Source: Pyruvatibacter sp. HU-CL02332 (GTDB lineage: Bacteria; Pseudomonadota; Alphaproteobacteria; CGMCC-115125). Taken from it: 64,000 nucleotides of DNA. The translations under genes and the position numbers were made by a program. Shown one piece after another: positions 1-64,000 of this stretch (position 1 is the first letter of the stretch; each line of letters begins with the position of its first letter). The notes below the pieces were generated by a model that was not told the origin of the DNA, made no database searches, and worked only from the letters and a program-made list of their open reading frames with translations. The stretch spans positions 2,147,501 to 2,211,500 of the forward strand of contig NZ_BAABWK010000001.1 in assembly GCF_040362765.1 (NCBI RefSeq). The letters are read 5' to 3'.

Positions 1-1
1 C

Positions 2-331
2 CTTCGTCAGTCTGCGGATCGTGCCGATATCACCTGGGATTATGAGGGCCGCCAGGTCGGTTTGCCCATCACCAACGGAGTTGTTGCTGCGCGCACGGGC
101 GTGCTGGCCGGAACACCGGACGGCACCGTGTTCAAAGGGGTTGACCGCATGGCCATGGTCATGGGCGTGGTCGACTGGCTGATGGGCGGATGGAACAAAC
201 CCCTGACCCACTGGGTGATCGAACGCCACATCGCCCGCGCCATGGCCCAGGGGGACTACCTGCAGTCCGGGGAAACCATGACTATCACCGCTGATTATCT
301 GGGAGAACTGGCGAACCCAATCGTCGAGTAG
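2..331 (+). CDS. C-terminal end of an unidentified protein (5' partial)
   Basis: The reading frame is open from base 2 to a TAG at 329-331, giving about 109 residues of a protein whose start lies outside the window. The segment includes a hydrophobic stretch (MAMVMGVVDWLMGGW) and an acidic C-terminus. I do not recognise the family. Codon use looks like that of the neighbours, so I take it as a real gene end. A 101 bp gap separates it from nasT, and nothing in the sequence ties it to nitrate metabolism. Confidence 0.6.
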   Translation, partial: LRQSADRADITWDYEGRQVGLPITNGVVAARTGVLAGTPDGTVFKGVDRMAMVMGVVDWLMGGWNKPLTHWVIERHIARAMAQGDYLQSGETMTITADYLGELANPIVE

Positions 332-432
332 AGTGCGATTGCCGCATAGCGGCCATCCAGGGAGTCATTGTCTCTTGATTTTATTGCGCCGCAAAAGTCA
401 CAATGCTGCATTGCACAAACAACTGACAGCTT

Positions 433-1032
433 ATGCGCGACGCGACCCTCCGTATTCTGATCTACGACGAGAACACCATCCGGGCATCCATTCTTGAGGA
501 AGGGTTGCGGGAGGCGGGGCTAGAGCAGATTGCTGTCGTCACCGAACTCAACGGCATTGTGGCGCGCATTGCCGAGTTCGACCCTCAGGTGATTTTTCTG
601 GATCTGGCCAACCCCAATCGGGACCGGCTTGAAAGCATGCTGCAGGTCTCGCGCTCCATCAGCCGACCTATTGCGGTTTTCGTGGATGAGGCAGACAGCG
701 CCACCATTGATGCTGCCGTCGATGCGGGCGTTTCGGCGTATATCGTCGATGGGCTGAAGAAAGAGCGTGTGACGTCAATCCTGGACATCACTATCAGCCG
801 CTTCAACGCCTTCAACCGCCTGAAATCCGAGCTTGAAGAAGTCCGCACCGAACTGGCGGACCGCAAAGTCGTGGATCAGGCCAAGCTGCTGCTGATCAAG
901 CGGCGTGGCATCACAGAAGATGAGGCCTATGCCTTGCTGCGGCGGACGGCCATGTCGCGCAACTGCCGCATTGCCGAGGTTGCGCAAAGTCTGGTGGTCG
1001 CCGCAGACCTGTTTCCGGAGGACAAGCTATGA
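433..1032 (+). CDS. nasT: NasT-type ANTAR-domain antitermination regulator
   Basis: This is a 199-residue response-regulator-like protein. It has an N-terminal receiver-like domain (about 1-125) with Asp57 at the usual phosphoacceptor position, followed by a C-terminal ANTAR RNA-binding domain (about 135-195). In the known NasS/NasT pair, NasT binds two-hairpin leader RNAs and prevents termination, and NasS holds it inactive until nitrate binds. The gene overlaps nasS by 4 bp (ATGA), the standard arrangement. Two matching leader RNAs lie downstream at 2346 and 3937, which strongly supports the call. No strong Shine-Dalgarno sequence is visible before this ATG. I chose it because it begins the conserved receiver fold. 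Confidence 0.93.
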   Translation: MRDATLRILIYDENTIRASILEEGLREAGLEQIAVVTELNGIVARIAEFDPQVIFLDLANPNRDRLESMLQVSRSISRPIAVFVDEADSATIDAAVDAGVSAYIVDGLKKERVTSILDITISRFNAFNRLKSELEEVRTELADRKVVDQAKLLLIKRRGITEDEAYALLRRTAMSRNCRIAEVAQSLVVAADLFPEDKL

Positions 1033-2165
1033 GCACCGAAACTCTGCACATTACCGCAGGGTTCATTCCCTTGCTGGATGCGGCCATGCTCATTGTCGCC
1101 CGGGAAAAGGGGTTTGCCGCCGATCAGGCCATTGATCTTGAACTCGTGCGCGAAACATCCTGGGCCAGTATCCGCGACCGGGTCGTGATCGGGCATTTCG
1201 ATGCGGCCCACATGCTGGCTCCCATGGCGATTGCCGGGTCACTCGCCTTGCCGCCGCTTCCCATGCCGTTTGTGGCTCCCATTGCCTTGGGCACGGGCCG
1301 AAACGCGATCACGGTGTCCAATGATCTGTGGCAGCTGCTCGCCGATACGGGCCTTGAAGACGGAGCCGATGCCGCCAGTGCTGTTAAAGCCCTGGCAAAG
1401 GCCAAGCAGGCAGCCATGGCCGACCGTCCCCTGGTATTTGCTGCAGTCCACACCTATTCCGCTCACGCCTATCTGCTGCGCTATTGGTTGGCGGAAGGGG
1501 GCCTGTTCGAAGGCCGGGACGTCCGGTTCGAGTTCGTGCCACCACCCTTCATGGGCGACGCACTGGCCAGCGGTGCCATAGATGGCTGCTGCGTCGGCGA
1601 ACCCTGGAACACAGCTGCCGTTGCCAATGGCCATGGCCGGGTTCTAACCACCGGAGACCAGATCTGGGCCGGCGGGCCGGACAAGGTGCTGGGCATGCGT
1701 GAGGACTGGGCGTCCAAAAACCCCCGATCCGTCCATAGTCTTGTGCGCGCTTTGCAGGCGGCGGCACTTTGGGCAGACGATCCGCAAAATACGCAGGAAC
1801 TGGCGGAAATCCTGTCAGGGCCGGCCTATCTGGATACATCGGTCAATTGGTTGCTCCCCGGCTTGTCAGGTGAAATGAGCTGCTCAAAAAGTGGCTTTGC
1901 GCGAGGCGGCGCCAGCCTGCCGGACCGCTCCCATGCCATATGGTTTGCCGCCCAGATGGCGCGGTGGGGCGAAGTCGAGCTGTCCGCCAGCATGGTTGAC
2001 GCGGCTGCCGCTACCTACCAACCAGACGTTTTTGCCGAAGCACTGGGCGACGAGCACCGGGCAGGTGCTGCGGATGAAAAGGGCGCGACCTGCCAGTTGT
2101 TCGATGCCCGGGAGTTCAATCCCGAGCAGCTGGATGACTATCTCGCGGCATTCCAGAAGCCCTGA
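1029..2165 (+). CDS. nasS: NasS nitrate/nitrite sensor, cytoplasmic NrtA-like protein
   Basis: This 378-residue protein belongs to the NrtA/CmpA substrate-binding family. Unlike the exported NrtA encoded at 4113, it has no signal peptide: it starts directly with the first beta strand (LHITAGFIPLLDAAML). It shares with NrtA the segments around HMLAP, the ITVSN strand, THxYxLRYWLA and GxCVGEPWN. The cytoplasmic form overlapping nasT by ATGA identifies NasS, the nitrate-responsive anti-antiterminator that sequesters NasT. The gene ends 125 bp before the sigma-54 promoter of the porin gene, so nasTS and the structural operon are separate transcription units. Confidence 0.92.
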   Translation: MSTETLHITAGFIPLLDAAMLIVAREKGFAADQAIDLELVRETSWASIRDRVVIGHFDAAHMLAPMAIAGSLALPPLPMPFVAPIALGTGRNAITVSNDLWQLLADTGLEDGADAASAVKALAKAKQAAMADRPLVFAAVHTYSAHAYLLRYWLAEGGLFEGRDVRFEFVPPPFMGDALASGAIDGCCVGEPWNTAAVANGHGRVLTTGDQIWAGGPDKVLGMREDWASKNPRSVHSLVRALQAAALWADDPQNTQELAEILSGPAYLDTSVNWLLPGLSGEMSCSKSGFARGGASLPDRSHAIWFAAQMARWGEVELSASMVDAAAATYQPDVFAEALGDEHRAGAADEKGATCQLFDAREFNPEQLDDYLAAFQKP

Positions 2166-2290
2166 CGGAGCGCCTCGGCACAGAGGCAATGGCCCGCTTT
2201 TTAGTCACCGGGCGTCAAATTTTGTGCAACTGCGAACACTGCAGCATCCTCCGTATACGGACAGCCCTTCAAAACTCCCAAAAAAGGGAT

Positions 2291-2306
2291 TGGCACGGTT
2301 TCTGCT
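2291..2306 (+). promoter_or_regulatory. Sigma-54 promoter of the porin gene
   Basis: TGGCACG-GTTT-CTGCT matches the -24/-12 consensus TGGCACG-N4-TTGCW at all but one informative position, with the invariant GG and GC correctly spaced. The start site would fall near 2316, about 30 bases before the first leader hairpin. A sigma-54 promoter implies NtrC-type activation under nitrogen limitation. I could not identify convincing NtrC sites in the remaining upstream sequence (2166-2290). Confidence 0.85.
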
Positions 2307-2345
2307 TATTGGTGGTCAGATCGCAAAGTTGCGATTCCAACAAAC

Positions 2346-2437
2346 CGGGTCCAAGGACGGACCCGATTGGCAACGCTGCCGATGCTGGCTAACCGGACTG
2401 AAACCCGGCGAGCCTGGCCATCGAGCAGCGTTTTTTT
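2346..2437 (+). promoter_or_regulatory. NasT-responsive leader RNA 1: two hexaloops plus terminator
   Basis: Hairpin P1 has a perfect 7 bp stem (2346-2352 with 2359-2365) and loop AAGGAC. Hairpin P2 has a 6 bp stem (2366-2371 with 2378-2383, one G-U) and loop AACGCT. Both loops are six bases with A1 and G4, the ANTAR recognition signature. The 3' half of P2 is also the 5' half of a long terminator stem (2373-2384 with 2419-2431, one bulged A) that ends in seven Ts at 2431-2437. P2 and the terminator therefore exclude each other. This lies within the 323-base gap between nasS and the porin gene. Confidence 0.9.
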
Positions 2438-2488
2438 GTGTCTGGAGGTCGCATCAAGCAGGCCACCGACACCACTAAGGAGCTGGGA

Positions 2489-3736
2489 ATGAAAGCCGCC
2501 AACCGAAAACAATTTAGACGCAGTCTTCTGGCTGCGTGCTCTGTCCTCGCCATGAGTGGTGGTGCTGGCGTGACGTCAGCCACTGCTGAAGAGGCAGCAT
2601 CGTCATCAATCGTGAAACCAATTGTCGACGCCCGCCTGCGCTATGAACACGTGGATCAGGATGGGTTTGCCAATGATGCCGACGCGGTCACGGCGCGTGT
2701 GCGCGCTGGCCTGGAGACCAGACCCTACAAGGGTTTTTCGGTTCTGCTGGAAGCCGAAATCGTTGAAGGGTTCACCGAAGACTACAACTCAACAACCAAT
2801 GGCCGCGGCGCATTCCCGGTGGTGGCTGATCCAGACAATGTGGAGCTCAACCGCGCACAGATCACCTATACGGGCATAGATGGCGTCAAGTTTGTCGGTG
2901 GTCGCCAACGGATCATCCTCGACGATGCCCGCTTCGTGGGGAATGTAGGCTGGCGTCAGAACGAGCAGACATATGACGCAGCATTGCTTGAAGTAACCGC
3001 CATTCCGGACCTCAAGGCCACCTATGCCTATCTCAGCGCCGTACAGCGTATTTTCGGCAATGAAAGCCCGAACGGTAAGTTCGACGCGGCCAACAGCCAC
3101 ATCATCAATCTGGGTTACACCGGCATTCCCGGCATCAGCGTGGGGGCCTATGGCTACCTGTTTGACCTGGATGAGGCGCCGGCACTTTCCACACAGACCT
3201 ATGGTGTGCGTGCATCAGCCAAATACGACATCACCGAAGGCATCCCGATCATGGCCAAGGCTGCCTACGCCATCCAGTCAGAGTATGGCGACAATCCGGG
3301 CAACTACGATCTCGACTACTACATGGCGTCGCTGGGCACCAAGGCATATGGCTTTGATGCGTCTGTGACCTACGAAGTGCTTGAGGGTGACAGCACCCGT
3401 GGCTTCAGCACACCGCTTGCCACACTCCACAAGTTCCAGGGTTGGGCTGACGTGTTCCTGGCAACACCAGCCAATGGCATTGAGGACCTGTACGGCCGGG
3501 TTGGCTACACCAGTGGCAAGGTCGGACCCTTCGCAAAAATCATTGGCGCTGCCATCTATCATGACTTTGAAAGCGAGAACGGCGGCGGCAGCCTCGGCAG
3601 CGAAGTTGATCTGCTTCTCAAAGGTGTGCTGAACAAGAAGCTCTCTCTCACCGCCAAATACGCCAACTATGACGGCCCTGCGGGCGGTCCGGCGGATCGC
3701 GAGAAGCTCTCCATTCAGGTCGACTGGAAGCTCTAG
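2489..3736 (+). CDS. Outer-membrane porin, alginate-export-like family, nitrate-regulated
   Basis: This is a 415-residue exported protein. Its signal peptide (about 1-33) has an Arg-rich start, a hydrophobic core and an AxA-type cleavage site near SATAEE. The rest alternates beta strands and short turns, typical of an outer-membrane barrel of the alginate-export type. I chose the ATG at 2489 because AAGGAG sits 6 bases upstream; upstream in-frame starts would put the leader terminator inside the gene. It is expressed from its own sigma-54 promoter and NasT leader, so its likely role is passage of nitrate or nitrite across the outer membrane. That substrate is inference from regulation and position, not from the sequence itself. 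Confidence 0.82.
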   Translation: MKAANRKQFRRSLLAACSVLAMSGGAGVTSATAEEAASSSIVKPIVDARLRYEHVDQDGFANDADAVTARVRAGLETRPYKGFSVLLEAEIVEGFTEDYNSTTNGRGAFPVVADPDNVELNRAQITYTGIDGVKFVGGRQRIILDDARFVGNVGWRQNEQTYDAALLEVTAIPDLKATYAYLSAVQRIFGNESPNGKFDAANSHIINLGYTGIPGISVGAYGYLFDLDEAPALSTQTYGVRASAKYDITEGIPIMAKAAYAIQSEYGDNPGNYDLDYYMASLGTKAYGFDASVTYEVLEGDSTRGFSTPLATLHKFQGWADVFLATPANGIEDLYGRVGYTSGKVGPFAKIIGAAIYHDFESENGGGSLGSEVDLLLKGVLNKKLSLTAKYANYDGPAGGPADREKLSIQVDWKL

Positions 3737-3812
3737 GGACCTGTGAAACACCACCCTATCGCTGCACTGCACAATGTTTGAGCGGTCTGGGCGGCGGGTG
3801 CTGAACAAAAGG

Positions 3813-3847
3813 GCGGAAGGCTGGCGCAAAGGTCGCTGGCCTTCCGC
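3813..3847. terminator. Strong hairpin after the porin gene
   Basis: A 14 bp stem (3813-3826 with 3834-3847, two G-T pairs) closes a 7-base loop. On the plus strand it is followed by AAAA, and on the minus strand by CTTTTG, so it resembles a weak intrinsic terminator only in the minus direction. It ends 30 bp before the sigma-54 promoter of the nrtA operon and may insulate that promoter or stabilise the porin mRNA 3' end. Confidence 0.5.
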
Positions 3848-3877
3848 AAAATGGCGCAAACCTTGGGTTTTCCACCT

Positions 3878-3893
3878 TGGCATGCCCATTGCT
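3878..3893 (+). promoter_or_regulatory. Sigma-54 promoter of the nrtA-cobA operon
   Basis: TGGCATG-CCCA-TTGCT fits TGGCACG-N4-TTGCW with one mismatch. The predicted start near 3904 lies about 33 bases before hairpin P1 of the second leader, almost the same geometry as at the porin gene. The 376-base gap 3737-4112 is therefore fully explained: hairpin, promoter, leader RNA and ribosome-binding site. Confidence 0.85.
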
Positions 3894-3936
3894 ACTTAGA
3901 GGTCAGGTGCACCTACGCGCCACATTATCAATAAAC

Positions 3937-4031
3937 GACCAGCCCAATGACGGGTGGTCATGGCAGCGCTGCCGACGGGATGAGACGCCATTTATGGCGT
4001 GGTCTCACGCCCGACGGACAGCGCTTTTTTT
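3937..4031 (+). promoter_or_regulatory. NasT-responsive leader RNA 2: two hexaloops plus terminator
   Basis: P1 pairs 3937-3945 with 3952-3959 around loop AATGAC, with one bulged G. P2 pairs TGGC (3961-3964) with GCCG (3971-3974) around loop AGCGCT. Both loops have A1 and G4. The terminator pairs 3965-3979 with 4010-4025 (one bulged A and one mismatch) and contains an inner stem TGAGAC/GTCTCA. It ends in seven Ts at 4025-4031 followed by GTG, as in leader 1. The terminator uses the loop and 3' side of P2, so the two folds are mutually exclusive. Confidence 0.9.
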
Positions 4032-4112
4032 GTGCCTGACTGTCACCCGGGAGGGGCAGGCAAGGCTCTCACCGTCCGGCCAGATGGCCGGACCGACTGG
4101 AGGTTCACACCG

Positions 4113-5534
4113 ATGAAACTGACCCCCGCATCAGGGTTTTCATCCGTATCAGGAACAATCCGACGTGCCACCCAGGTGGTGGCCGTCGCCGCCGCAGCAA
4201 CCATCGCTGCGACAGGCCTGTCTCAGGCTGAATCAGTCTTTCCCGAGAAGGACGAGCTGAAGTTCGGCTTTATCAAACTCACGGATATGGCACCTCTCGC
4301 CGTGGCCTATGAAAAAGGCTACTTCGAAGACGAAGGCCTGTTCGTGACGCTCGAACCGCAGGCCAACTGGAAAGTGCTTCTCGACCGGGTCATCACCGGT
4401 GAGCTGGACGGCGCCCACATGTTGGCGGGCCAGCCTCTTGCTGCCACCATTGGCTACGGCACCAAGGCGCACATCATTACGCCCTTCTCAATGGACCTGA
4501 ACGGCAACGGCATCACGGTTTCCAACGAAGTGTGGGACATGATGAAGCCGAACATTCCAAAAATGGCTGACGGTCGTCCGCAGCACCCCATCAAGGCGGA
4601 TTATCTCAAGCCAGTCGTTGACCAGTTCAAGGCAGATGGCAAAGCCTTCAAGATGGGCATGGTGTTCCCGGTCTCGACCCATAACTACGAGCTGCGCTAC
4701 TGGCTTGCTGCCGGTGGCATTCACCCGGGCTACTACTCTGAAAGCGACATCTCCGGACAGATCTCAGCAGATGCGCTTTTGTCCGTAACGCCGCCGCCGC
4801 AGATGCCTGCAACCCTCGAAGCCGGCACCATTCACGGCTATTGCGTAGGTGAACCATGGAACCAGCAGGCTGTGTTCAAGGGCATCGGCGTACCGGTCAT
4901 CACCGACTACGAAATCTGGAAGAACAATCCGGAAAAAGTCTTCGGTATCACGGCAGAGTTCGCCGAGAAGAACCCAAACACGGTAACGGCGCTCACCAAA
5001 GCACTGATACGTGCGGCGATGTGGCTTGACGAGAACGACAATGCCAACCGCATGGAAGCCGTCGAGATTCTCGCACGCTCTGAATATGTCGGTGCTGATG
5101 AAGAAGTCATCGCCAACTCCATGACGGGTACCTTCGAATATGAGAAGGGCGACAAGCGGGACATTCCAGACTTCAACGTCTTCTTCCGCTACTTCGCAAC
5201 CTATCCCTACTACTCAGACGCCGTCTGGTATCTCAGCCAGATGCGCCGGTGGGGCCAGATCACCGACACTAAGCCTGACGAATGGTACGAGGAAATTGCC
5301 GCCAGTGTGTATCGCCCGGACCTCTACCTCACAGCAGCGCGTGCGCTGGTTGATGAAGGCAAGGCCAATGAAGCCGACTTCCCCTGGGACACAGACGGCT
5401 ATCGCGAAGCCACTGACGAGTTCATCGACGGTGTCAGCTTTGATGGACGTACCCCCAACGCCTATCTCGCCGATTTTCCGATCGGTCTGAAGCAGGGTGA
5501 CGTTGTTTCCGAAGATGGTGTGACGGGCGGCTAA
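4113..5534 (+). CDS. nrtA: Nitrate ABC transporter periplasmic binding protein
   Basis: This 473-residue NrtA-family protein has an N-terminal export signal (about 1-40, ending LSQAES). The mature domain carries the family segments [39 protein letters not shown] and YCVGEPWN. I chose the ATG at 4113 because GGAGG lies 9 bases upstream and the signal peptide follows; the longer in-frame reading would start inside the leader RNA. It delivers nitrate or nitrite to the NrtB permease. It is the first gene of the operon, followed by a perfect terminator-like hairpin that probably makes it the most abundant product. Confidence 0.93.
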
Positions 5535-5555
5535 GGCCCGACACACATACACGGC

Positions 5556-5602
5556 GCGCTGCCGGGCCCCAGCCCCTTCTTTGCCCGGCAGCGCACTTTT
5601 TT
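5556..5602 (+). terminator. Intra-operon terminator-like hairpin between nrtA and nrtB
   Basis: A perfect 12 bp GC-rich stem (5556-5567 with 5583-5594) is followed by AC and six Ts (5597-5602). This is a textbook intrinsic terminator, yet nrtB-nirB-nasA continue in the same direction with no new promoter that I can see. It most likely acts as a partial terminator that raises binding-protein mRNA relative to permease mRNA. Confidence 0.85.
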
Positions 5603-5631
5603 CCGAACAAGATTTTGAGGCGTATCCAGTC

Positions 5632-6717
5632 ATGGCGATGACGACAGTTGACGAAACAGCGATTGATGAAGCGAAGGAAGAGCGCCGCGCGCGCCGTCTG
5701 ACGCAGATCAACAAGGTCGCAACCTATTTTGATGTGGTAGGCCTCGGTTTCCTTGTGCCGCTCATGCGCATGGCCGCAGGCGATAACCCGAAGCAACAGA
5801 TGCAGGCCCTCTGGCGCGCTCTTGTCGTGCCACTCATGGGGATTGCTGCATTCGTTTTCCTGTGGGCAACCCTTGCGCCGCAGGTCCAGACATCCCTCGG
5901 CGCCATTCCGGGTCCCGCAGCCGTTATGGAGCAGGTGGGCGTTCTCTACGATGATCATGTGTCCGAGCGTTCCAAGGCGGATGCCTTTTTGGAACGTCAG
6001 GAAGCGCGTAACGCAGCGCTTGTCGCTGAAGGCCAGGAAGACCGTGTCAAATGGCGCAGCTACACCGGCAAACCAACCTATCTGGACCAGATTTTCACCA
6101 GCCTGATCACCGTGGCCCTGGGCTTTTTTGTGGCGACGATCCTCGCCATCCCGCTGGGCATCATGTGCGGACTGTCGCCGCTGGTGAACGGCGCTCTCAA
6201 TCCACTCATTCAGATATTCAAACCTGTGTCGCCGCTGGCCTGGCTACCGATCGTGACCATGGTGGTGTCAGCGCTCTACGTGAATTCAAGTGATCTGCTG
6301 CCCAAATCACTGGTCATCTCGGCCTTGACCGTCACCCTGTGTTCCCTGTGGCCGACGCTCATCAACACAGCCCTTGGTGTGTCGTCCATTGATCGCGATC
6401 TCATCAATGTCGGCAAGGTGTTGCAGCTGCCGCGGGTAACAACCATCCGGAAGGTGGTTCTGCCGTCCGCAATGCCACTCATCTTTACGGGTCTGCGTCT
6501 GTCGTTGGGTGTCGGCTGGATGGTGCTGATCGCGGCTGAAATGCTGGCGCAGAATCCCGGCCTTGGAAAGTTCGTCTGGGACGAGTTCCAGAACGGATCT
6601 TCTGACTCCCTTGCACGCATCATTGTCGCCGTGCTGACCATCGGTCTCATCGGCTTCCTGCTTGATCGGCTGATGTACGCCCTGCAGGCCGCCTTCACCT
6701 ATTCAGCACAGCGCTAG
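5632..6717 (+). CDS. nrtB: Nitrate ABC transporter inner-membrane permease
   Basis: This 361-residue permease belongs to the NrtB/SsuC/TauC (BPD_transp_1) family. A charged cytoplasmic N-terminus (about 1-70) precedes several transmembrane helices. The EAA loop that docks the ATPase is visible as [29 protein letters not shown], split by the usual glycine-free turn. I chose the start at 5632 (MAMTTVDE) because GAGG lies 11 bases upstream; the in-frame extension would run into the terminator hairpin. The protein moves nitrate across the inner membrane with NrtA and the fused NrtC-NrtD ATPase encoded 11 bp downstream. Confidence 0.9.
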
Positions 6718-6728
6718 GAGCAGGCTCG

Positions 6729-8480
6729 ATGGCATTTCTTGAACTCAAAGACGTTTCAAAAAGCTACGGCGAAGGTGATCAGTTCACCGAAGTCCTGTCC
6801 GGTATCGATCTTGAGGTGGAGGAGGGTGAGTTTGTCGCCATTGTCGGTTTCTCAGGCAGCGGCAAGACCACGCTCATTTCTTCAATCGCCGGGCTGGTCA
6901 TGCCCGACAAGGGCACCGTGTCTCTCAAGGGCAAGGAGATTAAGGGTCCCGGTCCCGACCGGGGTCTGGTTTTCCAGTCCTATTCCCTCATGCCCTGGCT
7001 GACCGTCAGCGAAAACATCGGCCTTGCGGTCGATACGGTTTTCAAAAAAGACAGCAAGACCGCCCGCGCGGAACGCACCCAGAAATATGTGGACATGGTG
7101 GGTCTCAGCCACGCGGCTGACCGCATGCCGTCCGAATTGTCCGGTGGTATGCGTCAACGCGTGGCGGTGGCCCGCGCTCTGGCCATGGACCCGGACATTC
7201 TGCTGCTGGATGAACCCCTGTCCGCGCTGGATGCCCTGACCCGCGCCAAGCTGCAGGACGAAATTGAAGACATCTGGGCAGAAGACAAGAAGACCGTCAT
7301 CCTCATCACCAATGATGTGGACGAAGCGATTTTGCTTGCAGATCGCATCATTCCCCTGGACCCCGGTCCCCGGGCCAAGCTGGGTCCATCCTTCAAGGTC
7401 GAGCTGCCGCGCCCCCGCGACCGCACGGCGATCAACGAAAACCCGGACTTCATTGCCCTGCGCGCCAGGGTCACCAACTACCTGATTGAAGTCGGCGCGA
7501 CGGCCAAGGCCAAAGGCGGTGATACGGAACGCGACGCGCCCAACGTCACACCCATCACGCAGAACACACCAAAGCTGCCGGACGCCTATCTCAAGGCAGC
7601 GGATTCGCCGGTCGAACGCAAATATGTCGAGATCTTTGAAGCCAAGAAGATCTATCCAACGCCAAAAGGGCCACTCACTGTTCTTGAAGACTTCACGCTC
7701 AACATGGATCGCGGTGAATTCGTTACGCTGATCGGTCACTCGGGCTGCGGCAAGTCAACTGTCCTTTCCATGGTCGCCGGACTCAATGAGATTTCCGGCG
7801 GCGGCATCATTCTCGACAACAAGGAGATCGCGGGTGCCGGTCCTGACCGTGCAGTGGTGTTCCAGGCGCCGTCGCTCATGCCATGGCTCACAGCGCGCGA
7901 AAACGTGGCGCTGGGTGTGGACCGGGTTTATCCACACGCCTCGCCAGCCGAACGGCGCGACGTGGTCGAGTATTACCTTGAGCGTGTTGGCCTGGCCGAC
8001 GCCATGCACAAGCAGGCAGCGGATTTGTCCAACGGCATGAAGCAGCGTGTCGGCATTGCGCGCGCCTTTGCCTTGTCCCCCAAGCTTCTTCTTCTTGATG
8101 AGCCCTTCGGCATGCTCGACAGCCTGACGCGCTGGGAGTTGCAGGAAGTGCTGATGGATGTATGGAAGCGCACCCAGGTGACGTCCATCTGCGTCACCCA
8201 CGATGTGGACGAAGCCATTTTGCTGGCGGACCGCATCATCATGATGACCAACGGACCGCGCGCCACCATCGGCAAAATTCTCAAAGTCGATCTGCCGCGG
8301 CCCCGCACCCGTGCCCAGCTCCTCGAACACCCAGACTACTACCGCTATCGCGGTGAGGTGCTCGCGTTCCTTGAAGAATATGAGCACGGCGCAAAACCAA
8401 AGCCGAAACCCGTCATTGCCGATCCTCAAGATGAGGACGAGGACATGTCGCCCCCTGAACCCCAAGCCGCAATTGCATAA
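6729..8480 (+). CDS. Fused tandem nitrate ABC transporter ATPase (NrtC-NrtD type)
   Basis: This 583-residue protein contains two complete ABC ATPase domains in one chain. Domain 1 (about 1-255) has Walker [10 protein letters not shown] at 40-48, signature LSGGM and Walker B ILLLDEP. Domain 2 (about 298-545) has GHSGCGKST, the NrtD-like signature LSNGM and LLLLDEP. The switch residue of domain 1 is Asn195 (TND) instead of the usual His, while domain 2 keeps His491 (THD). One ATPase may therefore be weak. The single chain replaces separate NrtC and NrtD subunits. Acidic and Pro-rich residues form the tail. Confidence 0.9.
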
Positions 8481-8492
8481 GGAGAACGCCGA

Positions 8493-10970
8493 ATGGCACC
8501 CGATATTGTAGATATGCCCCAGCGGCAAAAGCTGGTGATTGTCGGCAACGGCATGGCACCGGGCCGAATGCTTGAGGAACTGCTCAAGCGCTCACCGCGC
8601 GCGTATGACATCACCATCTTCAACGCAGAGCCGCGCGTGAACTACGACCGCATCATGCTGTCGCCGGTCCTGTCGGCTGAAAAGACGTTTGAAGACATCA
8701 TCATCCACGATGATGACTGGTACGCCGCCAACGACATTACCTTGCACAAGGGCAAGCGCGTGGCGCGCATTGACCGTGATGCGAAAGTTGTCGAGGCGGA
8801 AGATGGCACGGCGGCCTCCTATGATCGCCTCGTACTGGCAACCGGATCATCACCCTTCATCATTCCGGTACCCGGCCATGATCTGCCCGGCGTGCTGGCC
8901 TATCGCGATCTGGATGACGTGGACGCCATGGTTGAGGCCGCTGAACATGGCGGCAAGGCAGTCGTCATCGGCGGTGGGCTGCTTGGCCTCGAAGCTGCGG
9001 CAGGGCTGCAGATGCGCGGCATGGACGTCACGGTCATCCACCTCATGCCAACCCTGATGGAGCGTCAGCTCGATACGGCAGCTGGGCACCTGCTGCGCCA
9101 GGCGGTGGAAGCCCGCGGCATCAAGGTCCTGACGGAAGCCAACACCCAGTCAATCACTGAAAAAGACGGCAAGGTTGCTGGCGTTCAAATTGAAGATGGT
9201 CGGCTTCTGCCAGCGGACATCGTGGTGATGGCCGTTGGTATCAAACCCAGCAGCGGCATTGCGAAAGACGCGGGCCTGACCGTCGGTCGTGGTATCAGCG
9301 TAGATGACACTCTCTGCACCTCAGACCCAGCCGTATCGGCTGTTGGCGAATGTGTTGAGCATCGCGGCATGTGCTACGGGCTGGTGGCACCTCTTTATGA
9401 GATGGCCAAAACCCTCGCAGCCAATCTCGCCGGCGAAGAAGCGTCCTACACGGGCTCTGTAACCTCAACGAAACTCAAGGTCACCGGCATCAACCTCTTC
9501 TCCGCCGGGGATTTTGCCGATGCGGAAGGACGCGAAGAGATCGTGTTACGGGATGCCTCGAACGGCGTCTATCGACGGCTTGTTCTGGAGGACAACCGCA
9601 TCGTTGGTGCTGTGCTGTACGGCGATGTGGCGGATGGCGCCTGGTTCTTTGACCTGATCAAGCGCAGCACTGACATCTCAGAAATGCGCGACACAGTGAT
9701 CTTCGGTCAGGGCTTTGCAGGGGGTACCCCCCTGGACCCTACGGCGGCCGTTGCAGCCTTGCCGGATGATGGCGAGATCTGTGGCTGTAACGGCATTTGC
9801 AAAGGTACGATTGTCGAGGCAATTGGCGAACTGGGCCTGAAAGACGTCGAAGGCGTGCGCATGCACACCAAGGCATCCGCCTCTTGCGGCTCATGCACCG
9901 GACTGGTGGAGCAGCTGCTGACCCTGTCACTGGGAGATGACTATGACCCCGCCGGTGTGCCGCCCATGTGTGGCTGCACGGATCTTGGACATGGTGATGT
10001 GCGCCGCCTGATTGTTGCGAAGAACCTCAAGACCATTCCTGATGTGATGCAGGAACTGGAATGGACGTCATCATGCGGCTGCGCCAAATGCCGTCCGGCA
10101 CTCAATTACTATCTGCTGGCCACATGGCCGGGTGAATATACGGACGACAACCAGTCCCGCTTCATCAACGAACGGGTGCACGCCAACATCCAAAAGGATG
10201 GCACTTACTCCGTGGTCCCCCGCATGTGGGGCGGCATCACAAGTGCTGATGAGCTGCGCGCCATTGCGGACGTGACAGACAAGTTCAATGTGCCCACGGT
10301 GAAAGTCACCGGCGGCCAGCGTATCGACCTTCTGGGCATCCAGAAGGAAGACCTGCCGGCAGTCTGGGCAGACTTGAATGCTGCCGGTCTTGTGTCCGGT
10401 CATGCCTATGGCAAGGCCTTGCGCACCGTCAAAACATGCGTCGGCACGGACTGGTGCCGCTTTGGAACGCAGGACTCAACAGGCTTTGGCATCCGCATAG
10501 AAAAATTCATGTGGGGCTCATGGACGCCAGCGAAAGTGAAGATGGCCGTATCCGGCTGTCCACGTAACTGCTCTGAAGCGACCTGCAAGGACGTTGGCGT
10601 CATCTGTGTGGACTCGGGATACGAAATTCACTTCGCAGGCGCTGCCGGGCTGGAGATCAAGGGTACCGTTGTTCTGGGACACGCCTCCACCGAAGACGAA
10701 GCTCTGGAAATCATTGTCGCGGTGACGCAGCTCTACCGTGAGCAGGCTTACTATCTTGAGCGCATCCATAAATGGGCGGCCCGTGTTGGTGTCGACACGG
10801 TGCGTGAGCAGATCATGGATGATGTCGAACGGCGCAAGGCCCTGTTCGAGCGGTTCTGCTACTCACAGAAATTTTCGCAGATCGACCCATGGGCAGAACG
10901 CGTCCAGGGCGATCAGGCGCATGAGTTCATGCCTCTGGCTGATCTCACGCGCATGCAGGCAGCGGAGTAA
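8493..10970 (+). CDS. nirB: Assimilatory NAD(P)H nitrite reductase large subunit
   Basis: This 825-residue enzyme reduces nitrite to ammonium in the cytoplasm. In order it has: an FAD/NAD(P) reductase domain (about 10-320, with a GNGMAPG dinucleotide turn and a second at VVIGGGLLGLE); BFD-like [2Fe-2S] segments (CGCNGICKG and SCGSC, about 430-475); a second CGC...CGCAKC region (about 490-535); and the siroheme/4Fe-4S half-domains. The cluster ligands are complete: CVGTDWC (C-x5-C, near 649) and CPRNC (C-x3-C, near 689). AAGGAG precedes the ATG. NirD follows after 5 bp, and CobA at the operon end supplies siroheme precursor. Confidence 0.96.
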   Translation: MAPDIVDMPQRQKLVIVGNGMAPGRMLEELLKRSPRAYDITIFNAEPRVNYDRIMLSPVLSAEKTFEDIIIHDDDWYAANDITLHKGKRVARIDRDAKVVEAEDGTAASYDRLVLATGSSPFIIPVPGHDLPGVLAYRDLDDVDAMVEAAEHGGKAVVIGGGLLGLEAAAGLQMRGMDVTVIHLMPTLMERQLDTAAGHLLRQAVEARGIKVLTEANTQSITEKDGKVAGVQIEDGRLLPADIVVMAVGIKPSSGIAKDAGLTVGRGISVDDTLCTSDPAVSAVGECVEHRGMCYGLVAPLYEMAKTLAANLAGEEASYTGSVTSTKLKVTGINLFSAGDFADAEGREEIVLRDASNGVYRRLVLEDNRIVGAVLYGDVADGAWFFDLIKRSTDISEMRDTVIFGQGFAGGTPLDPTAAVAALPDDGEICGCNGICKGTIVEAIGELGLKDVEGVRMHTKASASCGSCTGLVEQLLTLSLGDDYDPAGVPPMCGCTDLGHGDVRRLIVAKNLKTIPDVMQELEWTSSCGCAKCRPALNYYLLATWPGEYTDDNQSRFINERVHANIQKDGTYSVVPRMWGGITSADELRAIADVTDKFNVPTVKVTGGQRIDLLGIQKEDLPAVWADLNAAGLVSGHAYGKALRTVKTCVGTDWCRFGTQDSTGFGIRIEKFMWGSWTPAKVKMAVSGCPRNCSEATCKDVGVICVDSGYEIHFAGAAGLEIKGTVVLGHASTEDEALEIIVAVTQLYREQAYYLERIHKWAARVGVDTVREQIMDDVERRKALFERFCYSQKFSQIDPWAERVQGDQAHEFMPLADLTRMQAAE

Positions 10971-10975
10971 CCCCG

Positions 10976-11332
10976 ATGACAATCGACACAGATTTCATAG
11001 ACATCGGCACGGTCGAAGATGTGCCGGTGCGCGGCTCGCGGCTGGTAAAGACGCCCGACGCTACCATCGCGATCTTCAAGACCATGGAGGGGCAGATATT
11101 TGCCATCGAAGACAAGTGCCCGCACCTGTCAGGACCATTGTCTCAGGGGATCGTCCACGGCAACCGGGTTACCTGTCCCTTGCATAACCTTGTGATCGAC
11201 CTTGCCAATGGTCAGGCGGATGGACCGGGCGGCGGGCCAAACGGCAAATGCGTAAAGACCTTCCCCATTGAAATCATGGATGGCCGCATCCTCCTCAAGC
11301 CGTTTGACGTGCCAAGCGAGAAGGTGGCCTGA
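10976..11332 (+). CDS. nirD: Nitrite reductase small subunit, Rieske-like
   Basis: This 118-residue NirD protein has a Rieske fold. The ligand pairs CPHLSG (C-x-H) and CPLHN (C-x2-H) are both visible, so a [2Fe-2S] cluster can probably be bound. Many enterobacterial NirD proteins lack these ligands. It pairs with NirB for NAD(P)H-dependent nitrite reduction. The gene sits 5 bp after nirB and 3 bp before nasA. Confidence 0.93.
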   Translation: MTIDTDFIDIGTVEDVPVRGSRLVKTPDATIAIFKTMEGQIFAIEDKCPHLSGPLSQGIVHGNRVTCPLHNLVIDLANGQADGPGGGPNGKCVKTFPIEIMDGRILLKPFDVPSEKVA

Positions 11333-11335
11333 TCT

Positions 11336-13999
11336 TTGACGAATGCCGCTCCCATCAAGACGACATGCCCCTATTGCGGCGTAGGGTGCGGCGTGGTGGC
11401 AACACCCAATGAGGACGCAAGCGTCTCGATTGCCGGAGACAAGGAGCACCCGGCGAGCTTTGGCCGTCTGTGCTCCAAAGGGTCTGCTCTTGGCGAAACG
11501 CTGTCGCTCGATGACCGGCTTTTGCACCCTCACATCCATGGTGAGCAGGTGGGCTGGGATGCCGCGCTGTCCCATGTGGCAGATGCATTCCGCACATCCA
11601 TCGACGCCCACGGCCCGGACTCGGTGGCGATATACGGCTCAGGTCAGTTGCTCACCGAGGACTATTATGTTGCCAACAAGCTGATGAAGGGGTTCATCGG
11701 CTCCGGCAACATGGACACCAATTCGCGGCTGTGCATGGCGTCTTCGGTGGCTGGTCACAAGCGGGCCTTCGGCAGCGACACGGTGCCGGGGTCCTATGAG
11801 GACCTCGATGAAGCGGATCTTGTGGTTCTGGTCGGGTCCAACTTTGCGTGGTGCCATCCAGTGCTGTTCCAGCGCCTGCAGACTGCGCAGGCCAAGCGCG
11901 GCACCAAGGTGGTGGTGATTGACCCCAGCAAGACGGCAACCGCCCAGGCCGCCGACATGCACCTTGCAATCAGGCCCGGCGCGGATGTGGCGCTTTTCAA
12001 TGGCCTGCTGGCACACTTGTCCAAAGCAGGTTTGACCGACACGGCCTTTGTCGCCGACCACACATCAGGCCACGCAGATGCGCTTGGTGTTGCCGGTGAA
12101 CCCGACCTGTACCAATTGGCTGACATCACCGGCATCGAGACCATCACTCTGCAGCGCTTCTATGAGCTGTTTGCTGCCACGAGCAAGACCGTCACGATTT
12201 ACTCGCAGGGCGTCAACCAATCCTCTGCAGGGACCGACAAGGTCAACGCCATCATCAACTGTCACCTGTTGACCGGGCGGATCGGCAAACCCGGCTCCGG
12301 ACCGTTCTCCATCACCGGCCAGCCCAACGCCATGGGCGGGCGCGAAGTCGGTGGTCTGGCAAATCAGCTCGCCGCCCACATGTCCGTGGAGGACGCGGAT
12401 GATCGGGACCGGGTGGGGCGCTTCTGGGGCACGTCGTCGGTAACCTCGACCGCAGGTCTGAAGGCGGTGGACCTGTTCAAAGCCATCGAGCGAGGCGACA
12501 TCAAGATCCTTTGGGTCATGGCCACAAATCCCGCAGCCAGCATGCCTGAAGCAGATCTGGTGGCGGCAGCTCTCAAAAAATGTCCAACGGTCATCGTCTC
12601 TGACGTCACGGCCACAACACGAACCGCAAAGCTGGCTGACGTCTTATTGCCCGCCGCAGGCTGGGGTGAGAAAGACGGCACCGTCACCAATTCCGAACGC
12701 CGTATCTCCCGCCAGAGAAAGTTCCTGCCGCTTCCCGGAGAAGCCCGTCCGGACTGGTGGATCATGTCTCAGGTCGCGCAGCGCCTGGGGTTTGATGGTT
12801 TTGGCTACACTGCCCCCTCGGGGATTTTTGCGGAGCATGCCGCCCTGTCAGCATTTGAGAATGAGGGCAGTCGAGACTTTGACATTGGTGCCTATGCGAA
12901 CCTCTCGCCCCATGCCTATGACGCCCTGACCCCATTTCAATGGCCCGCGCCCAATTCAAGGCCGGCGGGCACCAAGCGGCTTTTTGCCAGTGGAGGCTTC
13001 TTCACGCCAAACCGCCGGGCGAACTTTGTCCCAACGCCGCACCGACCGCCCGCCTCTACAACCTGCGACCGTTTTCCCCTGGTCCTCAATACCGGGCGCG
13101 TGCGCGACCAATGGCATACCATGACGCGGACGGGAAAGACCGGCCGTCTCTTCGCACATACATCAGAACCCTATGTGGAAATTCATCCTGATGATGCCTG
13201 CGCTGCCGACATAGAGGCAGCTGACCTGGTGGCCGTTGAAAGCACACGCGGACGCATCATGGCCCGGGCACTGGTCGCGGACCGGCAGGTGCGGGGAAAC
13301 ATATTTGTGCCCATGCACTGGACGGACCCCTACGCCAGCTGCGCGCACCCGGATGTTCTTGTCGGTCCCCATGTGGACCCCGTGTCGGGTCAGCCGGAAC
13401 TCAAACACACGCCCGTGCGGATTTCCCGTGTGCCGGCCACGTGGCATGGCTTTGTCATGTCCATGGACAAGCCGGACGTTGAAAGCTTTGATTATTGGGC
13501 GCTGGGACGAACCGATGCGGGATGGCGTGGAGAAATCGCGGGACTGTCGTCCGAAAAGCCGCTGGAAGCGCTGGCCACGGACATCCTGGGAGGTGGAGCT
13601 GCGGCCGGCGCCGACGTGCTGTCCTCATTCGACTTGAAAATTGGGATCTATCGGACCGCCGTCTTCAATGACGGGCGACTGCACAGCCTGCTGCTCCTGT
13701 CGCCTCAACCCGTAGAGGCAGCGCGCGCCTGGTTGTGTGATCAGCTTGGTCAGACATTTGAGGGTCAGGCGCGGCATTACGTTCTGGCCGGTCGGGCCGG
13801 TGTCGATCAGCCCGACAAGGGCGCCATCATCTGCTCATGCTTTCAGGTCGGTCTCAACGAAATCGCCGCTGCGGCAACGGACGGAGCAGGCAGTGTGGAT
13901 GCGGTGGGCAGCTGCACCAAAGCTGGCACCAATTGCGGCTCCTGCCGGATGGAGATCAAACGCATTGTGGAGACGATCAATGTCAAACAAGCCGTTTAA
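11336..13999 (+). CDS. nasA: Assimilatory nitrate reductase catalytic subunit
   Basis: This 887-residue molybdopterin oxidoreductase reduces nitrate to nitrite in the cytoplasm. The N-terminal [4Fe-4S] motif CPYCGVGC lies near residue 11. The molybdopterin-binding domains follow (SNFAWCHPV, MGGREVGGL), and a C-terminal BFD-like [2Fe-2S] domain (ICSCFQ ... CGSC, about 830-880) may receive electrons. It starts with TTG 3 bp after nirD. AAGGTGG lies about 8 bases upstream and the iron-sulfur motif follows at once, so the TTG is credible. No separate NasB reductase gene is present in the window. Confidence 0.94.
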   Translation: MTNAAPIKTTCPYCGVGCGVVATPNEDASVSIAGDKEHPASFGRLCSKGSALGETLSLDDRLLHPHIHGEQVGWDAALSHVADAFRTSIDAHGPDSVAIYGSGQLLTEDYYVANKLMKGFIGSGNMDTNSRLCMASSVAGHKRAFGSDTVPGSYEDLDEADLVVLVGSNFAWCHPVLFQRLQTAQAKRGTKVVVIDPSKTATAQAADMHLAIRPGADVALFNGLLAHLSKAGLTDTAFVADHTSGHADALGVAGEPDLYQLADITGIETITLQRFYELFAATSKTVTIYSQGVNQSSAGTDKVNAIINCHLLTGRIGKPGSGPFSITGQPNAMGGREVGGLANQLAAHMSVEDADDRDRVGRFWGTSSVTSTAGLKAVDLFKAIERGDIKILWVMATNPAASMPEADLVAAALKKCPTVIVSDVTATTRTAKLADVLLPAAGWGEKDGTVTNSERRISRQRKFLPLPGEARPDWWIMSQVAQRLGFDGFGYTAPSGIFAEHAALSAFENEGSRDFDIGAYANLSPHAYDALTPFQWPAPNSRPAGTKRLFASGGFFTPNRRANFVPTPHRPPASTTCDRFPLVLNTGRVRDQWHTMTRTGKTGRLFAHTSEPYVEIHPDDACAADIEAADLVAVESTRGRIMARALVADRQVRGNIFVPMHWTDPYASCAHPDVLVGPHVDPVSGQPELKHTPVRISRVPATWHGFVMSMDKPDVESFDYWALGRTDAGWRGEIAGLSSEKPLEALATDILGGGAAAGADVLSSFDLKIGIYRTAVFNDGRLHSLLLLSPQPVEAARAWLCDQLGQTFEGQARHYVLAGRAGVDQPDKGAIICSCFQVGLNEIAAAATDGAGSVDAVGSCTKAGTNCGSCRMEIKRIVETINVKQAV

Positions 14000-14783
14000 G
14001 ACAGGCAGCGTCATGCTGGTGGGTGCTGGTCCCGGTGACCCGGAGCTTCTCACGGTCAAGGCGGTGCGCGCCCTCGAAGGCGCGGATGTGGTTCTGTATG
14101 ACAGCCTTGTCACAGCGGACATTTTGCATCTCGCGCGGCGGGGTGCTGCACGCATTTGCGTCGGCAAACGGGCCGCGCGTGCCAGCTGCAGACAGGAAGA
14201 CATCAATGCGCTGATGGTTCAGCTGGCGCGAGACGGAAAACGCGTCGTCAGGCTCAAGTCCGGTGACCCATCGATTTTTGGGCGCAGCGGCGAAGAGATT
14301 GCAACACTTGAGGCTGGTGGCATCGACGTAACCATTGTACCCGGCATCACCACGGCCTCGGCATTGGCCGCAGACCTCAAAACATCCCTCACGCACCGCG
14401 ACCATGCCCAGTCCGTTCGCTTTGTGACAGCCCATGGCGCCAGTGGCGGCTTGCCCGAAGACGCTGACTGGCGTGGACTGGCAAACCCCTCCACCACGCT
14501 CATCGTCTATATGGGCGCCCGCACAAGCCGGGCTCTCGCCACCCGCCTGATGGGGGAGGGGCGCGTCGGGTCAACGCCGGTTGTCGTCAGTGAAAACGTC
14601 TCCAGACCCAGTGCCCGTCACACGGTCTCAACTCTGTCGGCGCTGGCCGTCGGCGACATAGATATGGATGTGTCCAATCCGGTGTTGATCTCCGTTGGTG
14701 AAGTGTTTCGCAGCGCGAAGATCAACCACAGCATCGAACCTGACGTGCCCTTGGCGACACCTCAGGCAGCAGTGGCTCTCTAG
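13980..14783 (+). CDS. cobA: Uroporphyrinogen-III C-methyltransferase (SUMT)
   Basis: This 267-residue SAM-dependent methyltransferase makes precorrin-2 for siroheme, the cofactor of NirB. Family motifs are visible: GAGPGDPELLTVKA near the N-terminus, YDSLV, VRLKSGDPSIFGR and VPGITTASA. I chose the ATG at 13980 because the SUMT fold begins 12 residues later. The upstream in-frame extension lies entirely within nasA in another frame. It overlaps nasA by 20 bp, so translation is probably coupled. Its stop shares CTAG with the convergent SDR gene. It appears dedicated to nitrite reduction. Confidence 0.92.
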   Translation: MSNKPFKTGSVMLVGAGPGDPELLTVKAVRALEGADVVLYDSLVTADILHLARRGAARICVGKRAARASCRQEDINALMVQLARDGKRVVRLKSGDPSIFGRSGEEIATLEAGGIDVTIVPGITTASALAADLKTSLTHRDHAQSVRFVTAHGASGGLPEDADWRGLANPSTTLIVYMGARTSRALATRLMGEGRVGSTPVVVSENVSRPSARHTVSTLSALAVGDIDMDVSNPVLISVGEVFRSAKINHSIEPDVPLATPQAAVAL

Positions 14784-15607
14784 GAGTCGTTGCCCGCCTC
14801 ATATTGTTCGGCAATCTGCGTGCCGATCTGGCCGCCCAGTTCAAACAGCTTGTCCGGGTCCGAGTGGCGCATTTTGGCAAGATCAAGCTCAACGCCGCTG
14901 GCAAAGAGCAGTTCGGGTACATTGTTCTTGACCGCATCCAGAATGGCCTTGGCGCAATCCATCGGGTCGTCGCCGCCTTCAATCGCGTCATCCGACTTGC
15001 CCCGCGTTGAACCATCCGCTGTGAACGCATTGCGCGACACATTGGTGGCAACCGAACCCGGCAGCACATTGGTGACGTTGATGTTGTGGCGACCGGCAAC
15101 CTCGGTGCGCAGCGCATCCATGTAACCGATGAGCCCGTGCTTGGCTGCCGAATAGGCCGTGCGCAGAGGCGCGCCAATGCGACCGGCCACGGAGCTGATG
15201 GCAATGATATGCGCGCCGCCCGCCTCAGCCATGCGCGCGAGTTGCAGCTGCGTCAGCCAGATTGGTGCAATCAGATCGATGTTGATCAGATCCGTATAGA
15301 CCTGCGGCGCTGTGTTGATGGCCAGGCTGCGCTGGCTGACGCCGGCATTGTTGACCAGAATATCAACGCGGCCTTTCCATGCCCATGCGTCGGCAACCTT
15401 GGCTTCGAGCGCCGCGTAGTCAGTGGTTTCAAAAGGAAGGATCAGAGTATCCGTCGGCAGCTGGTCCGCGACCGCCTGCAGCGCATCGACACGCCGACCC
15501 GACAGGATGATATGTGCGCCATCAGCCGCGAATGATTTGGCGAGGGCTTCGCCGATGCCGGAGGAGGCACCTGTGATCCAGACGATCTTGTCGTTGAAAT
15601 TTGTCAT
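14780..15607 (-). CDS. Short-chain dehydrogenase/reductase
   Basis: This 275-residue classical SDR has the cofactor motif TGASSGIGEA near residue 12, NNAG near 86, a catalytic Ser in the ISSVAGRIG strand, and YSAAK with the catalytic Tyr and Lys. The overall form resembles DHRS7-like enzymes of unknown substrate. It is convergent with cobA and shares the four bases CTAG for both stops. The GST-like gene 30 bp upstream on the same strand may be co-transcribed. Confidence 0.85.
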   Translation of the reverse strand: MTNFNDKIVWITGASSGIGEALAKSFAADGAHIILSGRRVDALQAVADQLPTDTLILPFETTDYAALEAKVADAWAWKGRVDILVNNAGVSQRSLAINTAPQVYTDLINIDLIAPIWLTQLQLARMAEAGGAHIIAISSVAGRIGAPLRTAYSAAKHGLIGYMDALRTEVAGRHNINVTNVLPGSVATNVSRNAFTADGSTRGKSDDAIEGGDDPMDCAKAILDAVKNNVPELLFASGVELDLAKMRHSDPDKLFELGGQIGTQIAEQYEAGNDS

Positions 15608-15637
15608 TGGGAGTTAGTCCTGTCTTGGTATGGCCGC

Positions 15638-16510
15638 CTAAGCAGATTTTGCAACGACGCGCTGAAGTGTTGTGCCGCGAAGGGCCTGTGCCGCGTGAAG
15701 CAGGCTGGTGATGGCACCAATGGGGCCACCCGAAGGCACTTCATTGCGAAAGTTCGGATCACTATGCAGACGATCGAACCATTGGCCAACCGCAGGATGC
15801 AGTTTGTGGAGCGGATAGCTCGAATTGATCAGGCGCTGCGCATAGATGTACCAGGCGATATCGGCCAGCGTGATTTCAGAACCGGTCAGATAGAGCTGAT
15901 TGGCGAGCGTCTTGTCAAAGCTGTTGAACTGGGCACGGAAATTGTTGAAAGCGCGCGCTGCCTGCTCGTCCGTCACCTTGCCGTGCTTGACAATGTCACG
16001 CCAGAATTTGAGCTCGGCCTGCTTGTGACTGTCGACTTGTCCTTCAACCGTCCCTGACCCGAGTTCCTCATATTTTTTCAGCTCTGACTCCGGGCGCTTT
16101 GTGAGAAACGACGGGAACATGAACCGCATGGTCAGCGCTCGGATGTCCATGTGCAGGTCATCTTCTGCTTTTAGCAGGGCACGAATTTCGTCCGACTTGT
16201 CATCCGGCATGAGGCGACGCTCGGGAAACTGTGCCTCCAGATATTCCAGAATGTCGTTGCTCTCGATGATGACCTTGCCGTCATGGATCAGCGTCGGCAC
16301 GAGCCCGCGTGGGTTGATGCCCATGTACCAGGCCGTGTGATGCTCTTTGCGGGCTAGGTTGAGATGATGCCCGGTCCACTCAATCCCCTTGAGCCGCAGG
16401 AAGATGCGGGTTTTCTGCGAGCATGTGGAACCCGAAAAGTGGAAGAGATGCAGTCCCTTCCAATCCAGCACTTCTTTGGTCTGAATATCTTCTTCAAGCA
16501 GTACAACCAT
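15638..16510 (-). CDS. Glutathione S-transferase family protein
   Basis: This 290-residue protein has a thioredoxin-like N-terminal domain (about 18-95) with SGSTCSQKTR at the active-site position, INPRGLVPTL containing the cis-Pro, and ESNDILEYLE for glutathione gamma-glutamyl binding. An all-helical C-terminal domain follows. At 290 residues it is longer than the usual 200-230. The substrate is unknown. AGGGA lies about 7 bases before the ATG. Confidence 0.85.
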   Translation of the reverse strand: MVVLLEEDIQTKEVLDWKGLHLFHFSGSTCSQKTRIFLRLKGIEWTGHHLNLARKEHHTAWYMGINPRGLVPTLIHDGKVIIESNDILEYLEAQFPERRLMPDDKSDEIRALLKAEDDLHMDIRALTMRFMFPSFLTKRPESELKKYEELGSGTVEGQVDSHKQAELKFWRDIVKHGKVTDEQAARAFNNFRAQFNSFDKTLANQLYLTGSEITLADIAWYIYAQRLINSSYPLHKLHPAVGQWFDRLHSDPNFRNEVPSGGPIGAITSLLHAAQALRGTTLQRVVAKSA

Positions 16511-16561
16511 GGGTGATGTCCCTGTCTTCGATGCGGTGATGATGAAGCCGAGCCAGAGGCA

Positions 16562-17173
16562 TCAGGCCGCTTTTTCACTCTTCCAGAATTTGAGCATGCG
16601 GCCGGTCACGCCGTCGCGCACAATGATGACGTGATAGAGCGCCGCCACAATATGCAGCGCGATAAGGGCAATGATCGCCTTGGTGGCAAAGTCGTGGAAC
16701 CACCGGAAGAAGCCAAAGCTCTCCAGATTGCCGATACCGTCCCCAAACGAGAACAGGCCGAAGGGGGCAACAATGGAATTGGCGTTCATGGCGGAGAGAA
16801 TGCCGGACACGATCAGCCAGCCGATCAGAATGTAGAGCGCCCAGTGCGCCACATGCGCCAGCAGCTTCTGCCAGTCGGCCATTTCCGCCGGAAGTGCGGG
16901 CGCGCCGTTCTTCCAGCGCAGATACAGCCGAATGACAAACAGCACCGCGACGATGGTGCCCATGGTGGCGTGGTCACTGCGCGACTCGAAGCGATCCGCG
17001 TCGGCCATCACATCCCCGAACTTCTGGGCAATCACCAGGTCCGCCATGATCATGATGGCCATGAGCCAGTGAATGACTTTCTGAGCGACCGAAAAATCTG
17101 CCCGCGTAACGTCCTGTGCCAATTGCCGTCTCCCGCCCGTTTTGGTGAATTTATTAATTCCGGCAGTTGACAT
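16562..17173 (-). CDS. Cytochrome b561 family membrane protein
   Basis: This 203-residue protein has four predicted transmembrane helices. Histidines suited to b-heme ligation occur in helix 1 (KVIHWLM), before helix 2 (SDHATMG), in helix 3 (HVAHWAL) and in helix 4 (ALHIVAALYH). It fits the bacterial CybB-like family, which passes electrons from quinol to periplasmic acceptors. It is divergent from a TetR gene 29 bp away, and an inverted repeat overlaps its start codon. TetR control is therefore plausible. Confidence 0.85.
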   Translation of the reverse strand: MSTAGINKFTKTGGRRQLAQDVTRADFSVAQKVIHWLMAIMIMADLVIAQKFGDVMADADRFESRSDHATMGTIVAVLFVIRLYLRWKNGAPALPAEMADWQKLLAHVAHWALYILIGWLIVSGILSAMNANSIVAPFGLFSFGDGIGNLESFGFFRWFHDFATKAIIALIALHIVAALYHVIIVRDGVTGRMLKFWKSEKAA

Positions 17174-17197
17174 AATTATGATTTATAAATACGTCAA
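17167..17197. promoter_or_regulatory. Candidate TetR operator between cytochrome b561 and tetR
   Basis: TTGACATA (17167-17174) and TACGTCAA (17190-17197) form 8 bp inverted arms with one mismatch across a 15-base AT-rich spacer. The site overlaps the cytochrome b561 start codon and ends 5 bases before the tetR start. The position suits autoregulation and divergent control. Confidence 0.5.
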
Positions 17198-17202
17198 GTG
17201 GC

Positions 17203-17889
17203 ATGAATAAAGTAGCGACCAGACAAGCTTCCAGTCGGGCCCCCAAACTGGCCCCCAAACCCGCATCGCGTCAGCGTGGCCCGCAGCAGCGAGCTGAAGA
17301 AACCCGTGAGGCCTTGCTGACCACGGGGCTGCACATGTTCACGACGCAGTCCTATGACGGCGTATCCGTGCGGGCGCTTGAATTGGAGGCGGATGTTCAG
17401 CGTGGCGCTGTGGCCTACCACTTCCAGAGCAAGGAAGGTCTGTGGAAGGCGGTTGTCGGTTACATCCTCGACCGCTTCACAAATCACCTCGGCCCGCTGG
17501 AGCCGGTGCTCAAGGATCTGGACGAAGAGGCGCGCCTGCGGGCGGTCATTACGGCCTTTGTGAGGTTCAGCGCTGAAACCCCCGAGCTTAACCGGCTGAT
17601 CATTCAGGAAGGGCGCGAGGAGAGTTGGCGACTGGACTATCTGATCGCAACTTTCATCAAGGACCGCTTTGAGTGGATGGAGGAGATGCTCGGACTTCTG
17701 GCTGACCCGCACACCTACTACATGTCCATTGGGGCTGCGACACTGGTTTTTGATATCGAGCATGAATGCCGCGCGTTGTTCGGTGTTGATCCGACAACGG
17801 ATGAATTCATCAAGGAGCATGCGGCGCGGGTGGCGGACATGCTCGTGTATCTCCGTCGCAAGGAAGTGGGTGAAAGTCATGACAGGTAA
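17203..17889 (+). CDS. TetR family transcriptional regulator
   Basis: This 228-residue regulator has a basic, proline-rich N-terminal extension (about 1-28), then the TetR DNA-binding domain (about 29-85) with TREALLTTGLHMF and a recognition helix near VQRGAVAYHFQSKEGL. A CecR/DUF1956-like C-terminal ligand domain follows. It overlaps the next SDR gene by 11 bp, so both are one unit. The ligand is unknown. The likely target is the divergent cytochrome b561 and/or its own operon, through the repeat at 17167. Confidence 0.88.
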   Translation: MNKVATRQASSRAPKLAPKPASRQRGPQQRAEETREALLTTGLHMFTTQSYDGVSVRALELEADVQRGAVAYHFQSKEGLWKAVVGYILDRFTNHLGPLEPVLKDLDEEARLRAVITAFVRFSAETPELNRLIIQEGREESWRLDYLIATFIKDRFEWMEEMLGLLADPHTYYMSIGAATLVFDIEHECRALFGVDPTTDEFIKEHAARVADMLVYLRRKEVGESHDR

Positions 17890-18712
17890 GACCAGACACG
17901 TAGCAACGACTGTGCTCATCTGTGGTGCCTCGGGCGGCCTTGGTCAGGTGCTGGCGCGAACGCTTCAGGGCAAAGGCATGGTTGTTTGCGGCACCATGCG
18001 TGACCCGTCCAAAGCAGCCACGACCGACTTTCCGATGCTCGCCATGGATGTGACGGATGAGCAGTCAGTGGCTGAATGCCTTTCTGCGGCGCGGGAGAAG
18101 ATGGGCAGCGTTGACGTAGTTGTGAACTGCGTGAACGAAATGGTGCTCGGCTCCGTCGAAGAAACCTCCATGGCGGAGCTGGACCGCGTATATGCCATCA
18201 ATGTCCTGGGACTGGCGGCGATTGCGAAAGCTGCCGTGCCGGTCATGCGGGACCAGGGGCACGGGCTGATCGTCACCATGAGTTCATTGGGTGGTGTGTT
18301 GGCAGTGCCGTATCTCAGCGCCTACACGTCATCCAAATTTGCTCTCGAGGCGTTCAGTGAAGCGCTGTACCACGAGGTAAAGCCAGACAACATTGATGTC
18401 GCGATCATGCAGCCCGTCGCCATGCACATGGATCGGCCGGATGTAGGCGATCACCTGAAGATCGCCGAAGGGGCCGGCAGCAATTCCATGACCCAGTCAG
18501 TGGCCCGCCTCATGGCCAAGGATACCCGTGCAAGCAAGTTGACCCCGGAAAAAGTGTCGCTCGCAATCCACGATGTGATCGTGAGCAAGAAGCGGAAGCT
18601 ACGCTATCCGATGGATCGCGCCAGGGTCGTTGGAAAAATCAAACGGGTCGCACCGCAGGCCATGATCAACAAACTGATCGGCGGCATGCTGAATGATGCG
18701 CGGCGCGCCTAG
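17879..18712 (+). CDS. Short-chain dehydrogenase/reductase, atypical NAG motif
   Basis: This 277-residue SDR has GASGGLGQ for cofactor binding near residue 16 and a catalytic YTSSK with a preceding Ser (TMSSLGG). The usual NNAG is replaced by NCVNE, so catalysis or stability may differ. I chose the ATG at 17879 because the Rossmann strand follows; earlier in-frame codons lie inside tetR. The 11 bp overlap with tetR suggests translational coupling. Its stop shares CTAG with the convergent DUF1513 gene. Confidence 0.83.
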   Translation: MTGKTRHVATTVLICGASGGLGQVLARTLQGKGMVVCGTMRDPSKAATTDFPMLAMDVTDEQSVAECLSAAREKMGSVDVVVNCVNEMVLGSVEETSMAELDRVYAINVLGLAAIAKAAVPVMRDQGHGLIVTMSSLGGVLAVPYLSAYTSSKFALEAFSEALYHEVKPDNIDVAIMQPVAMHMDRPDVGDHLKIAEGAGSNSMTQSVARLMAKDTRASKLTPEKVSLAIHDVIVSKKRKLRYPMDRARVVGKIKRVAPQAMINKLIGGMLNDARRA

Positions 18713-19836
18713 AGCACAGCCGACAAATGATTGTCCCAGTGGGTGCCGGCGGATGGTGCCTGCATCTCCTGATGGCTGACGCCATTGGTGCCTGTTTCCA
18801 CTTTGGCGACTGCCCCAGTGCCGGATGTGAGAACAAAAGCGCCGCGTTCAATCATCGGCGCAACGCCACAGCAATCCGCCAGCGACACCTGTCCCAGATA
18901 GTTCCCCGACACAACATTCCAGAAAACAGCAAGGCCGCCACGCGGAGAGGTTGCTGCAAGCACTGTCTCACTGCTGTCAAAGGCAACGCTGCCACAATAC
19001 CCGCGCATGCGGTTTAGGGCATCATGAGGCATGTCCAGCAATCGGATGTGCGACAGGGGACCCGCTGACACACCCACAAGCGGATGTGTGGTGTCGGGCG
19101 TGGACTGAGACTGCAGCCCCATGGCGACCTGCCCGTTCGCCCCACGTGCCAGATGTCTAATGCTCAAGTGATGCAGGTCTGGCGGCAGGCGCTGCTCCGC
19201 CAGCAACGCCCCGTTACGCCGCTGAATGAACGCAAGGGACGGGCGCATCGTATCGAGGTTCAGTTTCACCCGCGGCGCATCCGGGTGGGTAGCAATACCC
19301 CCGTTGGCGACAACAAGAATGTCGCCAGTGGTGTCGAGCAGCATGTCATGTGGGCCAATGCCGTAGCTGGGCATCTCGCCGATACGGGCATATCCATCAT
19401 GGGCGTCATACACACCGATAACACCGCGCTCCCCGTCAAAGTCGTTTTCGGTGGCATACAGCAAGCGACCATCAACGCTGAAGGCACCATGGCCGTAAAA
19501 GTGCCTGCCTTTTGGGGCATCAATTGTGATCGTGTGCCGTGCGTGCCGGGTATCAAGAACGCTTGCAAACGTGCCTGGCCGGCGGGCAAACATGACGGCA
19601 GTCTTTTTGTCGAGGGAAACAGCTACTCCATGCCCGCGGGCAGGTAACACAAACCGGCTGATGCTATCTGCCGATGTACTGAGCATCGCCAGATAATATG
19701 TGCTGTCCTGGGCCCTGCCGGCACTCAGATACGCCGGTCCCGCAGGTTGCGAAGCCGCAACACCGCCATCGCCGCCCAGCCCTGTGAGAGCCAGACCACC
19801 CAAGCCTGCCAGAAGAGTGCGGCGGCTAGTCTCCAT
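18709..19836 (-). CDS. DUF1513 family Tat-exported protein of the imelysin iron cluster
   Basis: This 375-residue protein has a Tat-type signal (SRRTLLAGLGGLALTG) and then beta-propeller-like repeats, fitting DUF1513. Members are found beside imelysins and DUF1111 di-heme proteins, as here. I prefer the ATG at 19836 over an upstream in-frame TTG because it places the twin arginines near the start and overlaps the preceding imelysin stop by only 11 bp. The biochemical role is unknown; periplasmic iron handling is inferred from context. Confidence 0.82.
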   Translation of the reverse strand: METSRRTLLAGLGGLALTGLGGDGGVAASQPAGPAYLSAGRAQDSTYYLAMLSTSADSISRFVLPARGHGVAVSLDKKTAVMFARRPGTFASVLDTRHARHTITIDAPKGRHFYGHGAFSVDGRLLYATENDFDGERGVIGVYDAHDGYARIGEMPSYGIGPHDMLLDTTGDILVVANGGIATHPDAPRVKLNLDTMRPSLAFIQRRNGALLAEQRLPPDLHHLSIRHLARGANGQVAMGLQSQSTPDTTHPLVGVSAGPLSHIRLLDMPHDALNRMRGYCGSVAFDSSETVLAATSPRGGLAVFWNVVSGNYLGQVSLADCCGVAPMIERGAFVLTSGTGAVAKVETGTNGVSHQEMQAPSAGTHWDNHLSAVL

Positions 19837-21001
19837 CAAGCGAATTGAACCCAATGCTCAGCCCAAGGGCAGGGGCGAGACGTTCAGCCACAATCTGACG
19901 CAAGGCCCGCACTTGCTTGGACAGTTTTTCAAGCGTCGCACGCTCATCTGTGTCTTTCACGGCCAACGGCAACGAAAGAGAAATACTGTCGGCGGTTTCG
20001 CGCGTCTTGCGAAACGCCTTGCGCATAAGCGCATCGAGCTCGGTGTCCTGCGTGTTCGCCTGCGTCAGTGCCGTCAGTCCGTCCTCGTTTGCACCCAGAT
20101 ACAGGCTCTCAAGTGCTGCGATGTTCCGTCTGATATTGTGCACACCGTGGTTGCTGAGCGCAGCTTCACCAAGCCCGGGACGGGCGGTTTCAATATCCTT
20201 GCCCAGAACAGGGATCAGCTTCAGGGATGACACGCGCTGCAGGCCGTCATGCAGGCTGCGGAAAAGAACCAGAGTCACGTCTGATGGTGTTTGATAGTGC
20301 GTGTTCTTGGGACCCGGCTGCGTCATCACCTGTTGGAAGGCGGTATCACCCTCGGTCCATTCCGTCAGCACATCTGCAGCGAGTACCCGCATATTGCCAC
20401 TGATCGCCTGTGCCATGTCGCAATGCGGGGCGTTTGCTGTCAGGCCAAGTCCGTCATCAGCGGCAGCAAAGACCAAATACTCCAAAGCCGGCAGGCCCTG
20501 AACGGCAAAGGACCGCTGGCTTACAGGTTTCGTCTTTAGGTCTTCATCCGACGACAGCGCATCCGCGATGGCATCAGACACCTTGCCGCGCGCCTGTGGC
20601 CAGAAATTCAGCCGCAAATTGCGCATGAACAATTCAGCCGGGCCAAACCGCACATGCTCCACGCCCATCCACGCGTCACTGGTCTCGCGGAAGGTCTGCT
20701 GCAGTGCCTCCATGGAGGTGTCCGGATCACCGCTGCAATAGGATGTGGTTGTCTCATCAAGAGCACGTGTCGTAGCCGCCAATGTCTCATAGGCCGGCAC
20801 CACGTGTCCGGACACAAGCGCAGCATTCACTTCTGCATATGCCGCATCATCGAGCGTGGACGGTGTCGCCGCCACTGCAGGGATCACGCTGCAAAGGACA
20901 GTGCAGGCAAAGACGAAGGCAAAGGCCAGACCAGCCAGGCCGCCAAATCTGTTTCCAGTGCTAGAGCGAATTGAGGAACGCAAGCAGGGCCTCTCTTTCA
21001 T
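19826..21001 (-). CDS. Imelysin-family periplasmic protein, second copy
   Basis: This 391-residue protein has a signal sequence (about 1-45) and an imelysin (peptidase M75-like) domain. The motif region reads WMGVEHVRFGPAELF, and the second repeat contains GLPALEYLVF. The canonical GxHxxE is less clear than in the copy at 22550. Imelysins bind metal and act in iron uptake in characterised systems. The start overlaps the upstream di-heme gene by 41 bp, so a slightly later start is possible. It is translationally linked to both neighbours. Confidence 0.8.
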   Translation of the reverse strand: MKERPCLRSSIRSSTGNRFGGLAGLAFAFVFACTVLCSVIPAVAATPSTLDDAAYAEVNAALVSGHVVPAYETLAATTRALDETTTSYCSGDPDTSMEALQQTFRETSDAWMGVEHVRFGPAELFMRNLRLNFWPQARGKVSDAIADALSSDEDLKTKPVSQRSFAVQGLPALEYLVFAAADDGLGLTANAPHCDMAQAISGNMRVLAADVLTEWTEGDTAFQQVMTQPGPKNTHYQTPSDVTLVLFRSLHDGLQRVSSLKLIPVLGKDIETARPGLGEAALSNHGVHNIRRNIAALESLYLGANEDGLTALTQANTQDTELDALMRKAFRKTRETADSISLSLPLAVKDTDERATLEKLSKQVRALRQIVAERLAPALGLSIGFNSLDGD

Positions 21002-22487
21002 CTGTGTTCATCTCCACCACAGCGTCGCGGGACGCCTGTGCTTCGCCACCATGCCAAAGGATCGCCTCAAGCAGATTGCGGGCGCGGCCATCATGCAGAA
21101 ACTGCGTATGACCATTGACCGCCTGCGTGAGCCCTATGCCCCAGAGCGGCGGCGTGCGCCATTCACTGCCATTGGCAACACCTTCAGGACGGTTATCGGA
21201 CAGTCCATCGCCCATGTCATGGAGCAGAAGGTCGCTATACGGCCAGATAAGCTGAAACGATTGTTCCTCGCTGAGGGAATCCCGCCGCGTGACGAATTTG
21301 GGTGTGTGGCAGGAAGCGCAGCCCGCGCCGTAAAACTGCTCCTTCCCGGCCAGCACCTGCGGATCGTCAATGTCGCGCCGCGCCGGAACGGCAAGGTTGC
21401 GGCTGTAGAACACCACCCGATCAAACATGTCCGGCGTGGCTTCGCTCACCCGGCCATCCGCCGTGCCCCCATGGGGCGCATTGCGGCAGGTATCCTGTGC
21501 TCCTTCGCGACAATCCCCGAAATGGGTTTTGAAAATGGGCGTGGAAATGCCGATATCGCCATGAAACGCGCCAGCCGATTGCTGGGCCACTGTCGGCTCA
21601 CCGGCCTTCCAGCCAAAGCGCCCAAGAGCCACGTCGTTATGTTCCACACTGAATACCTGATTGGCGCGTCCCGAAATGCCGTCGCCATCGGCATCATCCG
21701 GGTCAGCAAGGGCCAGAATGTCTTCGTCCTTGATGGCTTCAAGCAGCCCCAGTCCGATCATCGGCGGAGCAACGCGCGGTGATATCATGACGTCCGGGTG
21801 CAGGGGGCCGTAGTTCAGGTTGGCAACGTCGTAAGTGGGCGCGCGCAACACGACCTTCGTACCGTCCGCCAGAACCACAGGCTTTGGCGCGTAAGAAATC
21901 ACCATCTGGCCTTCGGACTGGTGGCCCTGAATGGAGAAGTTCTGGAGCTGCGTGCCATAGCTGGGTTCCGGCACGACGCTTGCCAGATAGGTCGTCAGCA
22001 TCTCGCGGTCTTCCTCCGTTTGCGGAGGAATGGACAGCCTCAGAAACATGGAGACTGCGGTCTCGCCTTTTTCCGGAGGGTGGCCGCGTCCATCCTTCAG
22101 GTGGCAGCGCTGGCAGGAGCGCGCGTTGAAGAGGGGACCAAGTCCGTCCGATGATTGCGTGGAACTGGGAGAGGAAACCCAGACCTTTTTGAAAATGCCA
22201 TTGCCGATGCGAAAATCCAGCTGCTTCTCAAACGCCATATTGGCGGAGGGCTGGGAGAATGCATCACGATTGGGAAACTTGAATGTCGTGGCTTCGCCTG
22301 CAGGCCGCCGCTCAAATGGTTCCGGCTTGGCGAAGTCAGTTGTTGGCTTGGTGACCTGCTCCACCTTGGCGCGGTCCTCGTCGCCATAGGCATGGGCAGG
22401 TGCCACAAACGCAAAACCGGCCCCGCTCAACAGAGCGAGACCGGCTGTTGCTGTGGCAAGGGAGAGAAGGCGAAGTCTATGTGTCAT
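20961..22487 (-). CDS. Di-heme DUF1111 oxidoreductase (thiol oxidoreductase-like)
   Basis: This 508-residue periplasmic protein has a signal peptide ending APAHA and two c-type heme sites, CQRCH (about 125) and CASCH (about 400). That is the DUF1111 / cytochrome c peroxidase-related layout. An acidic DPDDADGDG stretch may bind calcium. It lies between two imelysin genes. In known imelysin-DUF1111 clusters the pair is iron-responsive, so ferrous oxidation or ferric reduction during import is a fair inference but is not shown here. Confidence 0.86.
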   Translation of the reverse strand: MTHRLRLLSLATATAGLALLSGAGFAFVAPAHAYGDEDRAKVEQVTKPTTDFAKPEPFERRPAGEATTFKFPNRDAFSQPSANMAFEKQLDFRIGNGIFKKVWVSSPSSTQSSDGLGPLFNARSCQRCHLKDGRGHPPEKGETAVSMFLRLSIPPQTEEDREMLTTYLASVVPEPSYGTQLQNFSIQGHQSEGQMVISYAPKPVVLADGTKVVLRAPTYDVANLNYGPLHPDVMISPRVAPPMIGLGLLEAIKDEDILALADPDDADGDGISGRANQVFSVEHNDVALGRFGWKAGEPTVAQQSAGAFHGDIGISTPIFKTHFGDCREGAQDTCRNAPHGGTADGRVSEATPDMFDRVVFYSRNLAVPARRDIDDPQVLAGKEQFYGAGCASCHTPKFVTRRDSLSEEQSFQLIWPYSDLLLHDMGDGLSDNRPEGVANGSEWRTPPLWGIGLTQAVNGHTQFLHDGRARNLLEAILWHGGEAQASRDAVVEMNTDEREALLAFLNSL

Positions 22488-22549
22488 GTCATGAAGCTTC
22501 GCTTCACACCCTGGCTTGTGAAGCTACTGTCCTGTTTGGTCCCGAGGAC

Positions 22550-23842
22550 CTACTCAAATACGGCTTCCGGGCTGTCCAGGCTGTCAGACCCTTCAAAGGC
22601 AATCGGCTCGAGACCAAGCACGGTCACGGCAGCTTCAATGCCCTTTGTCTGGGCTGTCAGGCCATCAATGGCTGCCTGCACAACGGCGTTGCCCTCAGTG
22701 TTACCTTCACCGATCATCTGATCATAGGCTTCACCCCCTAGAGCGCGCTCTTTCATCACACCCATCGCACCCATCGTGGTGTCCAGGCTGGCAAGAAGAG
22801 CGGCGTCAGCGGCTTTGTCCTTTGCTGCCACGAGAGCAGACACGGACGCGCCTTCAACCTTGGTGCCGTCAATGCGCGTGTAGCTGCCTGTGTAGGCATT
22901 CAGGACACCCTGCGCATCGTAGTAGTGGCTGTTGTGCGTGTTGTCCGCAAAGCAGTCATGCTCTTCTTCAGGATCATGAAGAAGCAGACCAAGCTGCATC
23001 CGCTCACCGGCAAGTTCACCATAGGAGAGGCTGCCCATGCCGGTGAGAATGCGGGCAATGCCGCCGTCCACACCGTCAGACACGAGATCGGCGCGCGCGT
23101 CACCCTCAGGTCCCCACTGGCCCGCCATCCATTCAAGATCAGCAATCAGCAGGTTGGTCGATGTCGTGAGGTATTCAGCACGACGGTCGCAACTGCCGTT
23201 GGTGCAGTCATCACCGGACGCATAATCCGTCCACGGACGCTCACCGGCACCTGCGTCAGTGCCGTTCAGGTCCTGACCCCACAGCAGAAACTCCACTGCA
23301 TGGTAACCCGTGGCCACATTGGCTTCGACGCCGCCGACTTCATGCAGGGTGTCTGCAAGGAGGTCTGCGTTGATGTTTGACGCATCAACCGTGTCGCTGC
23401 CGATGGTCAGGGCAGGGTTGGCAATGACATTGGCCACATAGGCCGCATTGTCTTCAGAGTCGCTGCCGTAGGACGCATCCACATAGTCGATTAGACCTTC
23501 GTCCAGCGGCCAGGCATTCACCTTGCCTTCCCAGTCATCAACGATCGGGTTGCCGAAGCGATAGACCTCGGTCTGCATGTACGGCACACGTGATGCCACC
23601 CATGCGTCGCGGGCTGCCGTCATTGTTTCTTCGGACGGGTTGGCCACAAGGGCATCAACCGCTGTCTTCAGTTCCTTGGCAAGGGTGACTGAATCCTCGT
23701 AGCCCGCCTGTGCAATGTCAGCATAGGTCGCAAGGATCGCGTCTTTTGCCGGTGCTGCTGCGGATGCTGTTGCATGGGCCGCAAGGCTACCTGCAGTCAG
23801 GGCCGCAACAGCTGCGACCACGCTCAGAAAAGTCGTTTTCAT
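22550..23842 (-). CDS. Imelysin family protein (IrpA-like)
   Basis: This 430-residue exported protein has a signal peptide (about 1-30, AHATASA). The imelysin motif GxHxxE is clear as GYHAVEFLLWGQD near residue 190. Other family segments are WPLDEGLIDYV and EHDCFADNTH. AGGAACACTCC precedes the ATG. The first imelysin of this operon follows the outer-membrane protein gene by only 27 bp. The likely role is iron binding at the cell surface or in the periplasm, upstream of the di-heme protein. Confidence 0.9.
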   Translation of the reverse strand: MKTTFLSVVAAVAALTAGSLAAHATASAAAPAKDAILATYADIAQAGYEDSVTLAKELKTAVDALVANPSEETMTAARDAWVASRVPYMQTEVYRFGNPIVDDWEGKVNAWPLDEGLIDYVDASYGSDSEDNAAYVANVIANPALTIGSDTVDASNINADLLADTLHEVGGVEANVATGYHAVEFLLWGQDLNGTDAGAGERPWTDYASGDDCTNGSCDRRAEYLTTSTNLLIADLEWMAGQWGPEGDARADLVSDGVDGGIARILTGMGSLSYGELAGERMQLGLLLHDPEEEHDCFADNTHNSHYYDAQGVLNAYTGSYTRIDGTKVEGASVSALVAAKDKAADAALLASLDTTMGAMGVMKERALGGEAYDQMIGEGNTEGNAVVQAAIDGLTAQTKGIEAAVTVLGLEPIAFEGSDSLDSPEAVFE

Positions 23843-23869
23843 TTGGAGTGTTCCTGAATGATCTACGGT

Positions 23870-24979
23870 TTATGGAGCTGAGAACGGAATGGTGTAGGTC
23901 AAAAGCGCACCAAGCGTGTTGGCTTCGCTACCGCCTGCTTCGAGGTGCTTGTAGCCAACATCAAACGTCAGGCCGTTTTCAAACGCGTAGCCACCGGACA
24001 CCTGTATCTGATTGTCATCAGAGTCGCCGCCACCGGCAGGGTCGATGTTGCGGATCGTATCGCTGACCGCGAAGTTCCATGGGCCGTGTGTGACGCCGAC
24101 ACCCAACGTGATGTAGTCACGGTCTTCCGCGATGGCGCCCGCATCAGACTGGTGCACATATTCAACAACGGGACCCACTGTCGTGTTTTCGCCAATGGCG
24201 AACTCACCGAACAGGGCAACAGCAACGCCAAACTCGTCTTCGGGATTGCCAACGCCACCTTCCTGGCTGACGGCACCAATGTGGTAGCCGATGCCTTCGC
24301 CGATGAAGGCCAGGTCACCATCAAGGGTGACGGAGAAGGACGACAGGTCTTCCGTGTTGCTTGGGCCGCCGGAAGATTTGCGGTTGCGGGGCCGCTCCGT
24401 GATGACTGACTCGGACAAAAAGCTTGTGTCAGCAAAGAATGTGTTTGCTGTGAGCGTGTGTGACCCGGTCTGCTCGTTGCCAAGCGTCACGCTGCCGCCA
24501 AGGCCGACGCGTTCCGTCAGCTCATAGTCCTCGGCAAGGTCGGTGCCGTAGAGGCCAGGAGCAATGTCCCATGCCACACCGAAAGTCGGGTTGAACTTAC
24601 CCGCAAAGATAGAAAAATCATCGGTCGCAAACTGCAGGAACAAAGTCTCGACGTAGAGGCCTTCATCTTCGAAGAAACGGTCGTCGTTGGGGTCCGGGTC
24701 CAGCACCGGCTCAAGCACAAGACCCGCTTCAAGCGAGAACAGCTCCGTAAACCGGATGCTGATCGCAGGTTCGATGGTTGCGTAGGTGTCGTTCAGTTCC
24801 TCAGCTTTGTTGTCCGCGTCGAACGTGTAGTCGTTCTGGATTTCGATGGGGATTTCACCCTCGATACGCGGAAACAGGTTTTCTTCTGCATGTGCAGGAG
24901 CAGAGACGATACTGGCTGCAGAAAGAAGTGCACCCAGAGCAGTCAGTCGATTTACGGTAATCCGATTCACGGCAATCAT
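23870..24979 (-). CDS. Outer-membrane beta-barrel protein, first gene of the iron cluster
   Basis: This 369-residue protein has a signal peptide ending APAHAEE and a body of alternating beta strands rich in Asp, Gly and aromatics, ending in an amphipathic strand (LLTYTIPF). It resembles porins or transporters of the outer membrane, but I cannot name a family. I chose the ATG at 24979 over a TTG 18 bases upstream because GGGGGA is correctly spaced from it. As the first gene before the imelysins it probably supports metal entry or anchors the imelysin. Fur-like sites lie upstream. Confidence 0.75.
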   Translation of the reverse strand: MIAVNRITVNRLTALGALLSAASIVSAPAHAEENLFPRIEGEIPIEIQNDYTFDADNKAEELNDTYATIEPAISIRFTELFSLEAGLVLEPVLDPDPNDDRFFEDEGLYVETLFLQFATDDFSIFAGKFNPTFGVAWDIAPGLYGTDLAEDYELTERVGLGGSVTLGNEQTGSHTLTANTFFADTSFLSESVITERPRNRKSSGGPSNTEDLSSFSVTLDGDLAFIGEGIGYHIGAVSQEGGVGNPEDEFGVAVALFGEFAIGENTTVGPVVEYVHQSDAGAIAEDRDYITLGVGVTHGPWNFAVSDTIRNIDPAGGGDSDDNQIQVSGGYAFENGLTFDVGYKHLEAGGSEANTLGALLTYTIPFSAP

Positions 24980-25078
24980 TGTCTGATTGTCCCCCAAGTC
25001 AGCCAGCCCAGGGTGACACCCCGGACACTTACAATCCGGCGGCCCAGCGCCTCCGGTACTGCGCCGGGTCTCTCACAA

Positions 25079-25125
25079 TTGCGAGTCAATTGCAATAAAT
25101 ATGCGAGTAGTTATCAATTGCGACT
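25079..25125. promoter_or_regulatory. Fur-like palindromes upstream of the imelysin operon
   Basis: TTGCGAGTCAATTGCAA (25079-25095) pairs at 6 of 8 positions about a central base. A second CAATTGCGACT (25115-25125) repeats one half-site. The region is AT-rich within GC-rich DNA and lies about 100 bases upstream of the outer-membrane gene at 24979. Similar TTGCxA-type palindromes bind Fur or Irr in alphaproteobacteria. The rest of the 326-base gap 24980-25305 holds the repeat at 25197 and nothing else I can name. Confidence 0.5.
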
Positions 25126-25196
25126 AAGTGAAGCAGATAGGGCTGAGGCGGCTAAGCGCTTATGAACAAAGACCTATTGCGACATCACCTTTTGGC

Positions 25197-25231
25197 GCCT
25201 AAAGTGCGTAGTTGATATCCGCACTTTAGGC
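25197..25231. promoter_or_regulatory. Perfect 12 bp inverted repeat upstream of the isomerase-like gene
   Basis: GCCTAAAGTGCG (25197-25208) and CGCACTTTAGGC (25220-25231) are perfectly complementary with an 11-base spacer. No T-run follows on either strand, so it is not an intrinsic terminator. It lies 75 bases before the start at 25306 and is likely an operator or a 5' UTR hairpin for that operon. Confidence 0.55.
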
Positions 25232-25305
25232 GGGTGGTCAGTTAAACGATCGGCAGTCCAAACTGTCGGCATGTCCGCAGAAACGGGCACATGGGGGATA
25301 TGACT

Positions 25306-25788
25306 ATGACCAGCTATCAGCGCCTATTGGTGCAACACGGATTGATCATCCTGTTCTTGGGCCTTGTCGGCGGCTTCATGCTTCTGTTTGCCGTACTTGG
25401 TCAGATATCCCTGTCGCCGATACCGCTGGCATTTGGCTATGTCATTCCAGGTGAGCCTGCCCAGTGGCGAGCTGTCCATGTGGGCAACATCATGAATGGG
25501 CTCATGGCCATTATCTTTGCCCTGTTGATTCCCTTGCTCACCCTGAGTGAGAGGGCGACGCGCAACATCGCCATTGGTCTGGTGTGCACCATCTGGGGCA
25601 ACGCCCTGTTCTACATCTTTGGCATTCTGACCCCGAACAAGGGCTTGTCTTTGGGCGACAATCCCGTGGGCGAGGCCAACTGGGCGGCACCCATCGCTTT
25701 CATGCCCGCCTTCATTGTAGCCTTTGTGCTGATGGTGATTGTCGTTGTCATGCTGCGGAACCTGCCTGCTGCTGACGACACCAAGTAG
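25306..25788 (+). CDS. Styrene oxide isomerase-like four-helix membrane protein
   Basis: This 160-residue integral membrane protein has four hydrophobic helices. From memory it aligns without gaps to styrene oxide isomerase (StyC): GHG-like start, W54, H58, N64-G, P76, W97, N99, FY at 102-103, PNKGLSLG for PNRGLTFG, and N119/G122. H58, N64 and Y103, which I recall as heme- or substrate-site residues of the isomerase, are all kept; Asp95 is Thr here. I chose the ATG at 25306 because GGGGGA lies 8 bases upstream. The di-iron-type gene follows after 37 bp. The substrate is unknown, and no styrene genes are present. Confidence 0.72.
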   Translation: MTSYQRLLVQHGLIILFLGLVGGFMLLFAVLGQISLSPIPLAFGYVIPGEPAQWRAVHVGNIMNGLMAIIFALLIPLLTLSERATRNIAIGLVCTIWGNALFYIFGILTPNKGLSLGDNPVGEANWAAPIAFMPAFIVAFVLMVIVVVMLRNLPAADDTK

Positions 25789-25825
25789 TAACGGCGTACG
25801 GTTCAACCCTGTCCGGAGAGACGCA

Positions 25826-26743
25826 ATGTCTGCGCACCAAACTGAAACCCTGAGCGATGCAGAACACCCGATGGATAACATCATCGTCAGGCCGCTTGAT
25901 TTCGAAGTCGAAAAGCTTGAACCGTCACGGGTCGTGTGGAGCGATACGTCACCGGAATTCGCCATCTACCTCAACGCTTTCGGTGTCCATGTGCCGTATT
26001 TCGAGCGCTATCTCATCCGCTCTATGTCCACGGCCAAAAAGCACGTGACCAACGAGCAGCTCCGAGCAGACATGAGCGCAATCACAGGTCAGGAAGCGCA
26101 CCACGCAAAGAACTTCCTTGTCTTCAACAAGGTGCTGGCGGATCGCTATCCCCGTGTGTCCGAGCTTGATAAACGCGCGCGGAAATACTTCACCGAACAC
26201 GCCAAGACCGACCCCCTGAAAAAGCTTGTCGGCTTCACAGCCGGCTACGAGACGTTCACGTTTCTCGCCGGGATGATCATCCTCGCCAACTACGAAAAGT
26301 GGATGAAGGACTCAGATCCCGCCATCAAGGCCCTGTGGGTCTGGCACCAGGTGGAAGAAGTAGAACACGGCGCGGTGGCCTTCGAGGTCTACAAGGAACT
26401 GTTTGGAGATGATGAGTGGTACCGCAAATACATGATCCTCATCGCGCTCATCCATATCGGTAAAGAAGCGCTGGCAGCCTATTTCCATATGGCCAAAGTC
26501 GAAGGGTATTTCAAAAATCCCGTCAGCGCCGTGAAGGCCACATGGTTTGTCTTCGCCACCTTCGGGCAGATGGTCTGGCATTCCCTGCCAACCTTCTCGC
26601 GCAGCTACCATCCGCGGGTGCACCCGCTGGCCACAACCAAGCAAAACAAAATTGCGGTTGCATGGCGGCGCTATCTCAAGAAGGGTGGGGATGTCCTGAC
26701 AATCGACCGGGCCAAGATGAAAGAGATCATCGGCTTTGGTTGA
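25826..26743 (+). CDS. PF10118-type protein with a ferritin-like di-iron ligand set
   Basis: This 305-residue protein is annotated in databases as a predicted metal-dependent hydrolase (PF10118). The sequence shows a carboxylate di-iron pattern on four helices: E60 (YFER), E90-x2-H93 (QEAHH), E142 (YETFT) and E178-x2-H181 (EEVEH). This layout is typical of di-iron oxygenases and desaturases rather than hydrolases. GGAGAG precedes the ATG at 25826. The partner gene upstream encodes an epoxide-isomerase-like membrane protein, so an oxidation step feeding an isomerisation step is conceivable. The function is not proven for this family. Confidence 0.8.
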   Translation: MSAHQTETLSDAEHPMDNIIVRPLDFEVEKLEPSRVVWSDTSPEFAIYLNAFGVHVPYFERYLIRSMSTAKKHVTNEQLRADMSAITGQEAHHAKNFLVFNKVLADRYPRVSELDKRARKYFTEHAKTDPLKKLVGFTAGYETFTFLAGMIILANYEKWMKDSDPAIKALWVWHQVEEVEHGAVAFEVYKELFGDDEWYRKYMILIALIHIGKEALAAYFHMAKVEGYFKNPVSAVKATWFVFATFGQMVWHSLPTFSRSYHPRVHPLATTKQNKIAVAWRRYLKKGGDVLTIDRAKMKEIIGFG

Positions 26744-26836
26744 GGCGTGCTTTCAAGCGCCCGGGCAAAAACAAAAGCAATAAGAGCGCCTGGGTCAGCT
26801 GATTGAATGTCCCCGCGCCAACCGGGGGACGACGCC

Positions 26837-27748
26837 ATGGAAAACATTCTTTATTCAATGGAATGGGTGCTGCCACTGCGCAGCGACTGGGCAACGCCCA
26901 TCGCGCAGGGTTTCACCTGGATGGGCTATGCGCCCTTCTTCTTGATGTTTCTGCCGGTTGGCTACTGGCTGTGGGACCGTAACCTGTTCACACGACTGAC
27001 GACGCTTGTGGCCATCACGGCTGTGGTCAATGGCTGGTTCAAGGACCTGTGGCAGGACCCGCGCCCCGGCGCAGAAATTCAGCTTGATGGTCGCGTCACC
27101 GGGTCGCCCGGGCGACCGTCAGGCCACACGCAGATTGCCGTGGCGATGTGGCTCTGGCTGGCCTACGAAATCCAGCGTCCTTGGGTATGGGTTGTCTGCA
27201 TTATTCTCGCTTTCGGTGTGAGCTTTTCCAGGCTCTATCTGGGCGTCCATGATGTAGATGATGTGCTGACCGGCGCAGCCCTTGGACTTGCGACCCTGGC
27301 AGTCTTCTTCTGGCTGACCCGCCCCGGCAACGCGTTGACGGAAGCCTTGCGGGATTCTGTTGTTATCCAACTCGTTCTGATTGCAATGCTCGTCCCGATT
27401 ATTGCCGCTGTGTGGCCTGCAGCATCGCAAGCAGCAGGCGCCGCCATCCATACAGGATCAGCCGTGACCCTGACCGTCGTTTTCCTTCTCGCCGGGTGGT
27501 TGGCAGGGGCTGCACTGGACAAACGCCTCGCACCCGATCGTGGGCCACGGCCCGCCTGGTGGCAGATGATCGTCATGGCCGTCAGTGGCATCGTGGTGCT
27601 GTTTGCGCTGCGGGCCGGCATTGAATCCGCTGCAGGATTTCTTGGCATCAGCGAAGCAACTGCAGGACTTGTCGGCGCTTTGATACTTGGATTTTACATG
27701 ACGGCGGTTGCGCCCATGGCATTCAGGGCCGTGGGTCTTATGCGGTAA
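26837..27748 (+). CDS. PAP2-family membrane phosphatase
   Basis: This 303-residue multi-pass membrane protein has all three phosphatidic acid phosphatase motifs: KDLWQDPRP, PSGHTQ and SRLYLGVHDVDDV, within the first 175 residues. Four further hydrophobic helices of unknown role follow, making it longer than a minimal PAP2. I chose the ATG at 26837 because GGGGGA lies 8 bases upstream; an ATG at 26807 would add ten unsupported residues. Likely substrates are lipid phosphates or undecaprenyl pyrophosphate. It is 93 bp after the PF10118 gene and may be in the same unit. Confidence 0.87.
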   Translation: MENILYSMEWVLPLRSDWATPIAQGFTWMGYAPFFLMFLPVGYWLWDRNLFTRLTTLVAITAVVNGWFKDLWQDPRPGAEIQLDGRVTGSPGRPSGHTQIAVAMWLWLAYEIQRPWVWVVCIILAFGVSFSRLYLGVHDVDDVLTGAALGLATLAVFFWLTRPGNALTEALRDSVVIQLVLIAMLVPIIAAVWPAASQAAGAAIHTGSAVTLTVVFLLAGWLAGAALDKRLAPDRGPRPAWWQMIVMAVSGIVVLFALRAGIESAAGFLGISEATAGLVGALILGFYMTAVAPMAFRAVGLMR

Positions 27749-27792
27749 CTGCACTCAAACTGATTGCAGCGTTAGTCGTCCCTCGCCCTCAA

Positions 27793-27808
27793 ACCATTGG
27801 TATGGTTG
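27793..27808. promoter_or_regulatory. Lux-box-like inverted repeat upstream of luxR
   Basis: AACCAT (27793-27798), spacer TGGT, ATGGTT (27803-27808) is a perfect 6 bp dyad centred about 40 bases before the luxR start. Read as a 20-base box it pairs at 7 of 10 positions, similar to lux-type boxes bound by LuxR dimers. It could provide autoregulation of the luxR-luxI unit. Confidence 0.45.
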
Positions 27809-27840
27809 GAGAATCCGCAAAAGATTGGTAAACTGAACAT

Positions 27841-28551
27841 ATGTTTGCTGACTACTTAGAAAAGCTGGGCAACGCTGCCAATGAGAGCCAGGAGGTTCTT
27901 GTTTGGTCTGACGCTATGTCTGACCTTGGCTTTGACAAACATATGTACGGCATCCGGGCTCAGGAGGCTGGGCGGGTCAACGAGCATCTCGTTGAAAGCA
28001 CAACTTTCACGGAAGACTGGTTGTCAGCATATTATGGCGGACTGCACAAGGACGATCCTGTCGTTGCGCACTCCACGGTCCATCCACTTCCCTTTATCTG
28101 GACTGATTGTCCAATTGATACGCCGGAGCAGCGGGACTTCATGTCGAACGCGGCAGATGCCGGACTGAAATACGGCATCAGTGCACCGCTGATTGTCGGA
28201 AGTGGATATGAAGGTGCTGTTTCTGTCAGTGGCGACAGCAATGCAGATCTGCGCGAACACCTGATGGCCATCTACTCAATGACCTGTGCAATGCACGTGT
28301 TGCGGGTCAAAAACTGGTCACGGGATACGCTCAAGGCATTCAAGCTGACGGCCCGCGAACAGGAAGTGATGCGCTGGATTGCAGCTGGCAAGGATGACTG
28401 GACGATTGGCTCCATCCTCGGCATCAGCGAAAACGGCGTCCACTACCACAAGAAGAATATCTTCCGGAAACTTCAGCTCAGCAGCAGGGTTGCCGTTGCG
28501 GCGGTAGCGCAGAAAACCGGGATTGCGGATGCCAACTACCGGTTCTGGTAG
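27841..28551 (+). CDS. LuxR-family quorum-sensing regulator
   Basis: This 236-residue regulator has an N-terminal autoinducer-binding domain (about 15-160). The usual ligand-pocket residues W60, Y64, D72-P73 and W87 are present. A C-terminal LuxR helix-turn-helix (about 172-232) follows, with LTAREQEVMRWIAAGK and the recognition helix near ISENGVHYHKKNI. The invariant Glu and Gly of the HTH domain are kept. The luxI gene follows after 54 bp on the same strand, so the two form a cognate pair. Confidence 0.9.
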   Translation: MFADYLEKLGNAANESQEVLVWSDAMSDLGFDKHMYGIRAQEAGRVNEHLVESTTFTEDWLSAYYGGLHKDDPVVAHSTVHPLPFIWTDCPIDTPEQRDFMSNAADAGLKYGISAPLIVGSGYEGAVSVSGDSNADLREHLMAIYSMTCAMHVLRVKNWSRDTLKAFKLTAREQEVMRWIAAGKDDWTIGSILGISENGVHYHKKNIFRKLQLSSRVAVAAVAQKTGIADANYRFW

Positions 28552-28605
28552 GTCCCAAATCTGATGTGATTCGACATGCTCATGCTCCAAGTCGGGAGTG
28601 TGTAC

Positions 28606-29277
28606 ATGATTTACGAATTTGCCTTAGCCCAGCGCTGCGCCGCGCCTTTCCCTCACGAAGAAATCCACGCATCCATGCATCGGTTGCGCCACGCGCTCTA
28701 TCGCCAGGGTGCTGACTGGTCTGTGCCCGAGCACCTGGGCATGGAGTATGACGAATTCGACACCATGACTGCGCGTTATCTGGTGGGCATTGACGAGACC
28801 GGGACGGTTCGTGCGCAAAGCCGCATGATTACCTGCGACCGGCCTTACATGCTGGCCCAGCTCTGGCCGGAGCTGGCGCAGTCCGTGCCGCTACCTCGCA
28901 GTGCCGCTGATGCCGAAGGCTCGCGCACCGGCGTTGATGTAACCCTGCCAGTTGAGGAATACCGTCGGTGGTTCTTCAAGCTCCTGATCGCAAATGTTGA
29001 ATGGGCCGTAAGCAATGGCGTTGATCGTCTGAGCTTTGTCACCTATCAGCGCGTCGCTGAAAAATCGATGGAGGGCGCGGGCCTGTCGGTCACCTATTAC
29101 GGCCCCACCATGTCCTTCCCCGATGGCCGGTTTATTGCGGGCTCCTTCCCCGTGAGCACACGCCTTGCCCATGACCTTCGCCGCAGGCACGGCATCGAAG
29201 GTCAGGTGTTTGTGCCATTGCCGAATGCTACTCCGCTACCCGCTGTCGCTCAGGAGGCTCATCATGAGGTCGCATAG
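28606..29277 (+). CDS. LuxI-family acyl-homoserine lactone synthase
   Basis: This 223-residue autoinducer synthase keeps the LuxI catalytic residues with exact family spacing: R28, W38, E47, D49, D52, R73, E104 and R107. The only change is Y32 in place of the usual Phe. I chose the ATG at 28606 because GGGAG sits about 7 bases upstream; two upstream ATGs have no such site. The acyl chain made cannot be read from sequence. It overlaps a 76-codon ORF by 14 bp. Confidence 0.92.
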   Translation: MIYEFALAQRCAAPFPHEEIHASMHRLRHALYRQGADWSVPEHLGMEYDEFDTMTARYLVGIDETGTVRAQSRMITCDRPYMLAQLWPELAQSVPLPRSAADAEGSRTGVDVTLPVEEYRRWFFKLLIANVEWAVSNGVDRLSFVTYQRVAEKSMEGAGLSVTYYGPTMSFPDGRFIAGSFPVSTRLAHDLRRRHGIEGQVFVPLPNATPLPAVAQEAHHEVA

Positions 29278-29494
29278 TCCACAGTCTTTTGATTTTGATG
29301 AAGACCCGGAAAACGTCTGGCCTAAATCGGCGGAAGAAGCGGCGGATCAGATGCGGGATGTGCTTGCGCTGTTCATCCGCATCTCGGAGGAATTTGACAT
29401 GACGACGACAGCAGCGATGCTGCGGCATACGGTCGAAACAGCACGTCAGGATGCATTGGGTAAGTCGGGCTTGCCACCGCATATCCATGGCTGA
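29264..29494 (+). CDS. Small acidic protein translationally coupled to luxI
   Basis: This is a 76-residue ORF with a perfect AGGAGG 6 bases before its ATG. It overlaps the end of luxI by 14 bp. The first half is acidic (FDFDEDPENVW), followed by two likely amphipathic helices (AADQMRDVLALFIRI and TTAAMLRHTVETA). There is no signal peptide and no cysteine. I do not recognise the family. The strong ribosome-binding site and coupling argue that it is real and co-regulated with autoinducer synthesis. Confidence 0.75.
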   Translation: MRSHSPQSFDFDEDPENVWPKSAEEAADQMRDVLALFIRISEEFDMTTTAAMLRHTVETARQDALGKSGLPPHIHG

Positions 29495-29507
29495 TACGCG
29501 ATGGGAG

Positions 29508-29864
29508 TCAGGCTTTTTGTGCCTGCGCTCTGGCGCGCGGAAATGAAATAATTTCAGCTTGGGGCAGGCCCGGTTCCCAGCGCTCGAAGCTGGGAATGAG
29601 CTGACGCCTGAGGGCTTCGGCAACAGCAAACAGGTTTGTCTTTGCTTCAAGCTTCAGCCGTGCGGATCGCATTTGCGCAGCAATAGTGCGGTCACTTATG
29701 CCTCGTATCCCTGCCAGGTCCTTGTATGACTCCAGGTTGCAGGTGCTGAGCAATGCAATGTTCCAGACTTCAGCTGGGGTCAGGAGTGTCGGCGGATGTG
29801 CGTCGGTCCACATCTCTGCGTGTGCCAGAACTGATTTTGCCTCCAGTGTTCTGAAGTGAGTCAT
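29508..29864 (-). CDS. Stand-alone LuxR-type helix-turn-helix protein
   Basis: This 118-residue protein consists mainly of one LuxR-C-like HTH domain (about 25-92): LTPAEVWNIALLS, then YKDLAGIRGISDRTIAAQMRSARLKLEAKT, matching the GerE pattern of scaffold and recognition helices. It has no ligand-binding domain. The tail is rich in Arg and Ala. It is convergent with the luxI unit (13 bp from the small ORF), so it may modulate quorum sensing, perhaps by competing for DNA or forming heterodimers. That role is inference. Confidence 0.75.
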   Translation of the reverse strand: MTHFRTLEAKSVLAHAEMWTDAHPPTLLTPAEVWNIALLSTCNLESYKDLAGIRGISDRTIAAQMRSARLKLEAKTNLFAVAEALRRQLIPSFERWEPGLPQAEIISFPRARAQAQKA

Positions 29865-30054
29865 TGCCGCGTGAACTCTCTACTAGGTGACACATGGTGC
29901 CGCCATGGCTGGCGACCGACGCGCATGCTTGTTGAACACACCGCGTCTTTGAGGCTCAGATAGTCTCAAAATTCGCAGAACCTGAAAACTATCAAGGTTA
30001 ATAGGGGGAGGTGGCGTCTCATACATTGCATTCCCACATATTGGCATTCCAAGT

Positions 30055-30067
30055 GACATAAAATGTC
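30055..30067. other. Short perfect palindrome before the DsbA-like gene
   Basis: GACAT-AAA-ATGTC is a 13-base perfect dyad 48 bases before the GTG start at 30115. It lies in a 250-base gap (29865-30114) that otherwise shows only a weak TTTGAG/CTCAAA repeat near 29950. It could be an operator for the gene at 30115 or be chance. Confidence 0.35.
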
Positions 30068-30114
30068 TGCCGTGGCAAAGTGCGCGGGATTGACCGCCCT
30101 AAGGGAGACGTCGT

Positions 30115-31464
30115 GTGCTTGAGCCTGAAAAAAATCCAAATCCATCAATCATGGTCGATCCGCCCGGCTGGTTCCGGTGGGGCATGCGATGGCAGCTGGA
30201 CGCCGTCACCAATGTGAAGCGGGTATTGAAACGGCGGGACAAGTTCGAGGCGCAGCGCCGCAAGTCAGGCGCCCCCCACGTGGTGGAGTATTTTCACCAG
30301 CTTGATGATCCGTACTCGCACCTCACAGCACAGGTGCTCGCGCGCTTCGCTGAAAAGTATGACGTCACCGTGGTGCCCCATCTCATCCGCGCCAGCGGTG
30401 GCCGCAACCAGCCGGAGTTTGAAAAACTAGCCGTCTGGGCCCGGCGGGATGCGCAGTTGATAGCACCGCATCTGGGACTGGATTTTCCAGCTGAGGCGGC
30501 TACCCGACCCGACGCATCCGCACAGCAAAAGGCAGGTGAGATGCTTGCCGGTCTCTCGGCATCGGATTTCATTCAGCACCTCAAGGGTGCAAGTGACGCC
30601 CTTTGGCGCAACGATGAAGCAAGCCTGAAGGAAGCTCACTCCGGCAATCTCAACAAGGCGCTCGATAGCGGGTCAAAGCGACTGGCCAAGCTGGGCCACT
30701 ACTCAGGGGCAATGTTCTACTATGGCGGCGAGTGGTACTGGGGTGTGGACCGCCTGCTCCATCTGGAAGACCGGCTTGCGTCTTTGGGCTTGGCCAGGCA
30801 GGGCGCCACACAGCATCTTGTCCCCCGTCCGGCGATTGACGTGTCCGGTGTGGACGCCAGCAAACTGACGCTGGATTTCTATCCCTCCCTCAATTCTCCG
30901 TACACGTCTATTATCTATGATCTGACGATTGACCTGAAAAACACATGCGGCATCCGCTTCAACCACAAGCCGGTATTGCCCATGATCATGCGCGGCGTGC
31001 CCGCGACCCGGGCAAAAGGCACCTACATCGTTTTCGATACCAAGCGCGAGGCAGACTTTTTGGGGGTTCCCTTTGGCCCCATGGTCACCCCCATCGGCAC
31101 GCCAACACGCAGGCTCTATTCGCTGCTGCCCTGGGCCATCCAGGAGGGTAAGGACGAAGCCCTGTTGAGCGCCGGCCTCAAACAGGCTTTCTCTGAAGGG
31201 ATCGGCCTGCACAATGACAGGAAGATGCGCCGGGCGGTGGAGAAGGCCGGGCTTGATTGGGCGCACGCCAAAACAATCATCGGCAATGATGACTGGAAGC
31301 CCCTGGTAGAGCGCAATCAGGATGAGATGGTGGAAGGTCTTGGGCTGTGGGGCGTGCCCAGCTACCGCCTGTCTGGTCCTGATGGCGAACCGGACGTGGC
31401 GGTCTGGGGGCAGGACCGTTTGTGGCTGATCGCCGCTGAAATCAGACGGCGGGCTGCCCTTTAG
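30115..31464 (+). CDS. Tandem DsbA / HCCA-isomerase-like protein without active-site cysteines
   Basis: This 449-residue protein appears to contain two thioredoxin-fold domains of the DsbA/2-hydroxychromene-2-carboxylate isomerase type. The first begins VVEYFHQLDDPYSHL (about 56) and the second LDFYPSLNSPYTSI (about 252). Neither has CxxC, so disulfide chemistry is unlikely. The second domain keeps the SPY element of GSH-dependent isomerases and a cis-Pro near GVPSYR. There is no signal peptide. Start: GTG at 30115 with GGGAG 7 bases upstream. The function is unknown; a GSH-linked isomerase or transferase is possible. Confidence 0.75.
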   Translation: MLEPEKNPNPSIMVDPPGWFRWGMRWQLDAVTNVKRVLKRRDKFEAQRRKSGAPHVVEYFHQLDDPYSHLTAQVLARFAEKYDVTVVPHLIRASGGRNQPEFEKLAVWARRDAQLIAPHLGLDFPAEAATRPDASAQQKAGEMLAGLSASDFIQHLKGASDALWRNDEASLKEAHSGNLNKALDSGSKRLAKLGHYSGAMFYYGGEWYWGVDRLLHLEDRLASLGLARQGATQHLVPRPAIDVSGVDASKLTLDFYPSLNSPYTSIIYDLTIDLKNTCGIRFNHKPVLPMIMRGVPATRAKGTYIVFDTKREADFLGVPFGPMVTPIGTPTRRLYSLLPWAIQEGKDEALLSAGLKQAFSEGIGLHNDRKMRRAVEKAGLDWAHAKTIIGNDDWKPLVERNQDEMVEGLGLWGVPSYRLSGPDGEPDVAVWGQDRLWLIAAEIRRRAAL

Positions 31465-31473
31465 AGAAGAAGG

Positions 31474-32508
31474 CTAGGGTGCAAGCCGCCAGTTTATGGT
31501 TTCACCTGCGTGAAACGGCACGATGGCGATCTCGGCATCTTCGATGATGTCGGGCACCGCATGTCCGGTACGTTCCAGCGTGATGGTCTCATCGTTCAAT
31601 GGCAGGCCATAGAAGCGGGGTCCAAACTCGGACGCAAAGGCTTCCAGCTTGTCGAGAGCGCCTTCTTCTTCAAAGGTCTGCGCGTAGCTTTCAATGGCGA
31701 CTGGCGCGCTGAAAATGCCTGCACACCCGCAGTCGCTTTCCTTGTCATGCTTTTGGTGCGGCGCTGAATCCGTGCCCAGAAAGAATTTTGCGTTGCCGGA
31801 AACAGCTGCCTTGCGCAGCGCCTCGCGGTGCTTGCGGCGCTTGGCAACCGGCAGGCAATAGGCGTGCGGGCGCATGCCGCCATCAAACATGTCATTGCGG
31901 TCAATGCGCAGGTGATGGGCCGTAATGGTTGCCGCCACCTTGTCACTTGCAGCACTCACAAACTCAACCGAGTCCTCCGTAGTGATATGTTCGAGCACCA
32001 CTTTGAGTTCGGGAAAATCCCTCACCAGGGGCGCCAGCGTTGTGTCGATAAACACATGTTCGCGATCAAAGATGTCGATATCAGGCGACACCACTTCGCC
32101 GTGGATCAGCAAGGGCATGCCAATGGCCTGCATCCGCTCGAATACGCGGTCGAGCTTGCGGACGTCCGTGACACCTGCCGCTGAGTTGGTGGTCGCATTG
32201 GCCGGGTAGAGTTTGCAGGCCGCAAACACGCCTTCTTCAAACCCAGTGGCAATCTCGTCCGCGTCAATGTCATCGGTCAGATAGGCTGTCATCAGTGGTG
32301 TGAAGCTGTGATGGGCGCCCACTGCGCTGCGAATGCGGTCACGGTAATGCCGGGCGGCATCCACCGTCGTGACCGGCGGCACGAGATTGGGCATCACAAT
32401 GGCGCGGGCAAACTGCTGGGCTGTATAGCGCGCAGCAAACTCAAGCATCGCGCCGTCGCGCAGATGCACATGCCAATCGTCGGGTCGTCGGATCGTGAGA
32501 GTTTCCAT
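31474..32508 (-). CDS. pyrC: Dihydroorotase, class II (PyrC type)
   Basis: This 344-residue pyrimidine biosynthesis enzyme converts carbamoyl aspartate to dihydroorotate. The metal ligands are visible: HVH near residue 13, carboxylated Lys in ACKLYPA, His in LLIHGE, His in VLEHI, and Asp in LGTDSAPH. The segment with CGCAGIF is typical of the E. coli-like class. I chose the ATG at 32508 because it begins METLTIRRPDDWH, the conserved N-terminus. In-frame starts at 32532 and 32562 are possible. It is convergent with the upstream DsbA-like gene. Confidence 0.93.
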   Translation of the reverse strand: METLTIRRPDDWHVHLRDGAMLEFAARYTAQQFARAIVMPNLVPPVTTVDAARHYRDRIRSAVGAHHSFTPLMTAYLTDDIDADEIATGFEEGVFAACKLYPANATTNSAAGVTDVRKLDRVFERMQAIGMPLLIHGEVVSPDIDIFDREHVFIDTTLAPLVRDFPELKVVLEHITTEDSVEFVSAASDKVAATITAHHLRIDRNDMFDGGMRPHAYCLPVAKRRKHREALRKAAVSGNAKFFLGTDSAPHQKHDKESDCGCAGIFSAPVAIESYAQTFEEEGALDKLEAFASEFGPRFYGLPLNDETITLERTGHAVPDIIEDAEIAIVPFHAGETINWRLAP

Positions 32509-32681
32509 GGGCCCACGGGTATCAGGCGTCATTGTCCCGTTCAAGCCGTCAATACGCCGCAAAATATCTGATGTCTGTCTTGACCTGCCTCAATTGACAG
32601 AATGTCAATATCGGCCAGACTGCACTTCAGACAAGAAACTCAACACAGGCCGACCAAAGGCCGTTCAGAGGGACGAAGCAC

Positions 32682-34220
32682 ATGCCGGATACAGCAACAC
32701 TCGACAAACCTGCGGCCAAATCAGGTGCCAAGGCTCAACATTTTGACGTGCTGGTCGTCGGCGCAGGGATTTCCGGCGTCGGTGCGGCGTACCACCTGCA
32801 GGACCAGTGCCCGGGCATGAGCTATGTGGTGCTGGAAGCGCTGGAGGATTTCGGCGGCACATGGCTGATGCACAAATATCCCGGCATCCGCTCAGACAGT
32901 GACCTGTATACCTTCGGCTATCGCTTCAAACCGTGGACCGGCAACCCCATCGCCACGGCGGAAGAAATCCGCACTTACATGGATGAAGTGATCCAGGAAA
33001 ACGATCTCAAGCGCCATATCCGCTACCAGCACAAGATCCTGTCGGCTGACTGGTCCGACGCAGACAATCTGTGGACCATTCACGCCACACGCACCGACAC
33101 CAACGAGGATCTCGTCTTCACCTGCGGCTTCCTGTGGATGTGTCAGGGCTACTACCGCCACTCGGAAGGCTACACGCCGGACTGGCAGGACATGGACAAG
33201 TTCAAGGGTGACATTGTTCACCCGCAGACCTGGCCGGAAAATTACGACTACAAAGGCAAGAAGGTTATTGTGATTGGCTCCGGCGCCACCACGGCCACCA
33301 TCGTGCCGGCCATGGCCCCGGACTGCGAGCACATCACTGTGCTGCAACGCTCCCCCACCTATTTCGTACCTGGCCGGAACGAGAATGAAGTCGCGGACAT
33401 GCTGCGGCTGCTGGAGATCGACGAAGAGTGGATCCACGAAATCACCCGCAAGGCAGTGCTCTACAATCAGGCCGAGCTGACGCGGCGCTCCTTTGAAGAG
33501 CCGGAGGTCGTGAAACAGGAACTGATCGACGGCGTGAAAGAACTGCTGCCCGACGGCTATGACGTCGACAAGCACTTCACGCCCAAATACCGCCCCTGGC
33601 GCCAGCGCGTGGCCTTTGTACCCGACGGCGATCTCTTCGCAGGCATCAAGGCCGGCAAGGCCAGCATGGTGACCGACGAGATTGAGCGCTTTACCGAAAA
33701 AGGCATCCTGCTCAAATCCGGCGAAGAGCTTGAAGCCGACCTTATTGTCACGGCCACAGGCTTCAACCTGTGTGCGCTGGGCGACATCGCGTTTTCCCGC
33801 AACGGCGAAGACATCAACTTCAATGAGACCGTTACCTATCGCGGCATGATGTTCACCGGCATGCCCAACATGGTGTGGGTGTTTGGCTACTTCCGCGCCA
33901 GCTGGACACTGCGTGTGGACATGGTCGCCGATTTTGTCTGCCGCCTGCTGAAGAAGATGCGGCAAAAGGGGGCCAAGAAGGTCGAGGTGGCACTCAGGCC
34001 GGAAGACAAGGACATGCCGATCCTCGACTGGATCGACACCGAAAACTTCAACCCAGGCTACATCATGCGCAACATGCATCTGTTGCCCAAACGCGGCGAC
34101 AAGCCCGAATGGCAGCACAACCAGGACTACTGGACGGAACGCAAGGAATTCCCCGACATTGACCTGGATGATGCGGCCTTCGTCTATACTCAGGCAGATC
34201 AGATATCAGACGTCGCCTGA
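32682..34220 (+). CDS. Baeyer-Villiger monooxygenase (FAD/NADPH, EthA-like)
   Basis: This 512-residue flavoprotein monooxygenase has the FAD motif GAGISG at 27-32 and the NADPH motif GSGATTA near 198. The diagnostic Baeyer-Villiger fingerprint F-x-G-x3-H-x3-W-P is complete (F174, G176, H180, W184, P185). It converts ketones to esters or lactones, or oxidises sulfides. The closest recalled relatives are EthA-type enzymes. An alpha/beta hydrolase and an MFS transporter follow, consistent with ester hydrolysis after oxygenation. The natural substrate is unknown. Confidence 0.9.
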   Translation: MPDTATLDKPAAKSGAKAQHFDVLVVGAGISGVGAAYHLQDQCPGMSYVVLEALEDFGGTWLMHKYPGIRSDSDLYTFGYRFKPWTGNPIATAEEIRTYMDEVIQENDLKRHIRYQHKILSADWSDADNLWTIHATRTDTNEDLVFTCGFLWMCQGYYRHSEGYTPDWQDMDKFKGDIVHPQTWPENYDYKGKKVIVIGSGATTATIVPAMAPDCEHITVLQRSPTYFVPGRNENEVADMLRLLEIDEEWIHEITRKAVLYNQAELTRRSFEEPEVVKQELIDGVKELLPDGYDVDKHFTPKYRPWRQRVAFVPDGDLFAGIKAGKASMVTDEIERFTEKGILLKSGEELEADLIVTATGFNLCALGDIAFSRNGEDINFNETVTYRGMMFTGMPNMVWVFGYFRASWTLRVDMVADFVCRLLKKMRQKGAKKVEVALRPEDKDMPILDWIDTENFNPGYIMRNMHLLPKRGDKPEWQHNQDYWTERKEFPDIDLDDAAFVYTQADQISDVA

Positions 34221-34250
34221 CGCCCTATCGGGATCAATCCGGAACGTGGT

Positions 34251-34300
34251 AATCACTCGGCCAGCTTGCATGTGCAGGCTGATAGTCCAACCGAGTGATT
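34251..34300 (+). other. Intergenic hairpin between the monooxygenase and hydrolase genes
   Basis: AATCACTCGG (34251-34260) and CCGAGTGATT (34291-34300) are a perfect 10 bp inverted repeat. Between them CAGCTTGCA pairs with TGCAGGCTG (34262-34281, one wobble). No T-run follows, so it is not a standard terminator. It ends 10 bases before the hydrolase ATG and could block that ribosome-binding site, stabilise the upstream mRNA, or bind a regulator. Confidence 0.5.
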
Positions 34301-34310
34301 GCTGCTGCTT

Positions 34311-35222
34311 ATGTCTGATGTTCCGACCCACCATTTCTTCGACGCGACCGATGCCCGCATTTCCTATTGGGAATGGGGCGACCCCGCGGGTCAGCCGATC
34401 CTGCTGATCCATGCGACCGGATTTCATGCCCGTGTGTGGGATGAAACAATTGCGCGCCTGCCCAAGAGCTACCGCATTATCTCCGTTGATATGCGCGGCC
34501 ACGGCCAAAGCGAAAAGAAGGGCCTGCTGCTCGACTGGTCACTGGTCGCAAAGGATGTGGGTGAACTGGTTGATCACCTCGCCCTGACAAACGTCATCGG
34601 CGCGGGTCACTCCATGGGCGGACACTGCTTAACGCAAGTCGCCCGGGCCCGCCCACAGATGTTTGAGCGGCTGCTGCTGATTGATCCGGTCATGCTGGCG
34701 CCGGCGAACTATGAGAGCAGTCCCTACAATGACATGACGGACCCATCGGAGCACATGGTTGCCCGCCGCCGCGACGCGTGGACCGGCTGGGAGGAAATGT
34801 ACGATCGCTTCAAGGACCGGCATCCTTATTCCTTGTGGAAGCCACAGGCGCTGGAAGACTATTGCCGCCATGGCATTCGCCCCAATGAGGAGGGCGAGGG
34901 CTATCGCCTGGCATGTCCGCCGGTCATGGAAGCATCCGTCTACATGGGCAGCGTCAACGCCAATTTGACCGGCACGCTCAAGGAAATGACGCTGCCTGTC
35001 ACCATTCTGCGTGCAAAGGGCCGCGAACCCGGCGACGAGCCAGTGATGGATTTTGCCCTCTCGCCCACATGGGACCAGTTGTACAAGGAGTTTGGCAATG
35101 CGCGCGATGTATCGCTGCCGCATCTCAGCCACTTTATCCCCATGCAGGATCCCGCATTGACGGCGCATTTCATTTTGAATGCCCAGGCATCAGCTGATGA
35201 GGCGGTCGCTGCCGCAAAATGA
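34311..35222 (+). CDS. Alpha/beta hydrolase
   Basis: This 303-residue alpha/beta hydrolase has an oxyanion segment LLIHATGFHARVW, the nucleophile elbow GHSMGG (Ser near 107), and a C-terminal HLSHFIPMQDP supplying the catalytic His. I chose the ATG at 34311 over an in-frame TTG at 34299, which overlaps the hairpin. Its 4 bp overlap with the MFS gene shows one operon. Following a Baeyer-Villiger enzyme, it likely cleaves the ester or lactone product. Confidence 0.87.
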   Translation: MSDVPTHHFFDATDARISYWEWGDPAGQPILLIHATGFHARVWDETIARLPKSYRIISVDMRGHGQSEKKGLLLDWSLVAKDVGELVDHLALTNVIGAGHSMGGHCLTQVARARPQMFERLLLIDPVMLAPANYESSPYNDMTDPSEHMVARRRDAWTGWEEMYDRFKDRHPYSLWKPQALEDYCRHGIRPNEEGEGYRLACPPVMEASVYMGSVNANLTGTLKEMTLPVTILRAKGREPGDEPVMDFALSPTWDQLYKEFGNARDVSLPHLSHFIPMQDPALTAHFILNAQASADEAVAAAK

Positions 35223-36652
35223 GCGACGTCACGCACATATCAGCACCCTTCGATCCCAAAAAGGCCCAGCAGGTTTTATGGGCCGGGATGATCGGCATGT
35301 TGGCGACCGGGTTTCCCTTCACCATCGTGACGGTGGCGCTGAATCTCATTGCCGATGATTTCGGCGTCAGTGAGGCCCTCGCCGCGTGGACCGTGTCCGC
35401 CCCCATGCTGGTCTCGGCAGCCGCACTGCCAGTCATCGGCAAGCTCGGGGACATGTTCGGTCACCGTCGCATCTTCATCGGCGGTATTCTCGGCTCAACC
35501 ATCTTTGCCTTCATGTGCATGATCGCGTGGGACATCTGGTCCCTTATCGCGTTTCGCATCTTGTCCATGGTTCTGGCGGGCGCAACGGGGCCTGCTGCCA
35601 TGGCGATCCTGTTTCATGTCTATCCGCCAGCGCACCGCAATCAGGCCATCGGCTGGTGGTCCATGGGCGGGCCGGGTGCTGCCGCGCTCGGGCTTATTCT
35701 CGGCGGCCCGTTCGTTGAATTGGTGGGGTGGCGCTCGGTCTTCCTGCTTCAAGCAGGTACCGGCATCGCTGCGGTGGTGATTGCGTGGAAAGTGCTGCCA
35801 GAAACCGTCAGGCAGATGGTCAAGTTCGATCATATCGGCAACCTGATCCTGCTGCTTGCCTTGTCCAGCCTGCTATTCGTCATCGGTGCCTTTGCTGAGC
35901 CAGGCGTTTCCACAATGATGCTGGTCAGCGCGGGTGTCGTCGGTGTGGTCGGCCTCATTGTCTTCCTTTTCTATGAGGCATCGATCTCCAATCCCATCGT
36001 GCCGCCATCCTTGCTGAAGCAACGCAATTTTGATGCACCGGCCATCGCTAACTTCTTCCTGCAGATGTCCTATCTGGGCGCGCTTATCGCAACGCCTCTG
36101 GTGCTGACAGGTCGGTTCGGGTTTTCGATCTCTGTTGCCGCCATCCTGATGCTCACCCGCACCTTCAGCCTTACTCTGGCGTCACCGCTGGGCGGCGTCA
36201 TCGCCACGCAGTTTGGCGAGCGGCTGGGCACACTTACAGGTGTGCTGTGTCAAACAGCGGGACTCTTTACCGTGGCGGCCGGCATCTATGTCACCAACCT
36301 GCCGATCGTCCTGTTGGGGCTGGTGCTTCAGGGCATTGGCCACGGTGTTGCCATGCCGCCTCTCGCGTCCATCATCACAACTGCCGTCCCGCCCAGCCAG
36401 TTTGGCATGGCCACGGGGATGAGCAGGCTCATGGGCCAGATCGGATCCGCCTTCGGGCTCAGCCTGTTTGGCGTATTGCTGACTCTGCCGCGCGAGGACC
36501 TGGCACTGCACATGATCTTTGTCATTGGCGGCGCCATTGCCTTGGCAGCTGCGTTGCCTGCTCTGTTCATTTCGATGAAGCATCGAAGCATACCCATGCC
36601 GCCTGCTGCACCGCCGCCGCCCAATCCCCCAATTCAGCCGGGGCAGGTGTAA
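35219..36652 (+). CDS. MFS transporter, DHA2 (EmrB/QacA) type
   Basis: This 477-residue permease has about 14 hydrophobic helices. The MFS loop motif reads GKLGDMFGHRRIF near residue 80, and motif C resembles GPGAAALGLILGGPFV. It starts with ATGA overlap to the hydrolase. The C-terminus is proline-rich (PPAAPPPPNPP). The family exports drugs and organic compounds by proton antiport. The cargo is probably related to the monooxygenase substrate or product. Confidence 0.87.
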   Translation: MSDVTHISAPFDPKKAQQVLWAGMIGMLATGFPFTIVTVALNLIADDFGVSEALAAWTVSAPMLVSAAALPVIGKLGDMFGHRRIFIGGILGSTIFAFMCMIAWDIWSLIAFRILSMVLAGATGPAAMAILFHVYPPAHRNQAIGWWSMGGPGAAALGLILGGPFVELVGWRSVFLLQAGTGIAAVVIAWKVLPETVRQMVKFDHIGNLILLLALSSLLFVIGAFAEPGVSTMMLVSAGVVGVVGLIVFLFYEASISNPIVPPSLLKQRNFDAPAIANFFLQMSYLGALIATPLVLTGRFGFSISVAAILMLTRTFSLTLASPLGGVIATQFGERLGTLTGVLCQTAGLFTVAAGIYVTNLPIVLLGLVLQGIGHGVAMPPLASIITTAVPPSQFGMATGMSRLMGQIGSAFGLSLFGVLLTLPREDLALHMIFVIGGAIALAAALPALFISMKHRSIPMPPAAPPPPNPPIQPGQV

Positions 36653-36653
36653 G

Positions 36654-37676
36654 ATGCGGGCGGTCACGCGACATGTTTTTGCAGCTGTCGCTGCCTTGCT
36701 GATCTGGGGGTCACCCGCCATGGCTGACGATGAACGTGGCCAGCTCATAGTGCTGGCAGCCCCCATTCTTGATGATCCGTATTACGCCAGCGAGGCGGAT
36801 GCCATCATCGAGTTCCACATTGCCTTCGCCAATCGCATCGCCGCGCCGGACCGCGTGATGGTCCTGGCAGGAGCGGACACAGCAGACATTTATGTAGAAG
36901 CATTGGGGCCTGACCGCGTGGTCACGGCGGCGATGGAAGACATATGGACCCGCGACTTCGGCATCATGGACCCGTCCAGCAGCGTCATGACGCGATACAC
37001 CGCCGCCGGGCAGGGTGGTGGCCGGAAGGGCCAACGCGACGCAGATGCCGTGCAGGAGACCCATGCTGCTTTCCTTGAAAGCAAAGGCATCCTGCCCGTG
37101 GCCAGCGATCTGCTTAACGATGGCGGAAACTGGGTTTTTGACGGCGCGGGCAATGCTGTGGTCAGCACGAAGTTTTTGGCCGACAACAATTTGACCGAGG
37201 ACGAAGCCCGCGCTGCCCTAAGGGACGTGACCGACGCAACGCACATCGCGTTCATTGAAGCAGACGAACAGGGCGGCCTGGAACATGCCGACGGTGTTGT
37301 TTCTTTCATCGACAACGGCGTGCTTCTAGTCAATTCGTATACGGAGGATCCTGCATATGAGACGCAGCTGCTTGCCGATCTGCGCCGCGGCCTGCCGGGC
37401 GCGGACATTCATACCATCGTCAATGCCTATGACGGCAGCGATATCTACGACAGTCGCTTTGGCTCCGCCTGTGGTCTTTATACCAACGCGCTGGTCACCC
37501 ATCATGCGGTCTACCTGCCGCAATTTGGAGTCCCGCAGGACGCGCAGGCGCTTGAAACAGTCAGGCGGCTTACCCAAAAGCAGGTGATCCCGGTCGACTC
37601 TCAGCAGGTCTGTCACATGGGGGGTGGCGTCAGGTGCATGTCATCGCAGATTGATCTGCAACCAGCAGCACATTAG
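36654..37676 (+). CDS. Exported agmatine deiminase-like protein
   Basis: This 340-residue protein of the agmatine/peptidyl-arginine deiminase family has an N-terminal signal peptide (about 1-24, SPAMADD). The catalytic landmarks are present: DIWTRDFG, DGGNWVFDG, EHADGVVSF with the active His, and GGGVRCMSSQ with the nucleophilic Cys. The usual agmatine deiminases are cytoplasmic, so export is notable. It starts 1 bp after the MFS stop, so the two genes are coupled. The substrate, a guanidino compound in the periplasm, is inferred. Confidence 0.8.
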   Translation: MRAVTRHVFAAVAALLIWGSPAMADDERGQLIVLAAPILDDPYYASEADAIIEFHIAFANRIAAPDRVMVLAGADTADIYVEALGPDRVVTAAMEDIWTRDFGIMDPSSSVMTRYTAAGQGGGRKGQRDADAVQETHAAFLESKGILPVASDLLNDGGNWVFDGAGNAVVSTKFLADNNLTEDEARAALRDVTDATHIAFIEADEQGGLEHADGVVSFIDNGVLLVNSYTEDPAYETQLLADLRRGLPGADIHTIVNAYDGSDIYDSRFGSACGLYTNALVTHHAVYLPQFGVPQDAQALETVRRLTQKQVIPVDSQQVCHMGGGVRCMSSQIDLQPAAH

Positions 37677-37857
37677 ATGCCCCGCTCGACGTCGTGTGGG
37701 CGTTTGACGCACATCATTTACATTGGGTGCAGCATGGAATGTCATTGACCTGACACTATTCTCTGGTCGGCTTGAATGTGTTGCGGTGTATGCGCAACAA
37801 CGCGTCCGGCGTCGCCCCGGCTGCGGTCTTCAGAAGATCAGTTCGGAGATTGCCATC

Positions 37858-40332
37858 ATGCCATCCAGAAAACCGTCTTCAAGTTCCAAGCCACCAAAGT
37901 CCATTTCACTGAAAGGTACTGCCGCTGAGGATTGCATTCTCTGGCTTGAGGATGCGCGTGTCACAGATGTGCCCCGCGTCGGTGGCAAGAATGCCTCTCT
38001 TGGAGAGATGATCGCCAATCTGTCTGGCGTGGGTGTGCGGGTGCCTGGCGGCTTTGCGACAACGTCCCAAGCCTATCGTTATTTTGTAGCCCACAACGGA
38101 CTGGACGAAATCATACGCGTGCAGACAACCGCTTTGGCAAAGGGCAAGGCACCGCTGTCTACAGTTGGAAAGACCATCCGCGCAGCGTTTCTCAAAGCTA
38201 CAATGCCAAAGGACCTTGGCAAGGTGATTGCCGGCGCATATCGAGAGCTGGGCACGCGGGAAGGAATGCGCAAGCCGGACGTGGCCGTCCGGTCTTCCGC
38301 AACCGCAGAAGACCTGCCTGACGCAAGCTTTGCGGGCCAACAGGAAAGCTATCTCAATATTTGCGGCAAGGACGCACTGCTGGAGCATGTGCGCAAATGC
38401 TACGCGTCCCTGTTCACCGACAGGGCCATTACCTACCGCAACAACAATGGATTTGATCATCTGGATGTCGCGCTGTCCGTCGGCGTGCAGCGCATGGTGC
38501 GGTCTGATACCGGTGCCGCTGGCGTCATGTTCTCCATCGATACTGAAACCGGTTTCCCCGATGTGGTGCTGCTAACCGGGGCCTGGGGCCTTGGCGAGGC
38601 GGTGGTGCAGGGCATTGCCGATCCCGACGAGTTCATGGTCTTCAAACCGTTGCTGGAGAACAAGGCGCTGTCCCCCATCGTCGAGCGCAGCCTTGGCACA
38701 AAGGAAAAGAAGCTGGTCTACGCCGAGGGTGGCAAGAAGCCGACAAAATGGTTGAAGACCAAAGCCAAAGAGCGTGCTCGTTTCACTGTGAGCAATGAAG
38801 AAGTCCTGCAACTTGCGCGCTGGGCAGTCACGATTGAACAGCATTATGGCTGCCCCATGGACATTGAATGGGCGAAGGATGGCAATACCGGCGAACTTGC
38901 CATTGTTCAGGCGCGCCCTGAAACCGTCCAGTCCCGTGCTGAAGCCAGTGGCCTCAAGACTTTCCACGTGACCAATCAGGGCAAGAAACTGACATCCGGT
39001 CTGGCGGTCGGTTCGGGCGCTGCCGTGGGCAAGGTCATCAACCTCGCGTCTCCCCAGGAGATCGACAGATTCGAGGATGGTGCGATCCTCGTGACCTCCA
39101 TCACCGACCCGGACTGGGTGCCCATCATGAAGCGCGCCAGCGCCATCGTGACCGACCATGGCGGGCGCACCAGTCACGCGGCCATTGTCAGCCGTGAACT
39201 GGGTCTCACCGCCATTGTTGGCTGCCATGACGCAACAACAACCCTCACGACCGGCACAAAGATCACCGCGTCCTGCGCGGAAGGCGACGAGGGGCACGTT
39301 TATGAGGGTTACGCCGACATCGACGTGCGGGATCTAAGCCTCGACAACATGCCTGAGACGCGCACGAAACTGATGCTCAATATGGCAACGCCGTCAGCAG
39401 CGTTGCGTTGGTGGCGCCTGCCGGCGGACGGCATTGGCCTGGCGCGGCTGGAATTTGTCATCAACAACATCATCAAGGTGCATCCCCTCGCCCTGACGCG
39501 CTTTGACGAGGTCAAGGACAAGCAGGCACGCAAGGAAATCGAAAAGATCACCCGCGGCTATGCCAAAAAAACGGACTACTTCGTTGATACGCTCGCTGCC
39601 GGCGTGGCACGGCTGGCAGCCTCGCAATATCCCAGCCCGGTGATCGTGCGGATGAGCGATTTCAAGTCCAATGAATATGCTGAACTTGTTGGCGGTCGGC
39701 AGTTCGAACCAAAAGAGGAGAACCCGATGATCGGGTGGCGCGGAGCCAGCCGCTATTACTCGGATGACTACTCAGACGGCTTTGCCCTTGAGTGTGCGGC
39801 CCTGGCGAAGGTGCGCAAGGAAATGGGCTTTACCAATGTGGTGGTGATGATCCCCTTCTGCCGCACCCTCGAAGAGGCGGACGCTGTGCTGGATACCATG
39901 GCGTCCCGTGGTCTGGTGCGGGGTGAGGATGGCCTTGAGGTTTATGTGATGTGTGAAGTGCCATCGAACGTCATCCTCGCGGACGAGTTTTCCAAGCGGT
40001 TTGACGGGTTTTCCATCGGGTCCAACGATCTGACGCAGCTCACGCTTGGTGTTGATCGCGATTCAGCACGGCTCGCCCATCTGTTCGATGAAGAAAATCC
40101 CGCTGTAAAACGCATGATCGAGAATGTCATCTCAACAGCACATCGGTTTGACCGAAAGGTCGGCCTGTGTGGTCAGGGGCCCAGCGACAAACCGGGCTTT
40201 GCGGCCTTCCTTGTGGAAAACAGCATTGATTCAATGTCCGTAACGCCGGACAGTTTTCTGCGCACCAAGCAGGCCATCGCCAGGGCGGAGGCCGGTCAGG
40301 ACAAAGCGGCAATGTCTGTGACAGGGCGATAA
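37858..40332 (+). CDS. ppsA: Phosphoenolpyruvate synthase
   Basis: This 824-residue protein makes PEP from pyruvate and ATP. It has an N-terminal ATP-grasp domain (GGKNASLGEMI ... VRSSATAEDLPDASFAGQQES), a central phospho-His domain (TDHGGRTSHAAIVSRELG), and a C-terminal PEP/pyruvate barrel (GSNDLTQLTLGVDRDS, LCGQGPSD). I chose the ATG at 37858 because CGGAGA lies about 9 bases upstream. It has a short basic Ser/Pro/Lys-rich extension before the domain. Together with pyruvate carboxylase at 46419 it gives the cell two anaplerotic or gluconeogenic routes. The 181 bp before it hold nothing else I recognise. Confidence 0.94.
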   Translation: MPSRKPSSSSKPPKSISLKGTAAEDCILWLEDARVTDVPRVGGKNASLGEMIANLSGVGVRVPGGFATTSQAYRYFVAHNGLDEIIRVQTTALAKGKAPLSTVGKTIRAAFLKATMPKDLGKVIAGAYRELGTREGMRKPDVAVRSSATAEDLPDASFAGQQESYLNICGKDALLEHVRKCYASLFTDRAITYRNNNGFDHLDVALSVGVQRMVRSDTGAAGVMFSIDTETGFPDVVLLTGAWGLGEAVVQGIADPDEFMVFKPLLENKALSPIVERSLGTKEKKLVYAEGGKKPTKWLKTKAKERARFTVSNEEVLQLARWAVTIEQHYGCPMDIEWAKDGNTGELAIVQARPETVQSRAEASGLKTFHVTNQGKKLTSGLAVGSGAAVGKVINLASPQEIDRFEDGAILVTSITDPDWVPIMKRASAIVTDHGGRTSHAAIVSRELGLTAIVGCHDATTTLTTGTKITASCAEGDEGHVYEGYADIDVRDLSLDNMPETRTKLMLNMATPSAALRWWRLPADGIGLARLEFVINNIIKVHPLALTRFDEVKDKQARKEIEKITRGYAKKTDYFVDTLAAGVARLAASQYPSPVIVRMSDFKSNEYAELVGGRQFEPKEENPMIGWRGASRYYSDDYSDGFALECAALAKVRKEMGFTNVVVMIPFCRTLEEADAVLDTMASRGLVRGEDGLEVYVMCEVPSNVILADEFSKRFDGFSIGSNDLTQLTLGVDRDSARLAHLFDEENPAVKRMIENVISTAHRFDRKVGLCGQGPSDKPGFAAFLVENSIDSMSVTPDSFLRTKQAIARAEAGQDKAAMSVTGR

Positions 40333-40343
40333 GGACAACGCTC

Positions 40344-41345
40344 ATGAAAATCGTCGTCTTTGAAACTGAGGAGTGGGAGTTGGAGCCGCTCCGGTCACTG
40401 GCCGATGGTCACGAGGTTGAATTTGTGCCCGGCCGCATAAAGCCGGACAACGCAGCGGACTATGCCGATGCAGACATCATCTCCCCCTTCGTCTATTCCA
40501 CCGTCAGTGCAGACACCATCGCTGCCTTGCCGAACCTCCAGATGATTGCCACCCGCTCAACGGGCTATGACCACATTGATGTGGACGCATGCAAAGCCCG
40601 CGGCATCGCGCTCGCAACCGTGCCGACCTACGGGGACACGACGGTTGCAGAGCATGTCTTTGCGCTTCTTCTGGCCGTCTCCCACAAAATGGTGGAGGCA
40701 ACGGACCGCACGCGCCGTGGCGATTTTCACCAGGCGGGCCTTCAGGGGTTTGACCTGAGGGGCAAGACGATGGGCATTGTCGGGACTGGCCATATCGGCA
40801 AATGCACAATTCGCATTGCTAAAGGCTTTGACATGACCGTCATCGCCCATGACATCGCCCCGGACCAGGAGGCGGCCCGACAGCTCGGTTTTGACTATGT
40901 TCCGTTCCCGGAACTTCTATCCAGGTCTGACGTCGTCAGTCTTCATGTCCCCGGTGGCAGCGATACCGACCAGTTTATGGATGATGCTGCCTTCGACGCC
41001 ATGAAAGACGGTGCCGTGATCATCAACACGGGGCGGGGCAACCTTATAGACGTCAACGCCCTCCTCAAGGCACTGGCCACCGGCAAGATTGCCGGCGCCG
41101 GTCTGGACGTTCTGCCGGAAGAACCGACGATCCGCGAAGAAGCCGAACTCCTGCGATCTGTCTATTTGCGGCGCCATAACCTTGAAACCCTGCTGGCAGA
41201 TCATGTTCTGCTGCATATGCGCAATGTAGTGATTACACCTCATTCTGCGTTCAACACCCGCGAGGCGGTGCAGCGCATTCTGGAGACCACGCGCCAGAAC
41301 ATTGATGCGTTCCTGGCTGGAGATCGCCTCAATCAGGTGATTTAG
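40344..41345 (+). CDS. D-isomer 2-hydroxyacid dehydrogenase (D-lactate dehydrogenase-like)
   Basis: This 333-residue NAD-dependent enzyme has the Rossmann motif GTGHIGK near 151. The catalytic Arg is in NTGRGNLID, Glu in VLPEEPT and His in TPHSAFNT. An 18-residue insert after PEEPT resembles the D-lactate dehydrogenase branch. It is 11 bp after ppsA, so conversion of D-lactate to pyruvate and on to PEP is a reasonable joint role. Confidence 0.87.
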   Translation: MKIVVFETEEWELEPLRSLADGHEVEFVPGRIKPDNAADYADADIISPFVYSTVSADTIAALPNLQMIATRSTGYDHIDVDACKARGIALATVPTYGDTTVAEHVFALLLAVSHKMVEATDRTRRGDFHQAGLQGFDLRGKTMGIVGTGHIGKCTIRIAKGFDMTVIAHDIAPDQEAARQLGFDYVPFPELLSRSDVVSLHVPGGSDTDQFMDDAAFDAMKDGAVIINTGRGNLIDVNALLKALATGKIAGAGLDVLPEEPTIREEAELLRSVYLRRHNLETLLADHVLLHMRNVVITPHSAFNTREAVQRILETTRQNIDAFLAGDRLNQVI

Positions 41346-41518
41346 CGCACAGATCTGCCGGATTTCGCCGTGAAGAAGCCGGTTTTGCTGGTAGGCGATG
41401 GCCCGGTTCCCCATATGAAGTATGCTGATCAGCAAGCTCCTTTTGCGAATCTCCCAAGGTTCGCGACACCCCACTTTTGCCAGTCGCCCCCTCTATGTCG
41501 GCTGGACTGGAGGATTTC

Positions 41519-42493
41519 ATGCTCAGCGCTTCCCTTCTTTTTGGACTCGTCCTGCTCGGCCTTGCCGCAGTGCTCGTCTATACCTCGATCAAGATCGTGC
41601 CTCAGGGTTTTGAGTACACGGTGGAACGGTTTGGCCGCTATACGCGCACCCTCACGCCCGGTCTGTGGCTACTGGTGCCGGTGATGGACCGCATCGGCCT
41701 CAAGATGAACATGATGGAGCAGGTGATCGATATTCCGTCTCAGGAAATCATCACCCGCGACAACGCCATGGTGACAGCGGACGCTGTGGCCTTCATTCAG
41801 GTCATGGACGCCGCAAGCGCTGCCTACGAAGTCGCCAATCTTGATCGCGCCATCTCCAATCTGTCCGTCACCAATGTGCGTACGGTGCTCGGCTCCATGG
41901 ACCTGGATGAAATCCTGTCCAATCGCGACGCCATCAACGAGCGCTTGCTGCGCGTACTCGATCTCGCCACCAACCCATGGGGCGTCAAGATCACCCGCGT
42001 GGAAATCAAGGACCTGAGCCCGCCTGCGGACATCACGGAATCGATGGCCAAGCAGATGAAGGCGGAACGTGAAAAGCGGGCTGAAATTCTGACAGCCGAA
42101 GGCGAGAAGTCAGCCGCCATCCTGCGCGCCGAAGGCGAAAAGCAGTCCGCCATTCTCGAAGCCGAAGGCCGCAAGGAAGCAGCCTTCCGCGATGCGGAAG
42201 CCCGTGAGCGTGAGGCCGAAGCCGAGGCCAAGGCAACCGCCATGGTGAGCGAAGCCATCGCCAAGGGCGACGTGCAGGCGGTCAACTACTTCGTGGCGCA
42301 GTCCTATGTCACCGCCTTCGGCAAGCTGGCGGAATCGCCCAACCAGAAGACGGTCATCATCCCGGCTGAAACCGCCGGTCTTGTGGGCATGCTGTCGGGC
42401 ATCGCCGAGTTGAAGGACATCAACAAGATCACCGGCGGCACCCAACCGTCCGGACCCGGCTCATCCACAAGCGTCCCATCAAGCAACTCATAA
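41519..42493 (+). CDS. Stomatin/SPFH-domain membrane protein (QmcA-like)
   Basis: This 324-residue protein has one N-terminal transmembrane helix (about 3-24), an SPFH/band 7 domain (about 25-180), and a long Ala/Glu/Lys-rich coiled coil (about 180-250, [21 protein letters not shown]-type repeats). The tail is Ser/Pro-rich. I chose the ATG at 41519 because GGAGG ends 5 bases upstream. The partner NfeD-type gene follows after 12 bp, the standard arrangement. It forms oligomeric membrane scaffolds and probably supports membrane protein quality control. Confidence 0.92.
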
Positions 42494-42505
42494 GGGAAAC
42501 CAACC

Positions 42506-42970
42506 ATGGAACCTTTTGTCACGCTGATTGACGCTGTGCCTTTCTGGGGCTGGTGGGTGCTCGCCATCGCGCTGGTGGCGTTTGAAGTTGTGTTGCCCAC
42601 AACCCATCTGCTCTGGCCCGCCATCGCAGCCTTTGTCACCGGTGTCCTGGTACTGGTGCTCGGTGACCCGTTCCCCGCCTGGCAGGTGGCCGCCTTCGCG
42701 GTTCTCACCGTTGCTGCAGCCCTCATCGGCCCGCGATATTTGCAACGCACCTACGAGGAAACCGACCACCCCGAACTCAACAAACGCGGTGCCCGCGTGA
42801 CCGGCGAGATCGCCACCGTGGTTGAGGCCTTCGCCAGCGGCAAGGGCAAGGTCAGACTGGGCGACACCCAGTGGCTCGCCACCATGCAGGACGGCAGCAA
42901 CCCGCAGGCCGGCGCACAGGTGAAGGTCGTGGAGGCCAATGGCACCACATTGGTGGTTGCCGCTGCCTGA
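42506..42970 (+). CDS. NfeD-like membrane protein
   Basis: This 154-residue protein has two to three N-terminal transmembrane helices (about 12-85) and a C-terminal OB-fold (about 90-150, ARVTGEIATVVEAFASGKGKVRLGDTQW). This is the short NfeD form that accompanies stomatin-type proteins. The strong link with the SPFH gene 12 bp upstream supports a joint membrane complex. AAGGGAAACC precedes the ATG. Confidence 0.9.
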   Translation: MEPFVTLIDAVPFWGWWVLAIALVAFEVVLPTTHLLWPAIAAFVTGVLVLVLGDPFPAWQVAAFAVLTVAAALIGPRYLQRTYEETDHPELNKRGARVTGEIATVVEAFASGKGKVRLGDTQWLATMQDGSNPQAGAQVKVVEANGTTLVVAAA

Positions 42971-43072
42971 TTGCCTCATCTCCTGGATGATGATTTAATG
43001 CACATCATCAAAATTGCCGGGCATAAGTCCGGGTGGCGCGCCCATGCGCGCGAACGCAGGGATTGAGAGACA

Positions 43073-43951
43073 ATGAGCACGGTAGATGTGCGCCCCCTTG
43101 AGGGCGTCGGCGCGGAAATTCACGGTGTGGACATCGCGGCAGGCCTGTCGAACACCCAGTTCGATACCATCCACAAGGCGTTCTCGGATCATGGTCTGAT
43201 CTTCTTCCGCGACCAGAATATCTCGGAAAATGACCACATCGAGCTGGCGCGCAAGTTCGGCAATATCGACATCAACCGCTTCTTTGCCGCCCACCCGGAT
43301 TTTCCCGAAATTGCAATGGTCTCAAAGGACGTGGACCAGAAGGACAATATCGGCGGCGGCTGGCATACGGACCATTCCTACGATCAGGACCCGGCCATGG
43401 GCTCGATCCTGGTGGCGCGCGAACTGCCGGACAGTGGTGGCGACACGATGTTTTCGTCCATGTATGCCGCCTATGACAATCTGAGCGACGGCTTCAAGAA
43501 GATGCTGGAAGGCCTCAACGCCGTGCATTCCGCCACGCATATTTTCGGGTCCGGCCCCGTGGGCTACGCGGCGCAGACGGATGCAGGTGGATCAGACGGT
43601 GCGGATGCCAAGGGCGATGGCCGCATCGGCAATTCGTCTGTTGCGGACACCATGCCGGACGTCATTCATCCCGTCATCATTACGCACCCGCTGTCGGGCA
43701 AGAAGGCGCTCTACGTGAACCCGGCCTTCACCGTGCGCTTTGAAGGCTGGACCGAGGACGAAAGCCGCCCGCTGATGCAGCAGCTTTTTGCCGAGTGCGC
43801 CCGGCCTGAATACACCCACCGTTTCGCGTGGAAGCCCGGCTCCATCGCCTTCTGGGACAACCGCGCCACCTGGCACTGGGCCCTGAACGACTATCAGGGC
43901 AAACGCCGCGTCATGCACCGCATCACCGTTGAAGGCTGCCCGCTCACGTAG
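43073..43951 (+). CDS. TauD/TfdA-family Fe(II)/2-oxoglutarate dioxygenase
   Basis: This 292-residue dioxygenase has iron ligands His and Asp in GWHTDHSYD (near 98) and the distal His in ATWHWALNDY (near 263). The 2-oxoglutarate Arg lies in KRRVMHRIT. N-terminal LEGVGAEIHGVDIAAGLS is typical of TauD/TfdA. It hydroxylates a small substrate to release sulfite, phenol or a similar group, but the substrate cannot be read here. It stands alone, 102 bp after the nfeD-like gene. Confidence 0.9.
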   Translation: MSTVDVRPLEGVGAEIHGVDIAAGLSNTQFDTIHKAFSDHGLIFFRDQNISENDHIELARKFGNIDINRFFAAHPDFPEIAMVSKDVDQKDNIGGGWHTDHSYDQDPAMGSILVARELPDSGGDTMFSSMYAAYDNLSDGFKKMLEGLNAVHSATHIFGSGPVGYAAQTDAGGSDGADAKGDGRIGNSSVADTMPDVIHPVIITHPLSGKKALYVNPAFTVRFEGWTEDESRPLMQQLFAECARPEYTHRFAWKPGSIAFWDNRATWHWALNDYQGKRRVMHRITVEGCPLT

Positions 43952-43972
43952 ACGTTGCACCCAAACTCATCT

Positions 43973-44063
43973 GTCACTCCGCGACTTGATCGCGGAGTCC
44001 AGAGCCATACGGAAAAGCGCTCACAGGTCTCCCCTGGATTCCGCGATCAAGTCGCGGAATGAC
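43973..44063. repeat. Inverted pair of palindromic repeats (dispersed-repeat type)
   Basis: Arm 1 (43973-44002) and arm 2 (44034-44063) are 30-base inverted copies with two differences. Each arm is itself a hairpin: CTCCGCGA/TCGCGGAG in arm 1 and TTCCGCGA/TCGCGGAA in arm 2. The two differences compensate within each arm (C-G versus T-A). Similar CCGCGA..TCGCGG palindromes recur between genes in alphaproteobacterial genomes. It fills most of the 231-base gap before the glyoxalase-fold gene. Confidence 0.75.
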
Positions 44064-44182
44064 GAGTGGTGGGAGGGGGCGAAATCTCGACACTGGCTCC
44101 ACCTCCGCCAGCCCGTCCGCTTGCGCGAAGTGCCAGGCAGCGTCACGCTCCCCGTCTCACAAGTGTCAGGGAGCGCGTCGCG

Positions 44183-44554
44183 ATGGATATCGGAAATTTC
44201 TCAGTCAGCCTTGCCGTCAAGGACATCAAGGCGTCCCGCGCCTTTTATGAGACGCTCGGCTTTGCCGTCATCGGCGGCGACGAAGCCCAGAACTTCCTCA
44301 TCCTCAAAAGCCCCACAGCCATCATCGGTCTTTTCCAGGGCATGTTTGACAAGAACACCCTGACCTTCAATCCCGGCTGGGATGCGCAGGGCAACACGCT
44401 GGATGAGTTCACCGACGTCCGCGACATCCAGAAGGCCTTGAAGGCCGACGGTATCACCCTCATCGAAGAAGCCGACGAAACCACCACCGGCCCCGCTCAC
44501 ATCACACTCTTAGATCCAGACGGCAACCCGGTGTTGATTGATCAGCATGTGTAG
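44183..44554 (+). CDS. Glyoxalase/bleomycin-resistance fold (VOC) protein
   Basis: This 123-residue VOC-fold protein starts [27 protein letters not shown] and ends with [16 protein letters not shown], the classic paired beta-alpha-beta units. I chose the ATG at 44183 because GGGAG lies about 8 bases upstream; the upstream extension passes through low-complexity and repeat DNA. The substrate is unknown. Its stop is directly adjacent to the convergent recQ stop. Confidence 0.87.
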
Positions 44555-46426
44555 TCAGGCGCTATGGACCACTTCCAAAAACACCGCCCCAAACTTCTCG
44601 AGCTTCCGCGCACCTACACCGCTGATCTCGGCCATTTCGTCCAGTGAGCTTGGCCGCACCACGGCCATTTCCACCAGCGTCTTGTCCGGGAAGATCACAT
44701 AGGCCGGGACGTTCTGCGCTTTGGCCAGTTCGGTGCGTTTGGCCTTGAGCGCCATCAGCAGCTCGCCATCGCGTTCTGACAGATCGACCGGGGGCTTGGC
44801 CTTGCGCGGTGTCTTGCTCTTGGGGCTGCTGCGGCGCCTGTCCTGTTTCGCAGGTGGATGACGCAGGGCAACTGTCTCGCCCTGTTTCAGCACCGACCAG
44901 CCGGGTTCTGTGACCAGCCACGAGCCATATTGCGGATCAACGGAGGTCAGACCCAGCGCATACATCTGGCGGCAGATGTCGCGCCATTGGTGTTTGTCGT
45001 AATGGGCACCCAGCCCGAAGGTCGGCAACTGGTCATGGCGCAGGGTGCGCACGCGCTCGGTGTCTTCACCGCGCAGCACGGCAATCACATGCTCGAGGCC
45101 GAACCGCTCGCCGGTGCGGATCATGGCGGACAATGCCTTTTGCGCGTCCTGCGTCCCGTCATAGGTTTGCACCGGCGACTTGCACAGGTCGCAATGGCCG
45201 CACGGCCCGTGGTCGCGCTCTCCAAAGAACGACAACAACACTTGGCGGCGGCAGTTGGGCGCTTCCGCCAGCGCCAGCAGGGCATTGAGCCGCTGATGGT
45301 CGGCGCGCTTGCGGTCGTCCGGTGCGTCACTGTCGTCAATCTGCAAACGGCGCAGTTTGATATCGTCAATGCCGTAAAGCGTCAGCGTGTCGGCAGGCAA
45401 CCCGTCGCGGCCCGCGCGGCCCACTTCCTGATAGTAGCTCTCCATGCTCTTGGGCATGTCGGCGTGAACGACAAAGCGCACATCCGGCTTATCGATGCCC
45501 ATGCCAAACGCAACCGTGGCGCAGATGACAATGCCGTCCTCACGGGTAAACCGGTCCTGACGGATCTGCCGCGTTTCGCCGTCGAGGCCTGCGTGATAGG
45601 CCAGCGCTTCCACGCCCTTGGTTTGCAGGTGCTCTGCAAAACTCTCCGTCTTGGCGCGGGACGAGCAATAGACAATGCCCGCTTCGCCTGTGTGTTGGGC
45701 AACAAAGTCCGCCACCTGCGTCTTTGGCTGCGCCTTGGGCTCAAACGCCAAAAAGAGATTGGGCCGGTCAAAGCCGCCGAGAAAAACCTGCGGCTCCTGC
45801 GTGAAGAGTTTTGACGCAATCTCGCCGCGCGTTTCTTCGTCAGCCGTCGCCGTAAAGGCCGTGATCTGCACATGACCCAACTGCGCACTCAGCTGGTCAC
45901 GCAGGGCACCAATCTTCAGATAGTCCGGCCGGAAGTCGTGGCCCCACTGGCTCACGCAGTGCGCTTCGTCGATGGCCAGCATGGACACGCCCGCCCGCTG
46001 CAGCAATCCGCTGGCAATGGAGAGCCGCTCCGGTGCCATGAACAGGAGCTTGAGCGCGCCATCATCTATCGCCTGATGAATGCGCTCGGCTTCATAGGGA
46101 TCCGTGTTGGAGGTCAGCGCGCCTGCTTCCACCCCATTGGCCTGAAGGGCAGCCACCTGGTCCCGCATGAGGGCAATGAGCGGTGACACGACGACGGTCA
46201 GCCCGTCACGCATCAGGGCAGGGAGTTGGTAGCAAAGCGATTTGCCGGCGCCCGTCGGCATGATGGCCAGCACATCCTGACCCGCCAGAATGGAGGCCAC
46301 GATCTCTTCCTGACCCGGACGAAAATCGTCAAAGCCGAAAACGGTCTTGAGGAGTGCACGGGCGTCAGTCATCAGATCTGCGCCCTCATCTGCCAGCGCG
46401 GCGGCGGAACTTGCGGTGCTAGGCAT
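44555..46426 (-). CDS. recQ: ATP-dependent DNA helicase RecQ
   Basis: This 623-residue 3'-5' DNA helicase has Walker A PTGAGKS (near 57), a DEAH box in LAIDEAHCVSQWGHDFRP, and motif VI QEVGRAGRDG. The zinc-binding RQC region is C-RRQ...CGHCDLC (near 390-410), followed by the winged helix and a C-terminal HRDC domain (about 560-620). The start overlaps the pyruvate carboxylase stop by 8 bp. It acts in recombination and repair. Confidence 0.95.
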   Translation of the reverse strand: MPSTASSAAALADEGADLMTDARALLKTVFGFDDFRPGQEEIVASILAGQDVLAIMPTGAGKSLCYQLPALMRDGLTVVVSPLIALMRDQVAALQANGVEAGALTSNTDPYEAERIHQAIDDGALKLLFMAPERLSIASGLLQRAGVSMLAIDEAHCVSQWGHDFRPDYLKIGALRDQLSAQLGHVQITAFTATADEETRGEIASKLFTQEPQVFLGGFDRPNLFLAFEPKAQPKTQVADFVAQHTGEAGIVYCSSRAKTESFAEHLQTKGVEALAYHAGLDGETRQIRQDRFTREDGIVICATVAFGMGIDKPDVRFVVHADMPKSMESYYQEVGRAGRDGLPADTLTLYGIDDIKLRRLQIDDSDAPDDRKRADHQRLNALLALAEAPNCRRQVLLSFFGERDHGPCGHCDLCKSPVQTYDGTQDAQKALSAMIRTGERFGLEHVIAVLRGEDTERVRTLRHDQLPTFGLGAHYDKHQWRDICRQMYALGLTSVDPQYGSWLVTEPGWSVLKQGETVALRHPPAKQDRRRSSPKSKTPRKAKPPVDLSERDGELLMALKAKRTELAKAQNVPAYVIFPDKTLVEMAVVRPSSLDEMAEISGVGARKLEKFGAVFLEVVHSA

Positions 46427-49400
46427 CCGTAAACGTCATGATCAGGTCTTTCGCGTCAATGGTGATGCCCGGTTCCACCATGAGCTCTGCAATCACGCCA
46501 TCGCGCTCGGCGGTGACACTGGTCTGCATCTTCATGGCCTCAAGGGCAACAAGCGTATCCCCTGCTTTAACTGAGTCGCCCGGTTTTACCGAAATCTGCA
46601 CAACCAGCCCCGGCATGGGCGCGCCCACATGGTTGGGGTTGCCCGCATCCGCCTTGGGCCGTTCAGCAGCCGGCGCGGCAAGATGCGTATCCAGCACTTT
46701 CACCTGTCTGGGCTGCCCGTTGAGCTCAAAAAAGACCCGGCGATAGCCCTCCTGGTCGGCTTCCGAGACCCCAAGGCAGCGAATGACCAGTGTCTTGCCC
46801 TTGTCGATATCAACGGAAATTTCCTCTCCCACATCCATGCCCGTAAAGAAGACCGGCGTCGGCAGCACCTCCACGTCGCCATTGTCCATCTGGTGGGTTG
46901 CAAAATCCGTGAACACTTTTGGATACATGAGATAGGCCGCAAGGTCCTCGTCACTCATGTCGCGGCCCACGGCTTCCGCCGCCTTGGCCCGCTCCGCCTC
47001 AAGGTCCGCCGGCGGCAGATGCGCCCCGGGACGTCCCGTGAGCGGCGTCTTGCCTTTAAGTACCCGATTGGTGATGTCATCCGGGAAGCCGCCGGGCGGT
47101 GTGCCCAACTCACCATTCAGGAGCTGAATGACGCTTTCAGGAAAGGCAATATCCTTGTCCGGGTCCAGCACGTCTTCCACCGTCAGGCCGGACGACATCA
47201 TGTAGAGCGCGAGGTCCCCCACCACCTTGGAGGAGGGCGTCACTTTCACGATGTTGCCCAGAAGCTTGTTGACCGCGGCATAAGCGCCCGCCACTTCCGG
47301 CCAGCGGTGGTCCAGCCCCATGGCCTTGGCCTGCTGGCGAAGGTTCGTGTACTGACCGCCGGGAATTTCATGGCGATAGACATCAGACGTACCTGCGCGA
47401 ATGTCGCTCTCATAAGGCCGGTAATGTTTCCGGACCTGCTCCCAGTACGTCGTGACGGCAATGAGCGCGTCTGCATCCAGCCCCGTGTCGCGCTCCTGAT
47501 GGCGCAGGGCGGCGGCGATGGAGCCAAGATTGGGCTGCGACGTTACACCGGACATGGAGTCGATGGCCGCATCAACAGCATCAACGCCTGCGTCAGACGC
47601 CGCCAGCACGCTGGCCGCCGCTGCACCGGACGTATCGTGCGTATGGAAGTGGATCGGCAGGTCCGTTTCCTGCCGCAGGGCCGTCACCAGCTCGCGGATG
47701 GCTGCGGGCTTGCACAGCCCCGCCATATCCTTGACGCCGATGATGTGCGCGCCGGCCGCCTCAAACTGTTTGGCCAGGCCCAGATAATAATCGAGCGTGA
47801 ACTTGGTCTCGGCGGGGTTGGTGAGATCGCCGGAATAACAGATGGCCGCTTCACATAGCTTGCCGGTCTTCGCGACCTCTTCGATGGCGGGCACCATGTT
47901 CTCTGCCACGTTCAGACAGTCGAACACGCGGAACAGGTCAATCCCTGCATCTGCGGCCCGATCAATGAAGTAGCTCACCACATTGTCGGGATAATTGGTG
48001 TAGCCAACCGCATTGGCCGAGCGCAGCAGCATCTGCGTCAGCACATTCGGCATCGCTTCGCGTAACTGATGTAGCCGCGACCACGGGTCTTCATGCAAAA
48101 AGCGCATGGCCACGTCGAACGTGGCACCGCCCCAGCACTCGACCGAGAACAGTTCCGGCATGGCCTGTGCCATGTAAGGCGCAATCGCCACAATGTCATT
48201 GGTGCGCATGCGCGTGGCGAGCAGGGACTGGTGCGCGTCCCGCATGGTGGTGTCGGTTACCAGCAGACGTTTTTCATCCCGCATCCACTGGGCAAATTTC
48301 TCTGGCCCCATGGCATCGAGCAGCTGCTTGGTGCCGTCCGGTGGTGTCTGTGTCTCGAGGCGCGGCGCATGAACAATGGCCCGCGATACGGTATCGGCGG
48401 CGTCTTTCGTTTCCGGGTTGCCGTTGACGGTCACCTCACCGATGAATTTCAAGAGCCGCGTCGCCCGGTCCTTGCGCGGCTTGAAGTCAAACAGCTCCGG
48501 CGTTTCATCAATGAACCGGGTGGAGTAGTTGAGTGCCAGAAATTCCTTGTGGTCGATCAGGTTTTCAAGAAACGCGATGTTGGTCTGCACACCGCGAATA
48601 CGAAACTCGCCCAGCGCCCGGCGCATCCGTTTGATGCACTCGTCCTGGGTTGGTGCCCACGCGGTGACTTTCTCGAGCATGGAGTCGTAGTAACGATTGA
48701 TCAGCGCGCCGGAATAGGCCGTGCCACCGTCCAGCCGGATGCCAAAGCCGTTGGCCCCGCGATAAATCTGAATGCGGCCATGGTCGGGGATAAAGTTCTG
48801 TTCCGGGTCTTCGGTGGTAATGCGGCACTGCATGGCATGGCCGTTGAGATGCACATCGTCCTGGGCGGGAATGGCCCCGCCGCCGATGCGCGCCCCTTCG
48901 GCAACTGCCAGCTGTGCCTTCACAACATCCACGCCCGTCACTTCTTCAGTGACCGTGTGTTCCACCTGAATACGCGGATTGACCTCGATGAAGTAAAACG
49001 CGCCGGTCTCCATATCCATGAGGAACTCGGCGGTGCCGGCATTTTGATAACTGGCAGCCTCCGCCAGTTTCAGGGCCGCGTTGCATACCTCCTGTCGCTG
49101 TGCCTCGTTGAGATAGGGCGCTGGTGCCCGCTCAACCACTTTCTGGTTGCGGCGCTGGACGGAGCAGTCGCGTTCATAGAGGTGAATGACATTGCCGTGG
49201 GAGTCGCCCAGCAGCTGCACTTCCACGTGCCGCGCACGCTCCACCAGTTTTTCGAGATAGACCTCGTCATTGCCAAACGCCGCCTTCGCTTCGCTGCGCC
49301 CGGCCTGCACTTGGCCCTTCAGTTCATCCGCCGTGTAGATCCGGCGCATGCCACGCCCGCCGCCGCCCCAGCTTGCCTTGAGCATCAACGGGTAGCCGAT

Positions 49401-49865
49401 CTTCTCGGCAATCACCGCAACTTCATCCAGGTCAGTGGGAAGGGCGTCTGACGCGGGCACCACCGGCACGCCCGCCTCAATGGCGAGATTGCGGGCCGAC
49501 ACCTTGTTGCCTAGGCGTTTCATCACTTCTGCAGGCGGACCCACAAAAGTGAGCCCTGCCTCTGCGCAGGCTTCCACAAAATCCGGACGCTCGGACAAGA
49601 AGCCATAGCCCGGATGGACCGCATCCGCGCCGGCCTCTTTTGCCACGCGGATCATTTCATCAATGGAGAGATAGGCTTCAACCGGTCCACGGCCTTCGCC
49701 GATCAGATAGCTCTCGTCAGCCTTGAAGCGGTGCAGCGCAAGCCGGTCCTGTTCTGAGTAGACAGCTACCGTCTCGATGTCGCGTTCCGCTGCCGCCCGC
49801 ATGACGCGAATGGCAATCTCGCTTCGGTTGGCGACGAGCAGCTTCTTGATCTGGCGGTCCGGCAT
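46419..49865 (-). CDS. pyc: Pyruvate carboxylase
   Basis: This 1148-residue single-chain pyruvate carboxylase has a biotin carboxylase domain (about 5-460, ATP-grasp loop GGGGRGMRR), a carboxyltransferase barrel (about 530-830, with VTDTTMRDAHQSLLATR and metal-binding HFHTHDTSG), and a biotinyl domain with biotin Lys in EAMKMQTS near 1113. It makes oxaloacetate from pyruvate and bicarbonate. Codon use is uniform. It overlaps recQ by 8 bp, an unusual operon partner. Confidence 0.97.
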   Translation of the reverse strand: MPDRQIKKLLVANRSEIAIRVMRAAAERDIETVAVYSEQDRLALHRFKADESYLIGEGRGPVEAYLSIDEMIRVAKEAGADAVHPGYGFLSERPDFVEACAEAGLTFVGPPAEVMKRLGNKVSARNLAIEAGVPVVPASDALPTDLDEVAVIAEKIGYPLMLKASWGGGGRGMRRIYTADELKGQVQAGRSEAKAAFGNDEVYLEKLVERARHVEVQLLGDSHGNVIHLYERDCSVQRRNQKVVERAPAPYLNEAQRQEVCNAALKLAEAASYQNAGTAEFLMDMETGAFYFIEVNPRIQVEHTVTEEVTGVDVVKAQLAVAEGARIGGGAIPAQDDVHLNGHAMQCRITTEDPEQNFIPDHGRIQIYRGANGFGIRLDGGTAYSGALINRYYDSMLEKVTAWAPTQDECIKRMRRALGEFRIRGVQTNIAFLENLIDHKEFLALNYSTRFIDETPELFDFKPRKDRATRLLKFIGEVTVNGNPETKDAADTVSRAIVHAPRLETQTPPDGTKQLLDAMGPEKFAQWMRDEKRLLVTDTTMRDAHQSLLATRMRTNDIVAIAPYMAQAMPELFSVECWGGATFDVAMRFLHEDPWSRLHQLREAMPNVLTQMLLRSANAVGYTNYPDNVVSYFIDRAADAGIDLFRVFDCLNVAENMVPAIEEVAKTGKLCEAAICYSGDLTNPAETKFTLDYYLGLAKQFEAAGAHIIGVKDMAGLCKPAAIRELVTALRQETDLPIHFHTHDTSGAAAASVLAASDAGVDAVDAAIDSMSGVTSQPNLGSIAAALRHQERDTGLDADALIAVTTYWEQVRKHYRPYESDIRAGTSDVYRHEIPGGQYTNLRQQAKAMGLDHRWPEVAGAYAAVNKLLGNIVKVTPSSKVVGDLALYMMSSGLTVEDVLDPDKDIAFPESVIQLLNGELGTPPGGFPDDITNRVLKGKTPLTGRPGAHLPPADLEAERAKAAEAVGRDMSDEDLAAYLMYPKVFTDFATHQMDNGDVEVLPTPVFFTGMDVGEEISVDIDKGKTLVIRCLGVSEADQEGYRRVFFELNGQPRQVKVLDTHLAAPAAERPKADAGNPNHVGAPMPGLVVQISVKPGDSVKAGDTLVALEAMKMQTSVTAERDGVIAELMVEPGITIDAKDLIMTFTDA

Positions 49866-49973
49866 CGATTTAGGCCCCGATTACACTACGAATTGGAATA
49901 GGATGGCCGGGCAATCGGGGGTGGGCAAGGCCTGTGGCACCGGTTGGAGACATGTCGCAGGAATGGAACACAA

Positions 49974-50120
49974 ATGGGCTCAATCCTTATCAATCTGATC
50001 CTTTTGGTCGGTGCTGCGGTACTTTATGGACTGGGCGAGTTCTGGGTGCCGATCATCGTGGCGGCTGTTGCCGGCCCCATGCTCGGCATGTCGATCGTCA
50101 AACACTTTGGTGGTGAGTAG
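49974..50120 (+). CDS. Small two-helix membrane protein (48 residues)
   Basis: This 48-codon ORF encodes two hydrophobic segments: SILINLILLVGAAVLYGLG, and FWVPIIVAAVAGPMLGMS after a GE turn. It ends KHFGGE before TAG. A weak AGGAA lies about 10 bases upstream. I do not know the family. The composition is that of a real membrane peptide, but its short length leaves doubt. Confidence 0.5.
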   Translation: MGSILINLILLVGAAVLYGLGEFWVPIIVAAVAGPMLGMSIVKHFGGE

Positions 50121-50147
50121 TCAGTCCGCGCCAATCACCCAAACATG

Positions 50148-50180
50148 AAAAAGGCGGAAGCGCTTTGCAGCACTCCCGCC
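50148..50180 (-). terminator. Intrinsic terminator of the small secreted protein gene
   Basis: On the minus strand GGCGG pairs with CCGCC, enclosing AGTGCT-GCAA-AGCGCT, and the stem is followed by TTTTT (complement of 50148-50152). It lies 36 bases after the stop of the gene at 50217-50576. Confidence 0.75.
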
Positions 50181-50216
50181 CATTCACTTGCCCTGGGGCA
50201 ATAATATCAGCTTGGC

Positions 50217-50576
50217 TTAGAAGCCTTTGCCTTCAGTCACGGCCCAGGTGCTGACGCCAGCTTCGCCTGGAATCTCGCCTGAGGCACCAACAGTCGGTGC
50301 TTCTTCAGTCACGGTCACGCAGGCTTCGTCTTCGCCCGGGAACGCTGTGCAGATGTCCTGACCATTGACGGACCATGTGCCTGAGGCTGTCGAGCCATCA
50401 GGAGCCTGGCGCTCAACGGTGGATGCATCTGGGTAGTACAGAATGACGCTTGCGCCATCTGGGCCGGTCACAGTGACCGAGTTACCCACAAGACCGGAAC
50501 CAACATTGGCAAGAGCAGCAACAGCGCCCGCACCGGTCAGCAAGGCAGCAAGTGCCACACTCTTTAGAATTCGCAT
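50217..50576 (-). CDS. Small secreted protein of unknown function
   Basis: This 119-residue protein has a clear signal peptide (MRILKSVALAALLTGAGAVAALA). The mature part is acidic, contains two Cys (DICTAF and EACVTV) that may pair, and has a segment SVTVTGPDGASVILYYPD. I chose the start at 50576 because GGGAGA lies about 7 bases upstream. It is followed by its own terminator and is probably monocistronic. The Cys-flanked region with short beta strands suggests a small periplasmic fold; I do not recognise the family with confidence. Confidence 0.75.
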   Translation of the reverse strand: MRILKSVALAALLTGAGAVAALANVGSGLVGNSVTVTGPDGASVILYYPDASTVERQAPDGSTASGTWSVNGQDICTAFPGEDEACVTVTEEAPTVGASGEIPGEAGVSTWAVTEGKGF

Positions 50577-50691
50577 AGAAAATCTCCCTGGATTTCCGTG
50601 GATTAGGTGTCCCACGCGGGCAAAACGTTAACCACGATGGCGCGGCGATGCCACACATTTCTTGCGGGAAACAGAAAGGAAGATACTCGGC

Positions 50692-50937
50692 CTAATTGCG
50701 CGGCGGCCGCATCATGAAAATGATCAGCCACAGGGGGATAATCACAACAATTCCGAGCATCAGGTTGGGCAGTGCTAACGCCCAGCCGCGGGCAATCAGC
50801 GCCCCGATATCAGCCGGAGTCGCGTTGATTTGCGACAGGACTTCCGTCGCGTCAGTACCGAGAAAATGCAGGATTACTGCGATGGCAGCTGACACAACCG
50901 CCAGCCGCCACAAAATCGATACGAGATCAAAAAGCAT
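50692..50937 (-). CDS. Small two-helix inner-membrane protein
   Basis: This 81-residue protein has two transmembrane helices (about 5-27 and 52-74). Its C-terminal PLWLIIFMMRPPR resembles small alphaproteobacterial membrane proteins (possibly DUF6460, from memory). GGGAGAGG precedes the ATG. It stands alone between the secreted protein and the ABC operon. Function unknown. Confidence 0.72.
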   Translation of the reverse strand: MLFDLVSILWRLAVVSAAIAVILHFLGTDATEVLSQINATPADIGALIARGWALALPNLMLGIVVIIPLWLIIFMMRPPRN

Positions 50938-51066
50938 TCTGCCTCTCCCGCAGGCTCATTCCCCCAGCGCCACCGGACCGCTGATTCTAAGCGCGCGGCG
51001 CTGCTGGCGATAACCTACTACCCTTTGCACCGGATTGACGAGATGGCGTGTCCGACTAGGCGCTCA

Positions 51067-52122
51067 TTAGGGGAGCGCAGGCGACGTGCCCTGTTCGTGG
51101 GCGTCCAGCCAGGCCGCGAACTGGGTTTCAATGTCGTTGCCGTGGTCTGCCCAAAAGTCCGCATTGTCGGCCAGTCCGGTAACCGCGATGTCGTGCGACG
51201 GCGCTGTGGGCAGCAAGGGTGCAAGAGACGCAGGCATCATGTCCCACGCCTGCGGATTGACCGGCCCTGCCAGCAAGGCCGCTGCCAGCGACGCCTGCCC
51301 ATCGGCTGAAAGCACTGTGGTGAGCAGGTGACGCACCGTCTCCTGGTCGGAAGTGGCGGCGGGCAAAACGACAAGCCTCTGCACCCGATAGATCTGCCCT
51401 GCAAAAGAAATCTGGAATGCTGAGGACGTGTCCAACTCCTGCTGATCTTGTTGAACGATATGCGCTGCGTGCACTGACGGGAGTGCCGCTGCTGCTACTG
51501 CGTCTGCCCGCAATAGTGCCACGGCATCATCCGGTGTATCCCAGAACACGATCTGTGCCTGCGTGAAAAGCGCGTCCAGCTTGTCGAGTGCGCGGGTGAT
51601 GCCTTCGGGGGTTTCCAGCAGGGCGTACACATCAGCCAGCGCCACCCCATCGGCCATCAAGGCGATCTCCAGTGTGCCTCGCGCCCCGCGTGGCAGGGCC
51701 CGTGCACCCGGAAAGCGCTCTGCATCGAAAAATGCAACCCAACTGTCAGGGCCGTCTGATCGCGTCGCCAGCACGAGCGACGTCACCAGATATCCAACGC
51801 CGCATTGATGCATCACATCCGGTGTCAGTGAACGAGGAAATGCCTGGGCTAACGAGGGATCAACCGGTTGCGCCGGGCCATCGTCACACATGAGGTTGGC
51901 GGCATCCGTTTCCGCGTCCACAAGTGAGGCCGTGCTGGCAGCGGCATCAAGTGACCCGTCATACCGTTCGACGATCACCGGCAGGTCAGGCGACGTCGAG
52001 ATCTCCGCTGCAAGGGCGTCGCCCCAGTCGCCGTCATAGGTCAACACTTTGACCTGCGCGTTCGCGGTGCTGGCAACACCTGCAATCAGGACCGCAACAG
52101 CACCTATGAGGCTAAGACGCAT
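51067..52122 (-). CDS. Second polyamine-type ABC binding protein, divergent paralogue
   Basis: This 351-residue exported protein (signal peptide MRLSLIGAVAVLIAGVASTANA) is related to the binding protein at 54354. Both contain a MADGVA..VY..L.TP.G..RA..KLD segment and a similar end (FWAD...QF.AWL). It lacks a lipobox, is shorter, and is poorer in the aromatic residues that normally line a polyamine site. The gene overlaps the PotC-like permease by 11 bp. It is probably a co-expressed second receptor or a diverging copy. Confidence 0.75.
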   Translation of the reverse strand: MRLSLIGAVAVLIAGVASTANAQVKVLTYDGDWGDALAAEISTSPDLPVIVERYDGSLDAAASTASLVDAETDAANLMCDDGPAQPVDPSLAQAFPRSLTPDVMHQCGVGYLVTSLVLATRSDGPDSWVAFFDAERFPGARALPRGARGTLEIALMADGVALADVYALLETPEGITRALDKLDALFTQAQIVFWDTPDDAVALLRADAVAAAALPSVHAAHIVQQDQQELDTSSAFQISFAGQIYRVQRLVVLPAATSDQETVRHLLTTVLSADGQASLAAALLAGPVNPQAWDMMPASLAPLLPTAPSHDIAVTGLADNADFWADHGNDIETQFAAWLDAHEQGTSPALP

Positions 52123-52963
52123 CCAGACCCCGCATGCGTTCGGACCGGCGCCGCAACAATTCAACTGCCGTCAGCAACGCGATGGAAACCAGGACGAGGG
52201 ATGTCGCGACCGCCAGAATGGTCGGCGATATCTGCTCGCGAATGCCGGCCCACATCTGGCGCGGAATGGTCCGCTCTTCAAAGCCGGCCATGAAAAGGAC
52301 AACCACCACTTCGTCAAAGGACGTGACAAAGGCAAACAGCCCGCCGGAGACGACGCCTGGCAGAATAATCGGCATGGTGACCTTGAAGAACGCCACATGG
52401 GGTGGTGCGCCCAGCGACAAGGCCGCCCGGGTCAGGTTTTGATCATAGCCTGACAGCGTGGCGGTCACGGTGATGATGACAAAGGGAATGCCAAGGGCTG
52501 TATGAGCCAGGATGATGCCCAGATGCGTCTGCGAGAGCCCGATCGACGAATAGAAGAAGTACATGCCGGTGGCGGTGATGACGATCGGGACGATCATCGG
52601 CGAGATCAGCACGGCCATGATGGTGCGGCGATAGGGCATGGCGGGGCTCGCCAGCCCAAGCGCTGCCAGCGTGCCCAGACCCGTTGCCATGAAGGTGGCG
52701 GCGATGCCGATCACGAAGCTGTTGCGGATTGAATGCAGCCACTGATCATTCTCGATGATGTCGCGATACCACCGGCCCGAAAAAGCCTCCGGCTGAAGCG
52801 CCAGCATTTCCGGTGTAAACGTGAAGTAGGGCTGCGCGTTGAACGACAGCGGGATGATCACCAGCAGAGGCGCGATGAGAAACACGAAGATCGCGCCGCA
52901 CAGAACCCGGAAGCTGTAGTACCAGACGCGCTCACCAGCGCTTGCATAGACGGGAGGAGGCAT
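52112..52963 (-). CDS. PotC-like ABC permease
   Basis: This 283-residue permease has about six transmembrane helices. The EAA loop is AALSLGAPPHVAFFKVTMPIILPGV. It forms the inner-membrane channel with the PotB-like protein encoded 2 bp upstream. The family imports spermidine, putrescine or related amines. It is followed by the second binding protein with an 11 bp overlap. Confidence 0.88.
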   Translation of the reverse strand: MPPPVYASAGERVWYYSFRVLCGAIFVFLIAPLLVIIPLSFNAQPYFTFTPEMLALQPEAFSGRWYRDIIENDQWLHSIRNSFVIGIAATFMATGLGTLAALGLASPAMPYRRTIMAVLISPMIVPIVITATGMYFFYSSIGLSQTHLGIILAHTALGIPFVIITVTATLSGYDQNLTRAALSLGAPPHVAFFKVTMPIILPGVVSGGLFAFVTSFDEVVVVLFMAGFEERTIPRQMWAGIREQISPTILAVATSLVLVSIALLTAVELLRRRSERMRGLDAS

Positions 52964-52965
52964 CG

Positions 52966-54216
52966 TTATCCAAGCCTCATCTTGTCTATGCCAACGAGCC
53001 TGTCATAGAGCCAGTACAGCGCCAGCACGCCAGCCAGGAGGAGGGCGCCAAGGGCCGCCGCGAGACCCCAGTTGAGACTTTCCTGCATGTGGAAGGCGAT
53101 GAGGTTTGAAATCAATTGGCCCGTACGCCCGCCCACCAGCGCCGGGGTGATGTAGTAGCCAACGGCGAGAATGAACACGAGCACAGCGCCCGCGCCGATG
53201 CCCGGTGCCGTCAGCGGCAGATAGACCCGCATGAAGGCCGTTGCCGGCGTTGCCCCCAGCGACAGGGCCGCCCGGGTCAGTGATGGCGGAATGCCGCGCA
53301 TGACCGCGTAGAGCGGCAGCACCGTAAAGGGCAGCAGAATATGCGTCATCGCCACGACAGTGCCGATCTGATTGTAGATCAGCTGAATGCGGCCATCGTC
53401 CGACACCAGCCCCGCCCAGACCATCAGATCATTCAGCACGCCTTGCGTTTGCAGCAGCGCGATCCACGACGTTGTCCGTACAAGGAGCGATGTCCAGAAG
53501 GGCAGGAGCACAAGGATCATCAGCAGATTGGCCCGTGCGGACGACATATGCGCCATCAAATAGGCAATGGGAAAGCCAAGAGCGAGGCACAGCACCATGA
53601 CCAGTGCAGAGACCCACAGCGTGCGCCAGAATAGCTGCACATAAAGGCGCTGTTCTTCGGCATTCAGCACAATCGACCCATCGGCGGTTTGGGCACGGTC
53701 GAGAGCGGAGAGATAGAAAGTCGGTGTCACCGGTTCTGAAACCCGCTTGATGGCGGCCCATATCTCGCGCTCTCCCCATCGTGGATCAAGTGCCGGCAGG
53801 CTTTCACTGTAGGGGGCGTCGAGCCTCGCAACCCGTCGGGCGGATCGCATGACAAGTGATCTTGTGCCCGGCACTTCATAGTTCAGCCGGGTGGCAGCCT
53901 GCCCGATGGTGCGCTGCGACCGTGCGGCCATCATGTCGGTCACGAGGATTGCAAAGACTGCTTCATCGGGAATGCCGTCGCCGTCCCAGTTCTGCACCGC
54001 CTCACTGAGATGCGGCAGAACCTCGCCAAATGCCGGCGAATACACACTGCGGGTCAGCATGGAGAGGATCGGCACAATGAAGGTGACGATCAGGAATACC
54101 AGGAGTGGCGCGACAAGCCCCAGCGCTTTCCACCGCGCAAGCCGATTGGCCCGTTGCAGCTGGCGCTTCAGTTCGGGGGGCGGTGTGTCATAGGGGGCTG
54201 CGTCTGCAGCAGTCAT
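52966..54216 (-). CDS. PotB-like ABC permease with a large periplasmic insert
   Basis: This 416-residue protein has permease helices and the EAA loop AALSLGATPATAFMRVYLPLTAP. About 140 residues are inserted between helix 1 (about 35-55) and helix 2 (about 200-225). The insert contains DGDGIPDEAVFAIL, which could bind calcium, and RLNYEVPGTRSL. Standard PotB has about 285 residues. I chose the start at 54216 because it begins the soluble N-terminus; longer readings cross the upstream terminator-like hairpin. Confidence 0.84.
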   Translation of the reverse strand: MTAADAAPYDTPPPELKRQLQRANRLARWKALGLVAPLLVFLIVTFIVPILSMLTRSVYSPAFGEVLPHLSEAVQNWDGDGIPDEAVFAILVTDMMAARSQRTIGQAATRLNYEVPGTRSLVMRSARRVARLDAPYSESLPALDPRWGEREIWAAIKRVSEPVTPTFYLSALDRAQTADGSIVLNAEEQRLYVQLFWRTLWVSALVMVLCLALGFPIAYLMAHMSSARANLLMILVLLPFWTSLLVRTTSWIALLQTQGVLNDLMVWAGLVSDDGRIQLIYNQIGTVVAMTHILLPFTVLPLYAVMRGIPPSLTRAALSLGATPATAFMRVYLPLTAPGIGAGAVLVFILAVGYYITPALVGGRTGQLISNLIAFHMQESLNWGLAAALGALLLAGVLALYWLYDRLVGIDKMRLG

Positions 54217-54240
54217 GGGTGATCCGGGTATGGCGACAGC

Positions 54241-54277
54241 AAAAAGGCTGATGCTGCACATGTGCAAATCACCAGCC
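54241..54277 (-). terminator. Intra-operon terminator-like hairpin after the binding-protein gene
   Basis: On the minus strand GGCTGGTG pairs with CATCAGCC (8 bp, one G-U), and the stem is followed by TTTTT (54245-54241). The loop contains the palindrome TGCACATGTGCA. It lies between the first binding-protein gene and the PotB-like gene, and probably reduces transcription into the permease genes, as at 5556. Confidence 0.72.
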
Positions 54278-54297
54278 CTTTTCTCTTATCAGGTTGC

Positions 54298-54327
54298 GCG
54301 CCACTCCGGAACGCGCCACACCGGAAC
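54298..54327. repeat. Short tandem repeat, 15 bp x 2
   Basis: GCGCCACTCCGGAAC (54298-54312) is followed directly by GCGCCACACCGGAAC (54313-54327), with one difference. It lies between the binding-protein gene and the terminator-like hairpin. The meaning is unknown; it may be replication slippage. Confidence 0.6.
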
Positions 54328-54353
54328 GTGCCCTAGTCTCGACTTTCGTGGGT

Positions 54354-55550
54354 TTACTGCGCCAGCCACGCATTGAAGCGCTGTTCCAGCTCGTCATTGT
54401 AATCTGCCCAGAACTCGTAATCGTTCTGCAATCCGTTGGCGAGGCGCTCCGGCGTCGTCGGCATGTGGGATTTCATGTCCACATCGGGATATTCCGCGTG
54501 CGCACCAACCAGTTCGAGGGTTGATTTGCGTGACGGGCCATAGGCAATCCAGCTGGCCTGGCCTGCAAGCCCCTCTGTTGAGGTGGCAAAGGACACAAAA
54601 TCCATGGCCGCATCGAGGTTCTTGCCGCCCTTGGGCATGACCCACAGATCAAGGTCCCATATCTGCCGGTCCCAGATGATCTCAAAAGGCTGTTTCTCGG
54701 CAATTTGCGCGTTGAAGATACGGCCGTTGAATGCACTGGTCATGACCACTTCTCCGTCCGCCAGAAGCTGCGGTGGCTGCGCACCAGCTTCCCACCAGAT
54801 GACCTCGTCCTTGATCGTATCAAGCTTGGCAAAGGCCCGATCGACGCCTTGAGGCGTAGACAGCACCTCATAGACTTTGTCAGTGGCAACGCCGTCAGCC
54901 ATCAAGGCAAACTCGAGATTGAACTTCGGAATTTTGCGAAGACCACGCTTGCCCGGATAGGTCTCAAGATCAAAAAAGTCGTCCAGCGTCGAAGGCGCAG
55001 TCTCAGGATACTTTGATGCATCAAAGGCAAACACGTTCGACCACACCGAAATGGGAACCGCGCACTCAAACAATGTGCCGGGCAGGAAGTCTTTGAGCGC
55101 CGGTGTGCCATCGGGAGCCGGAGGCAGGGATGAGTGATCGACCGGAACCGTCAGACCTTCATCACACAGACGCACGGCTTCAGCGGTCTCAACGTCAACC
55201 GCGTCCCAGACCACGTTCCCGCTTTCCACTTGTGCCTTGATGGGGGCGATGTTGCCGTCATAGTCGTCCGATTGAATGATGATGCCAGTGCGCTCACTGA
55301 AGGGTTTATGAAATCCTTCAATCTGCGCCTTCGTGTAGGCCCCGCCCCAAGACACGATTGTGAGCGTGGTCTCAGTGCTCTGCGTCGCTTCCTCAATGGG
55401 AGTGTCCGGCGTCGCGTCGGCAACAGCCGCATCTGGTGTTGCGGGTGCTTCGGCTGCGTCATTGTTGCCGCTGTCACAGGCGGCAAGTCCAAGGGCCATG
55501 ATTGCGGTTGCTGTCAGCAATCTGGGCGCAAGCGATGGTGCGAAAGTCAT
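54354..55550 (-). CDS. Polyamine-type ABC binding lipoprotein (PotD-like)
   Basis: This 398-residue protein has a lipobox (LGLAAC, Cys about 25), so it is a membrane-anchored receptor. After an Ala/Thr/Asp-rich linker (about 27-62), the PotD-like domain begins TLTIVSWGGAYTKAQ. Aromatic and acidic residues such as SWGG, WDAVDVE, WSNVFAFD and FNGRIF are kept. It probably binds spermidine, putrescine or a similar cation. It is separated by 30 bp from the ATPase gene upstream and followed by a terminator-like hairpin. Confidence 0.87.
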   Translation of the reverse strand: MTFAPSLAPRLLTATAIMALGLAACDSGNNDAAEAPATPDAAVADATPDTPIEEATQSTETTLTIVSWGGAYTKAQIEGFHKPFSERTGIIIQSDDYDGNIAPIKAQVESGNVVWDAVDVETAEAVRLCDEGLTVPVDHSSLPPAPDGTPALKDFLPGTLFECAVPISVWSNVFAFDASKYPETAPSTLDDFFDLETYPGKRGLRKIPKFNLEFALMADGVATDKVYEVLSTPQGVDRAFAKLDTIKDEVIWWEAGAQPPQLLADGEVVMTSAFNGRIFNAQIAEKQPFEIIWDRQIWDLDLWVMPKGGKNLDAAMDFVSFATSTEGLAGQASWIAYGPSRKSTLELVGAHAEYPDVDMKSHMPTTPERLANGLQNDYEFWADYNDELEQRFNAWLAQ

Positions 55551-55580
55551 TGCATGTATCTCCCCATTGATACGTAAGCT

Positions 55581-56765
55581 CTAGGCCGCAGCCCGTGGGC
55601 CGTCGGTCTCAAATTCCATATAGTCCAGCGCGTGTGCATCATCTGCTGACCAGCCGACACGTACTTTGTCGCCCCGCGCCAAAGACGCAGAGCCTGCCAT
55701 GTTGGGCACCTTGACCACAAAATCGTCATTGCCGCCAAGTGTCAGGCGGGCGCGCACATGGTCGCCGAGATAAATCAGTTCGCGAACCGTGCCCTCAAAC
55801 ACATTGTCAAAAGACGCCGTGTCATCAGCGCTTAGAACGTGCACCCGTTCAGGCCGGATGGACAGCAAGGTCCGCGCGCCGGTCTCGTGGACTGCCACAG
55901 GGGCCGCGAGCACCAGCCCATTTGAGCCGTCTAGCGCAACAGTGACCTTGCCGCTCACTGTGCCACGTATCTCGCCGGCCAGCCTGTTGCTCTCGCCAAT
56001 GAAGGACGCCACAAAACTGTTCTGTGGTTCTTCATAGAGGCGGGCAGGCGGGTCGACCTGCTGAATGACCCCGTCATTGAAGACGGCGATGCGGTCAGAC
56101 ATTGTCAGCGCTTCGCCCTGATCATGGGTCACGTAAACGATGGTGATGCCGAGGTTCTCATGCAGCCGCTTGATCTCCAGCTGCATCTGCTCGCGCAACA
56201 TGCGGTCAAGCGCGCCCAGAGGTTCATCCATCAGCACAAGCTTGGGTTCAAACACCAGCGCGCGCGCGACGGCAACACGCTGTTGTTGACCACCTGACAG
56301 CTGCGCGGGCATGCGACTGCCAAAGTCTTCCAGCTCCACCATGTCCAGGGCATCAGCAATCTTTGTTGCAATCACACCGGGCGCCATGCCGCGCACCTTA
56401 AGGGGGAAAGCAAGATTTTCTGCGACCGACATATGGGGAAACAGCGCGTAGTTCTGAAACACCATGCCGATGTCGCGCTTGTGCGGCGGCAGCGTGGTGA
56501 TGGGGTCGCCATCCAGAAGAATGTCGCCGCCCGTGGGCATTTCAAAGCCAGCTAGCATCATCAGGCAGGTTGTCTTGCCTGAGCCCGATGGCCCCAGCAG
56601 GGTGAGAAACTCGCCACGGGCAATATCAAGGTCCAGACCTTTGACCACCAGTGTTTCGCCGTCATATGTTTTTTGAACGCCGCGAAATCGCACCAATGGA
56701 TCAGCAGTGCTGCCATCAGCGCGTGCGTCTGGGGTCGCGGTTTCAGGCAGCGTCTGGGTGTCCAT
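55581..56765 (-). CDS. PotA-like ABC transporter ATPase
   Basis: This 394-residue ATPase has Walker A GPSGSGKT (near 58), signature LSGGQQQR, Walker B LVLMDEP, H-loop THDQ, and a C-terminal TOBE domain (about 300-380). This is the PotA layout for polyamine or related importers. It is the first gene of the operon on the minus strand; its promoter must lie in 56766-56864, where I see no clear consensus. Confidence 0.92.
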   Translation of the reverse strand: MDTQTLPETATPDARADGSTADPLVRFRGVQKTYDGETLVVKGLDLDIARGEFLTLLGPSGSGKTTCLMMLAGFEMPTGGDILLDGDPITTLPPHKRDIGMVFQNYALFPHMSVAENLAFPLKVRGMAPGVIATKIADALDMVELEDFGSRMPAQLSGGQQQRVAVARALVFEPKLVLMDEPLGALDRMLREQMQLEIKRLHENLGITIVYVTHDQGEALTMSDRIAVFNDGVIQQVDPPARLYEEPQNSFVASFIGESNRLAGEIRGTVSGKVTVALDGSNGLVLAAPVAVHETGARTLLSIRPERVHVLSADDTASFDNVFEGTVRELIYLGDHVRARLTLGGNDDFVVKVPNMAGSASLARGDKVRVGWSADDAHALDYMEFETDGPRAAA

Positions 56766-56864
56766 GGAGCCTCTGATAGTCAGGCAAATCAGCCGGTTTC
56801 GGCGAGCCTAGACGATCAACCCATCGATGCAAACCGCAAGCCCATGGGCGATCAGCTCTGCTGA

Positions 56865-58883
56865 CTACCGGCCAAACAATCCCTTGAGGAGGTCTTCGGG
56901 ATTGGGCTGCTTGTTTTCTTCCTTGGGAGCTTCTCCGGAGGAGTTGTCGGAGGAGCCGCCCTGGCCCAGCAGTCCCCGAATAATGTCCTTGGGCTGAATT
57001 TTCTCGAGGCTCTCAACACCTTTGAGAAGATCGGTCGGGTTGGAAAGGACCGCCGCCAGATCCGGTGCAAATTTCGGATTGGACCATGTGCCCGTGACGA
57101 TCACGGGAATATCCAAGCCGGACTTGTCCGCTGTGCCGCCCTGACCTTCAAGTGAGGCAACCAGCTTGGGCTTCAGGCGGTAATTGATCGACTGCTGCAC
57201 GATGCTGGTTGACCCGGCACCGGTGAGCCGCAGGAGAGGCCCGAGCATCTTGAGGTCGTTGTTCGACAGCACCCCGTTGGTGATGTTGAAGGAGCCATTC
57301 AGCTCGCTGAAATCCGTGTCTGAAGACGCTGCATTGCTCCAGCCCGTGATCGGATCAGTCAACGCTGTGCGAATGATCTGCGCCAGGTTGATGCCCTTGA
57401 TGGCGCCGTTCCTGAAATCAATGTTGCCGTTCCCGTTCAGCGTGTTGACCATCTGTGCCTGAGACGCGCCGCTGGCCGTCACGGCGATGTTGAAAAGGCC
57501 GGTCCCATCCAGACGCTTGAAGCCTGCCGCGGCATTGAGGAATGGCTCGAGGGCTAGCCCGGACAGATTGAAATTGGCTGCCAGTGATGGCGTGGCACGA
57601 CGGCCATTGAGGGTCAGCTTGCCGGTTCCCGAGCCCTGATAGAGTGCCATCTTGGTGAGGTTCGCGACCATTGTGCCATTGGTGATGTCGAGGCCAAGCG
57701 CACTTTCACCAATGACGACGTTGCCAAAGATGATTTCACTCGCGGAGAGATTGAGGTCTGTATCGACAGCTTTGAGGCCTGAAAAATCGATCGCGTCCGT
57801 GCTCCAGCCCGCATCGCCCTGGCCGCTATAGACATTGGTATCAATCTGATCGACTGCCAAAGTGCCTGACAGCTTGGGCCGTGCGCCTGCGGTTTCCACA
57901 ACGAGGTTGCCGTTGGCGTTCATGCCGTCCAGTGACATGGTGGCATTGGAAAATGTGTAGCGCGTGCCGGCGCTCGCCAGCTGTCCGTTCAGCGCAAGCG
58001 GACCAAAGCCGCCGCCTTCTGCCATCGGACTACCCGTCCATGCGGAAAGCTTGCGCACTGAGGGAACATCAAGGTCAACAGTGCCGCTTGTTGCCAGTGC
58101 AGTGCCAAACGTCACGTCACCCGCATAGTTGAAAGTCACCGGATTGGACGAGACGGCAAGCGTTGTTGCCGTGGTCGCTGCTTCAAGCACTGCACGGGGG
58201 CGCTCAACGGTGGCGTCAATATTGACCCGTTCGGCGTTCCAGGTGAGCGCGCCTGCCACGTTCAGCTGCTCATCGAGGCTTGGCAGGTTCAGCGTCACAT
58301 CCACGTCGCTGAAATTGTAAGCCGCACCGGACTGGGCATCGCTGTAGCTGATCTGACCGTTTTCAATGGTCATGTTGGCCAGGGAGACTTCCGCTGGTGC
58401 CAGACCGCCACCACTGCTGCCGTCAGTTGGTGTCGTGTCGCCGCCGCCTGATGATGTGTCCTGCGGTGCGGGGGTGGGATCAGCCGGCGCAGCCGCTGGT
58501 TCAAACTGCCAGTTCGGCGTGCCGTTGCGCGCAATCTCCAGATTGATGACAGGCTCGCGCAGCACGAATTCATCGACCTGCACCTTGCCGCTCAGCAGCG
58601 GCATGATCGCCAGCTCCGCGCGCAACTCCCTCATGGTTGCCATGTTGTCTGACTTGCCGCCCGGCGCATTGGCAAACGTCACGTCGCCGATATTTGCTGC
58701 CAGCGCCGGCCAGGCGCTGATGGAGACGTCCCCTGCAATGGTGAGTTTGCGCCCCGTCGCGCTTTCAACGGCCGCTTCAACTTCCTGCTTCACCAGATCG
58801 GCAGAAATGAACATGGGCGCAAGAAAAACCGCACCTGCCACAAGAGCAACGACGGCGATAACGAAATAGAGCAAGGCGCGCAT
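56865..58883 (-). CDS. AsmA family protein
   Basis: This 672-residue protein has an N-terminal signal-anchor (MRALLYFVIAVVALVAGAVF). The AsmA beta-rich region (about 30-640) follows, starting FISADLVKQEVEAAVESATGRKLTIAGDVSIS. A Pro/Thr/Gly linker near 135-165 interrupts it. AsmA-family proteins bridge the envelope and move phospholipids or affect outer-membrane assembly. I chose the start at 58883 because GGAGAAACCC precedes it; the longer in-frame start adds 16 residues with no site. Confidence 0.87.
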   Translation of the reverse strand: MRALLYFVIAVVALVAGAVFLAPMFISADLVKQEVEAAVESATGRKLTIAGDVSISAWPALAANIGDVTFANAPGGKSDNMATMRELRAELAIMPLLSGKVQVDEFVLREPVINLEIARNGTPNWQFEPAAAPADPTPAPQDTSSGGGDTTPTDGSSGGGLAPAEVSLANMTIENGQISYSDAQSGAAYNFSDVDVTLNLPSLDEQLNVAGALTWNAERVNIDATVERPRAVLEAATTATTLAVSSNPVTFNYAGDVTFGTALATSGTVDLDVPSVRKLSAWTGSPMAEGGGFGPLALNGQLASAGTRYTFSNATMSLDGMNANGNLVVETAGARPKLSGTLAVDQIDTNVYSGQGDAGWSTDAIDFSGLKAVDTDLNLSASEIIFGNVVIGESALGLDITNGTMVANLTKMALYQGSGTGKLTLNGRRATPSLAANFNLSGLALEPFLNAAAGFKRLDGTGLFNIAVTASGASQAQMVNTLNGNGNIDFRNGAIKGINLAQIIRTALTDPITGWSNAASSDTDFSELNGSFNITNGVLSNNDLKMLGPLLRLTGAGSTSIVQQSINYRLKPKLVASLEGQGGTADKSGLDIPVIVTGTWSNPKFAPDLAAVLSNPTDLLKGVESLEKIQPKDIIRGLLGQGGSSDNSSGEAPKEENKQPNPEDLLKGLFGR

Positions 58884-59169
58884 TGGGTTTCTCCGGTGCG
58901 GTCCCTTGGGTTTTAGTGGCCAAAGGGCCATGAGGGACGCGGGCAGGTGGTGGCGTGTTGTGGCAATCGTACCGCGCTTTTCGCAGTCCTGCCATGCATC
59001 ACGATTTACTTACTTCCACATTCGCGAAATCCTGTGGCATTGTCATGACCGTCTCATCCATTCGGGGTGAGGTTTTGCGATTCACGCGCTGGTGTACCCC
59101 TTAAGGGATGCCAGCACCCAGGAAGAGTTGTCGATGAAAAACGATACTCCCCGCGTGATCGCGTTTTCC

Positions 59170-59340
59170 AAGCCTTGTCGGCATAGGCATCGCGTCTAGA
59201 GACAAGGCTTAGACAAACGCGGTTGGCGTCAGCGGTCTTTCCCGGCGATAGCGGGGCAGGCACGCGACCCTCCTCAAGCTCCCGATTGTATTCGGGCGCT
59301 AACCGCATCGTTTGGCCGGGCGCCTGCCCCCAAGTTTGTC
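59170..59340 (+). other. Structured intergenic region, candidate leader or non-coding RNA
   Basis: The 519-base gap 58884-59402 has no convincing ORF but several perfect pairings: AAGCCTTGTC (59170-59179) with GACAAGGCTT (59201-59210); GACAAAC (59212-59218) with GTTTGTC (59334-59340); GGGGCAGGC (59253-59261) with GCCTGCCCC (59322-59330); and CCCGA (59281-59285) with TCGGG (59292-59296). The last three nest into one 129-base fold. Another GC hairpin, GCTGG..CCCTTAAGGG..CCAGC, lies near 59088-59115. The strand is not certain; plus is chosen because the exporter gene follows. Confidence 0.5.
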
Positions 59341-59402
59341 CAATTCCGAAAACAAATTTCTTCCTGGGACAGCTCCGCGCAAAGACGTGGGCTGTGAATA
59401 TC

Positions 59403-61160
59403 ATGACCAATCTAACTACCTTTGAAACAGCCCGCTTTGTGTGGGTCTACTGGATGCGGTACCCACGCCTTTTCTGGGCGTGCGTGGCACTCGTCGTCGG
59501 CATGGCAGCGCTTGATGTGGCCCTGCCGCTTGTCGCCGGGCGCTTTGTCGATGCCATTTCAAGCACACTGCCGGAAGATCAGGTGTGGCGGCTGCTGTTC
59601 ATCGTCATCGGCGTGACAATCCTCTATTTCACCGTGCGCTACATCATGTATCGCGTGTGGATCGTCTTTGCGGCCAACGTCATGCGACATCTGGTGGGCG
59701 ATGCGTTTGAGCGCGTGCAGCGCTTTTCGTCCGAGTGGCATGCCAATGAGTTTGCCGGCGCAACAGTCCGCAAGATCAGCCGCGGCATGTGGGCCTATGA
59801 CACCTACGCCGACACGGTGATCCATGCCTTGCTGACGGCCGTGCTGACGCTGATCGGTCTCACCATCATGCTGACCATCCTCTGGCCGGTCATGGGACTG
59901 ACGGTTGGTGTGCTCATCGCCCTGCATCTGGGCGTTGGCTATTGGCTGTCTGCCAACTGGGTGGCTCCCGCCAACAACATCCACATGGCGGCAGACAGCC
60001 GCATTGGCGCCACCATGTCAGACGCCATTACCTGTAACGCCGTGGTCAAGAGCTTCGGTGCGGAGGAACGCGAAGACGTGTCCTTCGAGCGGGTGGTGCG
60101 CGACTGGGCGGGCAAGGCGCAGTTCACCTGGATTCGCGGCGAGAACGCCGTGATGTTCCAGGTCGCCATGCAGATCCTGATGATGGCGGCTCTGCTGGGC
60201 TTTTCCACCTATTACTGGACCCAGGGACTGGCAACTCCCGGTGATGTGGTGCTGGCGCTCACGACCTTCTTCGTGATCGACAGCCATCTGCGGCACGCGT
60301 CCTATCACATCAGAAACGCCCAGCAGGCAATCAACGAACTGGACGATCTGGTGTTGTTCCAGCGTCAGTCCATGGGCGTGGCGGACAGGCCAAATGCCGC
60401 GAACTTTGTGCCCGGTTCCGGACGCATTGCCTTTGAGAATGTGCAGTTCGCCTATGCCAATCAGCCGGACCCTATCTATGAGGACTTCAACCTCACGATC
60501 CAGCCCGGCGAGCGTGTGGGTCTTGTCGGCCGCTCCGGCTCTGGCAAGAGTACTTTCGTGAAGCTGCTGCAGCGTCTGCATGATGTGGATGGCGGGCAGA
60601 TTGTCATTGATGGTCAGGACGTGGCGGCGGTCACCCAGTCGTCCCTGCGCCAGTCGATTGCTCTCGTCCCGCAGGACCCGGCCTTGTTCCACCGGTCCTT
60701 GGCGGAGAACATCGCCTATGCCCGACCGGACGCCACCCGTGAGGAAGTCATGGAGGCTGCAAGGCGGGCCCATGCGGACGAGTTCATTATGAACCTGCCG
60801 CAGGGCTATGACACGGAAGTGGGCGAGCGCGGTGTAAAGCTCTCCGGTGGTGAACGCCAGCGGGTGGCTATTGCTCGGGCATTTCTGGCGGACGCGCCCA
60901 TTTTGGTGCTGGACGAAGCCACCTCAAGCCTCGACTCCCATACCGAGAGCATCATTCAGGATGCGATCGAGGAGCTGATGCGGGGCCGCACGACGATCCT
61001 GATTGCCCACCGGCTGTCTACGCTGCGCGATGTGGATCGTATTCTCGTGTTCCGGCAGGGCCGTATTGTGGAGCAGGGCACCCACGCCCAGCTCATGCAA
61101 AGGCCTGATGGTGACTTCAAACAATTGTTGGAAACGCAAGCTGCAGGGCTGGTCTTCTAG
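59403..61160 (+). CDS. ABC exporter, fused membrane and ATPase domains
   Basis: This 585-residue half-transporter of the ABCB/MsbA type has six transmembrane helices (about 15-310) and a C-terminal ATPase: Walker A GRSGSGKST, Q-loop LVPQDPALF, signature LSGGERQR, Walker B ILVLDEATSS, H-loop AHRLST. It would work as a homodimer. I chose the ATG at 59403 because earlier in-frame codons run through the structured region. The substrate is unknown. No strong Shine-Dalgarno sequence is visible, which fits possible leader control. Confidence 0.87.
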   Translation: MTNLTTFETARFVWVYWMRYPRLFWACVALVVGMAALDVALPLVAGRFVDAISSTLPEDQVWRLLFIVIGVTILYFTVRYIMYRVWIVFAANVMRHLVGDAFERVQRFSSEWHANEFAGATVRKISRGMWAYDTYADTVIHALLTAVLTLIGLTIMLTILWPVMGLTVGVLIALHLGVGYWLSANWVAPANNIHMAADSRIGATMSDAITCNAVVKSFGAEEREDVSFERVVRDWAGKAQFTWIRGENAVMFQVAMQILMMAALLGFSTYYWTQGLATPGDVVLALTTFFVIDSHLRHASYHIRNAQQAINELDDLVLFQRQSMGVADRPNAANFVPGSGRIAFENVQFAYANQPDPIYEDFNLTIQPGERVGLVGRSGSGKSTFVKLLQRLHDVDGGQIVIDGQDVAAVTQSSLRQSIALVPQDPALFHRSLAENIAYARPDATREEVMEAARRAHADEFIMNLPQGYDTEVGERGVKLSGGERQRVAIARAFLADAPILVLDEATSSLDSHTESIIQDAIEELMRGRTTILIAHRLSTLRDVDRILVFRQGRIVEQGTHAQLMQRPDGDFKQLLETQAAGLVF

Positions 61161-61214
61161 ATTGGCCCTGCTTCAGGCTTTGATTTCAGGTCGGCGGGGC
61201 GGTATCGGTTTGCC

Positions 61215-63179
<1,965 letters not shown>

Positions 63180-63219
63180 CCTTTACGAAACCCCGGGATT
63201 GCTGACTCTTCTGCTTGAC

Positions 63220-63236
63220 ATGAGAATGGTTCTCAT
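63220..63236. promoter_or_regulatory. Fur-box-like palindrome over the iron receptor promoter
   Basis: ATGAGAA-TGG-TTCTCAT (63220-63236) is a perfect 7-3-7 palindrome and resembles Fur/Irr-type operators. It directly follows TTGACA (63215-63220), a consensus -35 element, so binding would block RNA polymerase. The ferric-iron binding protein starts 66 bases downstream. Confidence 0.75.
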
Positions 63237-63301
63237 ATTCAGTTGCGGCAATTGCGCGGGCTGATCGCGCGGTTTTTGTAATCTCTCGGAGTGCTGATCC
63301 A

Positions 63302-64000
63302 ATGCGTCTTCTGGTTGCTGCTGCGGCGGCTGTCATTGCTTTTCCTCTCGCCGCGCAGGCCGCGGGCGAAGTGAACATCTATTCTTCTCGTCACTATGAT
63401 ACGGACGAGCGGCTCTACTCTGATTTTGAAGAAGCCACCGGCATCACCGTCAACCGGATTGAAGACAAGGCCAACGTGCTCATCGAGCGCATCAAGGCCG
63501 AAGGCGAGAATTCTCCTGCTGATATTCTGCTGACAGTGGACGCGGGCCGTCTCTATCAGGCAGATCAGGCCGGTATCTTCCAATCGATCGACTCCGACAC
63601 ACTGGAAGACCGTATTCCGGAAAACCTCCGTCACCCGGACGGCCACTGGTTTGGGTTCTCCACCCGTGGCCGTGCCATCTTCTATGACAAGGCCAAGATC
63701 GACCCGGCTGACGTCCAGACCTATGCAAGCCTCGCTGATCCCAAGCTGAAGGGTCTCGTCTGCACGAGGTCCTCATCAAACATCTACATGCTGTCGCTTC
63801 TGGCATCTGTTGTTGAGCATCGCGGCGAAGAAGATGCCAAGGCGTGGGTTGAAGGCTTGTGGGCCAACCGCGCCCGCGACCCTGAAGGCGGCGATACGGA
63901 CCAGCTGCGCGCCATTGCGTCGGGCCAGTGCGCCATTGCTGTTGCCAACACCTACTACTTTGCCCGTGCGCTCTCTCAGGACGTACGCGACCTGGCCAAC
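63302..64000 (+). CDS. Ferric-iron ABC transporter binding protein (FbpA/FutA-like), 3' partial
   Basis: The frame is open from ATG 63302 to the window end with 233 codons and no stop. The signal peptide is MRLLVAAAAAVIAFPLAAQA. The mature part begins GEVNIYSSRHYDTDERLY, the FbpA/FutA start with its Tyr-rich iron site, and includes ADILLTVDAGRL and NTYYFARAL. GGAG lies 10 bases upstream. The family binds Fe(III) in the periplasm. The Fur-like box in the promoter supports iron regulation. Permease genes probably follow outside the window. Confidence 0.9.
   Translation, partial: MRLLVAAAAAVIAFPLAAQAAGEVNIYSSRHYDTDERLYSDFEEATGITVNRIEDKANVLIERIKAEGENSPADILLTVDAGRLYQADQAGIFQSIDSDTLEDRIPENLRHPDGHWFGFSTRGRAIFYDKAKIDPADVQTYASLADPKLKGLVCTRSSSNIYMLSLLASVVEHRGEEDAKAWVEGLWANRARDPEGGDTDQLRAIASGQCAIAVANTYYFARALSQDVRDLAN

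Follow-up and report, generated by a model that had tools for sequence, protein, structure and literature searches.

We describe a pair of adjacent genes in Pyruvatibacter sp. HU-CL02332, one for a membrane protein related to styrene oxide isomerase (SOI) and one for a protein of the Pfam family PF10118, that recurs in several bacterial groups and that we judge to have roughly an even chance of being a two-step oxidation module, in which the PF10118 protein would convert an alkene to an epoxide and the SOI-like protein would convert the epoxide to a carbonyl compound. The pair lies in a stretch of 64,000 nucleotides, called the window here (Table 1). Such a two-gene module had been put forward in a sequence-only reading of this DNA, and the co-occurrence of the two families, the SOI fold with its haem histidine and the complete ligand set in a ferritin-like fold all speak for it, while we infer the binding of metal and haem, each of the two reactions (the epoxidase role included), the sequence of the steps and the identity of the substrate from the gene pairing, the predicted folds, the ligand and catalytic residues and the matched PF10118 subfamilies.

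Table 1. The gene pair, its surroundings and the second pair of the same genome (window positions unless a contig or locus is named).
Feature	Position	Strand	Description
SOI-like (styrene-oxide-isomerase-like) gene, gene 1	25306..25788	+	160 aa; ATG 25306, stop 25788
PF10118 gene, gene 2	25826..26743	+	305 aa; ATG 25826, stop 26743
Possible ribosome-binding site GGAGAG	25815..25820	+	5 nt before gene 2 ATG, read from sequence
Perfect 13-bp inverted repeat, 11-nt spacer	25196..25232	.	~75 bp before gene 1; core partly kept in two congeners
Repeated CAATTGCGA boxes	25076-25123		ahead of gene 1; retained in part in two congeners
LuxR/LuxI-type quorum-sensing pair	27841-29274		PF03472+GerE, PF00765; shortly downstream of the pair, past the PAP2 gene
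Second PF10118 + SOI-like pair	G000:C1 1949752-1951175 (L005 ~8749-10238)		opposite gene order to window pair; frames overlap

The protein of gene 1 matches the solved SOIs with phmmer E-values of 3.7e-19 (30tw) and 8.9e-18 (8pnu), and scores 103.4 bits against the NCBIfam StyC model NF045734, under its 150-bit cut-off. As the sequence-only reading had stated, H58, N64, N99 and Y103 are kept and align with the same SOI residues, but the alignment is not gap-free as it had claimed, since the phmmer alignments contain one-residue gaps. In excerpts from PMC11374702, haem b of SOI is bound by H58, the N99A and Y103A mutants are inactive, N64A and D95A are impaired, the substrate takes the sixth haem coordination site and a carbocation intermediate is argued for; in the Rhodococcus opacus SOI the equivalent histidine is likewise essential (excerpt from PMC12502698). 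The network residue D95 is T95 in the gene 1 protein, and none of the 73 aligned SOI-superfamily rows has D at that column, the sole column invariant across all 73 being H58. The predicted model (mean pLDDT 96.1) has the four-helix SOI fold and superposes on 8pnu with Z 21.1 and an rmsd of 1.6 Å over 155 residues (Foldseek E 5e-10), so that the structural comparison with StyC bears out the fold with the haem histidine H58 retained. The next structural matches of the model after SOI were quinol nitric oxide reductase and LTC4 synthase (Z ~10, 4-4.7 Å), and the SOI fold may be remotely related to bundles of the MAPEG or haem-copper type, matches of this kind being weak for a helical protein; SOI has no substantial DALI match according to an excerpt from PMC11374702.

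Gene 2 scores 146 bits against PF10118 (Metal_hydrol; Pfam gathering cut-off 33.2). Taken alone, the Pfam description would make its product a metal-dependent hydrolase acting on an ester or an epoxide next to the isomerase, a reading that we hold to be extremely improbable: the protein's predicted fold and ligand set point to the ferritin-like di-iron redox proteins, and in the portion of the open-licence PMC literature that our searches returned, PF10118 appears only in connection with lanthipeptide proteases and COG3687 does not appear. The di-iron set proposed earlier is present in full (E60, E90xxH93, E142, E178xxH181), but it was incomplete, the invariant H174 having been overlooked, and the candidate di-iron ligands thus number seven: E60, E90, H93, E142, H174, E178 and H181. 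All seven are invariant in the 67 rows of alignment A8, which holds the SOI-linked clade, and all seven also occur in 21/21 unlinked PF10118 frames (20 loci); all seven may bind metal. As a sequence pattern, the order of these candidate ligands (E, ExxH, E, HxxxExxH) is shared with the N-oxygenases AurF, CmlI and AzoC, as is a ferritin-like fold in the predicted model. For the AurF-type AzoC, excerpts from PMC6783550 and PMC8840469 give the iron ligands as E102, E137, H140, E198, H225, E229 and H232, assigned from a homology model and alanine scanning, and H174-x3-E178-x2-H181 of gene 2 is spaced like AzoC H225-x3-E229-x2-H232. The likeness has its bounds: in the AzoC motif EX28-37DEXXH the Asp before ExxH is replaced in gene 2 by Gln in the first instance and by Glu in the second, no sequence similarity between gene 2 and these enzymes was seen among the PDB matches listed to E 10, and no arylamine context is known for PF10118.

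The model of the gene 2 protein (pLDDT 92.8) has a ferritin-like fold, and its matches include RNR R2 (Z 12.9, 4.4 Å, 228 residues aligned), the sMMO hydroxylase (Z 12.7, 4.5 Å, 221), R2lox (Z 12.4), CmlI (Z 12.1, 5.3 Å, 234) and AurF (Z 12.0, 4.7 Å, 229), with rmsd values of 4.2-5.3 Å across the ferritin-like dimetal matches. These Z values of 12-13 amount to a tie, since the oxygenases are not separated from RNR R2, and they would be weak alone for helical bundles. When the profile of alignment A8 was compared with PDB sequences, no di-iron chain was among the matches listed to E 10, and these matches thus gave no sequence-profile link from PF10118 to solved di-iron proteins, the ones listed (alpha-actinin, eIF3 subunit E, lipase A) looking like chance.

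The absence of the two families' co-occurrence elsewhere had been set beforehand as a refuting test of the module; what the survey found was recurrent pairing. It covered 385 genomes of the class, a sample drawn irrespective of linkage, and scored only the best first-look candidates per genome (at most 9 in the SOI search), so that matches may be missed and 'unlinked' means unlinked as far as seen. PF10118 exceeded its cut-off in at least 34 of the 385 genomes and the SOI superfamily was found in at least 25. Among the 44 SOI-superfamily matches, 21 lay within 1 kb of a PF10118 match, against about 0.10 expected (65 PF10118 matches, best candidates per genome), and chance adjacency is thus rejected; the 21 cases are spread over 16 of the 25 genomes with an SOI match and over 7 family groups. 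This count leaves out 12 sub-cut-off PF10118 matches, includes the two weakest SOI matches, and does not contain the pair on G045:C14, probably because 6 of the 11 PF10118 candidates were scored there. PF10118 was present in 20/25 genomes with an SOI-like gene and in 14/360 without one (Fisher p 5e-20, a value that overstates independence, as the genomes are related to varying degree). In a phylum-wide sample, 8 of 398 genomes matched and just 3 (G000, G045 and G661) did so above 40 bits, which makes that sample uninformative on linkage.

Gene 2 was aligned with four relatives, and a scan of genome contigs with this alignment yielded 71 loci, whose hosts are, by their record titles, alpha-, beta- and gammaproteobacteria and Myxococcales, and the idea that the pair is peculiar to this genome can be rejected. 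On the fetched DNA, 65/71 of these loci carry an SOI-superfamily gene; as the loci were fetched via gene 2, they give no estimate of SOI-like genes without PF10118, for which the class-wide SOI search serves. The genome of L121 and L122 and that of L131, whose loci lack an SOI-like gene nearby, have one elsewhere (that of L131 with an internal stop), and for L141, L181 and L182 (3/71 loci, the gene-2 matches of the last two being partial) none was found in the genome. Measured between stop-to-stop frames rather than from called starts, and with one 30-bit SOI frame of L115 left out, the distance from an SOI-like open frame to the PF10118 frame is at most 300 bp in 59 of 67 cases and 1-4 kb in the other 8. 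Relative to PF10118, the SOI-like frame is downstream in 42 of the 59, upstream, as in the window, in 5, and divergent in 12; gene order varies while the pairing stays, so that the link exceeds inherited synteny.

Pairing does not by itself fix the order of the two steps. It could be envisioned that the epoxide on which the SOI-like protein works is produced elsewhere or imported, and that the di-iron protein acts later, on the carbonyl compound by oxygenation or deformylation, or at another position. The PF10118 gene does come first, on the same strand, in 42/67 (an order reversed in the window), and the aldehyde-deformylating ferritin-like protein 6d9f is among the fold matches. We nevertheless consider this order of events unlikely: no other oxygenase family is widely recurrent beside the pair, FMO-like genes being found in 3 loci and Rieske-like and PhyH-like clusters, recognized by eye, in at least 5 loci each among the matches listed, and the fate of an aldehyde is already explained in some loci by an aldehyde dehydrogenase and an acyl-CoA ligase.

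The PF10118 proteins fall into subfamilies that match the state of their partners. W54, H58, N64, W97, N99 and Y103 are all intact in 63/67 SOI-like frames from the gene-2 loci; of the remaining four, the letter at Y103 cannot be read in the first, a contig end truncates the second, and the other two, extra copies in L115 and L129, have lost both N99 and Y103. The extra copy in L129 adjoins a PF10118 gene of the other subfamily, and that in L115 adjoins one read as two frames. This second PF10118 gene of L115 (7774-8838) consists of two separate open frames, possibly a broken gene or a sequencing error. On the PF10118 side, all 67 A8 rows share H210, L63 and G140, which the 21 unlinked frames lack, while F59, Y141, F144 and Q175, which adjoin ligand positions in sequence, distinguish 57 type-1 from 10 type-2 rows. 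Should the SOI-linked clade be a new class of alkene epoxidases, as considered below, then L63, G140 and the set F59/Y141/F144/Q175, all next to ligand positions in sequence, together with H210, which is specific to the clade, would determine the substrate or serve in docking to the partner.

Trees were built from subsets of 81 SOI-superfamily and 71 PF10118 rows by a quick method, with SH-aLRT as the only support measure and midpoint roots. In the PF10118 tree, the 20 rows without a detected adjacent SOI-like gene form one clade (SH-aLRT 100) and the other 51, including all that are SOI-linked, form a second (SH-aLRT 100). Within the latter, a single change separates the 31 labelled members whose partner has kept the signature from the 14 whose partner has lost it (45 labelled in all), and the genomes of its unlinked members L041 and L043 have an SOI-like gene on another contig. 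The SOI-superfamily tree divides into halves of 62 and 19 rows, and here the signature needs two changes: in the larger half, L079, L080, L082 and L091 have lost N99 and kept Y103. The PF10118 partners of L079, L080 and L082 are of type 2, while these three SOI-like rows themselves lie in the other half of the SOI tree, so that the two trees are not fully congruent, and partner exchange or a separate loss must, on these trees, have occurred.

The own genome contains one further SOI-like gene (26% identity) and one further PF10118 gene, which are also adjacent to each other. The second SOI-like protein keeps the haem histidine, with N64, N99 and Y103 changed to Q, F and A, and this pair probably has a function different from that of the window pair. 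By eye, a divergently oriented gene next to it resembles a TetR regulator. Type-2 pairs in general have lost N99 and Y103, or N99 alone, and pairing is thus not always dependent on the full SOI chemistry; such partners, which keep the haem histidine but not N99, point to a second step akin to that of the other pairs yet not the same. They are also the strongest argument for the view that the SOI-like protein is no isomerase but a haem-b protein that anchors its di-iron partner at the membrane or gives it electrons. For that role count the invariance of H58 in 73/73 rows, the loss of N99 and mostly of Y103 in type-2 pairs, that of the own genome included, and the electrons that a di-iron oxygenase requires. 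We find it quite unlikely all the same, given that N64, N99 and Y103 are intact in nearly all frames at loci of its gene-2 subfamily (the 63/67 above), that in the enzyme matched by the fold the substrate binds at the sixth coordination position of the haem, and that ferredoxins occur near a few pairs.

The two solved SOIs form, with L104 and L105, a starred clade of 4 within the larger half, and L104 lies ~1.5 kb from a StyA match; the window protein falls in a different starred set of 21 rows, apart from the solved SOIs. The sequence-only reading had also seen no styrene monooxygenase or phenylacetate genes nearby, and this extends to the whole own genome, where PF17885 (styrene monooxygenase) and PF05138 (PaaA/PaaC) had no match at E <= 0.001. 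A mislabelled styrene cluster is ruled out by the absence of StyA and PaaA/C from the genome and by the separate tree branch, and by score, D95, clade and context the gene 1 protein is not a StyC member. One genome of the survey, G171 (L104, L183 and L185), has an apparent styrene cluster (StyA, an SOI-like gene and PaaA/C on contig C17) and also PF10118-linked and orphan SOI-like genes, so that these paralogues coexist. Linkage to PF10118 is seen in both halves of the SOI tree, also among the class-sample rows alone, and may be ancestral, the tree being unrooted. It is a possible but tentative extension that the SOI-linked PF10118 clade is a new class of di-iron alkene epoxidases and that the SOI superfamily arose as its isomerase partner. 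If true, the SOIs of styrene degraders would be a derived branch that swapped a di-iron oxygenase for the flavin monooxygenase StyAB.

Neighbouring genes vary around the 71 loci. They were called with a crude coding-score gene caller and counted as near (within 3 kb of the pair) or far (3-8 kb). The families were selected once they had been noticed beside the pair, and the hosts are partly related, so that p-values for such neighbours are descriptive only. The near/far counts were 9/0 for acyl-CoA ligase, 9/0 for an AlkS/MalT-type regulator, 6/1 for 2Fe-2S ferredoxin, 4/0 for TonB receptors, 2/0 each for FMO-like genes and 3-hydroxyacyl-CoA dehydrogenase, and 1/0 for OmpW, with no enrichment near the pair for aldehyde dehydrogenase (3/2), SDR (4/5) or enoyl-CoA hydratase (1/4). 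An aldehyde dehydrogenase frame lies directly 3' of the SOI-like gene in L120, L124 and L129; regulator, SOI-like gene, PF10118 gene, aldehyde dehydrogenase and ligase occur together in L120, L126 and L129; and OmpW-family porins are found in L114 and L126. The aldehyde dehydrogenase, acyl-CoA ligase, ferredoxin or AlkS/MalT-type regulator genes of some relatives are of the kinds required for a route from alkene to acid. Beside the window pair there is no gene for a ferredoxin, an aldehyde dehydrogenase or a ligase, and just 15/71 loci have one or more of the five types aldehyde dehydrogenase, ligase, AlkS/MalT-type regulator, ferredoxin and OmpW. The label AlkS-like rests on domain make-up, the nearest NCBIfam model being MalT, under its cut-off; AlkS itself is a LuxR/MalT-family activator responsive to alkanes (excerpt from PMC8784404).

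In 56/71 loci the fetched DNA, some of it from short contigs, shows none of these five types of catabolic or regulatory neighbour. This would fit a pair whose task is the detoxification or repair of epoxides or peroxides of endogenous lipids, quinones or isoprenoids, and not growth on alkenes. Many hosts of the 71 loci, moreover, are marine bacteria for which we know of no hydrocarbon degradation. This role appears very unlikely to us, as in several hosts the genes next to the pair (acyl-CoA ligase, AlkS/MalT-type regulators, OmpW porins) agree with uptake and catabolism. In the alk operon of alkane degraders, AlkS controls alkBFGHJKL, and some PF10118 loci resemble it in having an AlkS/MalT-type regulator, an OmpW-family porin, an aldehyde dehydrogenase, an acyl-CoA ligase and a small iron-sulphur protein. 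In these loci the AlkB alkane hydroxylase is replaced by PF10118 and the SOI-like isomerase, and the iron-sulphur protein is a ferredoxin and not a rubredoxin.

Putting the epoxidation first, as we prefer, the following pathway can be hypothesized. As a ferritin-like di-iron oxygenase whose seven-ligand site is of the AurF type, the PF10118 protein would receive electrons from a ferredoxin or another reductase and would add one oxygen atom of O2 to a hydrophobic alkene to form the epoxide. Its SOI-like partner, probably a membrane trimer, would hold haem b via H58; the ferric haem would serve as a Lewis acid, with Y103, N99 and N64 surrounding the substrate oxygen, and the epoxide would be rearranged to an aldehyde or ketone in a Meinwald reaction. 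Aldehyde dehydrogenase and acyl-CoA ligase, present in the same cluster in a few relatives, could then pass the product to acyl-CoA metabolism. The carbocation route argued for SOI favours substrates able to stabilise a cation, so that aryl-substituted, conjugated or branched alkenes are more probable than plain 1-alkenes. Candidatus Phaeomarinobacter was described from brown-alga cultures (excerpt from PMC4110880); a guess for an algal associate would be the unsaturated hydrocarbons or isoprenoids of algae.

The closest known arrangement is the styrene pathway of StyAB and StyC (8pnu, PMC11374702), which likewise joins an oxygenase to an isomerase of the SOI fold with H58, N64, N99 and Y103. 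It differs in that its oxygenase is the flavin monooxygenase StyAB, in place of which the window has a candidate di-iron PF10118 protein, in that the window protein has D95 replaced, sits on a separate tree branch and scores below the StyC-model cut-off, and in that StyA and PaaA/C were not found in the window's genome. The pair would thus work like an oxygenase with SOI, but with gene 1 outside StyC and gene 2 from a family for which we found no function. Another likeness is to PaaABCE, a ferritin-like di-iron epoxidase followed by the isomerase PaaG, which resembles the proposed pair in that order; PaaABCE acts on a CoA thioester and PaaG is soluble and haem-free, unlike the proposed pair. 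In the open-licence PMC literature, judged by title or the start of the abstract among the matches listed, we found no paper on the pairing of SOI-like and PF10118 genes, and searches of the same literature returned no paper joining 'styrene oxide isomerase' with 'metal-dependent hydrolase' or 'epoxide isomerase' with 'di-iron'.

PF10118 bears a hydrolase label, with no experimental function found, and its tie to an enzyme of known chemistry gives it a testable job. If the proposed module is real, it would place a di-iron route of aerobic alkene oxidation beside the flavin routes, in marine and hydrocarbon-degrading bacteria, hint at the origin of styrene oxide isomerase, and offer a coupled alkene-to-aldehyde pair for biocatalysis.

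In the window itself, genes 1 and 2 are on the same strand with 37 nt between them, a gap that would fit a two-gene operon. The inverted repeat and the repeated boxes upstream of gene 1 are possible, if weak, candidate operators, and a promoter scan gave nothing above chance. The pair is flanked by a porin gene on the opposite strand on one side and by PAP2, LuxR and LuxI genes on the other. Further along, at 32682-35219, a gene that by eye is flavin-monooxygenase-like is followed by an alpha/beta-hydrolase-like gene, and one window gene clusters with the FMO-like genes of L123 and L166.
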